Position numbers and translations under genes: made by a program. A DNA stretch of 64,000 nt from positions 1-64,000 of the forward strand of contig JACPDW010000021.1 in NCBI GenBank assembly GCA_016183815.1, written 5' to 3'. Shown here piece after piece: positions 1-64,000 of this stretch (its first letter is position 1; each line of letters starts with the position of its first letter). The DNA is from Flavobacteriia bacterium (GTDB taxonomy: Bacteria; Bacteroidota; Bacteroidia; Flavobacteriales_D; Crocinitomicaceae). The notes under the pieces were generated by a model, which worked only from the letters and a program-made list of their open reading frames with translations, was not told the DNA's origin and made no database searches.

Positions 1-3000
1 TTCTTGTATGCTTTCAGCTAAAATTGGTACAATCTTATCATAATCAACGTGCATGAAATCATTATTGTCTGTAAAGGTTAATCTACTGTCTATTTGATTT
101 ATTTCTTGTGCAATAAAACCAATATGTTCAGTTGAATCTAAAAGTAATTCAGGGTGATTCACCAAATCCCAAGAATAAGAAACACCTCTCATTTCTAATA
201 CTTTATTTAAAGAGTTAGAAATTTCCTCCACATTAATTTTCAAATTTTCATCAGACAAAGTTTGTCTATCCACTTTTTGATTTAATTCATTGATTGCTTG
301 GGTGTTGATTGAGATTAAGCCATTATAGTTGAGGGATTTGTAATATGTTACTGGGAAAAGACTATTTCCTAAAGAATCTCTTTCACCTAAATCATTGACA
401 TCTTTTACTAACTCAGGTAAAATTGATTCTACTTCTTGTGCAATAAAGCCATGCTGTATTTCAGTATCAAAACCAAAATTTGGAAAATCATTTGTTTTAT
501 ATTTGAAGGTGATAGGTTTAAGTTTTGAAATCATTTCCAAAGCATTTTTTTCTTCAACAATATCAGTTTTAAATAATATATCTGACCCTTGAGATATAGT
601 TCCAGTAACATGGACTCTTCCTTTAAAATACCCTGAATATGAATTAGGAAAAACTGCTGCAATACTATATACTCCATAATTCTGACCTGAACCTCCAAAT
701 GAAGAAAAATATCCACCAATAGAATAATTTGCAGAGTTTGGTAATGGATAGTTCATGTCTGTAGATGCTATTCCAGATACAGCAATATTATTTGTACCAT
801 TATAAGCTTTAAAAAAACCACCATAATTCATATTTCCATTAAAAGCTTCTCCATAATATCCATAATTATTTTGACCGTTGTATGCTAACAAATAACTACC
901 AAAAGTAGTTGTACCAAACCGAGCAATTCCATTTATTGCATAATTTTTATCTACAGCCCCTGATGCTGTAATATTAGCACCATAATTATTTTTTGCTATG
1001 TTCAACCCATTTACATTTGATTCTAATCCATAATTTTTAAAAGAACCAGAAACATCAATTCCAACACCTAAATGCCTTGATGTTGAATTATTTGTTTGAA
1101 TTGTGTTAACAACGGATTTTACACCAGTTAAAGTTTGAGTACCAGTATTTTGTGATGATAATAATTCAACATTTTCAAAATAACCTGCAATTGTATTTCC
1201 CGTTGAATATTGATGGTCTAATCTTGCTGATATTTTACCTTTTAACATTTCACTACAGTCATATCCAAATCCAATATAATTTGTAAATTGATCTTGATTT
1301 AATGGAGTATTAAAAAACAAATTTTTATTATTCATATATAATTTTGAATTATCAGTAAGTTGGGAAGCCGTATTGCTTGGATTACTACATAAAGCAAAAA
1401 TTAATGAAGTAGTTTCTGATGATGAAATCCAATCCCCTTCTCCATTAAGAAACACATTTGGATTATTAGGTAAAGCTAATTTTCTAAAAGCAATATCATC
1501 TTCGTTGTCATTACACTGTTTTTTCCCTAACATAATATATTCTGCGGTTTCATCATAGGGTACTTCTCTCAAACGTGCATTTCCTTCCACATCAAGTCGT
1601 TCTGATGGTGCTGAAAAACAGTTCATTGTGTGAGTTGTACTAAAATTTCCAATACCAAAATTGTTATTACTTTCTTGAAAACGACCTACTTCCATATCGC
1701 CACCATTAACGAAAACTAAATTAGCTGCTTGAAAACCAATTACATTTTGCTGAGGGTTAGCTACATAACTTGAAGGTGTAATACCTGTAAATAAAGATTG
1801 ATTACCATCATTGGTTAATGTACCATAATCCATAAAAGAGGCATCATATCCACTTTGTACATCTTTACCTAAGTGAACCAAAGCTCTTGGATTACTGATT
1901 GGTGGAGTTCCTTCATAAGGAATAGAAACCCGTGTTACATTATCTCCTGTATTATAAACGCCATTTGTAACATTAGGTGCCCCTGTTGAACTAATTCTCA
2001 TTCTTTCTCCTTGCTCTATATCTCCCGGTGTATTGTTCCAGTCTGTTTGTATTATAAACGGTGTTTGTTCTTGCCATCTTAGGAATCCGTGTAAACCATT
2101 TCCTACATATTGATCATTATCAATTCCTATTCGCAAACCATCATTAGTTGTTTCACCTCCACCTAAACCATTGTATCTGTATGTAATTTGAGAAAAACCA
2201 TAAGGTTCAAATTGAGCACCAAAACGATGTGGATAACTCATGTGTTGTAAGGATTGTGGTGTGATGTAATTTGCAGGACTTACAACATCTGTATTTCCAA
2301 AAACACTTCCCAAACCAAATCTCCCCTCTGGTGTGTATCTTGCAATGTGTAATCCATCCAAATCATCAGCACTTAGGGTAGTGCTCTCTATATTTGTAGT
2401 TCCTCCTTGAGTTGCTCCCATAAAACGAAAGCACATTTCATCAGTAATGTTTGAACTTGTATTATTATCACTCCACGAAACAACTGTTTCAGAAACATCA
2501 TATGAAGAACCCAATTGTCTTAAGCCAAAATAACTTAAATCATTGTTTCCTGTTAAAGTTATCCCTGTTTTCATCCAATTTCGGTAACCCAATTCTTGAA
2601 CAAAATCACCAGGGCCATTCAAATGTAACAAAGAAAATGCCCCTTTTGTTTCATAAATTAAACCAGAACCTGTTAATGAATTACCATCATTACCAATTAG
2701 AAGATGACCATTTCTTGTTTGGTTATAGCCATTCACATCATAGCTCACATCTCCATTAAGCTTCATCCTGCGTGTTCCAGCAGTAAAAGTGTAAATCGGT
2801 GAGTTCCACATCGTACCGAAGATGTTGTTGGTGCTAGCAGCACCTGTTGAATTATTTCCACCTCTATACCAAGCACGCTCTGCCTGATTAATTGTTGCAG
2901 GCAATGAAGGTGGCGTAATATTTCCATTAGGAGCTGTTCCTGTTGGAGGAGTTTGAGACGATGCAAACAAATTAATGCCTACAAATGCACTTAAAATAAG

Positions 3001-3009
3001 TTTTTTCAT
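1..3009 (-). CDS. Large secreted protein with S74 (endosialidase chaperone) domains, partial at left edge
   Basis: The frame is open from the ATG at 3009 to the window edge, 1003 codons with no stop, so the C-terminus is missing. It begins with a signal peptide (MKKLILSAFVGINLFASSQ). The long middle holds tail-fibre-like, Gly/Asn-rich sequence. Near residue 810 comes a stretch of the S74 intramolecular chaperone type (SDILFKTDIVEEKNAL), then GFIAQEVESILPELV near 855. A second GFIAQE motif lies near residue 965, followed by a VPILAESIQ stretch typical of the S74 end. S74 domains assist trimerisation of fibrous proteins and may cut themselves off. The gene starts 2 bases after the stop of the CHU_C gene upstream, so the two are probably co-transcribed. 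I infer a cell-surface fibre; the exact role is unknown. Confidence 0.85.
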   Translation of the reverse strand, partial: MKKLILSAFVGINLFASSQTPPTGTAPNGNITPPSLPATINQAERAWYRGGNNSTGAASTNNIFGTMWNSPIYTFTAGTRRMKLNGDVSYDVNGYNQTRNGHLLIGNDGNSLTGSGLIYETKGAFSLLHLNGPGDFVQELGYRNWMKTGITLTGNNDLSYFGLRQLGSSYDVSETVVSWSDNNTSSNITDEMCFRFMGATQGGTTNIESTTLSADDLDGLHIARYTPEGRFGLGSVFGNTDVVSPANYITPQSLQHMSYPHRFGAQFEPYGFSQITYRYNGLGGGETTNDGLRIGIDNDQYVGNGLHGFLRWQEQTPFIIQTDWNNTPGDIEQGERMRISSTGAPNVTNGVYNTGDNVTRVSIPYEGTPPISNPRALVHLGKDVQSGYDASFMDYGTLTNDGNQSLFTGITPSSYVANPQQNVIGFQAANLVFVNGGDMEVGRFQESNNNFGIGNFSTTHTMNCFSAPSERLDVEGNARLREVPYDETAEYIMLGKKQCNDNEDDIAFRKLALPNNPNVFLNGEGDWISSSETTSLIFALCSNPSNTASQLTDNSKLYMNNKNLFFNTPLNQDQFTNYIGFGYDCSEMLKGKISARLDHQYSTGNTIAGYFENVELLSSQNTGTQTLTGVKSVVNTIQTNNSTSRHLGVGIDVSGSFKNYGLESNVNGLNIAKNNYGANITASGAVDKNYAINGIARFGTTTFGSYLLAYNGQNNYGYYGEAFNGNMNYGGFFKAYNGTNNIAVSGIASTDMNYPLPNSANYSIGGYFSSFGGSGQNYGVYSIAAVFPNSYSGYFKGRVHVTGTISQGSDILFKTDIVEEKNALEMISKLKPITFKYKTNDFPNFGFDTEIQHGFIAQEVESILPELVKDVNDLGERDSLGNSLFPVTYYKSLNYNGLISINTQAINELNQKVDRQTLSDENLKINVEEISNSLNKVLEMRGVSYSWDLVNHPELLLDSTEHIGFIAQEINQIDSRLTFTDNNDFMHVDYDKIVPILAESIQE

Positions 3010-3011
3010 AA

Positions 3012-3983
3012 CTACTTAATTATAGTTAGAAAACCTTGTTGTTTGGATGCCAATTCATCCGCTTCTAAAAAATAATAATATACTCCTTCAGTTAGTTCTT
3101 TAAAATCATAACTTGGATTGTCTTTATTTAGTTCTATAATCATATTACCCCAACGGTTAAAAAAAGTGATTTTCCAATTGTTTAAGTTAATAATTTCATA
3201 ATTGAATTCATCATTTAAGCCGTCGCCATTTGGGGTGATGATGTTTGGTAAACTGAAAAATGACTCTGTTTCTACAATGGAGAAATCATCTAAAAAAATA
3301 TAATCCCTAGGGAAAATTTGACCTATCCAACCAGTAGTGTCGCATGAATAATCACTTTTTAAAAGTGTACTATCAACAAAACAGCCAATTACTGCATAAT
3401 GTTCATTTCCTTTGGCAATATAGTTCAACGAAATCTTTTGCCAACCTATAGTATCTGTAATAAATACATCATTCGAAACATCAGCAGTTAAATTTGTTAA
3501 ATCTAGAGCCAGTTTATTTACGTACTTGGAGCCAAAGAATTTAATACCAATTTCACTTATATTACAACTACCTGCTATTGAAGAAACATAAAATACTATC
3601 TCATAACTTTTATTTTTTGTCAAAGGTTTTGATAACTGATTTTGAATATATTCTCTATAGTTGTATAATCCACCAGCATCTCCAATTAGAATTCCAGCAA
3701 AATTTTCCCCAGTTCTTGAATGTTGATAACCAGCAGGGGTATTTGGAGGGTTAAAACCAGGAGGTATTCCATTTTCACACCACAAATCGCTACTACTATA
3801 AATAGGATTAGACCAACCATCACAACCACTCCATTCAAATACATCAAAACCTAATGGGGCAACATTACCATAACACGAATCAATTTCTTCAAAACTCGGG
3901 TTTGTTATTAAATTTTCTTGTCCTTTTATTTCATGAAAAAGAAACAAAAACAGAAGAAGTATTATTTTATTTTTTGTAAACAA
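3012..3983 (-). CDS. T9SS cargo protein with CHU_C (type B) C-terminal domain
   Basis: 323 residues. A hydrophobic signal peptide ending near HEIKGQ is followed by an NPSFE opening typical of galactose-binding-like or carbohydrate-binding folds in Bacteroidota. The middle is Cys-containing beta-rich sequence (residues about 25-240). The last 85 residues are a CHU_C / gliding-motility-associated C-terminal domain: PNIITPNGDGLNDEF, then FFNRWGNMI, then GVYYYFLEA. Such tails direct export through the type IX system. The only plausible start is a TTG at 3983, because a stop lies three codons upstream and no Met occurs early. The gene is followed after 2 bases by the large S74 gene, suggesting a two-gene surface cassette. 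The ligand is unknown. Confidence 0.85.
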   Translation of the reverse strand: MFTKNKIILLLFLFLFHEIKGQENLITNPSFEEIDSCYGNVAPLGFDVFEWSGCDGWSNPIYSSSDLWCENGIPPGFNPPNTPAGYQHSRTGENFAGILIGDAGGLYNYREYIQNQLSKPLTKNKSYEIVFYVSSIAGSCNISEIGIKFFGSKYVNKLALDLTNLTADVSNDVFITDTIGWQKISLNYIAKGNEHYAVIGCFVDSTLLKSDYSCDTTGWIGQIFPRDYIFLDDFSIVETESFFSLPNIITPNGDGLNDEFNYEIINLNNWKITFFNRWGNMIIELNKDNPSYDFKELTEGVYYYFLEADELASKQQGFLTIIK

Positions 3984-4022
3984 GATTTTCTACTTTGTTT
4001 TTAATTTAATTTTTCACCTACC

Positions 4023-4073
4023 AAGCCAGTGAGGGGCTTTTCCTAAAAACTACGCCTTTTGGAAAATTGGCTT
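4023..4073. other. Nested inverted repeat in intergenic gap
   Basis: AAGCCA (4023-4028) pairs with TGGCTT (4068-4073), and inside it TTTTCC (4038-4043) pairs with GGAAAA (4061-4066). The left arm carries a 9-base bulge. It sits upstream of the minus-strand CHU_C gene and could fold in RNA or DNA. No function can be assigned. The rest of 3984-4238 is plain AT-rich sequence. Confidence 0.35.
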
Positions 4074-4190
4074 ACAAAATCGTTCATATCTAAAAAAAAC
4101 GAAAATGTAGGGTTAAAATTGGTTATTTTTTCATAAATAATAAAGTATTAAAATGTTAATTTATATCAAAAGTAAAGAAAATTTTTAAAA

Positions 4191-4204
4191 CGGCAAATAT
4201 GCCG
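4191..4204. promoter_or_regulatory. Short GC palindrome, candidate operator of the XRE gene
   Basis: CGGCA-AATA-TGCCG is a perfect 5-base inverted repeat in otherwise AT-rich sequence, 35 bases before the GTG of a small helix-turn-helix gene. Position and symmetry suit autoregulation; this is inference only. Confidence 0.3.
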
Positions 4205-4238
4205 ATGTATTTTTTAAGTATTACTTCACTTTTACAAT

Positions 4239-4466
4239 GTGGAATCTTATGAATTTTTAATAAAATTTTCAGAATATGTTAATTCAGAATATGTTAAGTT
4301 TTATAAAAGTAAATATGATTTTGCTATAGCATGTAATGTTGATGAAAAAACAATCAGAAGAGTTTTAAAAGCAGAGCAAAATATATCTTTTAAAATCCTT
4401 ATCAATATATGTTCTGCTTTAAATACAAAACCATCTATCGTTTTCGGAATAGTTGAGAATTTATAA
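4239..4466 (+). CDS. Small XRE-type helix-turn-helix regulator
   Basis: 75 residues starting with GTG. Residues about 24-70 read as a Cro/C1-type helix-turn-helix: FAIACNVDEKTIRRVLKAEQ, then ISFKILINICSALNTKPSIV. The pattern of 'skip first turn, bind, then a hydrophobic helix ending in LNTKPS' is usual for DNA-binding XRE domains. There is no extra domain, so it is a minimal regulator. It stands alone between a cargo cassette and an outer-membrane protein gene, and a GC palindrome lies just upstream. The target is unknown; it could be an antitoxin-like or prophage-type relic. Confidence 0.65.
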   Translation: MESYEFLIKFSEYVNSEYVKFYKSKYDFAIACNVDEKTIRRVLKAEQNISFKILINICSALNTKPSIVFGIVENL

Positions 4467-4477
4467 TTTTTAACATT

Positions 4478-4498
4478 TTAACCTGAGTTCGATTGTAA
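4478..4498 (+). repeat. Dispersed repeat, copy 1 (TAACCTGAGTTCGAT core)
   Basis: The 15-base core TAACCTGAGTTCGAT recurs exactly at 36794-36808 (same strand) and at 54036-54050 (reverse strand). Copies 1 and 2 also share a loosely similar end about 100-190 bases further on (CGG-GTTAACTCTCATTTA here). No open frame lies between 4467 and 4756, so the repeat fills most of this gap. Confidence 0.55.
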
Positions 4499-4744
4499 TA
4501 ATTAAATTACTTACGGTGCTTCTTCGCTGTCAGGTTAATATGAAGTTTTGAATCACTTTCTTTTATAATCCAATTTAACCCAAAATCAGCATTAGAAATA
4601 CTGATTCGATTAACAAAATCTAAATCAATTAGTTACAAAATTGATAGATTTTTTAAAACGGGGTTAACTCTCATTTAATATAGTTCGTTTTCTAAAAAAC
4701 TCCTAATGATTAATACGGGTTTAATAAAAGTACAGTTTATTTTC

Positions 4745-4752
4745 TAACTTTG
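4745..4752 (+). promoter_or_regulatory. Bacteroidota -7 box TAACTTTG
   Basis: TAACTTTG matches TAnnTTTG exactly. The ATG of the next gene begins only 4 bases after the box, so transcription would start at or next to the start codon and the mRNA would be leaderless or nearly so. Confidence 0.5.
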
Positions 4753-4756
4753 TTTC

Positions 4757-5518
4757 ATGAAAATCAAATTTTCTCTTTTATTTTTAATTCTATTTTTTAT
4801 CTCAAGCTTTCAAGCTCAAAGAAATTTACGAGATAGTATAATAGGAACTCCATGGGTGGCAATACATTATGGTGGCAATTGGTCAAAAAAAGATTTGGCT
4901 AATCGTTTTGGATATTGGAATCATTTAGGAATGCTTGTTGGTTACAAAACCTCAAGAAATTGGTATCTCGGTTTTGATTGGAATTTTTTATATTCAAATC
5001 AAGTCAAAGCACAGGGTTTATTTGACGATTTAATTGATGAAAAAGGAAATATTACGGATGTGAATGGAGATATTGCTACCGTATTGGTTTTTGGTCGAGG
5101 AGCAAATGTAAATGTGTCTATCGGGAAAGTAATTCCAAAATTAAGTCCTAACAAAAATTCAGGATTTTTCTTTCATATAGGTGGAGGTTACGCGATGAAT
5201 AAATTTAGAATTGAAACAAGAGACCATGTGGTTCCTTTATTAGAAAAAGAGTACCGTAAAGGTTACGATCGTTATGTACATGGTTTCAATATTCATGAAT
5301 TTATTGGTTATTCGTTTTTTCATAGTAAAGGAGTTGTTAACTTTTATGGTGGATTTTATGCCCAACAAGCGTTTACAAAATATCAAAGAAAAATCAATTT
5401 TGATGAACCAGATATTCCTGTACCCTCTAATACATTGTATGATTTTCAAATTGGGTTTAAGTTAGGTTGGTTTATCCCTATTTATAGAAGAAATACCAAA
5501 GATTATTATTACAATTAA
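4757..5518 (+). CDS. Outer-membrane beta-barrel-like protein, coupled to kdtA
   Basis: 253 residues. The first 20 residues form a signal peptide (ending SSFQAQ). The rest is rich in alternating aromatic and glycine residues (GYKTSRNWYLGFDWNFLYS; FFFHIGGGYAMNKF; FQIGFKLGWFIPIYRR near the end), as in small outer-membrane barrels of Bacteroidota. It starts with ATG just after a TAACTTTG promoter box. Its stop overlaps the kdtA start as TAATG, so the two are translationally coupled; a role in the outer membrane or lipopolysaccharide assembly is a guess from this coupling. I do not recognise a named family. Confidence 0.75.
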   Translation: MKIKFSLLFLILFFISSFQAQRNLRDSIIGTPWVAIHYGGNWSKKDLANRFGYWNHLGMLVGYKTSRNWYLGFDWNFLYSNQVKAQGLFDDLIDEKGNITDVNGDIATVLVFGRGANVNVSIGKVIPKLSPNKNSGFFFHIGGGYAMNKFRIETRDHVVPLLEKEYRKGYDRYVHGFNIHEFIGYSFFHSKGVVNFYGGFYAQQAFTKYQRKINFDEPDIPVPSNTLYDFQIGFKLGWFIPIYRRNTKDYYYN

Positions 5519-6735
5519 TGAAAATTCTATATTTTTTAGGTATTGAGCTTTATTATATTGCAATTTTTTTGGCTCAATTTTTTAATTCAAAAGCTAAAAA
5601 ATGGATAATTGGAAGGAAATTACTATGGAATCAAATACCAACAATAAATTTTGATGAAAAAGAGGTGCTTTGGTTTCATTGTGCTTCTTTGGGTGAGTTT
5701 GATCAAGCTATTCCACTTATTCAAAAGATTAAAGAGTATAAACCTGAGAGTTTTCTTTTGTTGACTTTTTTCAGTCCTTCGGGTTTTGAACATTATACAA
5801 AAAGAAAAATTTCTGTTGATTTGGCTTTGTATTTACCTTTAGACACACCCAAAAATGCAAAAAAATGGTGTGCTATTTTTAAACCCTCCATGACTTTTTT
5901 TGTTAAATATGAATTTTGGTTTTTTCAAATTCAAGAAGCAAAAAAATACGGTAAAGTCTATTCCATTTGTTCACTTTTTAGAGAAAATCAAATCTATTTT
6001 AAATGGTATGGAAAATATTTGCAAAAACAATTGCATTTGATTCATCATTTTTTTGTTCAAAATGAATTTTCAAAACGGTTACTGAACAAAGTTGGCATTC
6101 ATCAAGTAAGTGTGGTGGGCGACATGCGTTACGACAGGGTTTTGGAATTTAAAAATAAAGCTCCAAAAAATGTTGTTTGTGAAGAGTTTATCAAAGGAGA
6201 AAAAGCATGGATAATCGGAAGTTCATGGGCAAAAGATGAAATTTTTTTAGAAGAATCAATAAAAAAAATAGGACTTGAAAAAAAAATAATTATTGCAGCA
6301 CATGACATTAGCGAAAAACATCTACTCTCCATCGAACAAAGATTTGAAAACACCTGTATTCGATATTCAAATTGGAACAATAATTCTTCAGCTTCAATAC
6401 TTTTAATTGATTGTATAGGAATACTTAATTCATTGTATCAGTATGCTGATGTGGCTTATGTTGGTGGTGGTTTTACAGGTAAATTACATAACATTTTAGA
6501 GCCAGCTGTTTATGGAATGGGAATTCTAATTGGTCCAAAATTTTCTCGTTTTCCTGAAGCAGAAGAATTAAAACAAATTGGAGTGGTTTTTCCTTTAAAT
6601 AATAAGGTGGAAATAGAAGAAAAATTCAATTTCATTTTACAAAACAAGCAAAAAATAGCTGAAAAAGTAGCTTTGTTTTTGGAAAGTCAAAAAGGTGCTG
6701 CAAAAAAAATTATTCAAGAGATTGGTATTGGTTAG
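5518..6735 (+). CDS. kdtA: 3-deoxy-D-manno-octulosonic acid (Kdo) transferase
   Basis: 405 residues, a normal length for KdtA/WaaA. The enzyme moves Kdo from CMP-Kdo to lipid A precursor at the inner membrane. An N-terminal membrane helix (residues about 1-22) is followed by WFHCASLGEFDQAIPLI, the acceptor-binding motif with the conserved catalytic Glu. Later come VGDMRYDRV, IGSSWAKDE and the GT-B donor-site segment YVGGGFTGKLHNILEPAVYG with its conserved Glu. The start ATG overlaps the preceding stop (TAATG). About 510 bases without a gene follow. Confidence 0.95.
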   Translation: MKILYFLGIELYYIAIFLAQFFNSKAKKWIIGRKLLWNQIPTINFDEKEVLWFHCASLGEFDQAIPLIQKIKEYKPESFLLLTFFSPSGFEHYTKRKISVDLALYLPLDTPKNAKKWCAIFKPSMTFFVKYEFWFFQIQEAKKYGKVYSICSLFRENQIYFKWYGKYLQKQLHLIHHFFVQNEFSKRLLNKVGIHQVSVVGDMRYDRVLEFKNKAPKNVVCEEFIKGEKAWIIGSSWAKDEIFLEESIKKIGLEKKIIIAAHDISEKHLLSIEQRFENTCIRYSNWNNNSSASILLIDCIGILNSLYQYADVAYVGGGFTGKLHNILEPAVYGMGILIGPKFSRFPEAEELKQIGVVFPLNNKVEIEEKFNFILQNKQKIAEKVALFLESQKGAAKKIIQEIGIG

Positions 6736-6796
6736 GTTTGAATAGACTTTAATTGCTAATTCATTCACAGTGCATATAATATAAGTTAGAGTTAGG

Positions 6797-6985
6797 TTTC
6801 CCGCTGATTTACACAGAAAAAAATGCTTATTTAATAAATTATTGCCACGAATTTCACGAATTTACAGATTCGATAGTATTTATAAGGTAAAAATCCCTTT
6901 TGATTTATATTGAATATAATATTAGGTAATATTTTATCAGTTAGTATTTGCGTAAATAATTTACGAATATCTGAGGGAAAACCCT
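6797..6985 (+). repeat. Dispersed intergenic repeat with CCACGAATTTCACG core, copy 1
   Basis: The gene-free stretch 6736-7246 holds this element. CCACGAATTTCACG (6845-6858) recurs exactly at 20160-20173. Downstream parts of both copies also match loosely: TAAGGTAAA, then a GCGTAAA..ACGAATATCTGAGGGAAA-type end (about 6946-6975 here). An inverted piece TTTCCCGCTGATTTACACAG lies in front at 6797-6816. I see no open frame and no RNA gene. The remaining bases up to 7246 are AT-rich and contain a weak promoter-like GAACTTTG at 7221. Confidence 0.5.
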
Positions 6986-7246
6986 TTAAGTAGTCTCAAC
7001 ACACTTTTTTCACGTATTATTAAAATTACCCTACAGATTTAAGGAATTTTTTTTAAAAATAATCTATCAATAAATTTAGTGCCAAAAAAATGAACAATAG
7101 AAAGAAGGAAAATTTTAAAAAGCACATTTTTTGAAATTTTTTTGCTTTGGAAAAGAAAATAAAAAAAATTGAGAAATAAAATACCCTTTTTAAGGTATTG
7201 TTTAAAATGATTCTAAATAAGAACTTTGTGGTCACAAATAAAAGCA

Positions 7247-8020
7247 ATGGAAATTTTAGATTACAACAAAGCTCCAGGACATTGGGTTCTTGCCAAATTA
7301 GGGAAAAAAGTTCTAAGACCGGGAGGGAAAGAACTGACATTAAAATTAATTAATGGTTTAAATATTAATGAAAACGATACAATTGTTGAATTTGCACCAG
7401 GATTAGGACATACAGCATTAAAAACAATCCAAAAAAAACCAAAAAAATATATTGGAATTGATGCTGACCCTCAAGTAGTTTCATTATTAAGTAGAAAATT
7501 TAAAAATCCCAATTGTTTTATAATAAATGCAATGGCTTCTTCAACTGGTTTAGAAGAAGAAAGTGTTACTAAAATTTATGGTGAGGCGATGTTGACAATG
7601 CATGCAGACCATAGAAAAAGTGAAATTATTAAAGAAGCTTCACGTGTTCTTCAGAAAGGAGGGTTATACGCCATACATGAAATTGGCTTAATACCAGAAA
7701 ATATTTCAGTACGGATTAAAGACGAAATAACCAAAGATTTAGCTAAAGCAATTCGTGTCAATGCTCGACCTCTAACACAAAGCGAATGGATAGATTTACT
7801 TAACAAAGAAGGATTTAAAGTGAAACTTATTAAAACCAACTCAATGTATTTATTAGAACCTAAAAGAATGTTAGATGATGAAGGTCTTTTTAGAACTTTA
7901 ATGATTGCTTGGAATATTCTTATAAATAAATCAGCTAGAAAAAGAGTTTTTGAAATGTTTCAAGTTTTTAAGAAGTACGAAAAACAGATGAATTCTATAA
8001 TGATTATTGCTGAAAAGTAA
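7247..8020 (+). CDS. Class I SAM-dependent methyltransferase
   Basis: 257 residues from the ATG at 7247; a longer reading from a TTG at 7226 would overlap a promoter-like GAACTTTG and is not used. The SAM-binding motif I is VEFAPGLGHTAL (residues about 46-57), motif II is YIGIDADPQVV, and YGEAMLTMHADHR plus VLQKGGLYAIHEIG match the post-I and motif III strands of the Rossmann-fold methyltransferases. The first 30 residues contain GHWVLAKLGKKVLRPGGKE. The substrate cannot be told from sequence; it may be a small molecule or lipid. No partner gene adjoins it. Confidence 0.8.
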   Translation: MEILDYNKAPGHWVLAKLGKKVLRPGGKELTLKLINGLNINENDTIVEFAPGLGHTALKTIQKKPKKYIGIDADPQVVSLLSRKFKNPNCFIINAMASSTGLEEESVTKIYGEAMLTMHADHRKSEIIKEASRVLQKGGLYAIHEIGLIPENISVRIKDEITKDLAKAIRVNARPLTQSEWIDLLNKEGFKVKLIKTNSMYLLEPKRMLDDEGLFRTLMIAWNILINKSARKRVFEMFQVFKKYEKQMNSIMIIAEK

Positions 8021-8026
8021 AGTAAA

Positions 8027-8039
8027 TGATTAATAATCA
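8027..8039. promoter_or_regulatory. Perfect palindrome upstream of feoA
   Basis: TGATTA-A-TAATCA is a perfect 6-1-6 palindrome, 62 bases before the feoA promoter box. It resembles, but does not match, 7-1-7 Fur sites. It could equally be a weak terminator of the methyltransferase gene. Confidence 0.25.
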
Positions 8040-8100
8040 ACAATACATTATCTTCACGATTTAATTTGAAACCCAAGTCTTTTATTTCATATAAAAATGT

Positions 8101-8108
8101 TACTTTTG
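8101..8108 (+). promoter_or_regulatory. -7 box TACTTTTG of feoAB
   Basis: TACTTTTG matches TAnnTTTG and lies 28 bases before the feoA start, leaving room for a leader of about 22 bases. No clear -33 element is visible. Confidence 0.45.
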
Positions 8109-8136
8109 TCTAATTTTTATTTAATTTAAATAGCAA

Positions 8137-8391
8137 TTGAAGAAATTATCTCAATGTAAAATTGGGGAGAAAGTGCAAGTAATAGGATTATCTCTCTCTG
8201 AAATACAATCTCAATTGGTTGAATTGGGTTTGTATGAAGGAAAAGAAATAAGTATTTTATACAAAGCTCCTTTTGGTGATCCAATTGCTGTATCTGTCGG
8301 TGAATATGTTTTATCCATGCGTGTATTTGAAGCCGATCAAATTTGGGTCGAAAATGTCAATATCAATGAAGAAGATAGCGTTATTGGGTAA
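8137..8391 (+). CDS. feoA: Ferrous iron transport protein A
   Basis: 84 residues starting with TTG. It is an SH3-like FeoA: QCKIGEKVQVIGL (first strands), LVELGLYEGKEISILYKAPF, DPIAVSVGEYVLSMRVFEAD. FeoA helps FeoB-driven Fe(II) uptake at the inner membrane. The gene overlaps feoB by 26 bases, and a promoter box lies 28 bases upstream. TTG is the only start that leaves the domain whole. Confidence 0.93.
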   Translation: MKKLSQCKIGEKVQVIGLSLSEIQSQLVELGLYEGKEISILYKAPFGDPIAVSVGEYVLSMRVFEADQIWVENVNINEEDSVIG

Positions 8392-10312
8392 TCCAAATAC
8401 TGGAAAAACATCTATTTTTAATCGTCTAACTGGTTTAAATCAACATATTGGTAATTTTCCTGGCGTTACAGTAGATAAAAAAACAGGCATCTTAAAAAAT
8501 AATAATCATTCCATTGAAATTTTAGATTTACCAGGAACTTACAGCATATATCCACGATCAAAAGATGAACAAATAGTCTATGACATTTTAAGAAATCCAT
8601 CTCATGCTGAATATCCCGATGAATTAGCTGTGATTGTTGATGCAACTAACATTGAAAGAAATTTATTACTGTTTTCACAATTGTATGATTTAGGTCTGCC
8701 GATTACTTTGGTACTAAACATGTCGGATGTTGCATTTAAAAGAGGAATAAAAATCAACACCTCAGCTTTAGAAAAGAATTTCCCTGGCATTCAAGTTTGT
8801 GAAACAAACGCTAGAGTAGGAGTGGGGATTCAACAGTTGAAAGATGTTTTATCAAAAGAAAAACAAAATATTCCAAGAAACACTTTTATTGTAACTCCTT
8901 CAATTATTGATAAAGACGATACAATTGCACAAGAAAAAGAAAGTCGTTTTCGTTACGATAAAATAAAAAAAATCTTACCAGAAATCCTTGAGTTTGAGAT
9001 CAAAAATCAAAGAAAAAATTCATGGATTGACAAAGTAACCGTTCATCCAATTTGGGGATATTTAATATTTTTTATTCTTTTATTATCTATTTTTCAGTTG
9101 ATTTTTTCAATTGCTAGTTTTCCAATGGATTGGATTGATGGAGCATTTGTCGATTTGGCGACTTATGTATCTCAACTTTTGCCCGAAGGTGTTTTAAGTG
9201 AGTTGATTACAGGAGGAATTATTCCTGGATTGGGAGGTGTGCTAGTTTTTTTACCTCAGATTTTGTTATTGTTTTTATGTTTAGGAATTTTAGACGAAAC
9301 CGGTTATATGGCAAGGGCTGTATTTATTATGGATAAATTAATGCGACCATTTGGCCTGTCAGGTAGAAGTGTTGTTCCTTTGATTTCAAGTGCTGCTTGT
9401 GCTATACCTGGGGTAATGGCAACTCGTACAATATCACAATGGAAAGAAAGACTGATTTCCATTTTAGTAGCTCCTTTAATGAGTTGTAGTGCACGTTTAC
9501 CTGTTTACACTTTATTAACTGCATTGGTTATTCCTAAAAAAAATCTTTTTGGAATAATTAATTTGCAAGGTTTGACCTTGTTTGCTTTGTATTTTTTAGG
9601 AGTTTTTTCAGCATTGTTAATGGCTTTTATTTTAAAAAAATTCATCAGAACAGATGAAAAAACCTATTTATTGTTAGAAATGCCCGATTATAAACCTCCA
9701 AGATGGTCGAATATTTTTATGTCTTTATATGAAAAAGCAAAAGTGTTTATTTGGGAAGCAGGAAAAGTTATTGTACTCATTTCCATTTTATTATGGGCTT
9801 TAGCAACTTATGGGCCTTCTAATCGAATGAAAAATGCTGAAAATCGTTTGAAAAAACAAAAATCATCTTTATCTTCTGAGGAATATGAGTCGAAATTGTC
9901 TTCTGTCAAATTAGAAAACTCTTACATTGGAATTATTGGTAAAAGTATAGAGCCAATAATTCAACCATTGGGCTTTGATTGGAAAATTGGTATTTCCTTG
10001 TTGACTTCCTTTGCTGCGAGAGAAGTGTTTGTGGGGTCGATGTCAACTATATATACCGTTCATCAACAAGACGAAAAAATTGGCTTAATTCAGACAATGA
10101 AAAATGAAAAAAACAAATATGGAGAACCTGTATATACTTTAGCATCAGGATTATCCTTGATGGTTTTTTATGTGTATGCGATGCAGTGTATGGCAACTTT
10201 AGCAATTGTTAAACGAGAAACAAAAAGTTGGAAATGGCCTCTTATTCAGACGCTGTATATGGGCTTTTTGGCTTATGCAATGAGTTATTTTACTTTTATA
10301 ATTTTTTCATGA
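8366..10312 (+). CDS. feoB: Ferrous iron transporter FeoB
   Basis: 648 residues from the ATG at 8366, inside the feoA end; a longer frame from 8273 would add 31 residues lacking homology sense. The G domain shows G1 GNPNTGKT (residues 8-15), G2 around NFPGVTVDKK, G3 DLPG, and G4 NMSD. The membrane part has the two Gate regions: GVLVFLPQILLLFLCLGIL with ETGYMARAVF, and SCSARLPVYTLL with SFAAREVFVGSMSTIY. FeoB brings Fe(II) across the inner membrane. It is somewhat shorter than E. coli FeoB. Its stop overlaps the next small gene by ATGA. Confidence 0.97.
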   Translation: MKKIALLGNPNTGKTSIFNRLTGLNQHIGNFPGVTVDKKTGILKNNNHSIEILDLPGTYSIYPRSKDEQIVYDILRNPSHAEYPDELAVIVDATNIERNLLLFSQLYDLGLPITLVLNMSDVAFKRGIKINTSALEKNFPGIQVCETNARVGVGIQQLKDVLSKEKQNIPRNTFIVTPSIIDKDDTIAQEKESRFRYDKIKKILPEILEFEIKNQRKNSWIDKVTVHPIWGYLIFFILLLSIFQLIFSIASFPMDWIDGAFVDLATYVSQLLPEGVLSELITGGIIPGLGGVLVFLPQILLLFLCLGILDETGYMARAVFIMDKLMRPFGLSGRSVVPLISSAACAIPGVMATRTISQWKERLISILVAPLMSCSARLPVYTLLTALVIPKKNLFGIINLQGLTLFALYFLGVFSALLMAFILKKFIRTDEKTYLLLEMPDYKPPRWSNIFMSLYEKAKVFIWEAGKVIVLISILLWALATYGPSNRMKNAENRLKKQKSSLSSEEYESKLSSVKLENSYIGIIGKSIEPIIQPLGFDWKIGISLLTSFAAREVFVGSMSTIYTVHQQDEKIGLIQTMKNEKNKYGEPVYTLASGLSLMVFYVYAMQCMATLAIVKRETKSWKWPLIQTLYMGFLAYAMSYFTFIIFS

Positions 10313-10434
10313 TTCAAGAGTGGATTGTTTATTTATTGATTGGGTTTTCAGCTTTTTATATTTTGAGAAAGGTGTATCGGTTTTTCTTTTCTAAAAATGA
10401 AAAGTGTGACGGGTGTTTGTTTAGTAAAAAATAA
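10309..10434 (+). CDS. FeoB-associated Cys-rich membrane protein
   Basis: 41 residues. The ATG at 10309 overlaps the feoB stop (ATGA). One membrane helix (residues about 5-19, WIVYLLIGFSAFYILRK) is followed by basic residues and the tail CDGCLFSKK. This layout, a single helix then CxxC, is the FeoB-associated Cys-rich family (PF12669-like) often found after feoB. The Cys pair probably binds iron or acts in redox during uptake. Very short, but position and motif agree. Confidence 0.8.
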   Translation: MIQEWIVYLLIGFSAFYILRKVYRFFFSKNEKCDGCLFSKK

Positions 10435-10455
10435 TCTATCTTATCGTATAGATAA
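10434..10455. other. Inverted repeat at the end of the feo operon
   Basis: ATCTAT (10434-10439) pairs with ATAGAT (10448-10453); TTATC (10441-10445) pairs with GATAA (10451-10455) as an alternative. It overlaps the last bases of the Cys-rich gene. The following T-run is weak, so a terminator is only possible. Confidence 0.25.
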
Positions 10456-10539
10456 CGATTTGATATTATTGGATATAATAATTGTGCAATTAGGTTTTTA
10501 AAAAATCATTTCATTCTTAAATTCTCTTTTTTTTTTTTG

Positions 10540-10547
10540 TATTTTTG
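10540..10547 (+). promoter_or_regulatory. -7 box TATTTTTG before the MNT gene
   Basis: TATTTTTG fits TAnnTTTG and lies 89 bases before the nucleotidyltransferase start. The leader would hold a 5-codon open frame at 10552 (ATG to TGA). Confidence 0.35.
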
Positions 10548-10636
10548 ACTTATGCAAAACATAAATTGAATTTCAAAAACAAATGTACTCCCGAATTTAC
10601 TGTTTTTTGGGTAGAAAAAATTAAAGAAAATAGAAT

Positions 10637-10951
10637 ATGGATAAAGAATTTGATACAATCTTAAAAGAATTTATTTCGTCTGTTTCTTCTAAAACACCTG
10701 GATTTATAAAAGCATACTTGTTTGGATCATTTGCAAATGGTGTTCAACATTTAAACAGTGACATAGATGTTGCGTTAATTATTAAAGATTTGAAAGACTC
10801 AGAAAAATTTGATTTACAAATACAATTGATGTTACTTGCATCAGATTTTGACAATAGAATTGAGCCACACCCCTTTTCTCCTGAAGATTTAGTATCAACT
10901 AATCCATTTATACATGAAATATTAAAATATGGTATTGAAATAAAAAAGTAA
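10637..10951 (+). CDS. Solitary MNT-type nucleotidyltransferase
   Basis: 104 residues. The Pol beta-like minimal nucleotidyltransferase motif GSFANG...SDIDVAL (residues about 31-49) is intact: GS, then D-x-D. The third acidic strand is probably FDNRIEPHPF (near 73-82). The C-terminus EILKYGIEIKK is typical of MNT proteins of HEPN/MNT modules, where MNT (MntA) AMPylates the HEPN toxin. No HEPN gene is next to it on either strand. It may be an orphan, or act on its own or with a distant partner. Confidence 0.8.
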   Translation: MDKEFDTILKEFISSVSSKTPGFIKAYLFGSFANGVQHLNSDIDVALIIKDLKDSEKFDLQIQLMLLASDFDNRIEPHPFSPEDLVSTNPFIHEILKYGIEIKK

Positions 10952-10995
10952 GATGGTTTTTTTTAACGTAAATTTATTGTACGTTTACTATAACT

Positions 10996-11121
10996 TTATT
11001 TTTTTGCCAATAACCCAAATAAGTCTTTGATTTGCAAGTCTTTTTCTTTAATTATCGTTTTTAACGATTCATTTTCTGCTTTTAAAATAGAAATGATTTC
11101 ATGGTGTAATCCTTCTTGCAT
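10996..11121 (-). pseudogene. Short coiled-coil reading frame, possible tail of a lost regulator
   Basis: An open frame of 41 residues from the ATG at 11121: MQEGLHHEIISILKAENESL and so on, ending LFGLLAKK. It is a coiled-coil-like heptad stretch, as found at the C-terminal end of some HTH regulators and plasmid-type proteins. A stop lies a few codons upstream of its ATG, so no DNA-binding part is attached. It may be a remnant or a real tiny protein; I cannot tell which. It sits between the convergent MNT gene and the Lrp gene. Confidence 0.35.
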
Positions 11122-11185
11122 TTTGTTGTAATTGTTTACAACAGCATTTGTTATGAGTTAGTTTTAATATTCAATTCAGCTAAAC

Positions 11186-11650
11186 TCAAACTTCCAACGG
11201 TAGTGAGGTGGTGAATTTCACTTCTTGCATAACGAAATAACTTTCTATATGTCCGATGCTTCTGATTTGGGAAATTTTATTAAGCATAAATTCTTGGTAT
11301 TTTTCTATATTTTTAGCAACTACTTTTAAACTAAAATCAAAGCCACCTGAAATATGATGACATTCAACGATTTCTGGATGTTTTTTCATTTCCTCCATGA
11401 ATTCATGAATGTATTCCTTTGTATGATTTTTAAGAGAGACGGAAATAATGACTACTAAATTAAAACCCAATTTTTTTTTGTTTAACAAATAGACTTGTTT
11501 TTTAATAATTCCAGCTCGTTTCATTTTTTTTATCCTTTCAAATATTGTTGAAATAGACAAACCAGCAGAATGTGCTACCTCTTTGTTTGAAATTTCTGAG
11601 TCTTCTTGTAAAGATTTCAAAATCAATAAGTCTTTAGAATCAATTTCCAT
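11186..11650 (-). CDS. Lrp/AsnC family regulator (module 1)
   Basis: 154 residues. The N-terminal winged helix (MEIDSKDLLILKSLQEDSEI, then SNKEVAHSAGLSISTIFERI and IKKQ) is followed by the RAM ligand-binding domain: VVIISVSLKNH, VECHHISGGFDFSLKV, IGHIESYFVMQEV. Lrp proteins bind amino acids and DNA as dimers or octamers. It is divergent from the KAS III-like gene across 152 bases that contain AATCGTA and TACGATT. It likely controls that gene and the PLP/OsmC genes behind it, responding to an amino acid, perhaps methionine or cysteine. A second Lrp at 52162 has the same arrangement with another PLP enzyme. Confidence 0.9.
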   Translation of the reverse strand: MEIDSKDLLILKSLQEDSEISNKEVAHSAGLSISTIFERIKKMKRAGIIKKQVYLLNKKKLGFNLVVIISVSLKNHTKEYIHEFMEEMKKHPEIVECHHISGGFDFSLKVVAKNIEKYQEFMLNKISQIRSIGHIESYFVMQEVKFTTSLPLEV

Positions 11651-11667
11651 AATATAAAATATTTAAT

Positions 11668-11736
11668 AATCGTACAAATATATGAAAAAAGTTAATAATA
11701 TAATAAATATTACATTAAATTTAAATTAATACGATT
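11668..11736. promoter_or_regulatory. Inverted TACGATT pair, candidate Lrp operator 1
   Basis: AATCGTA (11668-11674) and TACGATT (11730-11736) are exact inverted copies between the divergent lrp and KAS III genes; a variant TATGATT lies at 11774-11780. The same hexamer, TACGAT, recurs as an inverted pair at 13107-13112 and 13187-13192 before the PLP enzyme. I infer Lrp half-sites. Confidence 0.45.
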
Positions 11737-11802
11737 AGTTTATCTTAAAATATAAAAAATTATAATAATATTGTATGATTTAAAATTAATTATTTTAGTA
11801 AA

Positions 11803-12867
11803 ATGAGAAAACTTTATTCCAAAATTGTAGCAAGTGGTAGTTTTATTCCATTAAGAATTATTAAAAATAGTGATTTTCTTAAAAATAATTTTATTGACAA
11901 CATTTTAGAGAAAAGTAATGAAGAAATCATTTCTAAATTTTATGAAATAACTGGAATTTCTGAAAGACGATATGTGTTTTCTAATCAAACATGTTCAGAA
12001 ATTGGCTTTTTAGCGGCTAAAGATGCTTTAAACTCATCATCTGTTGAAAAAGAAGAAATTGATTGTATAATTGTAGCTCATAATTTTGGAGATGTATTCC
12101 ATCAAGCCGTTGATATTGTCCCTTCTATTGCTTGTAGAATTAAACACTTACTGGGTATTGAGAATGAAAATTGCATAGCGTACGATTTGATTTTTGGTTG
12201 CCCAGGTTGGGTTCAAGGATTAATTCAAGCAAATTATCTTCTTCAATCTGGAGATGCCAAAAGAATTATGGTTATTGGAACAGAAACATTGTCAAAAGTT
12301 ATTAATACAGAAGAAAAAGATTGTATGATATTTTCAGATGGAGCAGGAGCAGTAATTTTAGAATCTACTTATTCTGAATTTCCTGTTGGAATTTTATCTC
12401 ATGTTGCTAAAAGTTTTACTATAAATGAATATAATTATATCCGAACTCTTGAGGATAAAAACAGCAATTTAAAAATTAAAATGGAAGGTAGAAAAGTCTA
12501 TGAATTTGCATTAAAACATGTTCCATTAGCTGTTAAAGAGTGTTTAGATAAAGCACAAATTGATATTGATGGTGTTAAAAAAATTTTAATACATCAAGCA
12601 AATGAAAAAATGGATAATGCAATTTTAAATAGAATTTTGAGGTTGTATGGATATAATGAAGTGCCAAATGACATTATGCCAATGACTATTTCTAATTTAG
12701 GTAATAATTCAGTAGCAACTATTCCAATTATGTTAGATTTAATGCTAAAAAATCTATGCATTGAACATGAATTTGAAGATCATGCTATTTCAAAAGGAGA
12801 TATTATCGTCTTCGCATCTGTCGGTGCAGGCATGAATATAAATTCAATAGTTTATAAAGTAGATTAA
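11803..12867 (+). CDS. 3-oxoacyl-ACP synthase III-like ketosynthase
   Basis: 354 residues with the KAS III fold. The catalytic Cys is C133 in FGCPGWVQGL, His is H264 in IHQANEKM, and Asn is N301 in NLGNNSVATIPIM; thus the Cys-His-Asn triad is complete. Further family motifs are ITGISERRY, VIGTETLSK and FSDGAGAV. Such enzymes join an acyl-CoA starter to malonyl-ACP, or make ketones or quinolone-type products. It is not next to other fatty-acid genes, so a special role is likely. It is divergent from an Lrp gene and precedes a PLP enzyme by 351 bases. The substrate is open. Confidence 0.85.
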   Translation: MRKLYSKIVASGSFIPLRIIKNSDFLKNNFIDNILEKSNEEIISKFYEITGISERRYVFSNQTCSEIGFLAAKDALNSSSVEKEEIDCIIVAHNFGDVFHQAVDIVPSIACRIKHLLGIENENCIAYDLIFGCPGWVQGLIQANYLLQSGDAKRIMVIGTETLSKVINTEEKDCMIFSDGAGAVILESTYSEFPVGILSHVAKSFTINEYNYIRTLEDKNSNLKIKMEGRKVYEFALKHVPLAVKECLDKAQIDIDGVKKILIHQANEKMDNAILNRILRLYGYNEVPNDIMPMTISNLGNNSVATIPIMLDLMLKNLCIEHEFEDHAISKGDIIVFASVGAGMNINSIVYKVD

Positions 12868-13106
12868 ACTTGAAGCATTAATTCATATTAAGCATAGTTT
12901 AAAAACTTTATACTTAGAAATCTTTTTTTCTAACCTAAAGTTATTCTGACTTTTTCAGCAGACTCTAAATATAAGAAATTTAGTTTTAATAAGTTGTTTT
13001 TCTTAATTAAATTATTCAAAAATGTATTGATTTTATTGGTTATACAATATTTAACTGAAGTTTAGTCCTAAAAAATTAAAATATTTTTTATTAAACAGTA
13101 TAAAAA

Positions 13107-13198
13107 TACGATAAAAAATTAAAAAACAATAAAAAATACGGAAAATATAAAATATATGAGATTATATTATTAAAATAATTACAAACATCGTAAATTTG
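13107..13198 (+). promoter_or_regulatory. Promoter region of the PLP/OsmC operon with TACGAT pair
   Basis: The gene-free stretch 12868-13218 is very AT-rich with no open frame. It contains TACGAT (13107-13112) and its inverse ATCGTA (13187-13192), overlapping the -7 box TAAATTTG (13191-13198). The ATG follows 20 bases later. The overlap of one half-site with the box suggests repression by Lrp. Confidence 0.45.
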
Positions 13199-13218
13199 TT
13201 TTATTACATTATGAATTT

Positions 13219-14487
13219 ATGGATATAAAAGACGACACGTGGTTCAAAGATTTAAAAAGGAAAAGAGTTTCTGGACCAGAAATTAATGGTAATTCATATA
13301 GAAATTACGGAGAATCTACTAAATGTGTTCATGCAGGTCAATACGATGACCCCAATACAAATGCAATCGGGACACCAATTTTTCAAAATTCAACCTTTTA
13401 TTTAAACGATTCTGTTTACAAAGCAATTGAAGAAGGAAGCACAAGAGACTCTTTTATATATTCTCGTTATGGAAATCCCTCACAATGGGCTGTTCAAGAG
13501 AAAATTTCTTCAATAGAAAATGCTGAAAGCTCAATAGTTTTTTCATCGGGAATGGCTGCAATAAGTTCAACTATTCTTGCTTTAATAGAAAAAGGTGCAC
13601 ATATTGTAACTTCTCGTGATTTATATGGAGGAACATATAACTTACTTTATGAAGATCTTCAAAAATATGGTATTTCAGTCAGTTTTGTTGACATGACCAA
13701 TATCAAAGAAATAGAAGAAAGTATAAATCCAAAAACCAAACTACTTTATTTTGAATCGCTTTCAAATCCTTTACTCAAATTTGCACCAATTCCCTCTTTA
13801 GTAAAATTAGCTAAAGAAAATGGTTGTCGTTTGGTTATTGATAATACTTTCCTTACTCCTTATAATTTAAAAGTTCTTGATTTAGGAGTAGATATAGTAA
13901 TAAACAGTGCAACAAAATATTTAGGTGGTCATTCAGATTTGATTGCTGGTACAATAAGTGGAAGCAGAAAATTAATTGATCAGATTTGGCCACAAATGTT
14001 AAAAAATGGTGGGTCTCTCGACCCACATGCTTGTTTTTTATTGGAAAGAAGTCTTAAAACTTTGTCCTTACGAATGAGAACTCACAATGACAATGCATTA
14101 GAATTAGCACATTTTTTTCAAAATCGAGAGGAAATTAAAAAAGTTTATTACCCTGGAATGGATTCTCATCCTCAATATGATTTAATCAATCATTTAACAG
14201 ATGGAAAGTTTAGTGGAATGATCAGTTTTGAAATAATTGGAGGAGATAAAATGGCTCTTCGTTTATTGAAAGAATTAAAATTGGCAAAAGAAGCAACCAG
14301 TTTAGGTGGAGTGGAAAGTTTAATTAGTTTGCCCTTTAATACCTCTCAAGCATCATTAACAAAAAATCAAAAAAAATCTATTGGAATTAATGAGGGTTTG
14401 ATTCGTTTATCAGTTGGAATTGAGGATATTGAAGATTTAAAATACGATTTTGAACAAGCATTTAATAAAATATTTAATAATAATTAA
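13219..14487 (+). CDS. Cys/Met-metabolism PLP enzyme (gamma-family lyase/synthase)
   Basis: 422 residues of the trans-sulfuration fold. The PLP-lysine is K233 in SATKYLGGHSD, the phosphate-binding part is SSGMAAISST, and IDNTFLTPY carries the PLP-pyridine Asp. C-terminal motifs SLGGVESLISLP and IRLSVGIED are typical of methionine gamma-lyase, cystathionine gamma-lyase/synthase and O-acetylhomoserine sulfhydrylase, which cannot be told apart here. The ATG lies 20 bases after a TAAATTTG box. Ten bases on comes an OsmC gene, so the pair is an operon. A role in sulfur amino-acid breakdown or thiol formation is likely. An N-terminal extension of about 30 residues is present. Confidence 0.88.
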   Translation: MDIKDDTWFKDLKRKRVSGPEINGNSYRNYGESTKCVHAGQYDDPNTNAIGTPIFQNSTFYLNDSVYKAIEEGSTRDSFIYSRYGNPSQWAVQEKISSIENAESSIVFSSGMAAISSTILALIEKGAHIVTSRDLYGGTYNLLYEDLQKYGISVSFVDMTNIKEIEESINPKTKLLYFESLSNPLLKFAPIPSLVKLAKENGCRLVIDNTFLTPYNLKVLDLGVDIVINSATKYLGGHSDLIAGTISGSRKLIDQIWPQMLKNGGSLDPHACFLLERSLKTLSLRMRTHNDNALELAHFFQNREEIKKVYYPGMDSHPQYDLINHLTDGKFSGMISFEIIGGDKMALRLLKELKLAKEATSLGGVESLISLPFNTSQASLTKNQKKSIGINEGLIRLSVGIEDIEDLKYDFEQAFNKIFNNN

Positions 14488-14497
14488 AATTTAAACT

Positions 14498-15040
14498 ATG
14501 AAAAACAACATTAATATTTCTGGATTAAGCGAATACGTGCATGAAGTTTTAGATTGCCCAACGCAAGCAAAAGTGAATTATGGAGTCGAAGTGGACTGGT
14601 TAAGTGGTACCAAAACTAAAGCTACGGTAAAAAACATGAATCTTGGCGACCAAAAACTTGTGAGAAATTTCACTTTTGAGATTGATGAACCGAATCAACT
14701 ACTTGGTTTAAACACTAATCCCACCCCTCAAGAATATTTGATGGCAGGTGTAGCGGGATGTATGGCTGTAACCTTTGTGGCAGGGGCTACTTTGTTAGGA
14801 ATTACGATTGAATCATTGAAAATTGAGATTGAAGGTCAGTTGGATTTATGTGGCTTTTTGGGTCTTGAGAGTACTCAACCAACAGGATTTAAGGAGTTTA
14901 CTTGCAATATTCACGTCAATGGAAACGGAACAAAAGAACAGTATGAAGTACTTCGCAACAGAGTAATGAATCATTCACCTAATTTTTCTTCTTTAGTTTC
15001 AGGAGTAAAAATGAATCCGGAAATTATTATAAAAACATAA
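14498..15040 (+). CDS. OsmC-like protein
   Basis: 180 residues. The OsmC/Ohr fold is supported by TPQEYLMAGVAGCMAV with C88 at the position of the first redox Cys. The place of the usual second Cys (CPxS in Ohr/OsmC) reads NHSPNFSSLV, with Ser160 instead of Cys. Without the pair, classical peroxide reduction is doubtful and a binding or other thiol role is possible. It follows the PLP enzyme by 10 bases, so both are probably co-transcribed. OsmC proteins usually deal with organic hydroperoxides or sulfur compounds; the latter would fit the neighbour. Confidence 0.85.
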   Translation: MKNNINISGLSEYVHEVLDCPTQAKVNYGVEVDWLSGTKTKATVKNMNLGDQKLVRNFTFEIDEPNQLLGLNTNPTPQEYLMAGVAGCMAVTFVAGATLLGITIESLKIEIEGQLDLCGFLGLESTQPTGFKEFTCNIHVNGNGTKEQYEVLRNRVMNHSPNFSSLVSGVKMNPEIIIKT

Positions 15041-15105
15041 AATTTCAATTTATTGCTAAAAAAACTAAAAACAAACCAAATAAAAACTTATAAAACCCAA
15101 ATAAT

Positions 15106-17418
15106 ATGAAAAATTTAAATTGTACAAATTGGATGATAATTTTGCTCTTTTTTGCAAATATCAATCAAGTTAAAGCTGCAGCAAGAACATGGATTGGTGC
15201 AGGAGCTGGTGGAGCAGGAACAGATTTTAACAGTGCTTCCAATTGGACAGGAGCAGGTGCATTATTATCTACAGATGATTTAACCATGAATATATCTGGA
15301 AATGCGACGATAACAGTAAGTGCAAATGTTACGATACGAAATTTAACTTTTACTGTAAGCGGAGGAAACATTGGAATTTTAAGTTCAGGAACAAAAATTT
15401 TAACAGTAAACGGTCCATTTGTTTGTAATGGAGTTGATTATTTTAATCCTGCCAATTATTCTTATGCACGAATTTATTCTGCTTCTTCAGGGGCTGGTTT
15501 TATTTTTAATAGTACGGCAACTTTTCATAATGGCGGAGCAGGAAGAACAAATTTGTATGCAGCAACCACTTCTCCTGGATTCATGAAGTTTTATAATAAT
15601 GTAACTTTTGGTTCCAATTGTTTTACCAGTCCTGGCGTTGAACCAGAAATGTATTTTGATGCAACAATTTCACAAACAATTACTTGTAATAATAGTTTGA
15701 ATTATGTAATGCCTGAAGATTTGTTTTTTGGATTTGTGAACAGTCCAACCATCACTTTTGCAGGATCTAAACAAGATTGGTTTTATGGTACTTATGATGG
15801 AAATGTAAGAATTAAAAATTCAACTTTAGTTAAAGCAAATTACTGCACTTTAGATGGTTATGTAGCTGCCTTAAATTTTTATATGGAATCAGGTTCTAAA
15901 TTAGAGATTAATTATACGAATGATTTTCCTCAAGGTGGTTATAATGGTTATTCATTAGACCCAAATAGCACAGTAGAATATTTAGGTGCTGCGAGCAACC
16001 AAACAGTTTCGGGTACTAGTGTTGTTTCCTTGGCTTATGGTCACTTAATTATTGGTGGAAGTGGTAATAAATCAACTGGATCTAATACTATTTGTAAAGG
16101 AAACTTCACAATAAATAATGGAGCAACTTTTTTAAGCAATGGATTTACCCATGAAAATAGAGCTAATTTCACAAATAATGGAACTTTTACGGCTGGTACA
16201 AGTACACATCAATTTACAGGAAGTGTTATGCAATTTATCAACGGGACAAACCTTCCTGTTTTTTATAAATTAACGATTAACAATACCTCTACTGGTGTAA
16301 CTTTAAATCGACAAGCAAACGTGTCAAACCTATTGACTTTAACCGATGGAGTAGTTTATACTTCTGCTGGTAATCATCTTGAAGTTACTAGTACTGGAAC
16401 ATCAACAACAGGAAGTGATGCGTCACATGTCGATGGGCCTATGAGAAAAGCAGGAACTGCTGCATTTAATTTTCCAGTGGGCGATGCAGGAGTTTGGGCA
16501 AGAATAGGTATTTCAGCCCCAACTGTAAACAGTACTTTTGAAGCGATATACCATTTCATGGATTCTCCTAATTGTACTACAGTTACAGCTCACCTACAAT
16601 ATGTTTCTCACATTGAATATTGGGATTTAGTAAGGACTGCAGGTACATCTAATGCAACAATTACACTGTTTTGGGAAAACAATACAAGAAGTGGTATCAC
16701 TGACGGAACGAGTGCTGATTTAAAGGTTGCACGTTGGAATGGTGCCAGCTGGGAAGATAGAGGGCATGTGTCTGATGCGGGTACTACCTCTTTGAATGGC
16801 TGGGTATCAAGTGTTGTAAATACTGCCTTTAACATGTTCACTTTTGGTTCTATTTCTGATCCATCAACAAATCCTTTACCTGTTGATTTGAAAAATCTAA
16901 CATTAAATTGTAAAAATTCAAATGAAGTTGAATTAGAATGGGAAACATTAAGTGAAAGAGAAAACGATTATTTTTTTATTGATAAAAGCAATGATGGAAT
17001 TGTTTTTCATCTTTTAAATAAAATTGAGGGTGCAGGTAACAGTTTGAATTCAATAGCTTATTCGTCTTCTGATTCTTCAATAGATGGTTTAACTTATTAT
17101 CGTTTATCACAAGTAGATAACAATGGAACAATTAGAATTTTAGATACAAAATCTATTAATTGTATTGCTGAAAAAGAAGACATTTTTATAGCATATACAC
17201 CAAATAAATTGAATATAACGATTTATAGAAAAGATAAACAAGAATTTACTTTTTTATTAATAGGAAGTGATGGCAAATTGGTTTATTCAGAAAATATGGT
17301 ATTGAACAAAGGAATAAATCAGTTTCAAATTCCAACCAATAATTCGAAACCAGGGATGTATTATTTAAAAATTACATCAACCAATTCAATTGAACAAAAA
17401 AAAGTTATTATAAATTAA
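15106..17418 (+). CDS. Large T9SS cargo protein, type A sorting tail
   Basis: 770 residues. A signal peptide (ending VKAAA) is followed by a G/N/T-rich beta-solenoid-like region: TWIGAGAGGAGTDF opens it, and repeats such as FTINNGA, NFTNNGTFTAGTST and LTLTDGVV follow. After PLPVDLKNLTLNC comes the common Bacteroidota module EVELEWETLSERENDYFFID with YYRLSQVDNNG (residues about 590-680). The C-terminal type A T9SS domain ends MYYLKITSTNSIEQKKVIIN. The gene starts 66 bases after the OsmC gene and is followed by another cargo gene after 25 bases. Probable surface or secreted protein; the function is not clear. Confidence 0.85.
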   Translation: MKNLNCTNWMIILLFFANINQVKAAARTWIGAGAGGAGTDFNSASNWTGAGALLSTDDLTMNISGNATITVSANVTIRNLTFTVSGGNIGILSSGTKILTVNGPFVCNGVDYFNPANYSYARIYSASSGAGFIFNSTATFHNGGAGRTNLYAATTSPGFMKFYNNVTFGSNCFTSPGVEPEMYFDATISQTITCNNSLNYVMPEDLFFGFVNSPTITFAGSKQDWFYGTYDGNVRIKNSTLVKANYCTLDGYVAALNFYMESGSKLEINYTNDFPQGGYNGYSLDPNSTVEYLGAASNQTVSGTSVVSLAYGHLIIGGSGNKSTGSNTICKGNFTINNGATFLSNGFTHENRANFTNNGTFTAGTSTHQFTGSVMQFINGTNLPVFYKLTINNTSTGVTLNRQANVSNLLTLTDGVVYTSAGNHLEVTSTGTSTTGSDASHVDGPMRKAGTAAFNFPVGDAGVWARIGISAPTVNSTFEAIYHFMDSPNCTTVTAHLQYVSHIEYWDLVRTAGTSNATITLFWENNTRSGITDGTSADLKVARWNGASWEDRGHVSDAGTTSLNGWVSSVVNTAFNMFTFGSISDPSTNPLPVDLKNLTLNCKNSNEVELEWETLSERENDYFFIDKSNDGIVFHLLNKIEGAGNSLNSIAYSSSDSSIDGLTYYRLSQVDNNGTIRILDTKSINCIAEKEDIFIAYTPNKLNITIYRKDKQEFTFLLIGSDGKLVYSENMVLNKGINQFQIPTNNSKPGMYYLKITSTNSIEQKKVIIN

Positions 17419-17442
17419 TTATTCACTAAAATAAAAAAAAAC

Positions 17443-19377
17443 ATGAAAAAAATTACGTTAACCGCTATCATTTTTACTTTCTGTGGTGGATTATTTTCAC
17501 AAACTATGTTAGCTAATAAAAAAGTTTATCCATCAAAAAATACCAATAAAATATTTTTGAAAGAAAATATAAGTTATGAAAAATCAGGTGGTGATATATT
17601 ATACGAACAAAACTTTAACGGTTCGATTGGAGATTTTACTACTTCTGGGGTAGATCAAAATGTTTGGCAATTTGACTTAGATGGAGCAAGTGGACAATGG
17701 GCTAGTCCTTATGATATGATACAATCAACAACTTCTTTCAACGGTTTTATGATTTTTGATGCAGATTTATCTAATCCAGGAGACCCTTCAACTTATGTAT
17801 ATAGATCTGGAATGTTGGTCTCACCTATTATTGATTTAAGTTCAAATTCCTCATTTTTTATTTCCTTTGAACATCAGTTAATGTATTGTTGTTCTTATAC
17901 ATTTTATCCTACTTTAGAAGTTACAACAGATGGATTTAACACTTTTACAGCTTATGATGTAAGAGACATAGGTTTTTCTGTTAATGAAACCCCAGGTACA
18001 GTTACAAAAATTGTTTTAATAGATGATTTTATTAATAACAATCCCAATTTAAACCAATTTCAGTTTAGATTTAATTTTGATGGAAATTCCCATCAGACAA
18101 CACATTATTATTGGCAAATTGATGATATTAAAATCATAGAAAAGCACAATACAGAAGTGAGTTTAGAAAAATTGTGGTTAGGTGACATCTTTAATGGCTA
18201 TGAAATCACTGAAAGTACGCCCTTTTTAGCTCCTAATTTAACTGTTCAAGGAGTGGTTAGAAGTATGGGGATTTCAAATCCTAATGATTTTAAAATTCGT
18301 TTAAGCGTAAAAGATAGCTTAGGAAACGAAGTACATAATAGTGTTGGAGGAGTTTTAAATAACAACTTTACAAATGAATATGATACCATCATATTTAATT
18401 CCAACTTTGCATTAAATACTTTGTCTTTAGGAGTGTATCAAATAAGTGCAACACTTGAATATAACGGTACTGATGGAAACTTAAGTAATAATTCAAAATC
18501 GAGAACTTTTAATATGACTCAAAATAAATTGTCTTCAATAAATTATGATAACGAATATTATTATGAAAAAAATGTTGGATGGTATTACGGACATGACAAT
18601 ATCGCAACAGATATGATTGTTGGTCAAATGTTTAAAGCAAGTAAAGAGTTTAAATTAAATGGTTTAGATTTATATTTAGCCGATGGAACAGAAATGTATC
18701 CTACTAAAAATGACGAACAAATGTTAATCAATGTTTGGGAATTCATACCAACTAATCCACAAGAAAGTTTATTTGAATATGTAGGAGGTGATTATGCTTA
18801 CATGGTATCTAGTGAGAAATACAGTGAAAATGTCAGTTCATATACTTTTCAGTTTAGTGAATCCACTTCGATAACAGAACCAATGATTTTGGATTCCGGT
18901 AAAATTTATTTAGCTGCTTTTAATCACATGGGAGGATTGGGTGCTTATTTATGGTACTGGACTTCTTTTTTTGATGATGATTATTCTAGCTGGGTATTTG
19001 GTCCATTTGGTATGAATGGTGAAACAAGTTGGTTTACTTCAGGAAAACAAGATGCATTAATTAAAATGAATGTCCAAGAAATAGTGGATTCTACTGCATT
19101 TTTAGAAGAAAATCAAGAACAGTTTATTATTAAACTTTTTCCAAATCCGACTTTAAATACTTTAACATTATTTACAAACTTTAATGGAATGGAAAGTTTA
19201 AACTATCAAATCGTTGATAATCAAGGAAAAATTTTACAAAGCAAGGAATTAAAAAAGAACAATAAAGAACTTAATTCTTATACAATTGATGTTTCAGATC
19301 TATCTCAGGGAAGTTATTTAATTAGAATTGTAACTAAAGAAGGAACGAAAATGAAAAAGTTTTTTAAGATGAATTAA
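17443..19377 (+). CDS. T9SS cargo protein with jelly-roll domain, type A sorting tail
   Basis: 644 residues. A signal peptide (MKKITLTAIIFTFCGGLFSQ) is followed near residues 54-230 by a concanavalin-like or MAM-type jelly roll: LYEQNFNGSIGDF, SPIIDLSSNSSFFISFEHQL, YYWQIDDIKI. Such modules occur in Bacteroidota secreted proteases and adhesins. The middle (about 230-560) lacks a recognised fold. The tail (from about 565) has LFPNPTLNTLTLFTNF and DLSQGSYLIRIVTKEG, a type A domain. No catalytic motif is evident. It follows the previous cargo gene closely and precedes the glycosyltransferase by 33 bases. Confidence 0.85.
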   Translation: MKKITLTAIIFTFCGGLFSQTMLANKKVYPSKNTNKIFLKENISYEKSGGDILYEQNFNGSIGDFTTSGVDQNVWQFDLDGASGQWASPYDMIQSTTSFNGFMIFDADLSNPGDPSTYVYRSGMLVSPIIDLSSNSSFFISFEHQLMYCCSYTFYPTLEVTTDGFNTFTAYDVRDIGFSVNETPGTVTKIVLIDDFINNNPNLNQFQFRFNFDGNSHQTTHYYWQIDDIKIIEKHNTEVSLEKLWLGDIFNGYEITESTPFLAPNLTVQGVVRSMGISNPNDFKIRLSVKDSLGNEVHNSVGGVLNNNFTNEYDTIIFNSNFALNTLSLGVYQISATLEYNGTDGNLSNNSKSRTFNMTQNKLSSINYDNEYYYEKNVGWYYGHDNIATDMIVGQMFKASKEFKLNGLDLYLADGTEMYPTKNDEQMLINVWEFIPTNPQESLFEYVGGDYAYMVSSEKYSENVSSYTFQFSESTSITEPMILDSGKIYLAAFNHMGGLGAYLWYWTSFFDDDYSSWVFGPFGMNGETSWFTSGKQDALIKMNVQEIVDSTAFLEENQEQFIIKLFPNPTLNTLTLFTNFNGMESLNYQIVDNQGKILQSKELKKNNKELNSYTIDVSDLSQGSYLIRIVTKEGTKMKKFFKMN

Positions 19378-19394
19378 ATCTTATTTTTTTTTAG

Positions 19395-19402
19395 TACGTT
19401 TG
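19395..19402 (+). promoter_or_regulatory. -7 box TACGTTTG before the glycosyltransferase
   Basis: TACGTTTG matches TAnnTTTG exactly and lies 8 bases before the ATG at 19411, so the leader would be only about 2-4 bases. Confidence 0.5.
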
Positions 19403-19410
19403 TATTGTAA

Positions 19411-20127
19411 ATGATACAATTATTATCCGTTTTAATTCCTGCTTATAATGAAGAGAGGACAATAAAACATATTTTAGAATATGTGATTGAAGTTAAATTA
19501 ATTGAGCATATCAAAAAAGAGATTGTCGTAGTTGATGATGCATCAAAAGATAAAACGGTTGAAATAGTACAAAATGTAATTAAAAAGTATCCCGACCAAA
19601 AAATTAAATTGATTTTACAAGAAAAAAACCAAGGTAAGGGTGCTGCTATACAAAGGGCAATTCAAGAGTGTACTGGCGATTATTTAATTATTCAAGATGC
19701 TGATTTGGAATATGATCCAGAAGAATACAATTTGTTGATAAAACCTGTTTTAAAAGACAATGCTGATGTGGTTTTTGGCTCAAGATTTATCGGACACCAT
19801 CCTCATCGAATTTTGTTTTATTGGCATTCAAAAGGGAATAGATTTTTAACAAATTTATCCAACATGATGACCAATCTGAATTTAACAGATATGGAAACTT
19901 GTTATAAACTAATGCGTTCGTCTATTGCAAAAAAAATTAACATAAAAGAAAAACGTTTTGGAATTGAACCTGAAATTACTGCAAAATTGGCTAAAGTACC
20001 TCACATTAAAATATACGAAGTAGGTATTTCTTACTATGGCCGCACTTATGAGGAAGGAAAAAAAATTGGCTGGAAAGACGGTTTTAGAGCTCTTTGGTGT
20101 ATAGTTAAATATAGATTTGTTGATTGA
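19411..20127 (+). CDS. Family 2 glycosyltransferase, dolichol-phosphate-mannose-synthase type
   Basis: 238 residues. Motifs are VLIPAYNEERTIKHIL, VVVDDASKDKT, NQGKGAAIQRAI, and the metal-site DADLEYDPEEY. The segment SNMMTNLNLTDMETCYKLMR is the acceptor part of DPM1-like GT2 enzymes. No C-terminal membrane helices are present, so it is the short soluble type that moves a sugar from a nucleotide donor to polyprenyl phosphate. A dedicated promoter box lies 8 bases before the ATG. Role in surface glycan or protein glycosylation is inferred; cargo proteins surround it. Confidence 0.88.
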   Translation: MIQLLSVLIPAYNEERTIKHILEYVIEVKLIEHIKKEIVVVDDASKDKTVEIVQNVIKKYPDQKIKLILQEKNQGKGAAIQRAIQECTGDYLIIQDADLEYDPEEYNLLIKPVLKDNADVVFGSRFIGHHPHRILFYWHSKGNRFLTNLSNMMTNLNLTDMETCYKLMRSSIAKKINIKEKRFGIEPEITAKLAKVPHIKIYEVGISYYGRTYEEGKKIGWKDGFRALWCIVKYRFVD

Positions 20128-20159
20128 ACTCAGATTCAATTATTAATCAATATATTTGG

Positions 20160-20283
20160 CCACGAATTTCACGGAATAACACGGATTTGTTTTAAGAAAA
20201 TAAGGTAAAGATTCTCTACTGATTTAATTTTTTTCTGCGAACATCAGCGTAAAAAATCAGCGAGCATCTGCGGGAAATTTCAT
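20160..20283 (+). repeat. Dispersed intergenic repeat with CCACGAATTTCACG core, copy 2
   Basis: CCACGAATTTCACG (20160-20173) is identical to copy 1 at 6845. It is followed by AACACGGATT, then AATAAGGTAAAGAT, and ends with GCGTAAAAAATCAGCGAGCA and TCTGCGGGAAA, an end also seen in partly inverted form at 6797-6816. No gene lies here. It sits between the convergent glycosyltransferase and HtrA genes. Confidence 0.5.
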
Positions 20284-20365
20284 TTGGATTTCTACCACAC
20301 CTTTTACTTCTCCAATTTAAAAATTATAACACAGATTTTCGTAATGTTTATAAAATCAATCTTTT

Positions 20366-21841
20366 TCACAATCCAATCCCAATAAAATCTTTACGACCAC
20401 TTTTTGTAAGATATTCAATTAAAACCCCTTTTCCTTTTCTACCTAATTTTTCAGTTGCTTCCTCCACGGTATCTATTGGGTCGTGGTCTATTTTAGTCAA
20501 TACCATCCCCTCTTCAAATCCAACAGATTTTAATTTGCCTGCATTTAAAGTTTTGATTTTAACACCATAAGTAACATTGAGTTCTTTTTTCTCTTTATCA
20601 GATAATGGCGAAAAAACAGCACCTAAAGCAACATTTTTCTTAATATCCTCTTTGTTTACTAAAGAAGTTTCACCCTCACTGTTTCTCAAAACAATCTCTT
20701 TCATTTCCTCGTTTCCTTTTTTATCTAGAATGGTAACATTAACAACATCTCCTGGTCTTCTTTTTCCGATTTCTTCCTGTAATTCAGCTACAGAATTAAT
20801 TTCTTTTGAACCAATTTTAGTTATTACATCACCTTCTTTTACTCCAGCTTTGTCTGCTCCTCCATCTTCAATCACTTTAGCAACAAAAACACCTTTTGTA
20901 GAATTTAAATTATTTTTTTCTTTTAATTCTTGGTTAATATCGGTGATTTGAACACCTAAAAATCCTCTTTGTACAATTCCATAATCAATTAAATCACGCA
21001 TCACTTTTTGCATAAGATTTACAGGAATTGCGAAAGAATATCCTGCGTAACTTCCAGTTTGTGAGGCGATTGCTGTGTTAATTCCCATTAATTGTCCTCT
21101 TGTATTAACTAAAGCTCCACCACTGTTTCCGGGGTTCACTGCAGCATCAGTCTGAATAAATGATTCAATTGGCACAACACTAGAACCAGCTCTATCGCTT
21201 AATAAATTGATATTTCTGGCTTTAGCACTAACAATTCCAGCAGTTACAGTAGAGGTTAAATTAAAAGGATTTCCGACCGCCAAAACCCATTCCCCAATTT
21301 TTAAATCATCTGAATTTCCTATTGGAATTGGTTTTAAATTTTTTGCTTCAATTTTGATGACAGCAAGGTCGGTTGAAGGGTCTGCACCAACAATAACTGC
21401 AGTATATTTTGAATTGTCATTAAGAATTACTTCAATTTCGTTGGCATTGTCAATCACATGATTATTGGTTACAATATAACCTTCAGAGGAAACAATAACA
21501 CCTGAACCAGATCCAGAACCATATTGTTTAAATTCACGATTGCCACTTCCTGGACCATAAAAAAATTCAAAAAAGGGATCACGTTGAATTGAAGTGTGAA
21601 CTGTTTTTGTTGTCACGTGTACTACTGAATTTATAGTATTTTCGCTAGCCTCAACAAAACTTTCAGCTGAACTTGGATTAAAATTGGGCATGGAAGTAAA
21701 TTGTCCTTCTATTCTTCTATTTCCATCAATGACTTGATCGGACAACGGAATGTTTGATTTTCCATTCAACATTAAAAAAACGGTCAAAGGAATTATACCT
21801 CCTACTAGACCAAAAACGAAAGGTTTCAAATTCTTTTTCAT
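20366..21841 (-). CDS. HtrA/DegP-type periplasmic serine protease
   Basis: 491 residues. An N-terminal membrane or signal helix (residues about 8-26) is followed by the trypsin-like domain with the triad H128 (TNNHVIDNA), D158 (STDLAVIKI) and S240 (VNPGNSGGALVN). Two PDZ domains follow (GFLGVQITDINQEL with KAGVKEGDVI; then ALGAVFSPLSDKE with KSVGFEEGMVLTKI). This is the usual Do-family layout, and the triad is complete. The product checks or degrades misfolded envelope proteins. It is single, with an upstream gap of 154 bases to the next minus-strand gene's stop region. Confidence 0.95.
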   Translation of the reverse strand: MKKNLKPFVFGLVGGIIPLTVFLMLNGKSNIPLSDQVIDGNRRIEGQFTSMPNFNPSSAESFVEASENTINSVVHVTTKTVHTSIQRDPFFEFFYGPGSGNREFKQYGSGSGSGVIVSSEGYIVTNNHVIDNANEIEVILNDNSKYTAVIVGADPSTDLAVIKIEAKNLKPIPIGNSDDLKIGEWVLAVGNPFNLTSTVTAGIVSAKARNINLLSDRAGSSVVPIESFIQTDAAVNPGNSGGALVNTRGQLMGINTAIASQTGSYAGYSFAIPVNLMQKVMRDLIDYGIVQRGFLGVQITDINQELKEKNNLNSTKGVFVAKVIEDGGADKAGVKEGDVITKIGSKEINSVAELQEEIGKRRPGDVVNVTILDKKGNEEMKEIVLRNSEGETSLVNKEDIKKNVALGAVFSPLSDKEKKELNVTYGVKIKTLNAGKLKSVGFEEGMVLTKIDHDPIDTVEEATEKLGRKGKGVLIEYLTKSGRKDFIGIGL

Positions 21842-21963
21842 AACATTGTTAATTTTTATGCAAGTTTAAAAAGATATTTAAAAATCTGTTGTTAAGGAAT
21901 GTTAATCGATTTTTAAAAAATGTTAAAAGGAGGAAATGGAAATAGATTTATTTTAAAAAAAAC

Positions 21964-21990
21964 AAAGAGTCAACTTAATGCTGACTCTTT
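21964..21990 (-). terminator. Intrinsic terminator after the truncated cargo gene
   Basis: AAAGAGTCA (21964-21972) pairs with TGACTCTTT (21982-21990) around a 9-base loop. On the minus strand it is followed by a T-run. Stem and loop length match the terminator at 26203-26233. Confidence 0.75.
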
Positions 21991-21995
21991 ATTAT

Positions 21996-23021
21996 CTAAT
22001 GACAAATCATTAATTTTTGAAAATCTTGTCGAACCCTACCTAAACTAACTATGAAATATAGACCATTTGCAAGATTTTCTGTGCTTATTTCTATATGGTC
22101 ACTAGAAATAATATTTTTGTTAAATTGTATAATGTGCCCTAAATTGTCAATTAACTGTATTTCCCTATTTGAAATATTTTTTCCAATTAGGTTAACTTTA
22201 TTTGATGCAGGATTGGGATAAAGAGAAATGAATTCAGTTAACGATGTTTCAACTGTTTTAGTTTCAATTATTGTTTTTTTACCATTAAAATCGTATTGTG
22301 ATAATCGATAATAATTTAGTCCAAAAGCTGGATTTTCATCTTCTACAAAGTACTTATTTTTAATGGTAGAATTACCAGCACCTTTTACTTTGCTTAAAAA
22401 TTCCCAGTTAAATCCATCAGTAGATTTATCTATTTCAAAATAATCATTATCTCTTTCAGCTTCAGTTTTCCAAGTCAAGTCAACAGTGTTTTTGTTGTTT
22501 AGTTTTGCATCAAAAGAAATTAAAGCAATAGGTAATGGTGTAGCAGGATCAATAGAAGCAATTGTAAAATACCTAGTTGCATTGTTTGGAATATGTGTTG
22601 TTGAAAGATTAGAAATCGTAATTGTTGGATTTGAATAAGTGAAAACTATACCAGAACCATCACCATTAAAGAAACAAGTGGTGCCACCATTAGTAAAATC
22701 TCCATCGTTGTCCAATAAAAGTCTTAAATGAGAAACGTTCACTGATCCTGGGGCTCCACAAGCAGCTAAATTTAATTTCAAATTAAAATTATCAGTCGAA
22801 TTGGTTCTTGTTATTTTCCACTCTTTTTCAAGACGTGAAAATAAAGAGCAACTTGCTAATGCAGGAGATGGAACTTCTGCGTTTGAAGAAGCAGTAGCAC
22901 ACATCAAACCAGAATTTGAACCTACTAAAATAAACGATTCATCATTAAGAAAGGTTCCGACATTAGCATTGTTTGAAGCAGCCAATACTCCTAAATGTAG
23001 TTTATATACAGTTTGGTATTC
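21996..23021 (-). pseudogene. Truncated copy of a T9SS cargo gene (C-terminal part only)
   Basis: The frame lacks a signal peptide and has no ATG at the front; a longest reading begins at a TTG near 22985. Homology to the 1045-residue gene at 26236-29373 goes further up, to 23021 (HLGVL against IYLSTL), where a stop codon (TAA, 23022-23024) breaks it. The shared part covers LCAT..SNAEVPSP, ACGAPGSVNVSHLRLL, SGIVFTYSNPTITISNLSTT and the type A tail. The last 40 residues are nearly identical in both. About 700 N-terminal residues are gone, so the product can hardly be exported. Two other cargo genes lie between the copies. Confidence 0.8.
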
Positions 23022-23040
23022 TTAAATAGACCCTTTTTAC

Positions 23041-24384
23041 CTACATTTTTATAATCTTAAAACTTTCAAGATTTTGCTTTGAGGAAATATGAATAAAATA
23101 GGTCCCTGAATCAAAATCTTGAATATTTAGTTCAATAGTATCTGAGGAAATAGATTTTTGAGCCAAAACAAGAGAATTCCCTAAAATATCAAAAACTTCT
23201 ATTATATCAACTAAATCATTTTTACTGGTGATGAAGATTTTATCTGTTGCAGGATTTGGAGAGACTTTAAAATTGTTTTGTGTTAAAAAATCTGTACCTA
23301 AGTTGTTTCTTGTTCCTTGTAGATAGACTGAAACAGGGAAATTACCTTCATTATTAGCAAAAATTGCAGTTGGGACATCAATCTTAAAACTATGTTGACC
23401 TTCACTTAGATTTCCTAAACTAATCTCACGAATTGGAATTGCTGCACCAGGACACCAATTGCTAAAAGATTGCCATTGAGCATCTGTTCTTGGACTTGGC
23501 CCATAAATACCATTTCCTTGTGTATTATATTGTCTATATGGTTCGCAAGACGGTTCACCAGGTTTATACGATAAAACTAAATTTTCATCAAAATAAATGT
23601 AATGCATTCTTCGATTATATTCTTCACCACCACTATTGGCTCCATGATTTGAAGTTATCAGAAAAAATTGTGCGTCAATAAGTGGTAATGGAAGAGAAAA
23701 ATCAATAGTTCTTTTGGTTTGACCAATTGCATCACTTGCACCTTCTTGGTAATCATTTAAATTGTTTTGAAAATTTAGAGGTAAAACAAAATTGTTGGAT
23801 GAAAATTGTTCAGGAGTAGAGGTTAATTTTAGAGTTCCAAAAAAAACATCATTTCTCCCAGCACAACCCGCCACCTCATTGTTGGCAGCGTAAGGAACAC
23901 CAAAAACTTGAAGTTCAACCCAAAAATCATATTGTTGATTTGTTTCTTCATCTTTAAATATTTTAGACACATTATCTATTTGATAGCTGTAAGGTACTTC
24001 ATCTGGTTGAATGTTTTTATTCATAAAAGGTGTAATGTAACGAGCTATCTCAATTCTTTGAACACTATCAGGGTGATACGAACTTTCTCCTTTAGGAACG
24101 AAAGCTAGATTAACATTTCCAATACGGTCGTAATTATCACAAGCAGCTTTTATAATAACCGATAAATTTAAATTATTACCGATTAATGAGAGATCATCTG
24201 CACTTAATTTCTTAGAATATAAATCGTTGCGATGTCTGATAACACCTTCTGGGGTGGGAAAACTAACCAAACCGGCATAACCATCATAAAATAATATTTC
24301 GTCGAAAACTGTGATTGTCGATTCTTGTGCATTAAGATTGATTGAGAATAAGCTTATTAAAGCTATTAGTTTTATTTTTTTCAT
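23041..24384 (-). CDS. PNGase F-type peptide:N-glycosidase, T9SS cargo
   Basis: 447 residues with a signal peptide (ending NLNAQ). The body aligns by eye with Elizabethkingia PNGase F: CDNYDRIGNV matches the segment of catalytic D60 (here D86); FWVELQVFG carries the E118 equivalent (E157); GEEYNRRMH carries the E206 and Arg equivalents (E255, R259); NWCPGAAIPIREI matches the GWCPGMAVPTR end. All three acidic residues are kept. PNGase F cuts N-glycans from asparagine of glycoproteins. A type A sorting tail (FKVSPNPATDKIFITSKN) follows, so it is exported by T9SS. It likely serves glycoprotein feeding or host or matrix glycans. Confidence 0.85.
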   Translation of the reverse strand: MKKIKLIALISLFSINLNAQESTITVFDEILFYDGYAGLVSFPTPEGVIRHRNDLYSKKLSADDLSLIGNNLNLSVIIKAACDNYDRIGNVNLAFVPKGESSYHPDSVQRIEIARYITPFMNKNIQPDEVPYSYQIDNVSKIFKDEETNQQYDFWVELQVFGVPYAANNEVAGCAGRNDVFFGTLKLTSTPEQFSSNNFVLPLNFQNNLNDYQEGASDAIGQTKRTIDFSLPLPLIDAQFFLITSNHGANSGGEEYNRRMHYIYFDENLVLSYKPGEPSCEPYRQYNTQGNGIYGPSPRTDAQWQSFSNWCPGAAIPIREISLGNLSEGQHSFKIDVPTAIFANNEGNFPVSVYLQGTRNNLGTDFLTQNNFKVSPNPATDKIFITSKNDLVDIIEVFDILGNSLVLAQKSISSDTIELNIQDFDSGTYFIHISSKQNLESFKIIKM

Positions 24385-24407
24385 TTTTTTTATTTTTTGT
24401 AGTTATA

Positions 24408-26180
24408 TTATTTAATTAAATGGAAAAAACCTTGACCACTCTGTTGTTCATCATTTAAACCCATGCCCTCATAGGTATAATAATAGATGCCATCTTGAGC
24501 AATTTTTTCATCTTTAGTTTTTCCATTCCATTTTTCATTCGTTAAATCTCCTTGATACATAAGGTTTCCCCAACGATTAAAAATATTAATTTCAAATGAC
24601 TTAAAATTTTTAGGATTCAAACTGAAGAATGAATTATAAGAATCGTCATTTGGTGTAAAAACATTTGGAAACTCGATGCTAATATTAGGAATAATTTCAA
24701 AAGACAACTTAAATGTATCTGAACAAATTGATTCATAAGCTATTAAACTAACTTCATAAGTTGTAAAATCGCTATAAATTGCTTCTTGATTACTATTATC
24801 TACTTGATTAAGTGTTTCACCATTCCCAAAATTCCAATCGAATGTACTTGCATTTTGACTTAAATTTTGAAATAGTAATGACTGGTTAATTGTCAAGTCA
24901 TTAGTAAGTAACTGAGCATTGGCAATTGGATTTTTTATCACTTTTAAAGAAACAAAACTGGTATCATAACAACCATCTTTTTCTCCAATAATTGTGTAAA
25001 CTTGAGTAGTTGTTGGATTTGCAGTTACAGTATCACCATTATTCGAAGATAACGAATTAGATGGAGACCAAACAAAATTATCAGCTCCGCTGACAATCAA
25101 TGTAGTAGCACTGTTTTCACAAATAGAATCGTTTTGAGTTAACATTGAAAAAGGTGTTTTTACAAAAACTTCTGCCGATATACTCGAACTACATCCAAAT
25201 TCATTAACGCCAGTAACATTATATGTTGTTGTTTGATTAGGTTTCACTAAAATAGAATCGCCTAAATCACTAATAATTGAACTTGGGTTTGACCATAAAT
25301 ACGAACTTGCTCCACTAACCTGAACAAGGGCAATATCGTTGGGGTCATTTTGACAAATTGAATCATTAACTACTGTTAATATTGGTAAAGGATGAACTGT
25401 AACTTGAACAGTATCGATTGAATGACATACTTTTTTAAAAGATATATCGTCTAAGGCAAAGTCATTCCCACTTTGTAAAGTATTTTGATTAACAATACAA
25501 ATTTCAGCTGAAACATTTAAGCCAGAGTCCCATTCTTCATAAAACTGTTGCCATTGACAACCTGAAACACTTGTGGAAAAAATATTACCAACTTGTATGT
25601 CATTAATTAAAAATTGCAGGTCAGATATTTCAGGTGCATTTAATACATTCATTGCCCAAGTTGAAAATTGATATGTTGAATTTGGATCAACATTAATCGT
25701 TTGACACCAGACTTTTGTTTGAGGTACACCTGAACCATTTGCAATAAAACTATTACCCGTTCCAGAAGTATGATCTTGACAAAATAAAAAATTGTTATGA
25801 ACATTTGAAGGTGAAGTTGAAATTGAGTATTGACCTTCATTACTAAGTAAACCCCAAGTACCTCCTGTTCCTAAAACGTATTGGCTAACAAAACCAACAT
25901 CTCCTTGTTCAAAGTCACCATTTACAACTAAATCTCCGCTTAACTCGCTTAAAGTTAATATTACTTCAGTTGTTTGATTGATTGTGATAGTTTGATTAAT
26001 TTCACCCGTTGACCAAATGAAATTAGGATAATTTATAGGTACATTTAAAACGACCTCTTCACCTTGACATAAACTTACGTCATTTCCTAGAAAATTAGAT
26101 ATAGGATTACATTGTGTTTGACCATTCTGATTAAATAAAAACACAAAAAATAAAATAAATATAAAATTCTTCTTTTTCAA
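24408..26180 (-). CDS. T9SS cargo with PKD-like and CHU_C domains
   Basis: 590 residues, read from a TTG start (MKKKNFIFILFFVFLFNQNG signal). Near residues 75-250 lies a carbohydrate-binding-like jelly roll (GDFEQGDVGF, FALDDISF). Then come short Ig-like modules opened by SICQNDPND and SICENSATTL, and a PKD-like module (FDWNFGNGETL, residues about 445-495). The last 90 residues form the CHU_C tail: PNVFTPNDDSYNSFF, IFNRWGNLMYQGD, GIYYYTYEGMG. CHU_C/type B tails mark T9SS export and cell-surface attachment. It lies between the PNGase F gene and the large cargo gene on the same strand. Confidence 0.85.
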   Translation of the reverse strand: MKKKNFIFILFFVFLFNQNGQTQCNPISNFLGNDVSLCQGEEVVLNVPINYPNFIWSTGEINQTITINQTTEVILTLSELSGDLVVNGDFEQGDVGFVSQYVLGTGGTWGLLSNEGQYSISTSPSNVHNNFLFCQDHTSGTGNSFIANGSGVPQTKVWCQTINVDPNSTYQFSTWAMNVLNAPEISDLQFLINDIQVGNIFSTSVSGCQWQQFYEEWDSGLNVSAEICIVNQNTLQSGNDFALDDISFKKVCHSIDTVQVTVHPLPILTVVNDSICQNDPNDIALVQVSGASSYLWSNPSSIISDLGDSILVKPNQTTTYNVTGVNEFGCSSSISAEVFVKTPFSMLTQNDSICENSATTLIVSGADNFVWSPSNSLSSNNGDTVTANPTTTQVYTIIGEKDGCYDTSFVSLKVIKNPIANAQLLTNDLTINQSLLFQNLSQNASTFDWNFGNGETLNQVDNSNQEAIYSDFTTYEVSLIAYESICSDTFKLSFEIIPNISIEFPNVFTPNDDSYNSFFSLNPKNFKSFEINIFNRWGNLMYQGDLTNEKWNGKTKDEKIAQDGIYYYTYEGMGLNDEQQSGQGFFHLIK

Positions 26181-26202
26181 AATAAATAATTTTTAAAATA
26201 AA

Positions 26203-26233
26203 AAATTGAGTCAACCATAAGCTGACTCAATTT
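26203..26233 (-). terminator. Intrinsic terminator after the 1045-residue cargo gene
   Basis: AAATTGAGTCA (26203-26213) pairs perfectly with TGACTCAATTT (26223-26233) around a 9-base loop, followed on the minus strand by a T-rich run. It lies directly after the stop at 26236. The core GAGTCA-N9-TGACTC is shared with the terminator at 21964. Confidence 0.8.
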
Positions 26234-26235
26234 AT

Positions 26236-29200
26236 TTAATGACGAATCATTAATTTTTGAAAATCTTGCTGAACCTTACCTAAACTAACTATGAAATATA
26301 GACCATTTGCAAGATTTTCTGTGCTTATTTCTATATGGTCACTAGAAATAATATTTTTTTCGTAATGAATTTTATTTCCCAAATTGTCAAGCAATAAGAA
26401 ATCCAAATTTGAGATATTGTTTCCAATTAAGTTAAGAGTGTTTGAAGCAGGATTAGGAAATAAAGAGATGATATCAGATGTAGAAATTTCTAATGTTTTG
26501 GTATCAATTATAGATTTATTACCATTAAAATCAAATTGTGATAAACGATAATAGTTTAGTCCATAGACAGGATTTTCATCTTCTAAAAAGTAATCTAATT
26601 TAGCGATAGAATTATCTGCTCCCTTTACTTTGCCCAAAAGTTCCCAATTTTTTCCATCAGCAGATTTATCAATTTGGAAATAGTCATTGTCTCTTTCAGA
26701 TTCCGTTGTCCATTTTAAATCTACTGTGTTTTTACTGTTCAGTTTAGCGTCAAATGAAATTAATGCAATAGGTAATGGAGTCGCGGGGTCAATAGAAGCT
26801 ATTGTTATAAATCTTGTTGCATTGTTTGGAATATGTGTTGTTGAAAGATTTGAAATCGTAATTGTTGGATTTGAATAAGTAAATACAATACCTGAACCAT
26901 CGCCATTGTAGAAACACGTTGTGCCTCCATTAGAAAAATCCCCATCGTTGTCCACTAATAATCTTAAATGAGATACATTTACTGACCCAGGAGCTCCACA
27001 AGCATCTAATTTTAGGTCCATATTATAATTTTGTGCCATGTTTGTTCTTGTTACACGCCACTCTCTTTCTAAACGACTGTATAAAGGACAACTTACTAAA
27101 TCAGGTGAAGGTACTTCAGCATTTGATAATGCAGTGGCACACAATTGACCAGTATTTGATCCCATAACGACATAAGAAATATCTGAAGCAAAAACGCCAG
27201 TATTTGCAGCATTAGTACCGACAAGAGTACTTAAATAAATTCTAACTAAATCATCGTCTTGATGAGATTGTTTTTGATTTAAAGCTTCAACATCATCACG
27301 TCCAATTCCAATTATATTATTATTATATGGTGCTGAAGTGTTAAAAATAGTAACACCAGATGTGCTTAAATAATTTGTAGATAAAGTTACTCCATATTTT
27401 ACTGCTAAATAACTATGAATTTTTTGTCTATCAGTAGCTGTTGTTACTTGTGAATAACCAATAATTTCAGCTGCTGGCCCTTTCCAATCTCTGAAATGAC
27501 CAAAAAATCCACCTCCATCATCAATTTGACCACCTAAAAGCCTGTTAATTCCAGTATTTCCACCTGTTTGGCAATTTGCTGACAATATGTGTTTTGTAGA
27601 ACTATGTAATGAATTATAAGTTAAATTTGTGCCGTTTCTTTGCCACGTAGGTGCAGGTGCTCCAGTTCCAAAATCTGTTGGATCATAAGCACTTTCATGT
27701 AAACCAGCATTTCCAGCATTGTCTAATCCGTGTAAACTTCCATTCACTGGGCCAGCAGAATAAGTTATCCCTTCAACAACACCTACATGTGTGTTTTTTC
27801 TAGTTAAATCTGTTAAATGAAATGTAAAAAATAGAGTTGTAAAATTAAGACCATCAATATCATTATAACCAGAAAATTTTAAAAATTGTCTATTAGCAGC
27901 AGCTCCATTTGGTAAAGTGCCTACAGGTGCAGTAAAATCGACATAAGGATTATAATTATAAGAGGTTGAAATCGAATTTAAATTTGGAGCTCCATTGACC
28001 AGAATTGGAATGCCACTCGAATTTTGATTAGTCCATCCAGTTATAGGTGCAGCACCAACTACACCACTATTTGCTTTTAGCCAAGTTTCTAAACCTGCAT
28101 AAACTCCTCCAGGTGCAGTGCAAATTGTAATAGTTCTTGTCCCAGCTGGACTAGTAGTGGTAGGAATCCTATTTACAGCAGATAAAGTAAATTGAGGAAT
28201 TGTAGCATCAACTGTATTACCAACTATACCTGTATTATTTAAATCATAGACTAACCAAAAATAATTGGTTCCATTGCTTAAATTTTGAGCACCATTAATG
28301 TTATATGTACCAGCTGCAGGTACTGCAGATCCAAATAAAGTTGTAGTAGCAAAAACATTTGAAGTTCCAGTATAATAAACTTTTGTTGCAGATGCATTAC
28401 CAAAAACAGCTGTACCACCAAATTGTGTTTGAATTTGAGTTAAAGACAATGGTGAGGTTACCCCTGTAGTAATTATTTCTAAACAAACAACCTGTGCATT
28501 TGATGAACAATTAACTACGTTAGCTATAGATGATTGTGTTACTGTAGAAGATGTATATGCCATAGGAGGAGGGCAATTTCCATTTCCTGTTGTTCCCCCT
28601 GAATTAACTGTACCAGCAACAGGATCATGAGATGCTATTATTGATATTGAACCGCCATCTAAAACTTCAGCTCTCATTTCAGTTGGAAAAGTTCCACCAG
28701 CTGTTTCATAAACACGAATTAAATCACCAGTAGATGCATTAAATGTAAGGTCTGAAGGCCCACTACCACCACCTAAAGTTACATTTGTTAATACATCAAC
28801 ACCATTAACTGATACACTAACTGTACCACCATTCCAGCCGTCGCCCCAAGTATCTGTCATTCTTAAAATATGCGTACAAGCACAACTCACTGCTGAAACA
28901 AAATTTGCCACAACTGTTCCATTTGCAAAACCTACAATTGTTTCTGAACTTGCCGTTTTAGTGGCACTTTGAGTTGCTGCTCCAGTTATTGCTCTAACCT
29001 GTATTCCACTTATAGTTATTACATCATCACCGTTCGTTCTGTTTGCTTGACTACTTCTATAAGTAACAGTAATAGTTGTAGCTGTTATTACAACAGAAAT
29101 AGTAGTAATATCAGCACCGTTTGAAGAAACAGCACCTGTTCCTGCATTATATTGAAAATTAGCTGGAGCGGTTAAAGTAAAAGTATAATCAGTATTTGAT

Positions 29201-29373
29201 GCAGTTATTGGAAAATCATTAAGAGCCCCTTCATCAACTACAATATTTCCTAAATTTGAATAAGCACTTGGAAAAACACAGGTATTTATGTTCAAATTAG
29301 GAGCAGTAATATTTATATTTGAATAAACAGTAAACGTAAAAAACACAAAAACAAAAAAATATAACTTTTTCAT
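26236..29373 (-). CDS. Very large T9SS cargo protein, type A tail
   Basis: 1045 residues. Signal peptide, then an Ig-like region (FPITASNTDYTFTLTAPANF), a small beta domain (DTWGDGWNGGTVSVSVNG), a region like the BNR-associated N-terminal module (VVCLEIITTGVTSPLSLTQI), and a long laminin/ConA-like part opening with GLETWLKANSGV (residues about 420-690). Then come SNAEVPSP and LKLDACGAPGSVNVSHLRLL, the module PLPIALISFDAKLN with ERDNDYFQIDKSADG and YYRLSQFDFNG, and the sorting tail ending KVQQDFQKLMIRH. The binding target is unknown. A shorter truncated copy lies at 21996. This is the intact parent of the pair. Confidence 0.85.
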   Translation of the reverse strand: MKKLYFFVFVFFTFTVYSNINITAPNLNINTCVFPSAYSNLGNIVVDEGALNDFPITASNTDYTFTLTAPANFQYNAGTGAVSSNGADITTISVVITATTITVTYRSSQANRTNGDDVITISGIQVRAITGAATQSATKTASSETIVGFANGTVVANFVSAVSCACTHILRMTDTWGDGWNGGTVSVSVNGVDVLTNVTLGGGSGPSDLTFNASTGDLIRVYETAGGTFPTEMRAEVLDGGSISIIASHDPVAGTVNSGGTTGNGNCPPPMAYTSSTVTQSSIANVVNCSSNAQVVCLEIITTGVTSPLSLTQIQTQFGGTAVFGNASATKVYYTGTSNVFATTTLFGSAVPAAGTYNINGAQNLSNGTNYFWLVYDLNNTGIVGNTVDATIPQFTLSAVNRIPTTTSPAGTRTITICTAPGGVYAGLETWLKANSGVVGAAPITGWTNQNSSGIPILVNGAPNLNSISTSYNYNPYVDFTAPVGTLPNGAAANRQFLKFSGYNDIDGLNFTTLFFTFHLTDLTRKNTHVGVVEGITYSAGPVNGSLHGLDNAGNAGLHESAYDPTDFGTGAPAPTWQRNGTNLTYNSLHSSTKHILSANCQTGGNTGINRLLGGQIDDGGGFFGHFRDWKGPAAEIIGYSQVTTATDRQKIHSYLAVKYGVTLSTNYLSTSGVTIFNTSAPYNNNIIGIGRDDVEALNQKQSHQDDDLVRIYLSTLVGTNAANTGVFASDISYVVMGSNTGQLCATALSNAEVPSPDLVSCPLYSRLEREWRVTRTNMAQNYNMDLKLDACGAPGSVNVSHLRLLVDNDGDFSNGGTTCFYNGDGSGIVFTYSNPTITISNLSTTHIPNNATRFITIASIDPATPLPIALISFDAKLNSKNTVDLKWTTESERDNDYFQIDKSADGKNWELLGKVKGADNSIAKLDYFLEDENPVYGLNYYRLSQFDFNGNKSIIDTKTLEISTSDIISLFPNPASNTLNLIGNNISNLDFLLLDNLGNKIHYEKNIISSDHIEISTENLANGLYFIVSLGKVQQDFQKLMIRH

Positions 29374-29577
29374 AGAATTTATTAATTTTAAGTAAAATTC
29401 CTTAAAAAATTATACTAAATCGTTATATTATTGTTAATATTTGTTATCTTATTTGTAAATAAATGATGAAATATGTTATTTCTAATAATGTTAAATAATT
29501 GAATAATAATATAATATATAAATTATAGTGTTAATTTATTATATTGTTAATATTGATTTAATTATTATTTAAAAATA

Positions 29578-31305
29578 TCAAATAGATTTTAAATAGTCGT
29601 TTAAATTAGTTTCATTTTTTAACCCTAATTTATTTTTAATTTTGGTTTTATAGACTCTAATTGTACCTGAGGTCATGTCCGTTAATGAAGCAATTTCTTT
29701 AGAATTTAACTCCATTCTAAAATACAAACAAAAATTTATTTCATGTTCACTTAAATTAGGATGTTTTTCTTTTATATTTAAAATAAATTTTGTATTTTCT
29801 TCATCTGTTTCATGATTAATTTCATTATTCTTTTTGTCAATTTGAAGAAGATTTTTGATATTTAATTGAAGTTCTCTTAATACACTTTCTATGTCCACAT
29901 TTCTACGTTTTTTAATTTCATTGATTTTCATTAAAAATGCTTTTTCAGTTTCTTTTTTTAGATTTAAATTCAAAGATAAATTGGTGATTTTTTCTTGTTT
30001 TAGTTTAACTTCTTTTTCTAAAATCATTCGTTGTTTAATTTCCAATTCGTCTTTTTGCTTTTGAATTAAATTGTTTTTGTAATTCCTTCTATTTCTTTGA
30101 AAATATAATAAAATAAATATGAATGTAACTAATGAAAATAAAATAGACAAAAAGAGGGTTGTTTTTTGTTTGTCTTTTATAATTGAATCAACTAGCTTTT
30201 GTTTAGTTTTGTATTGATTTGTGAGGTGTTTAATTTCTTGTGCGTATAATAAATTGTTTATGTTTTTAGACTTAATTAAGATAGAATCAGAAATTAACTT
30301 TTTAAGTTTAATTAAGTCAGCGGATAAATATTTTATTTGTTGATAATCATTATTTGAAAAATAATAACAGTACAAAATTTCTTTAAGATTATATTTAGTT
30401 TCTAACGAATGTAGATTTTTTTCAAGAATATTTACTGTTTGAATAAAATTTTGTATCTTTTTTGTATTATTTTCTTTAGTATATATTTCAATCAATTCTT
30501 GAATAGGTTTATGAACATTGTTTAGTTCTAAATTATTTGTAATGTAGTAGTTGACTTCTTTCTCAAGATAAAATTTCGCTAAATCAATTTTATTTAATAA
30601 ATGAAAATTTGATCCTAGATTTCCTTCAACTATAACTTTAAAAAGTTCGTCATTTTTATTTTTATTTTTTATTTTTTTGATATAATATAATGAACGATAG
30701 ATATATGAATTTGAAGCATAATAATCCCCAATTTTAGCTTTACATAAACTGATATTGTTTAACATAGAAGAAATAAACAGTTTATTTTCTTTATTAATGT
30801 TATATTTTAGAGCTTTAGAATAATTTTGAAAAGCTTCTTCGTATTGTCCGCTGTTATAAGATATTGATGCCTTTAAAGAATAAATAAGTTTTGTAAGTTC
30901 AGAAACTTTGTGTTTTTTTGATATATATAAAGCGTTAATAGCATATTTTTTTGAAATTTCATAGGATTTTAGAAAATTGAGAATAGAACCTAAATGATAA
31001 TTTGAATAAATGGAAATTAAATAATCTTTTTCTCTAGAGTTTTCTATTATCCATAACAATTTTTGAATTCGAAGATTGACATTTCCATCATGGTCTGCTA
31101 TGAAAGATTCGATATATTTGATATTTAATAGTATGCTATGGTCAGGATTTTTTAGATATTCGCTTTTTTCTACTTTTAATATATCCTCTAAGTGATTTTT
31201 TGTATATGTATTATCAAAAATAATGGAATTTAACTCTTCAAAACTTTTTGATGAAACCTGAAAAAAGTTAAAAAATAAAAATAATAAAAAGAAAAATTTA
31301 TTCAA
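29578..31305 (-). CDS. Membrane-anchored TPR protein with C-terminal LuxR-type HTH
   Basis: 575 residues from a TTG at 31305; a longer frame from a TTG at 31326 begins inside a promoter-like TAAGTTTG (31324-31331), so I prefer the later start. A signal or membrane segment leads, then TPR-like helices (for example SGQYEEAFQNYSKALKY, residues about 165-180), a membrane helix (TTLFLSILFSLVTFIFILLY, near 390), a coiled coil (RNNRNYKNNLIQKQ region on), and a LuxR/GerE-like HTH at the end (LNSKEIASLTDMTSGTIRVY, IKNKLGLKN). This is a Bacteroidota family of membrane-linked regulators, with TPRs probably in the periplasm. The signal sensed is unknown. Neighbours are a cargo gene and an aminopeptidase. 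Confidence 0.75.
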   Translation of the reverse strand: MNKFFFLLFLFFNFFQVSSKSFEELNSIIFDNTYTKNHLEDILKVEKSEYLKNPDHSILLNIKYIESFIADHDGNVNLRIQKLLWIIENSREKDYLISIYSNYHLGSILNFLKSYEISKKYAINALYISKKHKVSELTKLIYSLKASISYNSGQYEEAFQNYSKALKYNINKENKLFISSMLNNISLCKAKIGDYYASNSYIYRSLYYIKKIKNKNKNDELFKVIVEGNLGSNFHLLNKIDLAKFYLEKEVNYYITNNLELNNVHKPIQELIEIYTKENNTKKIQNFIQTVNILEKNLHSLETKYNLKEILYCYYFSNNDYQQIKYLSADLIKLKKLISDSILIKSKNINNLLYAQEIKHLTNQYKTKQKLVDSIIKDKQKTTLFLSILFSLVTFIFILLYFQRNRRNYKNNLIQKQKDELEIKQRMILEKEVKLKQEKITNLSLNLNLKKETEKAFLMKINEIKKRRNVDIESVLRELQLNIKNLLQIDKKNNEINHETDEENTKFILNIKEKHPNLSEHEINFCLYFRMELNSKEIASLTDMTSGTIRVYKTKIKNKLGLKNETNLNDYLKSI

Positions 31306-31502
31306 AATGGATTTTTTTAAAAACAAACTTAATTAAATTAAAGTGAATTTTTTAAAAAAAGTATATTATTTAATTTGTATCAATTGTGTTTCGTTTTAAA
31401 ATCAATGAATTGAATAATGAAATTTTAATTATTGTTAATAATACTGGTTATCACAATTTAAATTTCATTTGAGTTAAAAATATTGCTTAAAATTAAATTT
31501 TG

Positions 31503-33410
31503 TTATAAGCTGTAATTTAACAACTCATCCATTGTTTTTTGAGATACGGAATGGTAATTTTTTCTGGCGTTGCTATAGACTTTTTTAGCAAATTTCAAAT
31601 TTTCTTTGTCTTTTGAAAGTGTTTTGTAAATAGGTAACAAAAATTTTCTTCTTCCTACTTTATTTAAAAATTGTTCAATTTCTGGTCTTACATCAGTATA
31701 GCCAGCGTTAATAGACAAAACAAACCATTCAGTCATGATTTCTGAATTACCACAAGATTTAAAACCAAGTTTATCGTCTAATAACTTTAATTTTTCAACC
31801 GATAAGTCCCTAGGTAATTTTCTAATAAAAGCTTGCCATTCTTGAGTAATGTAAGTTTCTCTTTTTATTTTACTGCCTTTGCCTTTAAAAATATCTTTTC
31901 CATTTGCGAACTCTTCAGACAATTTTTGAACGTACTCAAAACGTGGAGATTTTATTTTAACACAATTTTTTGGTAGTCCATTTCCATACAACCATTCTTT
32001 GGTATCGAATTTAATGTGATTTGGTTTTAACAAGTTTTCAATTAAATAGTTTTCGAACATTTCACTGGTTAAAGTTTGAAATTTGTACTCTTTGAAATAA
32101 TTTTTCATAAAATCATCAAACTTTTTTCTACCAGCTAATTCTTCAACTGTTTTTAAAAAAAATGCCCCTTTAACATAAGCTATTTGAGTCATTCCTTCGT
32201 CAGGATCTCTGCCATTTAAGGCAAGTTTAAGATAGGTGTCTTCAGGATGGTCACTTTCTTGAATTTCTTTTATTTCCACTTCTAACTCTTGAAATTCTAT
32301 TAAAGCAAGAATGTCTGCCACTTCTTTCCCATAAATTTTTTCCATAATACGATTTTCAAAATAAACCGTAAACCCTTCGTTTAACCAAAAATCGTCCCAT
32401 GTGGCATTGGTAACCAAATTTCCTGACCAAGAATGTGCTAGTTCGTGGGCAACAACAGTAATTAAACTACGGTCTCCAGTGATTAAAGTAGGATTGGCAA
32501 AAGTTAAACGTGGATTTTCCATTCCACCAAAAGGAAAAGAGTAGGGAAGTACTATCACATCGTATTTATCCCATTCGTATTTTCCATAAAGTTCTTCTGC
32601 GGCACTCATCATTTTTTTAAGGTCTTGAAATTCCCAAGCAACTTCATCAATCATTGTTGGTTCAGTATATACTCCGCAATTTTTACCAATTTTTCTGTAG
32701 CTCAAATTCCCAACAGCTAAAGCTATCAAATAAACTGGAATTGGTTGTTTCATTTCGAAATGATAAATTCCACTGTCATTTTTTTGAGTTGGATTATTAG
32801 CACTCATCAATGCCATTAACTCTTTTGGAACTTTAACGTCAGCTGAATAAGTAATTCTATTTTGAGGACTGTCTTGAGTTGGAATCCAGGTGCGTGTTAA
32901 AATAGCTTGACCTTGAGTATATAAATAGGGATATTTTTTACTGTCTGTTAAATGTGGATCTAACCAATCTAAAGCATCAGATTTTTCAGTAGTTTTATAG
33001 TAAATATTAATGTCAGTCACTAAACTGTCCACTTTTATACTTAAAGGGGCTCCAATAATTGGATCTTCTTGTCCAATAACGTAATCTGTATTTTTTTCAT
33101 TTCCTTTAACACCAGTGGTTACTCTAATAATTTCTATACCTTTCAAATCAAAAACAGCAGTGTCTGTACCGTTGTTTTTCATGTGATGGCGAGCAGTTCC
33201 ATAAATGGTTTTACTATTGAAATCTATTTCTAAATCAAGGTGTAAATGTTTCGTGAAAATTTCATGTACATTGGAATAGCTGTGGGCATCTCTAACCTTT
33301 TGATTAATAATGACTTGATTGGATTCTTTTTCGTTCTCTAATGCTTCATTACTTCCACATGAAGTGAAAATTAATAAGAGGAGTATAATAGGGCTATATA
33401 ATTTTATCAT
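31503..33410 (-). CDS. M1-family metallo-aminopeptidase lipoprotein
   Basis: 635 residues. The N-terminus carries a lipobox with Cys18 (LIFTSCGS), so it is membrane-attached. The M1 motifs are intact: GGMEN (residues 295-299) and HELAHSWSGN with H322, E323, H326, and the zinc Glu E345 in FWLNEGFTVYFE. After the catalytic domain comes a helical C-terminal domain as in leukotriene A4 hydrolase/aminopeptidase B-type members. The length fits that subgroup. It trims peptides from the N-terminus, here in the periplasm or at the envelope. It is divergent from the MltF gene. Confidence 0.93.
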   Translation of the reverse strand: MIKLYSPIILLLLIFTSCGSNEALENEKESNQVIINQKVRDAHSYSNVHEIFTKHLHLDLEIDFNSKTIYGTARHHMKNNGTDTAVFDLKGIEIIRVTTGVKGNEKNTDYVIGQEDPIIGAPLSIKVDSLVTDINIYYKTTEKSDALDWLDPHLTDSKKYPYLYTQGQAILTRTWIPTQDSPQNRITYSADVKVPKELMALMSANNPTQKNDSGIYHFEMKQPIPVYLIALAVGNLSYRKIGKNCGVYTEPTMIDEVAWEFQDLKKMMSAAEELYGKYEWDKYDVIVLPYSFPFGGMENPRLTFANPTLITGDRSLITVVAHELAHSWSGNLVTNATWDDFWLNEGFTVYFENRIMEKIYGKEVADILALIEFQELEVEIKEIQESDHPEDTYLKLALNGRDPDEGMTQIAYVKGAFFLKTVEELAGRKKFDDFMKNYFKEYKFQTLTSEMFENYLIENLLKPNHIKFDTKEWLYGNGLPKNCVKIKSPRFEYVQKLSEEFANGKDIFKGKGSKIKRETYITQEWQAFIRKLPRDLSVEKLKLLDDKLGFKSCGNSEIMTEWFVLSINAGYTDVRPEIEQFLNKVGRRKFLLPIYKTLSKDKENLKFAKKVYSNARKNYHSVSQKTMDELLNYSL

Positions 33411-33701
33411 TTTCTGGTTTTGATGTGCAAAAGTACGATTTATATTTTTACGTAAAACTATTTTTAGATAAAGAATTTATTTCATACGACAAAGTGAAAT
33501 ATATCATTGAGTATAAACGTTTTTAATATCTTATTTCAAATTTTTGACTGAGGTAAATAAATGGAAGTAATTATATTTTCTTAGTTAATTTTTATTACAT
33601 CTTTAATTATTTTTTTTATATTTACATTGTCAAGTGTAAAAAAAAATGATTTTTTAGCAATAAATCTGATTATAATCAAAGTGAACAGACAGTATAAATC
33701 T

Positions 33702-35120
33702 ATGGTGAAAACATACATTTTATTATTTTTATGTTTTAGTTGTTTTGTGTCTTGTTCGGAGAACAATTCGAAAGTAGAAGAAGAGTCTGTATCGAAAAGA
33801 GATTTAAAAGAAATTTTAAAAAGTGGCAAATTAATTGTATTAGCAGAAAATAGTACCACCTCTTTTTTTATATATAGAGGTAAAAAGCTTGGTTTTGAAT
33901 ATGAAATATTAAAAGAGTTTGCCTCTCATTTAGGCATAGAATTGGAAGTTAAAATTTTAAGGGATTTTGAAGAAATAAAAAAAATCAATGATAATGAAGG
34001 AGTGGATTTAGTAGCTGGAAATTTAGTTGTCAATCGTTTAGATAAAGATTTTTTAGATTACTCCATACCTTTTTTAAGGACAGAACAAATTCTTGTTCAA
34101 AGAAAACCTGAAAATTGGGAAAATACTCCAACCCACGACTGGAATCATTTGTTAATTCATGAACCTGTAGAATTGGTAAATAAAAAAATTTATGTAAGGA
34201 TGAATTCTGTTTATCATAAAAGACTAATTCATTTGCAAGATGAGATTGGAGACAGTATTTTTATTCAAGCTGAGCCAACTGATATAGGTGTTGAAGAATT
34301 GATTGAAAAGGTTTCAGAAGGTAAAATTGATTATACTATTGCTCCAAAAAATGTTGTTTTAAGTAACGAAAAATTTTACGATAATATTGAAGGGAATGTT
34401 GCGTTAAGTATTAGACAAAATATCGCTTTTGGAACAAGAAAAAATACCCGTTTATTAAAAGCGAAATTAGATCAGTGGTTGGCAGAATATGTAAAAAAAC
34501 CTGAATTTCGGTATTTAAAACATAAATATTATGAAATTGATAAAATGATTGAACAAAACAATTCTTCTTATTTAAGTTTGTCTGGTGGGTCAATATCTCC
34601 TTTCGATGACATTTTTAAAAAAGAAGCTAAAAAAGTTGCTTGGGATTGGACTCTTCTTGCTGCAATTGCTTACCAAGAATCTAAATTCAATCCTTATGTA
34701 ACTGGTTTTGGAGGTGCATATGGAATGATGCAGTTTATGCCTGAAGTCGGGCCGAAATTTGGAGTTTATCCTAACTCTTCTCCAGAAGTTCAAATTGCTG
34801 GAGGAATGAAAAAAATAATGAAAGATTTTGAAATGTGGCCTGATGTAAAAGATAAAAACCAAAGAATAAAATTTGCTTTAGCTTCCTATAATGCAGGGTT
34901 TAGTCATATAAAAGATGCTCAAAATTTAGCAAAAAAATATGGTTTGAACCCTTATCAATGGGACGAACATGTAGAAATGATGGTGAAAAATTTATCAGAA
35001 AGAAAATATTATCTCGACGAAGTAGTTCAATACGGAGCCATGAAAGGGCCACATACACAAAAATATGTGCGATCGGTGTTCTCACGTTACCAGTCTTATC
35101 AGTCTGTTTATGGAAAATAA
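33702..35120 (+). CDS. Membrane-bound lytic murein transglycosylase F-like lipoprotein
   Basis: 472 residues from the ATG at 33702; a longer frame from a TTG at 33627 would place 25 residues before the signal peptide and is not used. Lipobox Cys18 (FVSCSENN). An SBP_bac_3-type solute-binding domain comes first (LIVLAENSTTSFFIYRGKKL, residues about 45-300), then an SLT domain with catalytic Glu in AYQESKFNPYVTGFGGAYGM and MMQFMP, plus ALASYNAGFSHI. This order is MltF. It cuts glycan strands of peptidoglycan with formation of 1,6-anhydro ends. Its 3' end has a weak hairpin. Confidence 0.9.
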   Translation: MVKTYILLFLCFSCFVSCSENNSKVEEESVSKRDLKEILKSGKLIVLAENSTTSFFIYRGKKLGFEYEILKEFASHLGIELEVKILRDFEEIKKINDNEGVDLVAGNLVVNRLDKDFLDYSIPFLRTEQILVQRKPENWENTPTHDWNHLLIHEPVELVNKKIYVRMNSVYHKRLIHLQDEIGDSIFIQAEPTDIGVEELIEKVSEGKIDYTIAPKNVVLSNEKFYDNIEGNVALSIRQNIAFGTRKNTRLLKAKLDQWLAEYVKKPEFRYLKHKYYEIDKMIEQNNSSYLSLSGGSISPFDDIFKKEAKKVAWDWTLLAAIAYQESKFNPYVTGFGGAYGMMQFMPEVGPKFGVYPNSSPEVQIAGGMKKIMKDFEMWPDVKDKNQRIKFALASYNAGFSHIKDAQNLAKKYGLNPYQWDEHVEMMVKNLSERKYYLDEVVQYGAMKGPHTQKYVRSVFSRYQSYQSVYGK

Positions 35121-35121
35121 T

Positions 35122-35148
35122 AAGGGTTTAAGACCGTTGCAAAGCCCT
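35122..35148 (+). terminator. Weak hairpin after the MltF gene
   Basis: AAGGGTTT (35122-35129) can pair with AAAGCCCT (35141-35148) with one bulge, followed by TATTTTAT. It directly follows the MltF stop. The stem is short, so it is only a possible terminator. Confidence 0.35.
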
Positions 35149-35277
35149 ATTTTATCGTTAATCCAAAAAATAATTGGTAACATGCCGATACAATATGAAA
35201 ATAGACAACGCTAAAGGCAGCATCGAAGATTATTTTAATTGACCTATATTGAAAATGTAATCTGTTTTAAACAGGTA

Positions 35278-36057
35278 TTATAATTTTGTTTGTTTTAAAT
35301 ATTCTTCAAACAATATAACTTTTTTTACATCTTTGGGGTTAAATAAAAATGGAGCAACATCGTTTGCCATTTCTAACATATTATTTTGTTTGCAATTATC
35401 TAATATTAATTCTTTCAATTGAGTTTCATTTGAAATTTTAAGTTTAAAATTCAAATATTCATAATTTGGTTTCACATTTTTTCCAAGTAAATAAACAATA
35501 TCAAAAAAATCTCTTCCTTTGTTTCTTTTACGATTGATGACAGCATAAAATTTTTGTGCCAACAATAGTTCAGCAGGAGTGATAAAAATTGAAGTAAAAA
35601 CATCAAATTTATTTAAAATATAAGTTTGAGGTTCAAATTCAAAAAACTGTGCTTCAGTATCTAATTGAATCAGTATTTTTTCTTCGTAATGACCTGAAAT
35701 CCCTTCTTTAAATAAAATGTTAGGAAATTTTATATAACAATGAAACGCTCCTTTAATAACATTTTTACATTCAATATCATAACCCTCCTTCTCTAATTCT
35801 TTGGTAATGTGTTTTGAGATATCAATAAACTCATCTTCTCTTAAATTAAAGTTATCAAAATCTAAATCTTCTGAAAACCTTTGTTGATTATGAACAATTC
35901 GTAAACATGTACCACCTAAGAAACACAGTTTATTTGCCAATGGGCTAGAAAAAATTATTTCCAATATTTTGTACTGTAAATATTCTCTTAAAATAAAACG
36001 TTTAAAAGGTCTTAAATTTTCTGGGTATTGTTGTTGTATTTCTTGAAAACTAAGCAT
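35278..36057 (-). CDS. AbiEii/AbiGii-type nucleotidyltransferase toxin
   Basis: 259 residues from the ATG at 36057, which overlaps the antitoxin stop by 8 bases; the longer TTG reading to 36069 is less likely. The nucleotidyltransferase core reads CFLGGTCLRIVHNQQRFSED followed by LDFDNF, with GGT (48-50) and D64, D66; later RNKGRDFFDIVYLL (about residues 175-190) is the family's C-terminal motif. AbiEii proteins act as toxins (GTP-using nucleotidyltransferases) in AbiE abortive-infection type IV modules. Its upstream gene is the AbiEi antitoxin, translationally coupled. All catalytic motifs are intact. Confidence 0.9.
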   Translation of the reverse strand: MLSFQEIQQQYPENLRPFKRFILREYLQYKILEIIFSSPLANKLCFLGGTCLRIVHNQQRFSEDLDFDNFNLREDEFIDISKHITKELEKEGYDIECKNVIKGAFHCYIKFPNILFKEGISGHYEEKILIQLDTEAQFFEFEPQTYILNKFDVFTSIFITPAELLLAQKFYAVINRKRNKGRDFFDIVYLLGKNVKPNYEYLNFKLKISNETQLKELILDNCKQNNMLEMANDVAPFLFNPKDVKKVILFEEYLKQTKL

Positions 36058-36658
36058 GAATGTATTCAATTAAACGTTTAATTCGTAAATTTAATGCATT
36101 TGAATTGAATAAAATTTGATAATCAGATAATCTTTTGAAATTTATTTTTTTTAAAACTTCTTTATTCCATCTTAACGAATCAAAATCATTTTTAGCAGCA
36201 ATTTCAGGATGTAAATACAAGTAATCTAAAACTGTTTTTTCTAAATTTGCTAGTTTAAAAAAATGATTTTTATATTGAATTAAGGTATAACCGAAAAATA
36301 AGTTTTCTTTTATATTATTGTATGAAAATATTCCAATTAATGTCGAAAAATGATTTGTTTTAAGAGTGCTAACAGATGTTGAAGTAAACACACTTTCCGG
36401 AATCACAGAATAATAGGATAAAGAAGATTCTAATGAAATATATGATGGATGATATATTTTATTGGCAACAAAAAACAGAAATTCATCACTCAGTTCATTT
36501 TTTGAAAAATAATAATAGTTATTCCTTATTTTTTTTATGTAATTTTTCTTTTGCCAGTAAACTAAATTTTTTTTATCAAATTTTGGAAACTCTTTTTCGA
36601 TGTCTTTATTTGTAAAAACACAAAATAACTCCATTTTTTCTTGAAATAGATTGTACAT
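36050..36658 (-). CDS. AbiEi-type antitoxin/transcriptional regulator
   Basis: 202 residues from the ATG at 36658; a TTG reading from 36679 overlaps the promoter box and is rejected. The N-terminal winged helix region reads FTNKDIEKEFPKFDKKNLVY, WQKKNYIKKIRNNYYYFSKN, followed by a part with PSYISLESSLSYYSVIPESV and EKTVLDYLYLHPE, usual for AbiEi antitoxins. AbiEi binds its own promoter and neutralises AbiEii. The promoter box TAATTTTG lies just upstream. The overlap with the toxin gene ensures that the antitoxin is made first. Confidence 0.88.
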   Translation of the reverse strand: MYNLFQEKMELFCVFTNKDIEKEFPKFDKKNLVYWQKKNYIKKIRNNYYYFSKNELSDEFLFFVANKIYHPSYISLESSLSYYSVIPESVFTSTSVSTLKTNHFSTLIGIFSYNNIKENLFFGYTLIQYKNHFFKLANLEKTVLDYLYLHPEIAAKNDFDSLRWNKEVLKKINFKRLSDYQILFNSNALNLRIKRLIEYIHA

Positions 36659-36676
36659 TATATTTCTATTTATTCC

Positions 36677-36684
36677 CAAAATTA
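36677..36684 (-). promoter_or_regulatory. -7 box TAATTTTG of the AbiE operon
   Basis: On the minus strand TAATTTTG matches TAnnTTTG, 18 bases before the AbiEi ATG. It decides the start choice, because the longer reading would begin inside the box. Confidence 0.45.
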
Positions 36685-36791
36685 GTAATTATTAGAAATA
36701 AAAACAAAATTATTGCGGTTTTTTTTATCAAGGAACAACATAAAGCAAAAACTTAGTTTAAAATTTCAAAAATTTATAAACACAATTAATT

Positions 36792-36813
36792 ATTAACCTG
36801 AGTTCGATAGTAA
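36792..36813 (+). repeat. Dispersed repeat, copy 2 (TAACCTGAGTTCGAT core)
   Basis: ATTAACCTGAGTTCGATAGT covers the core at 36794-36808, identical to the copies at 4478 and 54036 (inverted). A loosely similar end, CGGTTTACTCTTATTTTAAT, follows at about 36886. It lies between the AbiE operon and the next cargo gene; 36680-36893 has no gene otherwise. Confidence 0.55.
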
Positions 36814-36893
36814 AATTGAAATTATTAATTTCATCTATTAAAAAGAACAATCTAAAACCAAAAACATAGTTGATGATAAAAATCGGTTTACTC

Positions 36894-39113
36894 TTATTTT
36901 AATAATAATACATGTCCATGCCTTACGATTTTTTCATACTTTAAATTTTCAAACTGTATTCTCCAAACGTAAAGACCCTTTTCAACACTATAAGCATTAT
37001 AAGTTCCATCCCAACCAATAGAAGGGTCATGAGATTCAAAAAGTATTTCACCCCATCTATTAAATATTAATAAAGTATATGATTCAGCCATCACCCCATC
37101 AGAAATTATGGGCTCGAACAATTGATTGTATTCGTCACCATCGGGCGTGAATGTATTGGGTACATATAAAAAATCATCCGTTGGAATTCTTATTATTCTA
37201 CTAACTGTGTCATTACATAATCCATTTTGATAAGAAATTAAAGTTACAAGATAATTTCCAGCTTGACTAGGAAAAGTATGTACAGGATTCTCAGATGTAC
37301 TTGTAATTCCATCTCCAAAGTCCCAAAAATAACTGTCTGCATTAAAAGATTGATTTATAAACTCAACTTGAGGATTATCTATTAGAATTGTTGTATCTTC
37401 AAAGGGAATAAAATTAGCCGTTGAATTTGAATATAAATTAAAAGTTGTTGAATAACTTTCTTCAATTTTACAAAATAGTGCAGGGCATGTATAAGTGACA
37501 ATATGATTACCGGCGTTACTGTTTGACAAATTAATCACACCTGTTTGAACATCAATTGAAAGTCCAGGAGAACAGGAAAAAACTCCATCAACACAAGCGT
37601 TGACATTTAAAATTGGAGTAATGTCTGCGTTTGAAACACAAGAACTACTTGGGATTGTAAATTCAGCAATTTGATTAATTTCTTCAATCGAAACTTGAAC
37701 AATAGTGTCAAAAGATTCAATTCCACAAGCAGACAATATTAAATTGTAAACCACATTATAAGTTCCTATTTGACTGATATTTAAGTCAATTTGCCCACTA
37801 AAAGCATCAATCGTTAAGTTTGGGTCTGTGCATGAAAAAACGCCACCTCCAGCAAATTGAGGATGAAAGATAGGAGTTACTATTCCATTATTTACACATA
37901 AAATTGAATCGTATGAAAAATTCAATATGGGTGGTGGGATCGTATTTAAATTATAGGGTACAAAATTAGGCAAACCCATGCTAGATGTTTGTCCGCCTAA
38001 AAAAAAACCTTCATCTACATAGTTGCATAATATTCCCAACTCATTCGGATTATTAATTACTCCAAGAAACTGTGATTCCGAGCCTGGAACGCCATGATAC
38101 CTTGCAACATATATTTTTCCATCTGGGGCAAGTTGCATACTTGCTAATCCTTGATCGGTTGTAGCACCACTAAAAACCACTTGCATTGACGCAATAATAT
38201 CACCTGCTGAACCTGTTCCTGCACACAAATTCCATTGATAAAGATTCTCAGTTGGAGGATAACCAATAAACGATCCCGTTGCAACTGAACCATATAACTT
38301 TGATCCGTCAGGTGAAAATTCAACACCATATGCAGCCCCCGAAGTTCCACTTAGTTCTATTGCATTAGATAGGGTGCCAGTTTGATTATCGAAGTCGAAT
38401 AATTCAAAGACTCCATTCGAATAGGTTGCAGTGGCAATTTTTTTTCCACCTAAGTAAGCCTTCATTTGACCTGCTTCTAATGACTGATTTTCTGAAATGT
38501 ATAAGCCAATATTGCTAAGAACAGGAGTTGGGTCTACACCATTTTGAGTAATTAAAAAAGATCTAAACTGACTTGCGTTTACGTCTCTTGAAACAATCCA
38601 AATATCGACATTATTTTGATGTCTGATTCCTGTTATTTTTTCACAAGTTGGAGTGTGCAATAATATATTTTTATTGGCGGTAACAGCTCCTAAGCCATCA
38701 TTTAAATTTATGTCAACTTCCGAATATCGCAAACCATCCATTTGTCCGATTAATGTGGTTGTAAAGATGTAATAAAGATTTGTGTAACCAGGTTTTTGTA
38801 TGATTACACCTGATTGTGTTGAAGAAGGACTTCCTAATAACCCAGTGCCATTTTGCATAATGTTATGGTTTCGATCATAAATCGTAACTCCATCTGTGTA
38901 GAATAATAAATTCCCATTTGCATCAGAAATTGAAGCACTACCTTCATCTGTTGACATTGCACTATTGTTTAAGGCAATTGCAGTTCCACTCGAAAAATTT
39001 ATTCCAGCATTATATCCAAAATACCAATTTTTACTTTCACCTTGAGCAATGATAATATTGGTTAAAAAAATAAAATTTACTAAAATAAGTAATGCTGAAA
39101 AATTAGTATTCAT
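36894..39113 (-). CDS. T9SS cargo with beta-propeller-like, Ig/PKD-like and CHU_C domains
   Basis: 739 residues from the ATG at 39113; the longer TTG reading to 39125 would overlap the preceding stop. The upstream gene's stop is 1 base away (TAAAATG). Signal peptide, then NWYFGYNAGINFSSG and repeated blades (SISDANGNLLFYTDGVTI, GVEFSPDGSKLYGS, SMQLAPDGKIYVARY; residues about 25-390) as in Bacteroidota beta-propeller proteins. Ig-like Cys modules follow, then a PKD domain (ADSYFWDFGDGITSTSENPV) and a CHU_C tail (PNTFTPDGDEYNQLF, FNRWGEILFESHD). It is probably an outer-surface protein. Partners are unknown. It is likely co-transcribed with the collagen-like gene before it. Confidence 0.85.
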   Translation of the reverse strand: MNTNFSALLILVNFIFLTNIIIAQGESKNWYFGYNAGINFSSGTAIALNNSAMSTDEGSASISDANGNLLFYTDGVTIYDRNHNIMQNGTGLLGSPSSTQSGVIIQKPGYTNLYYIFTTTLIGQMDGLRYSEVDINLNDGLGAVTANKNILLHTPTCEKITGIRHQNNVDIWIVSRDVNASQFRSFLITQNGVDPTPVLSNIGLYISENQSLEAGQMKAYLGGKKIATATYSNGVFELFDFDNQTGTLSNAIELSGTSGAAYGVEFSPDGSKLYGSVATGSFIGYPPTENLYQWNLCAGTGSAGDIIASMQVVFSGATTDQGLASMQLAPDGKIYVARYHGVPGSESQFLGVINNPNELGILCNYVDEGFFLGGQTSSMGLPNFVPYNLNTIPPPILNFSYDSILCVNNGIVTPIFHPQFAGGGVFSCTDPNLTIDAFSGQIDLNISQIGTYNVVYNLILSACGIESFDTIVQVSIEEINQIAEFTIPSSSCVSNADITPILNVNACVDGVFSCSPGLSIDVQTGVINLSNSNAGNHIVTYTCPALFCKIEESYSTTFNLYSNSTANFIPFEDTTILIDNPQVEFINQSFNADSYFWDFGDGITSTSENPVHTFPSQAGNYLVTLISYQNGLCNDTVSRIIRIPTDDFLYVPNTFTPDGDEYNQLFEPIISDGVMAESYTLLIFNRWGEILFESHDPSIGWDGTYNAYSVEKGLYVWRIQFENLKYEKIVRHGHVLLLK

Positions 39114-39114
39114 T

Positions 39115-42024
39115 TTACTTTTCAAGTTTTTCTTGGATCAATTTTTCAAGTTTTTCAATTCTTGAATTTTGTTCTTCTATTATCTTTTGTTGCTCTTGAA
39201 TTGCTTTTACTAAAGGAACTACAAATTCAGCATAACGCAAACCATATCGGTCGTTTTCATTTTTTGGTTTATCAACACCACTAAAGTCAAAGCCAACTTC
39301 TTTTGCAGCATTTTCAACTTCTTGAGCAATGAAACCACTTTGTAAAATAGCTCCTTTTTCAGATTCAGATTGTTTGTTTCTAAGAGAATCTGGAATTTTG
39401 CTGAATTTCGCAATTGCCTCAATATCTAAATGATACGTCACTGGACGAAGTTTTAAGATAAAATCTAGACCTGGAACTGTTTCCTTTACTTCTTTTTTGA
39501 AACGAGCATCTGACACATTAGTCCAATTGACAAAACCACCTATGGAGGTGATGTTTAAATCTCCTATTATTGCTTGGTTGCTTGCTGTTGCTAATGCTCC
39601 ACTGCCTATCGATATGGTGTTATTTAAATCAGTGGCATAATAAGATGCATTATAACCTATAGCTGTATTGTAATTGCCAGTAACATTAGCTTGTAATGAA
39701 TTTACGCCAACACTAACATTGTATTCTCCAATGGTATTACTCCATAATGATTGAGCACCTATTGATGTATTTTGACTGGCTGTTGTATTTGAAAGCAATG
39801 ATTGACTACCAATTGCTGTATTGCCTGAGCCACTTGAATTATAAGATAATGTTGCTACACCTATCGAAGTATTACTGCTTCCAGAATCATTTAAAACCAA
39901 GGTTTGAGCACCAAGTGCTGTGTTATAGTTTCCGTTAGAATTGGCGCTTAATGAAAGATAACCAATGGATGAATTTCCAATTCCTACAGTATTTGATTTT
40001 AAAGATTGAAAACCAAATGACGAGTTACCCCAACCAATAGTATTACTTTCCATGGAATTATTACCCACAGTGGTATTGGAAAATCCTGTTGTATTGAAAA
40101 ACATCGCATTGTATCCGATTGAAATATTATTACTCGCAGTATTGTTTGAATATGCTGCTTGATACCCAATAGCAATATTCCTAGAACCAGACGTATTTAA
40201 CATTAGGGCATTGTTTCCAACCGCCACATTATTAATTCCATCTAAATTTGCATTTAAACAATCAAAACCTACAGCAGTATTTTCAAATCCTGTAGTATTA
40301 GAGAACAATGTTCCACCTCCAACTGCTGTATTTCTATAACCAGAGGTATTTGCTAGAAGTGATGTGTATCCTACTCCCACGTTATAACTTCCATCATAGT
40401 TAGAATATAGCGAATGGAAACCAATTCCAACATTGTGGTTACCTGAAGAGTTGTTGCGAAGTGCATAACTTCCAATTGAAGTATTGTTTATACCTCCAAC
40501 ATTCGTGCCTAATGATCCATGGCCAACAGCTGTGTTGTCGCTTCCATCTATATTACTAAAAAGAGAGTAAAAACCTACAGCCGTATTTCTGCTACCTGTA
40601 GTGTTCGTAAACATACTTGTATGCCCTATTGCAGTATTATATGAAGAAAGAGAATTATAAAGTGATAAATAGCCAAAAGATGAATTAAAACTCCCATCCA
40701 TATTTTTATTCAAAGTTCCATAGCCAAGCGCCACGTTTTGTTGAGCGGAAGTACTGTTCTGCATCGATTGATTACCTATTGCAATATTATCAACTGATGT
40801 CATGGTATTCAAACTATTGTTTCCAATTGCTAAATTATTACTTCCATTAACGTTTTGTGAAAGTGCATTTTGTCCCAATGCAATATTATTTGTTCCTAAG
40901 GTAGTTGCTGCGTTTGCATTTACTCCAATAGCAATATTTGATGTATCATTTGAATGTATCCACATCACATCCTCACCACTTGATTTTTGCAATTTTATTA
41001 ATGGTTGATTACTACTTTGTGTAGAATTTGATTGGACTATTATTGGTGAAAAATCCGAGTTGCTTTTGACATGTAAAGCTGAAGCGGGATTGCTTAAACC
41101 AATTCCAACTTTGGTACCATCATTACTTAAATTATTGGTTGCAATCCAATTTGTTCCATCATGATACATGGTTTGGTTTTGAGTACCAGTAATACCAAGC
41201 GTACCGTCTTGCCCAGGAGGACCTTGTATTCCCTGAGGTCCTTGTGGGCCTGTTTCACCATCATTCCCTTGGGGTCCTTGTGGGCCTGCTGCACCGTCTT
41301 GCCCTGCAGGTCCTTGAATTCCTTGTGCACCTTGAGGTCCCTCTGGAGCTACAAATTCTACCCAATTGGTTAAATCATCCGCAGGATTGGTATTGGAAAC
41401 AAAACTAACAGCCGATTGTACAATAAACATTGAGTTAACGAGTGGGTTAGAAGAAGAAGGGGCAAAAACATAATCATTAGGATTGTAACTTGTACCTGAA
41501 AGCCACGCCCCTTGATTATTTAAACCAACTCCAGAAGCTCCTTGTGGACCTGCTGGTCCTTGAATTCCTTGCACACCTTGAGGACCCTGGGGCCCATCAT
41601 TTCCTTGAGGACCGGCCGGGCCAGTTGGTCCCTCAGGACCCAGCTGGCTATTGGAAGCATATAGGGCATAAGGAACACTTAACAATTGGGTAGTGCCAGA
41701 AATCGAATAGTTAAATCCACCTAATGGATCTGTTTCGGTTTTAATGAAATAAGGTCCATTTGCCCAATCGATTGTACTTAAAGGTCCAATTTCTACGCTT
41801 ATTAAGCCATTTGCATTGGTAGTTGGCGTTTGAGTTTCCTGGTAGGCAATACTCCCATTTGCACTTCCTTGCAAAATGCTAATACGCATTCCAATTTGGG
41901 TGTTGGCAATCAATTGATCATTTGCATTTCTAATAACTGCTTGATAACTCATTTTACCTGGTGCTTGGGCAGAAATATAAACCACAATTAAAATTGAGGT
42001 TATAATTAAAAATATTTTTTTCAT
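39115..42024 (-). CDS. Collagen-like trimeric surface protein with head repeats and S74 chaperone domain
   Basis: 969 residues. Signal peptide (ending ISAQA), then an N-terminal domain (PGKMSYQAVIRNANDQLIAN, to about 125), collagen-like GxxGxx stretches (about 130-165 and 225-285) around a chitin-binding-type module (GLNNQGAWLSGTSYNPNDYV ... NWVEF). Residues about 380-820 hold about 26 head repeats of 16-17 residues. The C-terminal part shows the S74 motif SDARFKKEV, GFIAQEVENAAKEVG and a final coiled coil (EQQKIIEEQNSRIEKLEKLI). S74 proteins are homotrimers, and the tail may be removed by self-cleavage. The front half is shared with the next protein at 42297, but the tip differs. Confidence 0.85.
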   Translation of the reverse strand: MKKIFLIITSILIVVYISAQAPGKMSYQAVIRNANDQLIANTQIGMRISILQGSANGSIAYQETQTPTTNANGLISVEIGPLSTIDWANGPYFIKTETDPLGGFNYSISGTTQLLSVPYALYASNSQLGPEGPTGPAGPQGNDGPQGPQGVQGIQGPAGPQGASGVGLNNQGAWLSGTSYNPNDYVFAPSSSNPLVNSMFIVQSAVSFVSNTNPADDLTNWVEFVAPEGPQGAQGIQGPAGQDGAAGPQGPQGNDGETGPQGPQGIQGPPGQDGTLGITGTQNQTMYHDGTNWIATNNLSNDGTKVGIGLSNPASALHVKSNSDFSPIIVQSNSTQSSNQPLIKLQKSSGEDVMWIHSNDTSNIAIGVNANAATTLGTNNIALGQNALSQNVNGSNNLAIGNNSLNTMTSVDNIAIGNQSMQNSTSAQQNVALGYGTLNKNMDGSFNSSFGYLSLYNSLSSYNTAIGHTSMFTNTTGSRNTAVGFYSLFSNIDGSDNTAVGHGSLGTNVGGINNTSIGSYALRNNSSGNHNVGIGFHSLYSNYDGSYNVGVGYTSLLANTSGYRNTAVGGGTLFSNTTGFENTAVGFDCLNANLDGINNVAVGNNALMLNTSGSRNIAIGYQAAYSNNTASNNISIGYNAMFFNTTGFSNTTVGNNSMESNTIGWGNSSFGFQSLKSNTVGIGNSSIGYLSLSANSNGNYNTALGAQTLVLNDSGSSNTSIGVATLSYNSSGSGNTAIGSQSLLSNTTASQNTSIGAQSLWSNTIGEYNVSVGVNSLQANVTGNYNTAIGYNASYYATDLNNTISIGSGALATASNQAIIGDLNITSIGGFVNWTNVSDARFKKEVKETVPGLDFILKLRPVTYHLDIEAIAKFSKIPDSLRNKQSESEKGAILQSGFIAQEVENAAKEVGFDFSGVDKPKNENDRYGLRYAEFVVPLVKAIQEQQKIIEEQNSRIEKLEKLIQEKLEK
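39561..40900 (-). repeat. Tandem coding repeat: about 26 head units of 48-51 bases
   Basis: The unit is G-x-x-N-T-A-I-G-x-x-S-L-x-x-N-x-x. I count N(T/V/I/S)xxG starts 25-26 times, with spacing of 16 or 17 residues. Examples are GSRNTAVGFYSLFSNID and GSDNTAVGHGSLGTNVG. The pattern resembles YadA/Hia-type heads and tail-fibre stalks. The bases vary between units, so the array is old. Confidence 0.75.
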
Positions 42025-42026
42025 AC

Positions 42027-42170
42027 TTACTTATTTTTCAACTCTAAAATAATTTTTTCTATTTTTTCAATGCGTAGATTTAGTTCTTCATTTTCTTTCT
42101 TTTGTTTTAGCTCAGCTAGCAATTGAGATGGAATTGTTAGGATTAGTAATATGATAACCAGAACTATAAC
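42027..42170 (-). pseudogene. Decayed coiled-coil gene tail
   Basis: In the 272-base gap a minus-strand frame ends at 42027, only 2 bases before the start of the collagen-like gene. It codes for QLLAELKQKKENEELNLRIE and KIEKIILELKNK, a coiled coil like those that close S74 proteins. No ATG heads it, and another frame upstream (SSGYHITNPNNSISIAS) ends in a stop nearby. It looks like the remnant of a lost gene. The rest of 42025-42296 is AT-rich. Confidence 0.4.
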
Positions 42171-42296
42171 TTAATAAGTAATAAAAATCCCCAACATATT
42201 ACAATACAAACTATTTCTTTCTATTCCAATATCAATTTATCCTCTAATACTCTAACTTAATTTTAAAATATCAACGTAACATATTCGCTTTAAAAC

Positions 42297-43598
42297 TTAA
42301 AAAGCCCTAACCGCTCGTACATAGTTTTGGAAGGTTGGTGACTGACCAATAATGTCACCCATGTGAAAGTCATGAGTCCACACATCGCCATTAGAAAAAT
42401 TGGTTTCTGTTGAACTCCAATAATAGTCAGGTTGAAACCCCCCAATTGCATCTCCTGCAAGATACATTAAATTCAATTCATATTTTGTAGGCATTCTCCA
42501 ATCCGTAAATTTTTGACCGTTTGCATCATGGTTAGCTGGGTCACTGATAATATTTTGAGCATCAAACCAAGAGCAATTAGAACTTTGATTTACTGTTGCA
42601 ACTACTAGTCCATGTTTACCATCAGGAGTTACATATAAAACGTAACCGCCTAAATCTGCATTTAATCCTACGGTGTATGTTGGTGAAGATATTTGAGCAT
42701 TTATTACATAAGGGCTTTCTATTGTTCCACTGCCTGAGATAGTTACATTAATTCCGGCAATAGTTACCCCTCCTTGTCCATCAGCTCCTGTAAGGCCAGT
42801 TGCTCCATCTTGACCAGCAGGACCTTGAATTCCTTGCGGCCCTTGTGGACCTGTTGCTCCATCTTGACCAGCAGGACCTTGAATTCCTTGTAAGCCTTGA
42901 GGGCCGGCAGGTGCTTCAAATTCAACCCAATTTGCCAAATCATCCGCAGGATTGGTATTGGAGACAAAACTCGCGCCCGCTTGTACGATAAACATGGAAT
43001 TTACAAGTGGGTTAGAAGAAGAAGGAGCAAAAACATAATCATTAGGATTGTAACTTGTACCGGAAACCCATATACCTTGATTATTTAAACCAACTCCAGG
43101 AGCTCCTTGTGGACCAACTGGACCTTGAATTCCCTGTGGCCCAGCAGGACCTGTAGCTCCATCATTACCTGGAACACCTTGGATGCCTTGTGGTCCAGGA
43201 GGCCCTTGAGCCCCAGCGGGACTGTTTGCAGCATATAAAGCATAGGGCACACTTAACAATTGATTTGTTCCAGATATAGTATAATTAAAGCCACCAGATG
43301 GATCCGTCTCTGTTCTAATAAAATATGGACCAACAGACCAATCAATTGCAGAAAGTGGACCAATTTCTAGACTTACTAAACCATTCGCATTAGTTGTGGG
43401 AGTTTGTATTTCTTGATACACTTGTAAACCATTTGCTGATCCTTGTAGAATGCTGATTCGTACTCCAACCTGGGTGTTGGCAATTAATTGATCATTAGCA
43501 TTTCGAATGACCGCTTGGTAGGTCATTTTACCAGGCGCTTGAGCAATCACATTTGATATCAATACAAATGCAATAATAGAAAATATTAAATTTTTCAT
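42297..43598 (-). CDS. Collagen-like surface protein with DUF1566/Lcl-like tip
   Basis: 433 residues. Signal peptide and an N-terminal domain nearly matching that of the gene at 39115 (PGKMTYQAVIRNANDQLIAN), then collagen-like GPPGPQGIQG stretches (residues about 130-165 and 230-275) around the same chitin-binding-type module (GLNNQGIWVSGTSYNPNDYV). The C-terminal part differs: YVTPDGKHGLVVATVNQSSN, then WRMPTKYELNLMYLAGDAIG and YYWSSTET, ending YVRAVRAF. This is the DUF1566/Legionella Lcl-type domain, of sugar- or matrix-binding adhesins. It thus carries a different tip on the same stem. No T9SS tail is seen. Confidence 0.83.
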   Translation of the reverse strand: MKNLIFSIIAFVLISNVIAQAPGKMTYQAVIRNANDQLIANTQVGVRISILQGSANGLQVYQEIQTPTTNANGLVSLEIGPLSAIDWSVGPYFIRTETDPSGGFNYTISGTNQLLSVPYALYAANSPAGAQGPPGPQGIQGVPGNDGATGPAGPQGIQGPVGPQGAPGVGLNNQGIWVSGTSYNPNDYVFAPSSSNPLVNSMFIVQAGASFVSNTNPADDLANWVEFEAPAGPQGLQGIQGPAGQDGATGPQGPQGIQGPAGQDGATGLTGADGQGGVTIAGINVTISGSGTIESPYVINAQISSPTYTVGLNADLGGYVLYVTPDGKHGLVVATVNQSSNCSWFDAQNIISDPANHDANGQKFTDWRMPTKYELNLMYLAGDAIGGFQPDYYWSSTETNFSNGDVWTHDFHMGDIIGQSPTFQNYVRAVRAF

Positions 43599-43604
43599 AA
43601 TTTA

Positions 43605-44087
43605 TTAGTTTTTAACGATTTTATAATTTTTTAATAACTCCAATTCTTTAGAAATCATTATATTATACGTTGCAGAAGGTAAGTTTTTTAAAGATATTAT
43701 AGTTTCATTTGAAATAATATCACCCTTTTCTATTACTTTTCCAGACGCATCTATTAATTTGAAAGTCAAATTTTTTGTATTAAAATCATGGATTTTAATA
43801 GTAATAAAATTAGAAGTTGGATTAGGAAAAGTCGTAATACTTAAATTTATTCCTTTAATCTTTTCATTTCCAGCAACTTCTGAAATTTCAATGGGTTGTT
43901 GAACTCCTTGCCCAACAGAACCTGTTGTACCGAATGAGGTATAAACGATTTGACCATATGAGTAACTTACAGTTCCTCCTGAACCTGTTGCCTCTCCACC
44001 TGCTGTGTTAGACGAGTATTGAGCAAATAAATTCGAAAAAAATATAGAACTATAATATACTACACTAAAAATAAGATAATTTTTCAT
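43605..44087 (-). CDS. Small T9SS cargo with SYSYGQ-type module, type A tail
   Basis: 160 residues. Signal peptide (ending FSNLFAQ), then the short module SNTAGGEATGSGGTVSYSYG, QIVYTSFGTTGSVGQGVQQP (residues 24-66), a Bacteroidota surface-protein module. From about 78 the type A sorting tail follows: LSITTFPNPTSNFITIKIHD, GKVIEKGD, ATYNIMISKE. The gene starts 11 bases after the LamG/Kelch gene and is followed after 6 bases by the collagen-like gene; the set is probably one transcript of surface proteins. It may anchor or organise the collagen-like protein. The function is not known. Confidence 0.85.
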   Translation of the reverse strand: MKNYLIFSVVYYSSIFFSNLFAQYSSNTAGGEATGSGGTVSYSYGQIVYTSFGTTGSVGQGVQQPIEISEVAGNEKIKGINLSITTFPNPTSNFITIKIHDFNTKNLTFKLIDASGKVIEKGDIISNETIISLKNLPSATYNIMISKELELLKNYKIVKN

Positions 44088-44098
44088 TTTAATAATAT

Positions 44099-46219
44099 TT
44101 AGTTAATAATTATTTTTTTACTTGTTTCATTCATATTTAGAATATACATTCCATTTTTTAAATTCTGCACATTAATTTGACCATCTGTTGTTCCAAACTG
44201 AAGCACTTTACCTTCCAAATTAGTTATGGTATATTTTTCTATATTTTTTAGATTTTGAATATAAATCAACTTAGAGCTTGGATTAGGATAAATTAAGAAT
44301 TTATTTTCTTCTGATATTTCATTTATCGAAGCAGTAGGGTTATTATTTTTTAATCTCCACAAATCAGGTGTTAAAATTCCAAAGCCCATCCATAAATAAT
44401 TGTTGTAAACAGTTGTAGAATGTGCATGTCTTCCTAGATAAGGGGAGTTTTTTAACTCATACCACTCAATTCCATCTGCTGAATACCAAACATCATTTTC
44501 ATCCGTATCAGCAAAACCATTTATTACCCAAAGTTTATTATCATAGAATGCAACTGTATGCCAATGTCTTGGTCTCCACGGAGCTCCTTCATTTACCAAT
44601 TCCCAATTGATTCCATCATTTGTTTTCCAAACATCATTAAAATCTCTATAGGTCACAAATCTACCGCCACCTAATAACCACATAGTCGTATCATTTTGAA
44701 CGCAAGAATTTAAAACTTGTCCTCTTCCTGGCCATGGTGCATTTGGTAATTTCTCCCAACTTGTTCCATCTTGTGATCTCCAAACTTCATTTAAATCTGT
44801 GATTCCAGACAAACCACCTAAAACATACATGTATCCATCCAAAGCTGATACCATATGCATTACTCTTCCGACAAAGTTTGGAATCGTATCATGTAATTTC
44901 ATCCAATTAACCCCATCCTCACTTCGCCAAACGTCTCTTGGTCCGCCTGATTGTGGATCACCACCTACAACAAAAATAGAAGAATCATGAACTACCCATC
45001 CTGAAATATGACGCGGAGTCCAATCAGCAGTGTCAATGAAAGTCCAATTTATTCCATCCTCTGAATTCCATACTTCATTTTCTACTTCATTTACATGATA
45101 GGGAGGATCCCAACCACCTAAAAGCCACATTTTTCCTTTAAAATTTAATAATCCACAACCATCTCTTGGAGTTAGTGTATATCCATTACTTACAATAGAT
45201 GAATGATTACTGATGACTACTTCCCATTTGTAATCACTCATAATGAATGGACCTACTTCTGCAAATTTTGAAGCATCTGTATAATCTTCAATACGTAATT
45301 CAATTTTAGTTCCATACGTATAAGCATTTAATGGCATATTATAATAACTCCAAACCATATTGTCATGATTAGTGATGGCAGTCCAACTTGTAGCTCCATT
45401 TAGTTTGTAAAATAACTTTACTGAATCACTTACTTGTAATGGATCATATGTCCATGAAAATAATGCTTGATCATTTTGAATGTAAGCATCAGTTTTAAAT
45501 GGACTTGTGATTACATAGGGTTGTTTGACGTGATATAAGCTAATAATATCTTCATCGCTAATGTCATTAGAATAAAAAGCTATATCGTCAATAACTCCTT
45601 TAAAACGTTCAATTCCCGCAGCTATTACTAAAGGAACATTGTCTCCTAAAGCAACAGGACAATATTCCTGTTTATGTAAAACTTTATTGAACCAAAATTG
45701 TAGGGTATCTTGTGTTCTTCTAAAAACAAAATGATTCCACTTGTTATTATTAAATCTATTCGGATAACCTAAAAACAATTTATTTTCGTTCCAACCTGTT
45801 CCGTTCCAATAGGTGAACAAGGAGAAATTATCAATTGATCCTAAATTATCACTGTTAAATTGTATTTCAAAATTATTTGTGGTATCATTTGGAAATTCCT
45901 TTGATGAAATAACATTCATTCTTTCAGGAGAATTTGTTTTTGCCCAAAAGGAAATAGTGAAGTCACCTTGAATGGACGAAAATTGTGTTATAGGTAAAAC
46001 TATTGAATCTTCAATGCCATTAAGTTTAATCGCAGAATTTTGAGTTCCAAATCGATCAACTGTATAAATACAACCATGAGTTAGCCCATCATTATTAAAG
46101 CTAGATTCATCACTGGCATTACCATTAAATGGAAAATAGGCCACTAACCCATTTGTTGGGATTTGAGAATATACAATAGTACTAACTATTATAAAACTAA
46201 TAAGTAATATTTTTTTCAT
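44099..46219 (-). CDS. T9SS cargo with LamG-like and Kelch-like domains, type A tail
   Basis: 706 residues. Signal peptide (ending TIVYSQ), then a LamG/concanavalin A-like domain (LVAYFPFNGNASDESSFNND, FTISFWAKT, VIDDIAFYSNDISDEDI; residues about 25-235). A fibronectin-like segment (SPFKTDAYIQNDQALFSWTY) leads to a galactose-oxidase/Kelch-type propeller of repeated VWRSEDGVNW, LWLLGG and VWYSADGIEWYEL units (about 335-620). A type A sorting tail closes it (NKFLIYPNPSSKLIYIQN). A binding or recognition role is likely. It starts the run of three surface genes; upstream lies a 146-base gap after the LytT gene. Confidence 0.85.
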   Translation of the reverse strand: MKKILLISFIIVSTIVYSQIPTNGLVAYFPFNGNASDESSFNNDGLTHGCIYTVDRFGTQNSAIKLNGIEDSIVLPITQFSSIQGDFTISFWAKTNSPERMNVISSKEFPNDTTNNFEIQFNSDNLGSIDNFSLFTYWNGTGWNENKLFLGYPNRFNNNKWNHFVFRRTQDTLQFWFNKVLHKQEYCPVALGDNVPLVIAAGIERFKGVIDDIAFYSNDISDEDIISLYHVKQPYVITSPFKTDAYIQNDQALFSWTYDPLQVSDSVKLFYKLNGATSWTAITNHDNMVWSYYNMPLNAYTYGTKIELRIEDYTDASKFAEVGPFIMSDYKWEVVISNHSSIVSNGYTLTPRDGCGLLNFKGKMWLLGGWDPPYHVNEVENEVWNSEDGINWTFIDTADWTPRHISGWVVHDSSIFVVGGDPQSGGPRDVWRSEDGVNWMKLHDTIPNFVGRVMHMVSALDGYMYVLGGLSGITDLNEVWRSQDGTSWEKLPNAPWPGRGQVLNSCVQNDTTMWLLGGGRFVTYRDFNDVWKTNDGINWELVNEGAPWRPRHWHTVAFYDNKLWVINGFADTDENDVWYSADGIEWYELKNSPYLGRHAHSTTVYNNYLWMGFGILTPDLWRLKNNNPTASINEISEENKFLIYPNPSSKLIYIQNLKNIEKYTITNLEGKVLQFGTTDGQINVQNLKNGMYILNMNETSKKIIIN

Positions 46220-46365
46220 TTTTCATTTTTTTATATTTAAATACAAAGCTATATTATTCAAAATTTGAATTTCTTACTTTTTTTTAAACCATATTATTTT
46301 TTTGTTTAACTGTTTAAAATTCTATTTTAAGTGTTTTATATGTAAATATAAAATAATGGGTTTTC

Positions 46366-47106
46366 CTAAATCTTTTTAAAAAGATTTAAAAACTCTTGTT
46401 TTTTAGCTCGACTCAAAATCAAACTTTTATTGTTTTTCATGATAAGTTCATCGGTTTCTCGGAGGTATTTTTTAACGAAAGTAAGATTTATGATGTAAGA
46501 TTTATAAGCTCTAAAAAACAATGGATTATCTGCTAAAATATCTTCAAAATTTCCAATTCCTTTGCTCACCAAAAAAACCTCTTCATTATCCAAAACAACA
46601 CTAGTATAACTTCCTCCAGCAGCCTCAAAATACATTATTTTATCAACTTGTATAAAATCGATGGTTTTTGCACCTGAAAGAGCGAGTGTTTCAGCCATTT
46701 GCCCCATTTTAAATTTTCCTAAACGGCTAACTTGTTCGTCACTTGTAAAAAGTTGATCATTAATAAATTCATTTAAAGCCAATTGGAGTTCTTCTTTTTC
46801 GATAGGTTTTAATAAATAATCTAAAGCATGAATTTTTAATGCACGTAAAGCATATTGTTGATAAGCCGTAGTAAATATTACTTTAAAAGTTGGTTTTTTA
46901 AACTGTTGTAGTATTTCAAATCCATTTATTATTGGCATTTCTATATCTAAAAAAACGATATCAGGTGAAAGTTTTTCTATAAAATCAACTGCTTTTGTAC
47001 TATCTTGTAATGTTCCTAAAATTTCAACATCATCAATTTTTTTAAGTTGATACTCTAAAAACTCAATAGCATGTTGTTCATCATCAATAATTACTACTTT
47101 AATCAT
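46366..47106 (-). CDS. LytTR-type response regulator
   Basis: 246 residues from the ATG at 47106; a TTG reading to 47115 overlaps the sensor's stop and is rejected (TAA-A-ATG, 1 base apart). Receiver domain: VVIIDDE (acidic pair), phospho-acceptor D54 in DIVFLDIEMP, and AYQQYALRALKIHALDYLLK with the conserved Lys. The LytTR DNA-binding domain spans residues about 145-246 (YFEAAGGSYTSVVL, FFRAYKSYIINLTFVKK). It is translationally coupled to the sensor kinase. Target genes are unknown; the neighbouring cargo genes are candidates. Confidence 0.93.
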   Translation of the reverse strand: MIKVVIIDDEQHAIEFLEYQLKKIDDVEILGTLQDSTKAVDFIEKLSPDIVFLDIEMPIINGFEILQQFKKPTFKVIFTTAYQQYALRALKIHALDYLLKPIEKEELQLALNEFINDQLFTSDEQVSRLGKFKMGQMAETLALSGAKTIDFIQVDKIMYFEAAGGSYTSVVLDNEEVFLVSKGIGNFEDILADNPLFFRAYKSYIINLTFVKKYLRETDELIMKNNKSLILSRAKKQEFLNLFKKI

Positions 47107-47107
47107 T

Positions 47108-50100
47108 TTAATCAATTTTAATTAAGTTTATAATAATACGTGTTCCTTTTGTTTTGCCATTTTCGTAATATAAGTCAATTATATTGACGGAATTTTGAGG
47201 ATTTATTAATTGTAATCGTTGCTCTGTGATTTGCATTCCATAAGATTTATGTTCCGTTTCATTTTTTTTAAGTTTTGCACTTTCAACACGCCCAATTCCG
47301 TCGTCTTCAATAACGATTTGAAATTGATTATTTTTATTTGATTTGATTTCTACTTTAAGCAATCCATAAGTTCCTTTATTTCTTAATCCATGCCAAATAG
47401 CATTTTCACAATAGGGTTGAATAATTAATGGAGGAATACTGAAATTTTCTTCGTCTATTTCTTCATCAATTGTAATTTCAAAATCAAATGAGTTATTTAG
47501 TCTTACTTGTTCGAGTTTCAAGTACATTTTTAAAGTTTGAAGTTCTGTTTTTAAAGGAATAAAATCTTGTTTTGAATTTTCTAAAATATTACGCATTAAT
47601 TTCGAAAACATGCTTAAATAATCACTTGCACTATCAGTATTGTTTTTTACAATAAAATTATTAATTGCATTAAGCGTATTAAACATAAAATGAGGATTCA
47701 TTTGACTTCGCAAAGTTTTCATTTCACTTTCTTGAATATTACGTATATATCTTTGACTTTTTAATCTCTGTAACCAAACATAACGAGTAATTCCCCAAAC
47801 GATAAATCCAGAAGAAAGAAAAATTAAGGTAAAAAACCACCATGACTGCCACCAAAAAGGTTTTACAGTAAGTCGAATGGTTTTTAAAGGTGTATTCTTC
47901 CCTGTCAAATTGTTTTTTCCTTTTAATCGAATGATATAATTCCCTTTTGATAAGTTACTAATTGTAATAGTTCCGTCCTTAGATTTGATCCATTTTTCAT
48001 CGTTACTTACAAGATTATAGTATAATTCATAATTTTTAGCCGCACTATAATCTGGAACAGAAAAAGACATATTAAATAAATAATTCCCTGGAGTTAATAC
48101 TAATTCTTCTGTATCATCATTTATTTTTTTTGTACTTAATCTAACATCATTTGCATCAATATCACTGATTAAAACTTTTGTCTTTGTATGAAAATTAATT
48201 ATTTTTTCAGGGTCAAACCTAATTACCGCATTTCGTGCACCTGCATATACAAAACCATCTTTTCCATTTTTCACTTCCATAGAAAACCATTCTAAACGAT
48301 TGTCTGGTAATCCAATTTTATAGGCATATTTTGCAATTTGTTTTTCTTTTTGAATGAAGCACCAATATCCTTCATTGGTATGAAACCATATATTATTGTA
48401 TTTATCGGCACATATTTTTTTACCATATATGATGTTTAATTGAGGGGTAGATGAGTAAAATATTTTTTTCGTTTGAAGATTAATTCCTACAAAACCATTT
48501 GATTTCATTGCCCAAATATTTTGATTTTTATCTTCACACATGGAGTACAATGATTCATTTCTTAGATCTTTAATGTTAATTCTTTCAAAATTATTTTTAT
48601 TTCGGTTTAATTGAAATATTCCTTTTGATGTACTCACTAATAATTTTTTCTTTTTTGTTAGAAAAATAGAATGAATTACTATTTCTTTATATTTATTTAA
48701 TTGAAAAACATAATTTTCAGTAAACTCGTCTTTGATAGGATTAAATTTGAAAACTCCTTTTTTATATTTTATCCACCAAACTTGTTTGTTTTCAGGTACA
48801 ATTTCTTCCAAATACAATTCTTCAAATTCCTTAAATCCTTTTGGAATAATTTTTTTTATTTTTCCATTTTTATTTAATTTATAGATTCCATAATAATGAG
48901 AAAAATAGTTGTTGTCTCCATGTGATGAAACGCCTAAAATTTCTGAAAAATTTTTATCAATATTTTTATCACTATGCTTTTCAAATTGAATTATATGTTG
49001 TTTAAACCTCCATTCTTTATCATATACATATAAGCCATCAAACCATCTCTTAGCAATAAAAAAAATGTTGTTGTATTCATAAATACTTGTAACTGCTTTT
49101 TGAAATTTATTTTTTGTTACATCAGTATCGAGAATTGGAATAACGTGAAAGAAATTTTGTTTAGAATTAATAAATTTTAAACCAAATTCAGTTGCCAACC
49201 AGAGATTTCCTTGTTTATCTTGCAACGCATCGTAAATACGAAATCGACCTTCTTTATCTTCATACATTTTAAAATTAAGTGTCTCTTCATCGATTATTAA
49301 AAGTGAAACATCACCTAAAACAACTATATAATTTCTACCTTGATACTTCCAATTTATAAATCCTAAAGCAACAAATTGATTATTAAAAACTGTATTAACT
49401 CGATCTAAATTCTCATTTTTTGGATTAAAAATAAAAACCCCGTTTTCCCAGGTTGACACCCATAGTCTATTTCTGCTGTCAAAATGGAGTTTTTGAAATC
49501 CTTTACCTGCTTTATTTTTAAAATTATATTTTTTAATTACTTTTCTAGTTTTTTTATCAATTTTTACAATATAATTGCCCCCCCATGACCATAACTCTCC
49601 TTTTTTATCAAAAATAAATGAGTAATATTTTTTACAATCATTATTTCTATTTAATAGAGGTTTTAAAAAAGGATAATCCTTTGTTACATTTTTTGGCAAT
49701 AGATAATAATTATCAAACAATTTTAACATGACTTTATCTTTCTCAGAATAGACATTTCCACCTTTTTTATTTGTTCTAAAAAATGTTTCGTTTATAGAAT
49801 TAAAATAAAAAAGCTGATCATAAGAACCAATCCACATACCACCATTTTGTATAGGAAGCATATTGTACACATTTCCAATTTTGATAATATCTTTACCTTT
49901 AAAATACTCAGTAAATGATTTAAATCTAATACCATCATATCTAGAAATTCCATTTCTTGTGCCTATCCAGATTAATTCATTTTTATCTTGAACTATTTTA
50001 TTGCAATATGGGTCAGATAAACCATCTTTATCGGTATAAGTTTGAAATTCAATTTCAGGAAAAGATTGAGCCCTTCCATGAATTGATATAAAAAAAAATA

Positions 50101-50122
50101 AAATGATATAAAAAGACTTCAA
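47108..50122 (-). CDS. Sensor kinase with Reg_prop propeller, Y_Y_Y and LytS-type kinase domain
   Basis: 1004 residues, starting with TTG. A signal peptide (FISIHGRAQS) leads into a periplasmic two-component regulator propeller (LIWIGTRNGISRYDG; LWLATEFGLKF), then a Y_Y_Y domain (LFNMSFSVPDYSAAKNYELY). A membrane helix (WWFFTLIFLSSGFIVWGI, near 760) is followed by a His_kinase domain: LRSQMNPHFMFNTLNAI with His about 809, and HATPase motifs ENAIWHGLRN and IEDDGIGR. It thus senses a periplasmic ligand and passes phosphate to LytT. It is unlike hybrid systems: the regulator is a separate gene. A TAAGTTTG overlaps the TTG start and is of uncertain use. Confidence 0.92.
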   Translation of the reverse strand: MKSFYIILFFFISIHGRAQSFPEIEFQTYTDKDGLSDPYCNKIVQDKNELIWIGTRNGISRYDGIRFKSFTEYFKGKDIIKIGNVYNMLPIQNGGMWIGSYDQLFYFNSINETFFRTNKKGGNVYSEKDKVMLKLFDNYYLLPKNVTKDYPFLKPLLNRNNDCKKYYSFIFDKKGELWSWGGNYIVKIDKKTRKVIKKYNFKNKAGKGFQKLHFDSRNRLWVSTWENGVFIFNPKNENLDRVNTVFNNQFVALGFINWKYQGRNYIVVLGDVSLLIIDEETLNFKMYEDKEGRFRIYDALQDKQGNLWLATEFGLKFINSKQNFFHVIPILDTDVTKNKFQKAVTSIYEYNNIFFIAKRWFDGLYVYDKEWRFKQHIIQFEKHSDKNIDKNFSEILGVSSHGDNNYFSHYYGIYKLNKNGKIKKIIPKGFKEFEELYLEEIVPENKQVWWIKYKKGVFKFNPIKDEFTENYVFQLNKYKEIVIHSIFLTKKKKLLVSTSKGIFQLNRNKNNFERINIKDLRNESLYSMCEDKNQNIWAMKSNGFVGINLQTKKIFYSSTPQLNIIYGKKICADKYNNIWFHTNEGYWCFIQKEKQIAKYAYKIGLPDNRLEWFSMEVKNGKDGFVYAGARNAVIRFDPEKIINFHTKTKVLISDIDANDVRLSTKKINDDTEELVLTPGNYLFNMSFSVPDYSAAKNYELYYNLVSNDEKWIKSKDGTITISNLSKGNYIIRLKGKNNLTGKNTPLKTIRLTVKPFWWQSWWFFTLIFLSSGFIVWGITRYVWLQRLKSQRYIRNIQESEMKTLRSQMNPHFMFNTLNAINNFIVKNNTDSASDYLSMFSKLMRNILENSKQDFIPLKTELQTLKMYLKLEQVRLNNSFDFEITIDEEIDEENFSIPPLIIQPYCENAIWHGLRNKGTYGLLKVEIKSNKNNQFQIVIEDDGIGRVESAKLKKNETEHKSYGMQITEQRLQLINPQNSVNIIDLYYENGKTKGTRIIINLIKID

Positions 50123-50377
50123 ACTTAAGTTACATAAAATTAATTGAACAAAGCTAAATATTTGGTGAAAATAAAACTTAATAAATATTTTAAATAATGG
50201 ATTTCTTTGTTTATCTGTATTGATTTTATAATTAACAACCTAGCACCTTAATATTTCAAGTTATACCAATACCCCTTTTATTCAAACTCAAAAAGCAATT
50301 AAATATGTTTTATATGCAGTTAAACAAGTATTTTATATGGTTAAAAAAATGAAGGTGTATGTGTTGTTTTCTTAATA

Positions 50378-50385
50378 TATTTTTG
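50378..50385 (+). promoter_or_regulatory. -7 box TATTTTTG of the beta-helix gene
   Basis: TATTTTTG fits TAnnTTTG, 32 bases before the ATG at 50418. It lies in the 295-base divergent region 50123-50417, which otherwise shows only AT-rich sequence and no other gene. Confidence 0.4.
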
Positions 50386-50417
50386 TAAAGGTATAGAAAT
50401 TTAAAAAAAATAAATTT

Positions 50418-52058
50418 ATGAAAAAAATAATATTTTTACTTTTAATGCTTGACATAACTTATTGTAGTAAAGCACAAACAACATATTATGTAGCCACTAA
50501 TGGTGATGATATAAATGGAAATGGTAGTTTAACTTTACCTTTCTCCACATTATTAAAAGCTATTAACACTGCAAGTGAAGGCGATGTAATCGAAATAAGA
50601 GAGGGTACTTATGTTTGTAATGAAGTAAGGGTGGACAAAAGTAATTTAACTATAAGAAGTTATACAAATGAAAATGCTATTCTTCAAGCCGAAGTGAATA
50701 ATGAAGAAATTACAGCTTGTCTATGGTTTAATGAACCAGAAACATCGGGTGGTTTATTAGAAAATTTAGAAATTATTGGAGGTTATTATTATGGTATTAA
50801 ATTTGAAAGTAATTGGGATTGGGATTTTTCTGTTCCATTTGCAAATAGAAGAGGTGTAAGTAATGTTACAATCAGAAACTGCCATATTCATCACACAGGT
50901 AGAGATGGAATAAAATTAACACCTGCTTGTAATAATATTACTATTGAAAATTGTGAAATAGACCATACAGGTATAGGTCCAGGAGCATTGATAGACTTAA
51001 ATGCCGAGGGAATTGATAATGTAAACTCAGCTTTTATGACAGTGAGAAATTGTTATTTTCATGATATTGCTACTACTGGATTATACGTAAAAGGTGGTGG
51101 AAGAAACTGCCTTATTGAAAACAATATTGTTGAAAATACTGGTAATGGTGGTATTTATCTTGGTTTTTATACTGATGCCGATTGGTTTGATACTGATATC
51201 AATCCTGAATATTATGAAAATATCGATGGTGTTGTTAAAAACAATCTGATTGTAAATGCATTACATGCTGGAATTGGTTTGTTTGGTGCTAAAAATCCAA
51301 AAGTGTATAACAATACAGTTATTAGTTCAGCGTCATCTGATGTTTACGCTGCTTTAATGATTGCTCCTTCAGAAGTGTGGGTGAATGATAATTTTACAGC
51401 TACTGCTCCCAATTTAAATCCATCTGTTTATAATAATATATTTACTCAAAATAGTACAGCAATCCAACCTATGGTTCGTTTAAGAGAACTATCTGTAGCT
51501 GGAAATACTTCGATAAATAACAATTTATACTTTAAAGAAGGAACCGATCCTGTATATGTAAATGATATGATTTCTGGTCAAAATATGAATTTTTTTGAAT
51601 GGCAAAATTCATCTTACGACATAAATGGTCTTTTAGCAGATCCAATGTTGTCAAATGACTTTCATTTATTAGAAAATAGCCCTTGTATTAATGCTGGATT
51701 TCCACTTACTGATGTTGAGGTTGATTTTGATGGTCATCCCAGAAATCAAAGTTCAAATCAAATTATTGACATTGGAGCTGATGAATATGCTTCAGTTGCT
51801 TTCTTATTAGAAAAAGTATTAACAAATAAAAATATAAAAATTTGGAATTCATCAAATAAAACATATTTAGAACTTATTTCTGATAAAAAGGAAATATCTA
51901 CATTAACCATTTACGATTTAAAAGGTAATAAAAGTTTAAGTAAAAACCTAGAAATTAATAATGGAACAAATTTATTTGAAATAGAATCTTTGAATTCAGG
52001 AATTTACTTATTGAATTTGGATAATATAAATGTTAATATTAAATTTTATATAGATTAA
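50418..52058 (+). CDS. Right-handed beta-helix T9SS cargo (pectate-lyase-like fold)
   Basis: 546 residues. Signal peptide, then TYYVATNGDDINGNGSLTLP, the DUF1565-type entry of parallel beta-helix proteins. Repeating NNITIENCEI, NCLIENNIVENTGNGGIYLG and KNNLIVNALHAGIGLFG form the coils (residues about 85-340). DIGADEYA near 455 is a common end of this family. A type A sorting tail of about 80 residues follows (from about 470: NKNIKIWNSSNKTYLELISD). Such proteins often cut or bind polysaccharides, but I see no certain catalytic set. Its position next to the divergent sensor kinase suggests a polysaccharide link, as inference. Confidence 0.85.
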   Translation: MKKIIFLLLMLDITYCSKAQTTYYVATNGDDINGNGSLTLPFSTLLKAINTASEGDVIEIREGTYVCNEVRVDKSNLTIRSYTNENAILQAEVNNEEITACLWFNEPETSGGLLENLEIIGGYYYGIKFESNWDWDFSVPFANRRGVSNVTIRNCHIHHTGRDGIKLTPACNNITIENCEIDHTGIGPGALIDLNAEGIDNVNSAFMTVRNCYFHDIATTGLYVKGGGRNCLIENNIVENTGNGGIYLGFYTDADWFDTDINPEYYENIDGVVKNNLIVNALHAGIGLFGAKNPKVYNNTVISSASSDVYAALMIAPSEVWVNDNFTATAPNLNPSVYNNIFTQNSTAIQPMVRLRELSVAGNTSINNNLYFKEGTDPVYVNDMISGQNMNFFEWQNSSYDINGLLADPMLSNDFHLLENSPCINAGFPLTDVEVDFDGHPRNQSSNQIIDIGADEYASVAFLLEKVLTNKNIKIWNSSNKTYLELISDKKEISTLTIYDLKGNKSLSKNLEINNGTNLFEIESLNSGIYLLNLDNINVNIKFYID

Positions 52059-52161
52059 AACTTGACATTGAATACTTTGGTTTTTATACTCTCTTTTTTA
52101 ATTTAATAAATATCTGATATTTAAATCAAAAATTTTAAGATTAAATTTTAAAATAATTATT

Positions 52162-52635
52162 TCAACCATTTTCCAATATTTTTTTCATTATAAAAGAACT
52201 TTGAACTGTCCCGATATGCGGTATTTTTGTTAATTTTTCTTTGATAAAAATAGCATATTCCTCCATGTCTTTTACCTCTATTTTTAAAAGATAATCATAA
52301 CTTCCCGCGATGTGATAACAAGATAAAACTTCTTCTAATTGGGTGATTTTTTCTTCAAAAGTGCAAAGCATTTCATACGTATGAGAGGTTAATGATACAT
52401 TGCAAAAAGCAGCAATATTTTTTCCACATTTTTTTGCATCTATGAGTACAGTATAACCTTTAATGATTTTTAATTTTTCAAGTCTTTTTATCCTTTCAAA
52501 AATTGGAGTTGAACTTAGTTCTGTCAAATATGAAAGTTCTTTTATACTGTATTTAGCATTCTTTTTTAACAGGGAAATTATTTTTTTATCCATGTTGTCC
52601 ATTTCATAGGTAGAATTTTTTTCTCTTAAAGTCAT
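52162..52635 (-). CDS. Lrp/AsnC family regulator (module 2)
   Basis: 157 residues. The winged helix part MDKKIISLLKKNAKYSIKEL and TELSSTPIFERIKRLEKL is followed by the RAM domain (AFCNVSLTSHTYEM, SCYHIAGSYDYLLKI, IGTVQSSFIMKKI). It is divergent from the PLP enzyme at 52751 across 115 bases. That gap holds TTAGAATA three times, one inverted. Lrp regulators of this kind often control their neighbour in response to an amino acid. It resembles the Lrp at 11186 in size and arrangement. Confidence 0.9.
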   Translation of the reverse strand: MTLREKNSTYEMDNMDKKIISLLKKNAKYSIKELSYLTELSSTPIFERIKRLEKLKIIKGYTVLIDAKKCGKNIAAFCNVSLTSHTYEMLCTFEEKITQLEEVLSCYHIAGSYDYLLKIEVKDMEEYAIFIKEKLTKIPHIGTVQSSFIMKKILENG

Positions 52636-52648
52636 ACAAAATATTTTT

Positions 52649-52751
52649 ATTTAGAATAAAACAAATTAAAAATGCAAATATATAGAAAAATATACTTTTA
52701 TTATCATTTATATGTTGTATATATTCTAAATTAGCAATAAATATTAGAATA
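52649..52751. promoter_or_regulatory. Three TTAGAATA sites, candidate operator of Lrp 2
   Basis: ATTTAGAATA (52649-52658) and TATTCTAAAT (52722-52731) are a perfect 10-base inverted pair; TTAGAATA occurs again at 52744-52751, up to the start codon. They fill the divergent region between lrp and the PLP gene. No TACGAT motif is present here, so this Lrp seems to read a different site. Confidence 0.5.
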
Positions 52752-54007
52752 TGAATGATAGAAAAATGCACCCAGAAAGTTTGATGATGAGTCATGGATA
52801 TAAACCTTCTTTATCTGAAGGGGCAATCAAATGTCCAATTTTTCAAACTTCAACCTTTGTTTTCAATAAAGCAGAAGAAGGTAAAAGATTTTTTGAAGTA
52901 GCTTATGGTATAAAGGAGCAAGAAAAAGGTGAAGAATTAGGTTTAATTTATAGTAGGTTAAACAATCCTGATTTAGAAATTCTTGAAAATCGTTTGTGTT
53001 TATGGGACGAAGCTGAAGATTGTGCAGTGTTTGAAAGCGGAATGTCAGCTATTTCAACTGCTTTGATGGAATTTTTATCTCCTGGTGATATATTATTGTA
53101 TAGCCGTCCTGTTTATGGAGGTACAGATCATTTTATCAATCATTTTTTGAAAAAATTAAATATTCATTCAATTGGTTTTATTGCCGGTGAAACAAAAGAA
53201 CAAATTATTAAAAGAATTGAGTCCTCTAAGGTGAGTGGAAATTTAAAAATGATTCACATCGAAACTCCAGCCAACCCAACCAATGCATTGATAGACATAG
53301 AAATGTGTGCCGAAATTAAAAACTATTTTTCTAATGAAAATCGTCAAGTTATTTTGTCTGTTGACAATACTTACATGGGACCTTTATGGCAACATCCATT
53401 AAAACATGGAGCTGATTTGGTTTTGTATTCAGCAACAAAATATATTGGTGGTCATTCTGATATAATAGCTGGTGCTTGTTTGGGTTCAAAAGAGTTGATA
53501 ACAAGGGTAAAAGGATTAAGAACATTTTTAGGAAATATGGCTGGACCTTGGACTGGTTGGCTTTTGATGAGAAGTTTAGAAACTTTGAAAGTAAGAATGG
53601 AAGAACAAGCAAAAAATGCTTCATTGGTTGCTCAATACCTTTCAAAACATCCAAAAGTGGAAAAGGTGTATTTTCTTGGATTTATTCCTGAAAATGGTTC
53701 TGCAATTGAAAAAGAAATTTATAAAAAACAGTATCTATCGTCTGGTGCTATGATTTCTTTTGATATAAGAGGTGATGAAAAAGAAGCTTTTTCTTTTCTT
53801 AATACATTAAAATTAATAAAATTAGCTGTTTCTTTGGGAAGTACTGAAAGTTTGGCTGAACATCCTTTTACAATGACCCATGTAGATGTAGCCGATGAAT
53901 ACAAAGCGGCGTTAAATATTAGCGAAAAATTAATTCGATTGTCTGTTGGAGTTGAGCATCACGAAGATATAATTGCAGATATTAAACAGGCATTGGATAA
54001 CGTTTAA
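52751..54007 (+). CDS. Cystathionine gamma-synthase-family PLP enzyme
   Basis: 418 residues. PLP-lysine K230 in YSATKYIGGHSD; the phosphate-site stretch ESGMSAISTAL; the pyridine Asp in VDNTYMGPLW; the end IRLSVGVEHHEDI. Members of this family act as cystathionine gamma-synthases, lyases or methionine gamma-lyases; SLGSTESLAEHPFTMTH is the usual substrate-site end. A different subgroup from the PLP enzyme at 13219 (its start MNDRKMHPESLMMSHGYKPS is unlike the other's). It is divergent from an Lrp gene. A dispersed repeat follows the stop. Confidence 0.9.
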   Translation: MNDRKMHPESLMMSHGYKPSLSEGAIKCPIFQTSTFVFNKAEEGKRFFEVAYGIKEQEKGEELGLIYSRLNNPDLEILENRLCLWDEAEDCAVFESGMSAISTALMEFLSPGDILLYSRPVYGGTDHFINHFLKKLNIHSIGFIAGETKEQIIKRIESSKVSGNLKMIHIETPANPTNALIDIEMCAEIKNYFSNENRQVILSVDNTYMGPLWQHPLKHGADLVLYSATKYIGGHSDIIAGACLGSKELITRVKGLRTFLGNMAGPWTGWLLMRSLETLKVRMEEQAKNASLVAQYLSKHPKVEKVYFLGFIPENGSAIEKEIYKKQYLSSGAMISFDIRGDEKEAFSFLNTLKLIKLAVSLGSTESLAEHPFTMTHVDVADEYKAALNISEKLIRLSVGVEHHEDIIADIKQALDNV

Positions 54008-54035
54008 AAGAGTGTTCAAGCAAAATGCTTTAATA

Positions 54036-54054
54036 ATCGAACTCAGGTTATTAA
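54036..54054 (-). repeat. Dispersed repeat, copy 3 (inverted TAACCTGAGTTCGAT core)
   Basis: ATCGAACTCAGGTTA (54036-54050) is the exact reverse complement of the core at 4479 and 36794. It sits in the 62-base gap between the convergent PLP and GNAT genes, so the whole copy must be short here. Confidence 0.5.
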
Positions 54055-54069
54055 TCTGTAAATAACAAT

Positions 54070-54510
54070 CTAAAAAAATAGTCTTCCATTAATCCATTCT
54101 GAATCAAGAATTGCATTTTTCTTTTTATAAAATTCAATAGCTGGTTCATTCCATTCCAAAACTTGCCAATCCATTCGTTTTACACCTTCCTTTTTTGCGA
54201 TTTGTACAACTAAATCAAATAATTGACTTCCAATACCGTGTTTTCTGAATTCAGGGAGTATATAAATATCTTCAAGATAAAGACAATTACCCTTCCAAGT
54301 GGAATAAGAAAAATACCACAACGCAAAACCGATAATTTTTTCGTTTTCAATGGATACCAGAGCAAAACAGTTTTTTTTCTCAAATAAATCAATAGCTAAA
54401 TTTTCAGCTGTATTAACTACTTGTTCAGGTGCTTTTTCATATTTTGCCAATTCTTTAATTAGATGAAGAATTCCATATTCATCTCCTTTTTGAGCATTTC
54501 GAATTTCCAT
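54070..54510 (-). CDS. GNAT acetyltransferase, diamine/thialysine N-acetyltransferase type
   Basis: 146 residues. ELAKYEKAPEQV (near 21), ALWYFSYSTWKGNCLYLEDI and LPEFRKHGIGSQLFDLVVQ contain the acetyl-CoA loop (R-x-x-G-I-G). MDWQVLEWNEPAIEFYKKKN ends the GNAT fold. This matches the spermidine/spermine-thialysine acetyltransferase group; the true substrate is not shown. Its ATG overlaps the sprA stop (TAATG), so it is translationally coupled to sprA at the end of the maeB-ruvA-sprA block. Confidence 0.88.
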   Translation of the reverse strand: MEIRNAQKGDEYGILHLIKELAKYEKAPEQVVNTAENLAIDLFEKKNCFALVSIENEKIIGFALWYFSYSTWKGNCLYLEDIYILPEFRKHGIGSQLFDLVVQIAKKEGVKRMDWQVLEWNEPAIEFYKKKNAILDSEWINGRLFF

Positions 54511-57500
54511 TATAAGCCACCTAAATTGATTCGTAATCTAAATCCAGCACTGATATTTCCAGTAGGATAAGAGGTTTGTATTTTTGGAGTATTGATAACT
54601 TGGTCGTAATAGATTTGTAAAGTTACATTTTGATTTAATAAATAATCAGCAGAAGATTTAATAGATATAACTCTTTGACCAGCAGTTGCTTGATTTGTGT
54701 TTTCTTCGATTTTTCGAATGACCGTTAAATTGTTTCTTAATGAAAAGTCAAAACGGAAATTTAAATCATTTTCAGGATTTTTTCCATTAATTTTAAAAGG
54801 CATTCTTACTTTTCCAAATTTGTAACCTGTACCAAAAACCCACTCTGTACCTGTAACTTCGGTCACTTGATTGTTTGACAAAGCTAAACTAGCACTTCTA
54901 TCTTTTTTTAATTCAACCTTTGTAATTAATCCTTGTTTCTTAATATTCCATGTAGCATCAAAACCAATTAGTGGTGAAAAACGTTCAGAAATGGTCATGT
55001 TTTGAAATTGTCTTTCATTGATAAAATTATTGTTCACATCTAATGCCATAGGATTACCCTCTGAATCGAGTTGTGCCATTAAATTACTTTGTATTCCCGA
55101 AATATTAACATTAGAAGAATAAGAGTGTTTGATGACAAAATTTTTCACTCGTTTTTTCATTTTTTCAAACTTTGTCAAACCATTATAATTAACAGTCCAA
55201 TTTGGTAAAGGAGTGTTTTTAAGTGGATTTATTCTTTTTTCATTCACAGATTTTCCTGTATAAGCAGCAAGGAAGGAGCCAACTACCACCTCTTGTTGAG
55301 TGCTGTTGTAGCCACTATAAAAACCATTTTCTAATGCACTTGAATATGGATTTTTACTTCCTAGAATGCTTGATACTTCAGCTCTATTTTGTCTGAGTTG
55401 GTCAAATGTTTTAGTACGATATTCTTTATTGTTTTTAATGAACGCTGTTCCAATAGTAATGGTGGAATAGGTCAATGTTGCCGTTTCCATTTTGCTTTGA
55501 GATTCGTATTGACTGGTTTCTTCATTCCATCTATAAAATTCACCTGAATTATTTGAATAATTTCTGTTTAAATTCAATTCAACTGTGACGTCTTTCATCG
55601 GTTCTAGAGTTGCTCTTGCCGTGAAAGTTTTGGAATGAGTATGGGTATATTGTTTGTTTAATGCCTGATTTTTAACCAACCACCCTCTATTTGCAGATTC
55701 TTCAGCAATATTATATCCATTATCTCTTCCGGAAAGACTATATCGTTGTTGACCAAAAACAAAACCTGATAATGGTGCAGCAAAGCCATTAGAAAAGCCC
55801 AATAATCTTGTTTCTTGATTGTAACCTGGAAGTAAAGTCCCGTCATTTAAAGCATAAGTGCCTGATACATTACGGACTGACATTACTATTCTAGCTAAAA
55901 ACCCTGCAATTGGGTGTACTTTACCTTTCCTTTTTTTCTGAGCTATTTCATCTCGTTTCTTTTTGCGTTCTTCTCTTTTTTCTTTTCTTTTCTTTTTTCT
56001 TAATTCTTTTGCAGTCATTTCAGACTCTGGTTTTTCAATTTCTTTAGTTTTGGTATCTGTCGGTTTTTTTGTTTGCACACCAGCTCTAGGGGCTTTACCA
56101 TCGCTGAGTACTTTTTTGAAATATGGAATTTTGTTATATAAGTTTACAAAATTTAATTGAGTGGTAACATTAATAACTCTACTGTTTTGTATTGTATTTC
56201 CATATTGTGTTTGTCCTAAAGGTCCTCTTTGCCAATTGTAAGTACCAGAATATTTAGTATTAGTAGTTACCCAATTTAACGCAGGAATTTTGTCTAATGG
56301 CAAGTTGTAATTTAAAGCATAATCGTGTGTGTAATCTGTTGTTTTACCAAAAGTGGACATCTGAGAACGAATAGAATCTTTAAAAACTCTATAATTTTCT
56401 GGATTTTGTTTTCTATCTATTTGTCCATTTGGTTCGTCAAAAAGAGCTCGATTATTTGCGTTAAAAGTGAACTTTAAATTTTTTGTCAAATCGTATCCAA
56501 AGCCATATTTTCTATTCCAATAAAAAGATTTTACATAAACAGGTGCAAATTCATAATCAGGAGCTAAATTGTTTCTAATTTTTCTTTCATTGTAATTTCT
56601 TGTAAGATCGTTAGTAAAAGAAATATTTTTTGGTGCTAAATAGAAATTCATGTCTTTTATTATTGCCCACCAATTGGATTTTTGCATGAATTTAACTTTC
56701 TTGAACGGTTCAACTGGTTTTGAAGTAAAAGTATAATTATAATTTAATCCACCTGTCCAAATTTTTGTTCTATCATAATCGGTATTAAAGTCTCTTTTAA
56801 TTTGTTCGCTATAACCATAACTAAAAGCTAGATTAGAGATGTCATAAATATGTGGTTTAGCTCCGTCTTTCCTTTCCTTTCTAACATTTGTAAAATTATA
56901 AGAACGCCTTTCATTAAAATCTTGACCTAATTTTTTTCTTCTTTTCCTTTCACCAGCATCTTCATATTCTTTTAATTTAATATCTGGATTGAAAGGATCG
57001 TATTCAGGGTTAATAATTCCAACTGAATAGCCGTAGAAAAAGGGTAAAGATAATTTTAATTTAGAGCCAAAAAACTGACCTAACTGCATTGTGGTATTAA
57101 AATCAAAATTAATTTGTTCGTTTCTCTGTCTTTCTTGAACTCTACTTTCAATTGAACCCCAGTTTATTCCTTTATATGAAGTGGACATTCCGATATTTGC
57201 AAAATCAGCTGCTTGAACTTGTAATTGAGCTATAGCTGCAGAACCTCCTTTATTTTGGAAATCGGTGAGATGTAATTCATTTACCCAGACAATTGCACAT
57301 TTGGATAAACCATCATCATTCCATGGTGTTTTAGTGTTTTTTCTTGGATTCCTAATACCAATCATTATTGAACGAATACCTTGTAAATTCGGGCTTCCTT
57401 TAATTTTAATTAAACGTTTGGAATTTTGTGGGTCTTGGGAGATGTATTCAACCATGTTTGATGGTGAGGGCTCAGTAGAGCCACCATTTCTCTTCTGTTT

Positions 57501-60500
57501 CAAAGCTGTAAGGTCGTCAAAGTTTATTTCAACCATGTTGCTTTCAGGCCATACATCAGTATCTAAATTATTACCCCAAGGGGTTAAATATAAAGGCAAT
57601 TCATATTCGTAGTAATTTTCAGTAAAATCTGTTCCTAAACGGATAAATACAGTTAAATCTTCATTGTTTAATGGTTGAGATTTAGACACTTGTTCCGCAT
57701 GAATAAACATTTTCATTTTTTTATATGTTCTAACGTCAAATTGAACATTTTTTATTGCTGCACGTGCTCCTCCATCTTTTAAATCACATACTTCCAAACT
57801 CATAGATTGTTCGTTCATTTGTCTTTGTTGAACTTGTGATGGATCCACTTCTCTTTGAATTCCTGGTGGAATAACATACTTAATTGGTTGACGTTCAGAG
57901 TTTTCTTCAACATTTACAGCGCCAATATTAAATAAAGTTGAATTGGGGTCACTCTGAATAGATTCTCCAGGTGCTGTTAAATCTTCTTTAAATCTTCGCC
58001 ATTCACCTCTAATAAATTCCAAACGTGCAAATCTTAAAACGACTTCTTCATTAAAATTATGCATAAAAATTCTCATGAAACGTATAGAACGAAAATCTGA
58101 AATGCCATTTACAACTTTTTGAGGTTCAGCTAATGGAACTTTAAATTGTAGCCATCTTTCAGTTTTAGTTCCATTTTGAAATGTTTGTACATTGGTGATA
58201 TAGTTTTTTCCTACTTCTAAATCCCCTGGTTTAAGTCCTACTTTGTATTGAAAATAACTCTCCGATTCAGAAAGATTGTTGTCTTGATTGATGTCTTCAT
58301 TGTCGGGCATATTTGTAGCTTGTGTTGGATATTTATCTGCATTGGCAGTATCAGACATTTCAGTTGTATAAGAGTTTCCTTGTGTTCCATTATATCTTTT
58401 ATATCTTGTTAGGATATCTGCTTTTTGACCATCGTAATCATCGTCTCGATAAAAGGTGTAATCATCAGAGGAAGGATCGTTAGTTAATGTAGTTTTAGCC
58501 GACGAGTTTAAAATAGTACTATTTTGAACCCAAGTTACGTACTTACTAAATGCAATTCTTTCTTGCTCGTTATTCCAACCATCTAGACCTATATCTTGCA
58601 AAACTCTTGAAGATGCTTCGTTATCAAAAGCATTTACAACAACTTGTTGAGTTGAAATTCTAGCCCATGAAGTAGTATCTAAAAAACTTTGATCACTTGA
58701 ACTAGCTAAAGGTAAGCCATTTTCAAAACTTTTTCTTGAATCTGCTAAGACGTCTTCACTAATGTTTCCTAGGTTAAAATACAAGTCTCCACCCGAATGT
58801 GTAGTATTTGGATTGACATTTTCTGCGTCTTCATTAAATGGGTCTAACATCCAAAATTGAATAAATTCAATATTACTTTGTTCAAAATCATTTGTTGACA
58901 AAGATCGAGTTATACCAGCCCATCTAGTTTCTGGATTTGTAAAAAATCCATTTTCATCGACATTTGTAGTGTCGAAATTATACATTCCCCTTTCTTTTGG
59001 GTAATAGGCTAATTCAAAAGTGTTGACATTAGTAAATTGACCAATTTGTTGTTGTAAATTAGGGAAAATTTCATTCATTTGCACCAATCTCATCCTTGAG
59101 TCAGATAAAATTGCAGGGTCTTCTTTAATATGTTGAGGTGTTAAGTTGTTGTTTTGATAAAATAATAAATCAATCAAATACCATGATATTTTTGATCTTC
59201 TGTACCCATTACTCAAAGTTTTGAAGTTCCCTTCAGGGAATAAATCAGGTTGACCTTGTGGAACTGATGCTAATTTCCATGATGTAGTTGTTTTAAGGTC
59301 GATACTGCTTTGACTACCTTCAAAATCATCAACATATGAAATTCCATCTTTAGAAATTGCTTTGGGAACTCCAGGAATTAAATGTGCTACCTCTCCCTTA
59401 AAGGAAATAGTTGATTTTGCTCTAGTGGAGATTAATGGGATATAATCAACCAATTTTGTTAAAAAGGGTACTTCTTTATTGATAGAAAAGTCTAAGCCCA
59501 AAACATTATTTTTAAATGGCTCGCTTCCAATATCAACTTTCTGTGTGATAGGCCTTTCCATCATTCTCATCCAGGTGGCACCTACATTAAAGTTTTCGGA
59601 AAATCTGTAATTTAAGTGGGTGCCCAACAAAGATTTAGCTTGAAAACCAAAAACAGAATTACTTTCAATTGAAATTTTAATTGGTGTATTGGATTCAAGT
59701 AAGGCAGAATTTAAAATTTTTACTCTACCTAAATTGTAATCGACAGTAAAATCTGTCCCTTCAGTTAAACGAATTCCTCCTGCTGTAACAACCACAGCTC
59801 CTTGTGGTACATTTAGTGCATTTAAAGGTATATCTGAACTCACAGACGATTGATATTGTCCGCGGAATAAAAATCGATTTTTAGAGGGAATCTGTTGTGC
59901 AGCCGTTTTAGTGGAATCATAAAGTTCTGTAAAAGCAATTTTTTTAATCAAAGCTTCGGGTGTTCCTATTGCCTGTAATTTATTTGCTAATGTTTGACCA
60001 AATGGTTCAGCTGTGGTAAAATATATTCGTCCATTTTTAGGATTAATAGTTCCTCCATTATCGGCTTTATTTCCAGCAAAATTCATTGGAGCAAAATCAA
60101 ATAAACCATCAGAAAAGGGTTGGTTGTTCATATTGATTTTATCCATCTCAAGTAAGGTCACTATTTGTTGGTCATCAAGTCCTTCATAAGGTAAAAAATT
60201 TATAGGTAAACTTGTTTCTGGGTTATTATACAATAAATCCATTCGAAAACCTTGTTTATCCAACTGATAGGCACCAATTGAATAGACGTTTTTCATCATT
60301 AATGACCACAATTTTAATTTTGGGTTAGTTATTGTTGGTTTTAATAATTTCAACATTAATGCTTCTTGATTGGCTACACCATCGGTGGAGAATTCACCAA
60401 TCTGATAGGTTTTACCTCTGTAGGTATATTGAAAAGCAACAGCAAGCACCTCATCGTTATTAAGGGATTGATTTAATGAGATAAAGCCCAATAAACTGTT

Positions 60501-61814
60501 GTAAGAAAATTCTTGTTCGGTCAATCTTCTAGCATTTTCAACTTTTTCATAATGAATTGCTTGTTGAAATGGACCTGGAGTTTGTGTTTGTATCGAAAGA
60601 GTTGGTACTGAGGTGGCAAAATTTCTAATCGCTGGTTGATTGATTAAATAAGAATATAAATTATTGTGACTATTATCTGGTAATAATAAAGAAGTATTTG
60701 AAAAAACACCTCCTTGAATTTTATCTTGTTTCGATTCACCTAAATCAGTAAATGCCAAAATGTTTCTTGTATTATCAGTTGCACTGGCTCTATTTGTAAC
60801 CCATACTTCTATTTTTGTAATATTAACTTCAGAATTGACAATGGGTAATTCTGACATTGCTTTGTCATACTGTTCCTCAAAATAGTGACTTAAATAATAA
60901 TGCCTATTGGCTTCATAGTTGTCGGCTGTTATTTCAAAGTTTTGCACTTGTGCTTTTCCAGAAATATTAATTTCCTGTTTTTTTCCTTTGTTTGAAGCAG
61001 CAATAGCATCAACGGTTAAACGACCAAAACGCATCTGAGTTTTCACCCCAAACAATGTTTGTGAACCTTCTATTAATGAGGTGTTTAAAGGCATAGATAC
61101 GTTTCCTAATTCTAATTTTTGTAAAATTTGATCTTCGTCGCCTGAATAGGCCAAATTCACTACATTTTCAAAATCAAATCCAGCTTGTGTACTATAAGTA
61201 GCGGTTGTTTTAATTCTTGTACCTATTTGTCCAGTTAAACTTAATTGCATTTGAGGCTGAAAATCCAATCTTGTAATTCTTCGTTGTTTAACGGGTAACA
61301 TTGGATTGTCATAACGAGACGAATTTACACCTAAAGAAATTTCAACAGATCCTTGTGGTTTAATAGAAATTTCATCTGAACCAAAAATATTTCTAAATGC
61401 TTTACCAGGAATTTTTAAAGGAGGAACAATTGCTTGATTTTCTTTAGTTTGTTCATCAATTTTCTCTTTCCAATTGTTTTGTAATGACTTTTTCCTTTCA
61501 TAATCTAAATACTCTTCGAAAGTCATCATTGAAGGATTTCTATAATTTAAATCATTGTTTTTACCATAAGTCTCCTTAAAAATATATTTCCCACTTATTG
61601 GGTCATAAACAATGCTTTGTTTAACAGAAGTGGGATCTCCCAAATCAAATCTTTGCTTTTTTGTACCTGTTGGGTCGTAATTATTCTGAATAGAAAAAGG
61701 AAGGTCTTCAGTGTTTTCGACTTGAGAAATTACTTTTTTTGGTAAAATAAAAAGAATGCTAAGCAGTAAACTTAACTTCAATAAATAAATATATGTAAGC
61801 GATTTTTTAATCAC
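54510..61814 (-). CDS. sprA: T9SS outer-membrane translocon SprA (Sov)
   Basis: 2434 residues, close to the usual size of about 2400 for SprA. SprA is the 36-strand outer-membrane barrel that exports T9SS cargo, needed for gliding in flavobacteria. The GTG start at 61814 overlaps the ruvA stop (TAGTG) and is followed by a hydrophobic signal (LLKLSLLLSILFILP). The C-terminus ends in barrel-like YDQVINTPKIQTSYPTGNIS and GFRLRINLGGL. A charged stretch near residue 1920 (KELRKKKRKEKREERKKKRD) occurs late in the protein. The order maeB-ruvA-sprA and the coupled GNAT fit Bacteroidota operons. This is the export route for the many cargos in this window. Confidence 0.95.
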   Translation of the reverse strand: MIKKSLTYIYLLKLSLLLSILFILPKKVISQVENTEDLPFSIQNNYDPTGTKKQRFDLGDPTSVKQSIVYDPISGKYIFKETYGKNNDLNYRNPSMMTFEEYLDYERKKSLQNNWKEKIDEQTKENQAIVPPLKIPGKAFRNIFGSDEISIKPQGSVEISLGVNSSRYDNPMLPVKQRRITRLDFQPQMQLSLTGQIGTRIKTTATYSTQAGFDFENVVNLAYSGDEDQILQKLELGNVSMPLNTSLIEGSQTLFGVKTQMRFGRLTVDAIAASNKGKKQEINISGKAQVQNFEITADNYEANRHYYLSHYFEEQYDKAMSELPIVNSEVNITKIEVWVTNRASATDNTRNILAFTDLGESKQDKIQGGVFSNTSLLLPDNSHNNLYSYLINQPAIRNFATSVPTLSIQTQTPGPFQQAIHYEKVENARRLTEQEFSYNSLLGFISLNQSLNNDEVLAVAFQYTYRGKTYQIGEFSTDGVANQEALMLKLLKPTITNPKLKLWSLMMKNVYSIGAYQLDKQGFRMDLLYNNPETSLPINFLPYEGLDDQQIVTLLEMDKINMNNQPFSDGLFDFAPMNFAGNKADNGGTINPKNGRIYFTTAEPFGQTLANKLQAIGTPEALIKKIAFTELYDSTKTAAQQIPSKNRFLFRGQYQSSVSSDIPLNALNVPQGAVVVTAGGIRLTEGTDFTVDYNLGRVKILNSALLESNTPIKISIESNSVFGFQAKSLLGTHLNYRFSENFNVGATWMRMMERPITQKVDIGSEPFKNNVLGLDFSINKEVPFLTKLVDYIPLISTRAKSTISFKGEVAHLIPGVPKAISKDGISYVDDFEGSQSSIDLKTTTSWKLASVPQGQPDLFPEGNFKTLSNGYRRSKISWYLIDLLFYQNNNLTPQHIKEDPAILSDSRMRLVQMNEIFPNLQQQIGQFTNVNTFELAYYPKERGMYNFDTTNVDENGFFTNPETRWAGITRSLSTNDFEQSNIEFIQFWMLDPFNEDAENVNPNTTHSGGDLYFNLGNISEDVLADSRKSFENGLPLASSSDQSFLDTTSWARISTQQVVVNAFDNEASSRVLQDIGLDGWNNEQERIAFSKYVTWVQNSTILNSSAKTTLTNDPSSDDYTFYRDDDYDGQKADILTRYKRYNGTQGNSYTTEMSDTANADKYPTQATNMPDNEDINQDNNLSESESYFQYKVGLKPGDLEVGKNYITNVQTFQNGTKTERWLQFKVPLAEPQKVVNGISDFRSIRFMRIFMHNFNEEVVLRFARLEFIRGEWRRFKEDLTAPGESIQSDPNSTLFNIGAVNVEENSERQPIKYVIPPGIQREVDPSQVQQRQMNEQSMSLEVCDLKDGGARAAIKNVQFDVRTYKKMKMFIHAEQVSKSQPLNNEDLTVFIRLGTDFTENYYEYELPLYLTPWGNNLDTDVWPESNMVEINFDDLTALKQKRNGGSTEPSPSNMVEYISQDPQNSKRLIKIKGSPNLQGIRSIMIGIRNPRKNTKTPWNDDGLSKCAIVWVNELHLTDFQNKGGSAAIAQLQVQAADFANIGMSTSYKGINWGSIESRVQERQRNEQINFDFNTTMQLGQFFGSKLKLSLPFFYGYSVGIINPEYDPFNPDIKLKEYEDAGERKRRKKLGQDFNERRSYNFTNVRKERKDGAKPHIYDISNLAFSYGYSEQIKRDFNTDYDRTKIWTGGLNYNYTFTSKPVEPFKKVKFMQKSNWWAIIKDMNFYLAPKNISFTNDLTRNYNERKIRNNLAPDYEFAPVYVKSFYWNRKYGFGYDLTKNLKFTFNANNRALFDEPNGQIDRKQNPENYRVFKDSIRSQMSTFGKTTDYTHDYALNYNLPLDKIPALNWVTTNTKYSGTYNWQRGPLGQTQYGNTIQNSRVINVTTQLNFVNLYNKIPYFKKVLSDGKAPRAGVQTKKPTDTKTKEIEKPESEMTAKELRKKKRKEKREERKKKRDEIAQKKRKGKVHPIAGFLARIVMSVRNVSGTYALNDGTLLPGYNQETRLLGFSNGFAAPLSGFVFGQQRYSLSGRDNGYNIAEESANRGWLVKNQALNKQYTHTHSKTFTARATLEPMKDVTVELNLNRNYSNNSGEFYRWNEETSQYESQSKMETATLTYSTITIGTAFIKNNKEYRTKTFDQLRQNRAEVSSILGSKNPYSSALENGFYSGYNSTQQEVVVGSFLAAYTGKSVNEKRINPLKNTPLPNWTVNYNGLTKFEKMKKRVKNFVIKHSYSSNVNISGIQSNLMAQLDSEGNPMALDVNNNFINERQFQNMTISERFSPLIGFDATWNIKKQGLITKVELKKDRSASLALSNNQVTEVTGTEWVFGTGYKFGKVRMPFKINGKNPENDLNFRFDFSLRNNLTVIRKIEENTNQATAGQRVISIKSSADYLLNQNVTLQIYYDQVINTPKIQTSYPTGNISAGFRLRINLGGL

Positions 61815-62389
61815 TATAGTACTTTCAATGCTTTTTTAATTAATTCTTCAACACTTTCTTTTCCAGTATCAATTTTGTCAAATGCTCTTTCAATTGCTTT
61901 TTTATCAAAACCAAGCGAAGACAATGCATTTAACGCATCAAATCGGTTTGTATTGTGTTTGTTTAAAATATTTTCTGTTTGCATGTCAACTTTAACTATT
62001 TTATCTTTCAAATCGACAATTACTCGTTGGGCTGTTTTTAATCCAATACCTTTGACACTTTGTATCGTTCGTAAGTCTTCTGTCGAAATAGCTTTCACTA
62101 CTTCTGAAGGTGACAAAGAGGACAACATAATCATTGCAGTGTTAGGACCAATTCCGGATACAGAGATTAATTGATTAAAAATTTCTCTTTCTTCTTTTTT
62201 GGCAAAACCATATAATAAATGTGCATCTTCACGAACTATCATTTGTATATAAATCACTTCACTTTCATTTTCTTTGATTTGAGAATAAGTATTCAATGAA
62301 ATTTTAACGTCATAACCAACGCCATTGCAGTCAATGACTAAGTTAGTTGCATTTTTCTCTATTATTTGACCTCTTAATTGTGCTATCAT
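61814..62389 (-). CDS. ruvA: Holliday junction DNA helicase subunit RuvA
   Basis: 191 residues, normal for RuvA. The N-terminal OB-fold MIAQLRGQIIEKNATNLVID leads, then VREDAHLLYGFAKKEEREIF and the helix-hairpin-helix pair VSGIGPNTAMIMLSS and VKGIGLKTAQRVIVDLKDK. The C-terminal domain III (RFDALNALSSLGFDKKAIER) contacts RuvB. RuvA binds four-way junctions for RuvB branch migration. It lies 3 bases after the maeB stop and overlaps sprA. Confidence 0.97.
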   Translation of the reverse strand: MIAQLRGQIIEKNATNLVIDCNGVGYDVKISLNTYSQIKENESEVIYIQMIVREDAHLLYGFAKKEEREIFNQLISVSGIGPNTAMIMLSSLSPSEVVKAISTEDLRTIQSVKGIGLKTAQRVIVDLKDKIVKVDMQTENILNKHNTNRFDALNALSSLGFDKKAIERAFDKIDTGKESVEELIKKALKVL

Positions 62390-62392
62390 TTT

Positions 62393-64000
62393 TTATTTTT
62401 TTTGAGCGTCAACTACGGCTACTTTAACCATATTTAATATTTCACGAACACTTGCACCAAGTTGAATGATATGAATAGATTTTTTTAAACCAACTAAAAT
62501 AGGACCAACAGAATCTACTTCAGTCATTGATTGTAGTAATTTGTAAGCGATATTTCCTGAAGATAAGTTGGGAAAAATAAGCGTATTTACTTCGTGATCA
62601 GCTAAAGTAGAAAAAGAAAATTTTTCATTCATTAAATCATTGCTTAATGCAAAATTGGCTTGCACTTCACCATCGACTATTAGTGAAGGGTGTTTTTCGT
62701 GTAAAATAGATACGGCTTTTGACATTTTAGTTGCATCTTCACCAATTGAGGATCCAAAATTTGAATAGCTTAACAATGCAATCTTAGGTTGAACATTAAA
62801 TTTTCTAACTGTTTTTGCAACGTTAAATGTAATTTCAGCGATTTGTTCAGCTGTAGGATTGATATTTACTGTGGTGTCAGCCATAAAAACAGGACCTCTT
62901 TTAGTCAATAATATATACAAACCAGCAACAGTACTTACTTCAGCTTCAGTACCAATAGTTTGAAGAACAGGTTTTAATACAGCACTATAATTTCTTGTTA
63001 AACCAGAAATCATTGCATCTGCATCTCCTAATTCAACCATCATAGCACCGAAATGATTTCGTTCTCTCATTATTTGAATAGACTCGAATTCAGTAAATCC
63101 TTTTCTTTTTCTTTTTTCAAAAAATGCTTTTCCGTATCTAACTCTTCTGTTGAATTCTTCTTCCTCCTTAGGATCAATAATTTCGATATTACCTAATTCG
63201 ACATTATGTTCTTTAATTAAATCATTTATTTTTTTCTTTTTACCTAAAAGAATTGGAATTGCCACCCCTTCTTCCAATGCAAACTGAGCAGCTTTAAGTA
63301 TTTTATAATTGTCTCCCTCAGCAAATATTACTCTTTTTGGATAGGTCTTAGCTTTTTCGGAAATAATTCTTAATAATTTATTACCAAGTCCCAAACGATT
63401 TTTAAGTTCATTTTCATATGCTTTCCAATCTAAAATTGGTTTTTTTGCAACTCCGGATTCCATAGCTGCCTTTGCTACTGCGGGAGCAACATAATAAATC
63501 AATCTATTGTCTAATGGTTTTGGAATAATTTGTTCTTTTCCAAAAGTAATATTTTTCCCACCGTATGCTTCAATTACTTCTTCGGGGATAGATTCTTTTG
63601 CTAAAGAGGCGATGGCATGTACCGCAGCTAGTTTCATTTCTTCATTAATTGTCGTAGCTCTTACATCTAAAGCACCTCTGAAGATAAAGGGAAAACCTAA
63701 TACATTATTCACTTGATTTGGATGGTCAGACCTGCCAGTTGCCATAATAATATCTTTTCTTACAGACATGGCATCTTCGTAAGATATTTCCGGCTCAGGA
63801 TTAGCTAATGCAAAAACAATTGGATTTTTCGCCATTGAAGCAATCATTTCTTTTGAGACTACATTTCCTTTTGATAAACCTAAAAAAACGTCTGCTTTTC
63901 TAAATGCTTCAACAAGGGATAAATTTGTTTTATGAACTGCGAAAAATTGTTTGCTTTTATCCAATCCTGTTCTCCCTTGATAGATCAACCCTTTACTATC
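62393..64000 (-). CDS. maeB: NADP-dependent malic enzyme (MaeB type), partial at right edge
   Basis: 536 codons are visible; the 5' end lies beyond the window, since the frame stays open to 64000 (DSKGLIYQGRTGLDKSKQ). The NAD(P)-binding malic domain includes FRKADVFLGLSKGNVVSKEM, VFALANPEPEISYEDA and IIMATGRSDHPNQVNNVLGF. From about residue 225 a phosphotransacetylase-like C-terminal domain follows (RVIFAEGDNYKILKAAQFAL, GLTRNYSAVLKPVLQTIG, PNLSSGNIAYKLLQ), the mark of the MaeB type. It makes pyruvate and NADPH from malate. It is the first visible gene of the maeB-ruvA-sprA operon. Confidence 0.95.
   Translation of the reverse strand, partial: DSKGLIYQGRTGLDKSKQFFAVHKTNLSLVEAFRKADVFLGLSKGNVVSKEMIASMAKNPIVFALANPEPEISYEDAMSVRKDIIMATGRSDHPNQVNNVLGFPFIFRGALDVRATTINEEMKLAAVHAIASLAKESIPEEVIEAYGGKNITFGKEQIIPKPLDNRLIYYVAPAVAKAAMESGVAKKPILDWKAYENELKNRLGLGNKLLRIISEKAKTYPKRVIFAEGDNYKILKAAQFALEEGVAIPILLGKKKKINDLIKEHNVELGNIEIIDPKEEEEFNRRVRYGKAFFEKRKRKGFTEFESIQIMRERNHFGAMMVELGDADAMISGLTRNYSAVLKPVLQTIGTEAEVSTVAGLYILLTKRGPVFMADTTVNINPTAEQIAEITFNVAKTVRKFNVQPKIALLSYSNFGSSIGEDATKMSKAVSILHEKHPSLIVDGEVQANFALSNDLMNEKFSFSTLADHEVNTLIFPNLSSGNIAYKLLQSMTEVDSVGPILVGLKKSIHIIQLGASVREILNMVKVAVVDAQKK

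Follow-up and report, generated by a model that had tools for sequence, protein, structure and literature searches.

Gene content of the locus

The window, meaning the whole analysed stretch of 64,000 nucleotides, lies on contig JACPDW010000021.1 of a Flavobacteriia bacterium. A sequence-only reading had grouped an Lrp, a KAS III, a PLP and an OsmC gene within it as one module, and the presence of all four at these positions was confirmed by open reading frames and profile matches. The following features were recorded:

10313..19410, no strand: 9.1-kb stretch between feoB and a glycosyltransferase gene, without counterpart in two congeners
11186..11650, minus strand: Lrp/AsnC-family regulator (PF01037, 79 bits), divergent from the block
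11803..12867, plus strand: KAS III-like protein (PF08545 and PF08541; C133, H264, N301)
12868..13218, plus strand: gap of 351 bp with a candidate promoter box (TAAATTTG at 13191-13198)
13219..14487, plus strand: PLP2, a gamma-family (Cys/Met metabolism) PLP enzyme of 422 aa (PF01053, 432 bits)
14498..15040, plus strand: OsmC-family protein (180 aa; PF02566, 50.5 bits) whose single conserved Cys is C88

The Lrp gene encodes both the HTH and the AsnC ligand domain (PF13412, PF01037) of the Lrp/AsnC family, and the Cys-His-Asn triad of the KAS III-like enzyme was complete, as had been read. The divergent Lrp and KAS III genes are separated by 152 bp, KAS III and PLP2 by 351 bp, and PLP2 and OsmC by 10 bp; judged by these gaps, only PLP2 and OsmC resemble one transcription unit.

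The view that no sulfur-amino-acid genes surround the block needs qualification, as a second divergent pair of an Lrp gene (52162-52635, minus strand) and a gamma-family PLP gene (52751-54007, plus strand) is located about 37 kb away. The PLP gene of this pair belongs to the PRK07049 family (537.7 bits against a cut-off of 504).

Besides the module, the 9.1-kb stretch carries two T9SS cargo genes and one nucleotidyltransferase gene. In two congeners without it, feoB and the glycosyltransferase gene are directly consecutive; the latter was intact in G002, represented by two partial pieces only in G001, and not near feoB in G003. PLP2, OsmC and KAS III were not found in G001-G004. A foreign base composition of the stretch was considered and rejected (29.1% GC versus 30.4% for the window), and no repeat longer than 10 bp was shared by the two compared ends.

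Linkage of PLP2 and OsmC

A scan with PLP2 patterns yielded 80 kept loci, and OsmC was directly downstream of PLP2 in all of them (80/80), in contrast to 0/40 control loci of other enzymes from the same PLP family. This linkage is far beyond chance. The gap between the two genes, measured from match ends, ranged from -4 to 126 bp, with 277 bp in a broken copy (L129).

KAS III was found in 0/80 of the PLP2 loci. The core of the locus is the PLP2-OsmC gene pair, and the four flagged genes do not form one pathway. The earlier reading thus held for the PLP-OsmC module, mostly with an Lrp gene nearby, and failed for the membership of KAS III; the conserved neighbourhood that it had asked for among relatives exists for the former and is absent for the latter. 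Its view that the module may be undescribed agrees with a literature search, in which no paper describing the PLP-OsmC pair was found by title or opening lines among those listed from the open-licence literature; PMC6372562, the only one to contain both "methionine gamma-lyase" and "OsmC", stands outside this negative result.

Three clades and their gene company

The PLP2 tree comprised three clades, matching three genomic settings, and the window PLP2 grouped with the Bacteroidota clade. In this clade (19 loci) the layout was a divergent Lrp gene followed by flavin monooxygenase, PLP2 and OsmC. The monooxygenase occupied the slot of KAS III in 19/19 loci; except in the broken copy L129, it stood at -7 to 49 bp from PLP2 (18/19). 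A search of G000 with the monooxygenase of these relatives, run without a positive control, gave no match. A monooxygenase remnant in the 351-bp gap was also considered, and tblastn returned only chance matches (best E 0.22).

In the second, mainly proteobacterial clade, methionine gamma-lyase and/or the E1 component of a 2-oxoacid dehydrogenase adjoined the pair in 41 of the 47 loci (methionine gamma-lyase in 34, E1 in 38, both in 31, neither in 6), a gene company confirmed by HMM for two loci. An Lrp or TyrR-like regulator was present in 44/47, counted anywhere within the fetched locus, while tblastn showed E2 in 8/47 and E3 in 5/47. Neither KAS III nor the flavin monooxygenase was found in the 47 loci.

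In the third clade, an N-hydroxylase-like flavoenzyme was encoded at each of the 14 loci, as was a tandem OsmC in which one site was changed from Cys to Asp or Glu in 12/14. NRPS adenylation homology was detected in nine of these loci, and one (L169) contained a sulfur-carrier set made up of a JAB protease and a MoeZ-like sulfurtransferase. The literature search returned no paper naming natural products of the NRPS-linked clusters. Taken over all settings, the pair occurred in marine and soil bacteria as well as in antibiotic-type gene clusters.

The mde operon of Pseudomonas putida (mdeR-mdeA-mdeB) serves methionine catabolism. Many second-clade loci share with it the divergent Lrp gene, the gamma-lyase and E1, but add PLP2 and a one-Cys OsmC. 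In the window, the divergent Lrp gene (11186-11650, minus strand) was present, whereas neither methionine gamma-lyase (mdeA) nor E1 adjoined PLP2-OsmC, nor were they among the open reading frames listed for 5-22 kb. Co-induction of mdeA and aceE/mdeB is reported (PMC10256816).

KAS III-like gene

Outside the window, the KAS III-like gene was observed in other company. No Lrp, PLP or OsmC gene occurred in the 1.5-kb flanks of its 12 other relatives (12/12), and in 16/16 orthologous Bacteroidota loci whose genomes carry PLP2-OsmC elsewhere it followed gcvP (identified by HMM for two loci and by eye for 14). The window protein scored below the FabH cut-off (TIGR00747; 187.4 versus 292.1 bits), and the canonical FabH of the genome is a separate gene on C16, above that cut-off at 370.1 bits, which would leave the window KAS III available for a different role. 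KAS III was rejected as a part of the module, being absent from all 80 loci and solo or gcvP-linked elsewhere; it is probably an unrelated neighbour of PLP2-OsmC.

Lrp and regulation

A divergent Lrp gene was present in 18/19 Bacteroidota loci; the remaining locus (L116) is truncated where its contig ends. In the second clade, an Lrp gene lay within 3.5 kb upstream in 32/47 loci. The Lrp of one relative (L102) found its best match in another Lrp of the window's genome. Strict orthology of the window Lrp with those of the relatives was thus supported neither by the best-match test nor by the tree. The inclusion of Lrp in the module stands in so far as such a gene is usually near PLP-OsmC, but it is weakly conserved and no reciprocal best match was obtained. 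The window Lrp is a plausible candidate regulator of PLP2-OsmC. A common Lrp box was sought with a matrix built from the intergenic regions of 18 relatives and rejected, as the two intergenic regions of the window came 457th and 65th when every position of the 64 kb was ranked.

The TAAATTTG box lies 28 bp before the PLP2 start. Its consensus, TAnnTTTG, was found 25-29 bp ahead of the first operon gene in 7/18 relatives. The box is a possible separate promoter of PLP2-OsmC; the case is weak because about 0.3 such boxes are expected by chance in 351 bp and no upstream TTG was found at the tested spacing.

Features of PLP2

PLP2 belongs to PF01053 (432 bits against a cut-off of 27), with the PLP-binding lysine K233 conserved in 81/81 sequences. 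Y136 and G138 were also invariant, N141 was present in 78/81, and a subfamily-specific N-terminal motif, W-x(2,3)-[LMQ]-x(0,1)-R-x-R-x-x-G-P, was found in 81/81. The best solved relatives are methionine gamma-lyases. Nevertheless, the protein scored below the cut-offs for methionine gamma-lyase (TIGR01328; 357.1 versus 549.7 bits) and for cystathionine gamma-lyase/synthase (NF005810, 362 versus 594; NF005871, 338.1 versus 513). It was under the curated cut-off of all 25 families shown of the 51 matched, so PLP2 may catalyse another reaction.

With methionine gamma-lyase, PLP2 shares the fold family, the PLP lysine and Tyr136; it differs by Gly138, an N-terminal extension, and NTS replacing MTH near the C terminus. 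The active-site Cys of methionine gamma-lyase lies two residues after its Tyr114, and at this position PLP2 has Gly138 (81/81). Two solved sequences have Ala there, and these are presumably Cys variants. At the putative position of the Arg by which cystathionine gamma-lyase/synthase binds the distal carboxylate, PLP2 has Asn141 (78/81).

Features of OsmC

The AlphaFold model of the window OsmC (pLDDT 86) had only OsmC/Ohr proteins as top structure matches. By sequence, the nearest solved relative is 2opl, which also has Ser at the resolving site; superposition of the whole model on it was poor (rmsd 21.5, TM 0.53) and was better on 3cje (rmsd 4.4, TM 0.63-0.74). The fold and the peroxidatic Cys (C88, 81/81) are common to the window OsmC and the Ohr/OsmC peroxidases, such as E. 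coli OsmC (1nye/1qwi). In contrast to the latter, the resolving position of the PLP2-linked proteins is held by Ser160 in 79/79 readable sequences, and the second catalytic Cys of the peroxidases is thus missing. In Ohr/OsmC peroxidases both Cys are critical and reduction is by lipoylated proteins (PMC8945050).

The missing Cys was rejected as a hallmark of the pair, since OsmC proteins without a PLP2 neighbour also have Ser at the resolving site: 6/6 plasmid proteins compared and 4/11 proteins of the phylum without an adjoining PLP gene. Four one-Cys OsmC-like proteins (L098-L101; 37-39% identity to the window OsmC) have SPN at this site and differ in that no PLP2 adjoins. On an Acinetobacter plasmid, a one-Cys OsmC gene without PLP2 stands beside dsbA-, oye-, trx-, sdr- and ahpD-like genes and a tetR gene. 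A gene set for allicin resistance resembles it; in the part of the source available, the contribution of osmC itself is not shown (PMC7119367).

A gamma-family PLP gene directly followed by OsmC, as in the pair, was also seen in MetY-OsmC-MetX operons of Bacteroidota (18 loci, MetY being named by HMM for two). These differ in having an O-acetylhomoserine sulfhydrylase (the two scanned), biosynthetic company and both Cys in OsmC (Cys at the resolving site in 18/18). A tie of OsmC to sulfur-amino-acid regulation is known from the osmC-bhmT-ordL region of Pelagibacter, where osmC lies behind a SAM riboswitch and rises under sulfur limitation; the available text of this source differs in describing no PLP2 partner and places MetY elsewhere (PMC5069961). 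An OsmC-like protein beside a sulfide:quinone oxidoreductase was up 7.1-fold on organic disulfide growth (PMC5157978).

Discussion

PLP2-OsmC probably deals with sulfur that stems from methionine-like amino acids. Tentatively, and at what is judged less than an even chance, the pair is read as a two-gene unit of sulfur-amino-acid metabolism. PLP2 would be a gamma-type C-S lyase whose substrate, a sulfur amino acid akin to methionine or homocysteine, yields ammonia, a 2-oxoacid and either a thiol or a hydropersulfide. The reactive sulfur product would be accepted by C88 of OsmC, as a mixed disulfide, as a persulfide, or after sulfenate formation, and an outside thiol would reset the protein; in Proteobacteria this may be provided by dihydrolipoyl groups of the 2-oxoacid dehydrogenase whose E1 is encoded alongside. 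An Lrp-type amino-acid sensor would set expression, and in the window the unit would consist of PLP2-OsmC with the divergent Lrp, next to a KAS III neighbour. The earlier idea that OsmC deals with a thiol by-product may well be right.

This reading is favoured by the linkage (80/80 versus 0/40), by the methionine gamma-lyase, E1 and regulator company of the second clade, by the sulfur-carrier set of L169, by the C88/Ser160 pattern as opposed to the two-Cys OsmC beside MetY (18/18), and by the published observations on OsmC proteins cited above (PMC8945050, PMC5069961, PMC5157978). Against it count the scores of PLP2 below the curated family cut-offs, the presence of E2, the lipoyl carrier, in just 8/47 loci, the 6/47 loci without methionine gamma-lyase and E1, and the wider occurrence of the one-Cys type. 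The window itself lacks methionine gamma-lyase and E1 beside the pair, the promoter element of the relatives and a reciprocal-best Lrp, and G000 gave no monooxygenase match. The NRPS-linked clade may speak for synthesis rather than cleavage.

Such a synthetic role, in which PLP2 would perform gamma-replacement on an activated homoserine with OsmC delivering or holding the sulfur nucleophile, and catabolic operons would use the pair to recapture methanethiol or sulfide, is considered unlikely. It draws on the NRPS adenylation homology in 9/14 third-clade loci and on the sulfhydrylase set of Bacteroidota in which OsmC is placed between MetY and MetX; however, the MetY-linked OsmC is of the different, two-Cys type, and the company of 31/47 second-clade loci is degradative (methionine gamma-lyase and E1). 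Rather unlikely, too, is an OsmC acting as a stress protein, a peroxidase or thiol protector beside a thiol-producing lyase and chemically uncoupled from it. Family and fold would suit this, as would the one-Cys type without PLP2, including the plasmid set that resembles the allicin-resistance genes (PMC7119367), but a protector that is optional should not turn up in 80/80 loci, and the second Cys needed by Ohr/OsmC peroxidases (PMC8945050) is missing in all 79 readable sequences.

Both explanations that give KAS III a part fare worse. That it replaced the flavin monooxygenase and, in this lineage alone, cooperates with PLP2-OsmC is very unlikely: the slot between Lrp and PLP2 is the same and G000 gave no monooxygenase match, yet the two enzymes are not chemically equivalent, the 47 second-clade loci have neither gene, and the gap is 351 bp instead of -7 to 49 bp (18/19). 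The proposed four-gene pathway, in which the lyase releases a 2-oxoacid, the acyl-CoA from it primes KAS III and OsmC removes by-products, is already largely refuted and highly improbable. The genes are close together, the triad is complete and a separate canonical FabH exists (C16, 370 bits); nevertheless, KAS III is missing from the 80 loci, occurs without the other genes in 12/12 relatives, is gcvP-linked in 16 Bacteroidota genomes holding PLP2 elsewhere, and is set apart by the 351-bp gap.

A further, rather unlikely extension of the C-S lyase reading is that PLP2 and OsmC form one two-component enzyme, with sulfur passed to Cys88 and OsmC serving as a thiol or persulfide relay and no peroxidase, a device that would have been reused both in methionine catabolism and by assembly lines for natural products. 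If true, the tandem OsmC of the assembly lines would combine a live with a dead site, and the wider one-Cys OsmC type would share thiol or persulfide chemistry.

The usual annotation of OsmC proteins is that of a peroxide-stress protein, and a one-Cys OsmC linked to a sulfur-lyase-like enzyme in all loci kept offers a testable case for a different chemistry. The pair marks a group of clusters in actinobacteria and rhizobia, many of them with NRPS genes, whose product may be an amino acid that bears sulfur or is unusual in another way. It also bears on what becomes of methionine sulfur, as methanethiol or hydrogen sulfide, in Roseobacter, Oceanospirillales and Flavobacteriaceae of the sea.

Gene Content and Spacing

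All four genes that the sequence-only reading had placed at 11186–15040 were found as described, with the full Cys-His-Asn triad in the KAS III-like protein:

11186–11650, minus strand, Lrp
11803–12867, plus strand, KAS III-like protein (triad C133, H264, N301)
13219–14487, plus strand, gamma-family PLP enzyme (PLP2)
14498–15040, plus strand, OsmC-family protein

The genome (3.24 Mb, 44 contigs) is listed as 100% complete. The only tight spacing among the four genes was the 10-bp gap between PLP2 and OsmC; the KAS III gene lies 351 bp from PLP2 and 152 bp from the divergent Lrp gene. A small nucleotidyltransferase gene (10637–10951) resembles MntA antitoxins at 37.3 bits, under the cut-off of 60, and the stretch directly 3' of osmC (15106–19377) encodes two large proteins that carry type IX secretion sorting tails.

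Conservation of the PLP2–OsmC Pair

In a tblastn search of plasmids, PLP2 was detected at 52–57% identity in Sulfitobacter, Roseovarius, Shinella and Polaromonas, with OsmC adjoining, and a more distant copy in Kocuria (47%) was likewise adjoined by OsmC. Five plasmid PLP2 proteins and that of the window (alignment A1) served as seeds for a single scan of genome contigs. The scan patterns were derived from PLP2 alone, yet all six seeds adjoin OsmC, and an OsmC match had led to three of the five plasmid seeds. The best 80 of 100 confirmed PLP2 relatives were kept, and tblastn placed OsmC downstream of PLP2 in 80/80 of these loci, the match ends lying −4 to 126 bp apart (277 bp in a broken copy, L129). 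As a control, other enzymes of this PLP family were examined at 40 loci, 29 in relatives and 11 in the phylum; OsmC was found in 0/40 within 1.5-kb flanks. The widely kept PLP2–OsmC pair is real. The KAS III query matched in 0/80 of the same loci by tblastn, so that of the proposed four-gene co-occurrence the pair was retained and KAS III was not.

In a set of 59 genomes (this one and 58 relatives), OsmC matched at E 1e-10 in this genome only, and PLP matches in the others did not exceed 43% identity. At E 1e-100, PLP2 occurred in one other genome among 399 of the order, from the same family (68% identity); the best other PLP enzyme among 395 phylum genomes was 46% identical.

Three Clades and Their Gene Company

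The 80 loci were sorted by company (monooxygenase, N-hydroxylase-like flavoenzyme, or neither) before tree building. In the tree of 81 PLP2 proteins all three came out apart, supported at 98/99 or more and with the fewest possible changes; the window row is a long branch of odd composition.

A flavin monooxygenase was present in 19/19 loci of the Bacteroidota clade and a divergent Lrp gene in 18/19, the contig of the remaining locus (L116) ending first. The window row groups with Bacteroidota PLP2 (100/99), and KAS III occupies the monooxygenase slot in the window. In G729, the genome of the same family and probably one record with L118, the order is likewise Lrp, divergent from monooxygenase–PLP2–OsmC.

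The second clade comprises 47 loci, of which one carries a Planctomycetota label and the others were treated as proteobacterial. Methionine gamma-lyase (MGL) was encoded in 34/47 and the E1 component of a 2-oxoacid dehydrogenase in 38/47 (both in 31, neither in 6), with E2 in 8/47 and E3 in 5/47. An Lrp or TyrR-like regulator occurred anywhere in the fetched locus in 44/47, and a divergent Lrp gene within 3.5 kb upstream in 32/47. A TyrR-like sigma-54 activator was noted next to PLP2 in 13/47 (for example L136, 5138–6667), mostly in marine gammaproteobacteria, in addition to or in place of Lrp.

The third clade, chosen by its N-hydroxylase-like flavoenzyme (14/14), includes Streptomyces, Micromonospora, Embleya, Rhizobiales, Azospirillum and one oceanospirillaceal genome (L154, L157, L163–L165, L167, L169, L173, L174, L176–L178, L180, L181). 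OsmC is in tandem in 14/14, with Asp/Glu replacing Cys in the second domain in 12/14, and NRPS adenylation homology was found in 9/14. Outside these nine, L169 encodes an AMP-binding enzyme, a MoeZ-like sulfurtransferase and a JAB protease.

Features of PLP2 and OsmC

PLP2 scored under the curated cut-off of all 25 families shown of 51 matched NCBIfam families, and its closest solved structures are methionine gamma-lyases. The N-terminal motif W-x(2,3)-[LMQ]-x(0,1)-R-x-R-x-x-G-P was present in 81/81 PLP2 proteins, as was Gly138; Asn141 was found in 78/81, and Thr360, Asn374 and Ser376 in 80/81, with one gap. These scores and residues mark PLP2, judged by sequence, as a distinct subfamily whose substrate is not readable from it.

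The AlphaFold model of OsmC (mean pLDDT 86) matched OsmC/Ohr structures; 2opl ranked first by E-value but superposed poorly overall (rmsd 21.5), and 3cje fitted better (4.4). The peroxidatic C88 was conserved in 81/81, and the resolving position (residue 160) was Ser in 79, the L122 and L129 proteins ending short of it. In 18/18 Bacteroidota OsmC proteins whose gene directly follows another gamma-family PLP gene, this position was Cys.

These 18 of 29 OsmC loci (L056, L058, L060, L061, L063, L064, L066–L076, L079) pair a two-Cys OsmC with a gamma-family PLP enzyme, identified as MetY for the two scanned, and many also have a MetX-like gene; OsmC of MetY-type loci is tied to methionine synthesis. 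Ser was also found in 4/11 phylum OsmC proteins not behind a PLP gene, and six OsmC proteins either lacking a PLP2 neighbour or lying outside the pair (the L094 second copy at 4413–4967, L098, L099, L100, L101 and 2opl) carried SPN or Ser, the five from plasmid loci being one-Cys (SPN) forms. Ser as a feature special to the PLP2 partner was thereby ruled out. The L101 OsmC lies among dsbA-, oye-, trx-, sdr- and ahpD-like genes, resembling allicin-resistance sets.

Both Cys residues are critical in Ohr/OsmC peroxidases, and lipoylated proteins of 2-oxoacid dehydrogenases reduce these enzymes (PMC8945050). By this precedent, the dehydrogenase encoded beside the pair is a candidate electron donor and would reduce OsmC, with E2 in only 8/47 loci.

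Position of KAS III

The KAS III type (E 1e-60) occurred in 13 of the 59 genomes, this one counted, and in the other 12 Lrp, PLP and OsmC were absent from its 1.5-kb flanks. Orthologues at the same threshold were found in 16/20 searched Bacteroidota genomes with PLP2, the 20 including G729 and L118, probably one record. PLP2, OsmC, Lrp and monooxygenase were not in the 1.5-kb flanks of these 16, and all 16 lie behind a gcvP-like gene (two identified by HMM, the others by eye). In L189–L204, this KAS III family, which differs from FabH, is kept after gcvP in Flavobacteriaceae. The genome of the window also encodes a canonical FabH as a separate gene. Together these findings assign KAS III to another role and make its placement here peculiar to the genome. 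The idea of KAS III as part of the module is thus abandoned: it is a bystander of the PLP2–OsmC pair.

Origin and Regulation

The feoB region was compared with congeners G001, G002 and G003. In G002 a glycosyltransferase gene directly follows feoB; in the window 9.1 kb separates the two; G001 has two partial glycosyltransferase pieces after feoB, and in G003 the gene is not near feoB. PLP2 (E 1e-100), OsmC (E 1e-10) and KAS III (E 1e-60) were absent from G001–G004. The gene order and the missing genes indicate that the stretch was gained in this genome or lost in the congeners; its composition gave no sign of recent import. Both type IX secretion tail proteins fall inside the stretch absent from two congeners.

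The divergent Lrp orientation is compatible with amino-acid control. A second Lrp gene (minus strand), divergent from a gamma-family PLP gene, lies at 52162–54007; its PLP enzyme belongs to the PRK07049 family (537.7 bits, above the family cut-off), is 34% identical to PLP2 and is a possible methionine-lyase partner here. The Lrp of locus L102 is nearer to the window Lrp at 52177 (48%) than to that at 11186 (39%). In the Lrp tree both window proteins fell in with the 18 Bacteroidota Lrps, apart from the rest (97/94), that at 11186 being outermost on a long branch. A promoter element common to the relatives was not found in the window; 28 bp ahead of PLP2 stands a TAAATTTG box like that of 7/18 relatives, which is a weak hint.

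The PLP2–OsmC pair probably serves sulfur metabolism and adds a new form to the known sulfur-amino-acid lyase systems. What sets it apart is a separate PLP subfamily with a one-Cys OsmC behind it in every kept locus.
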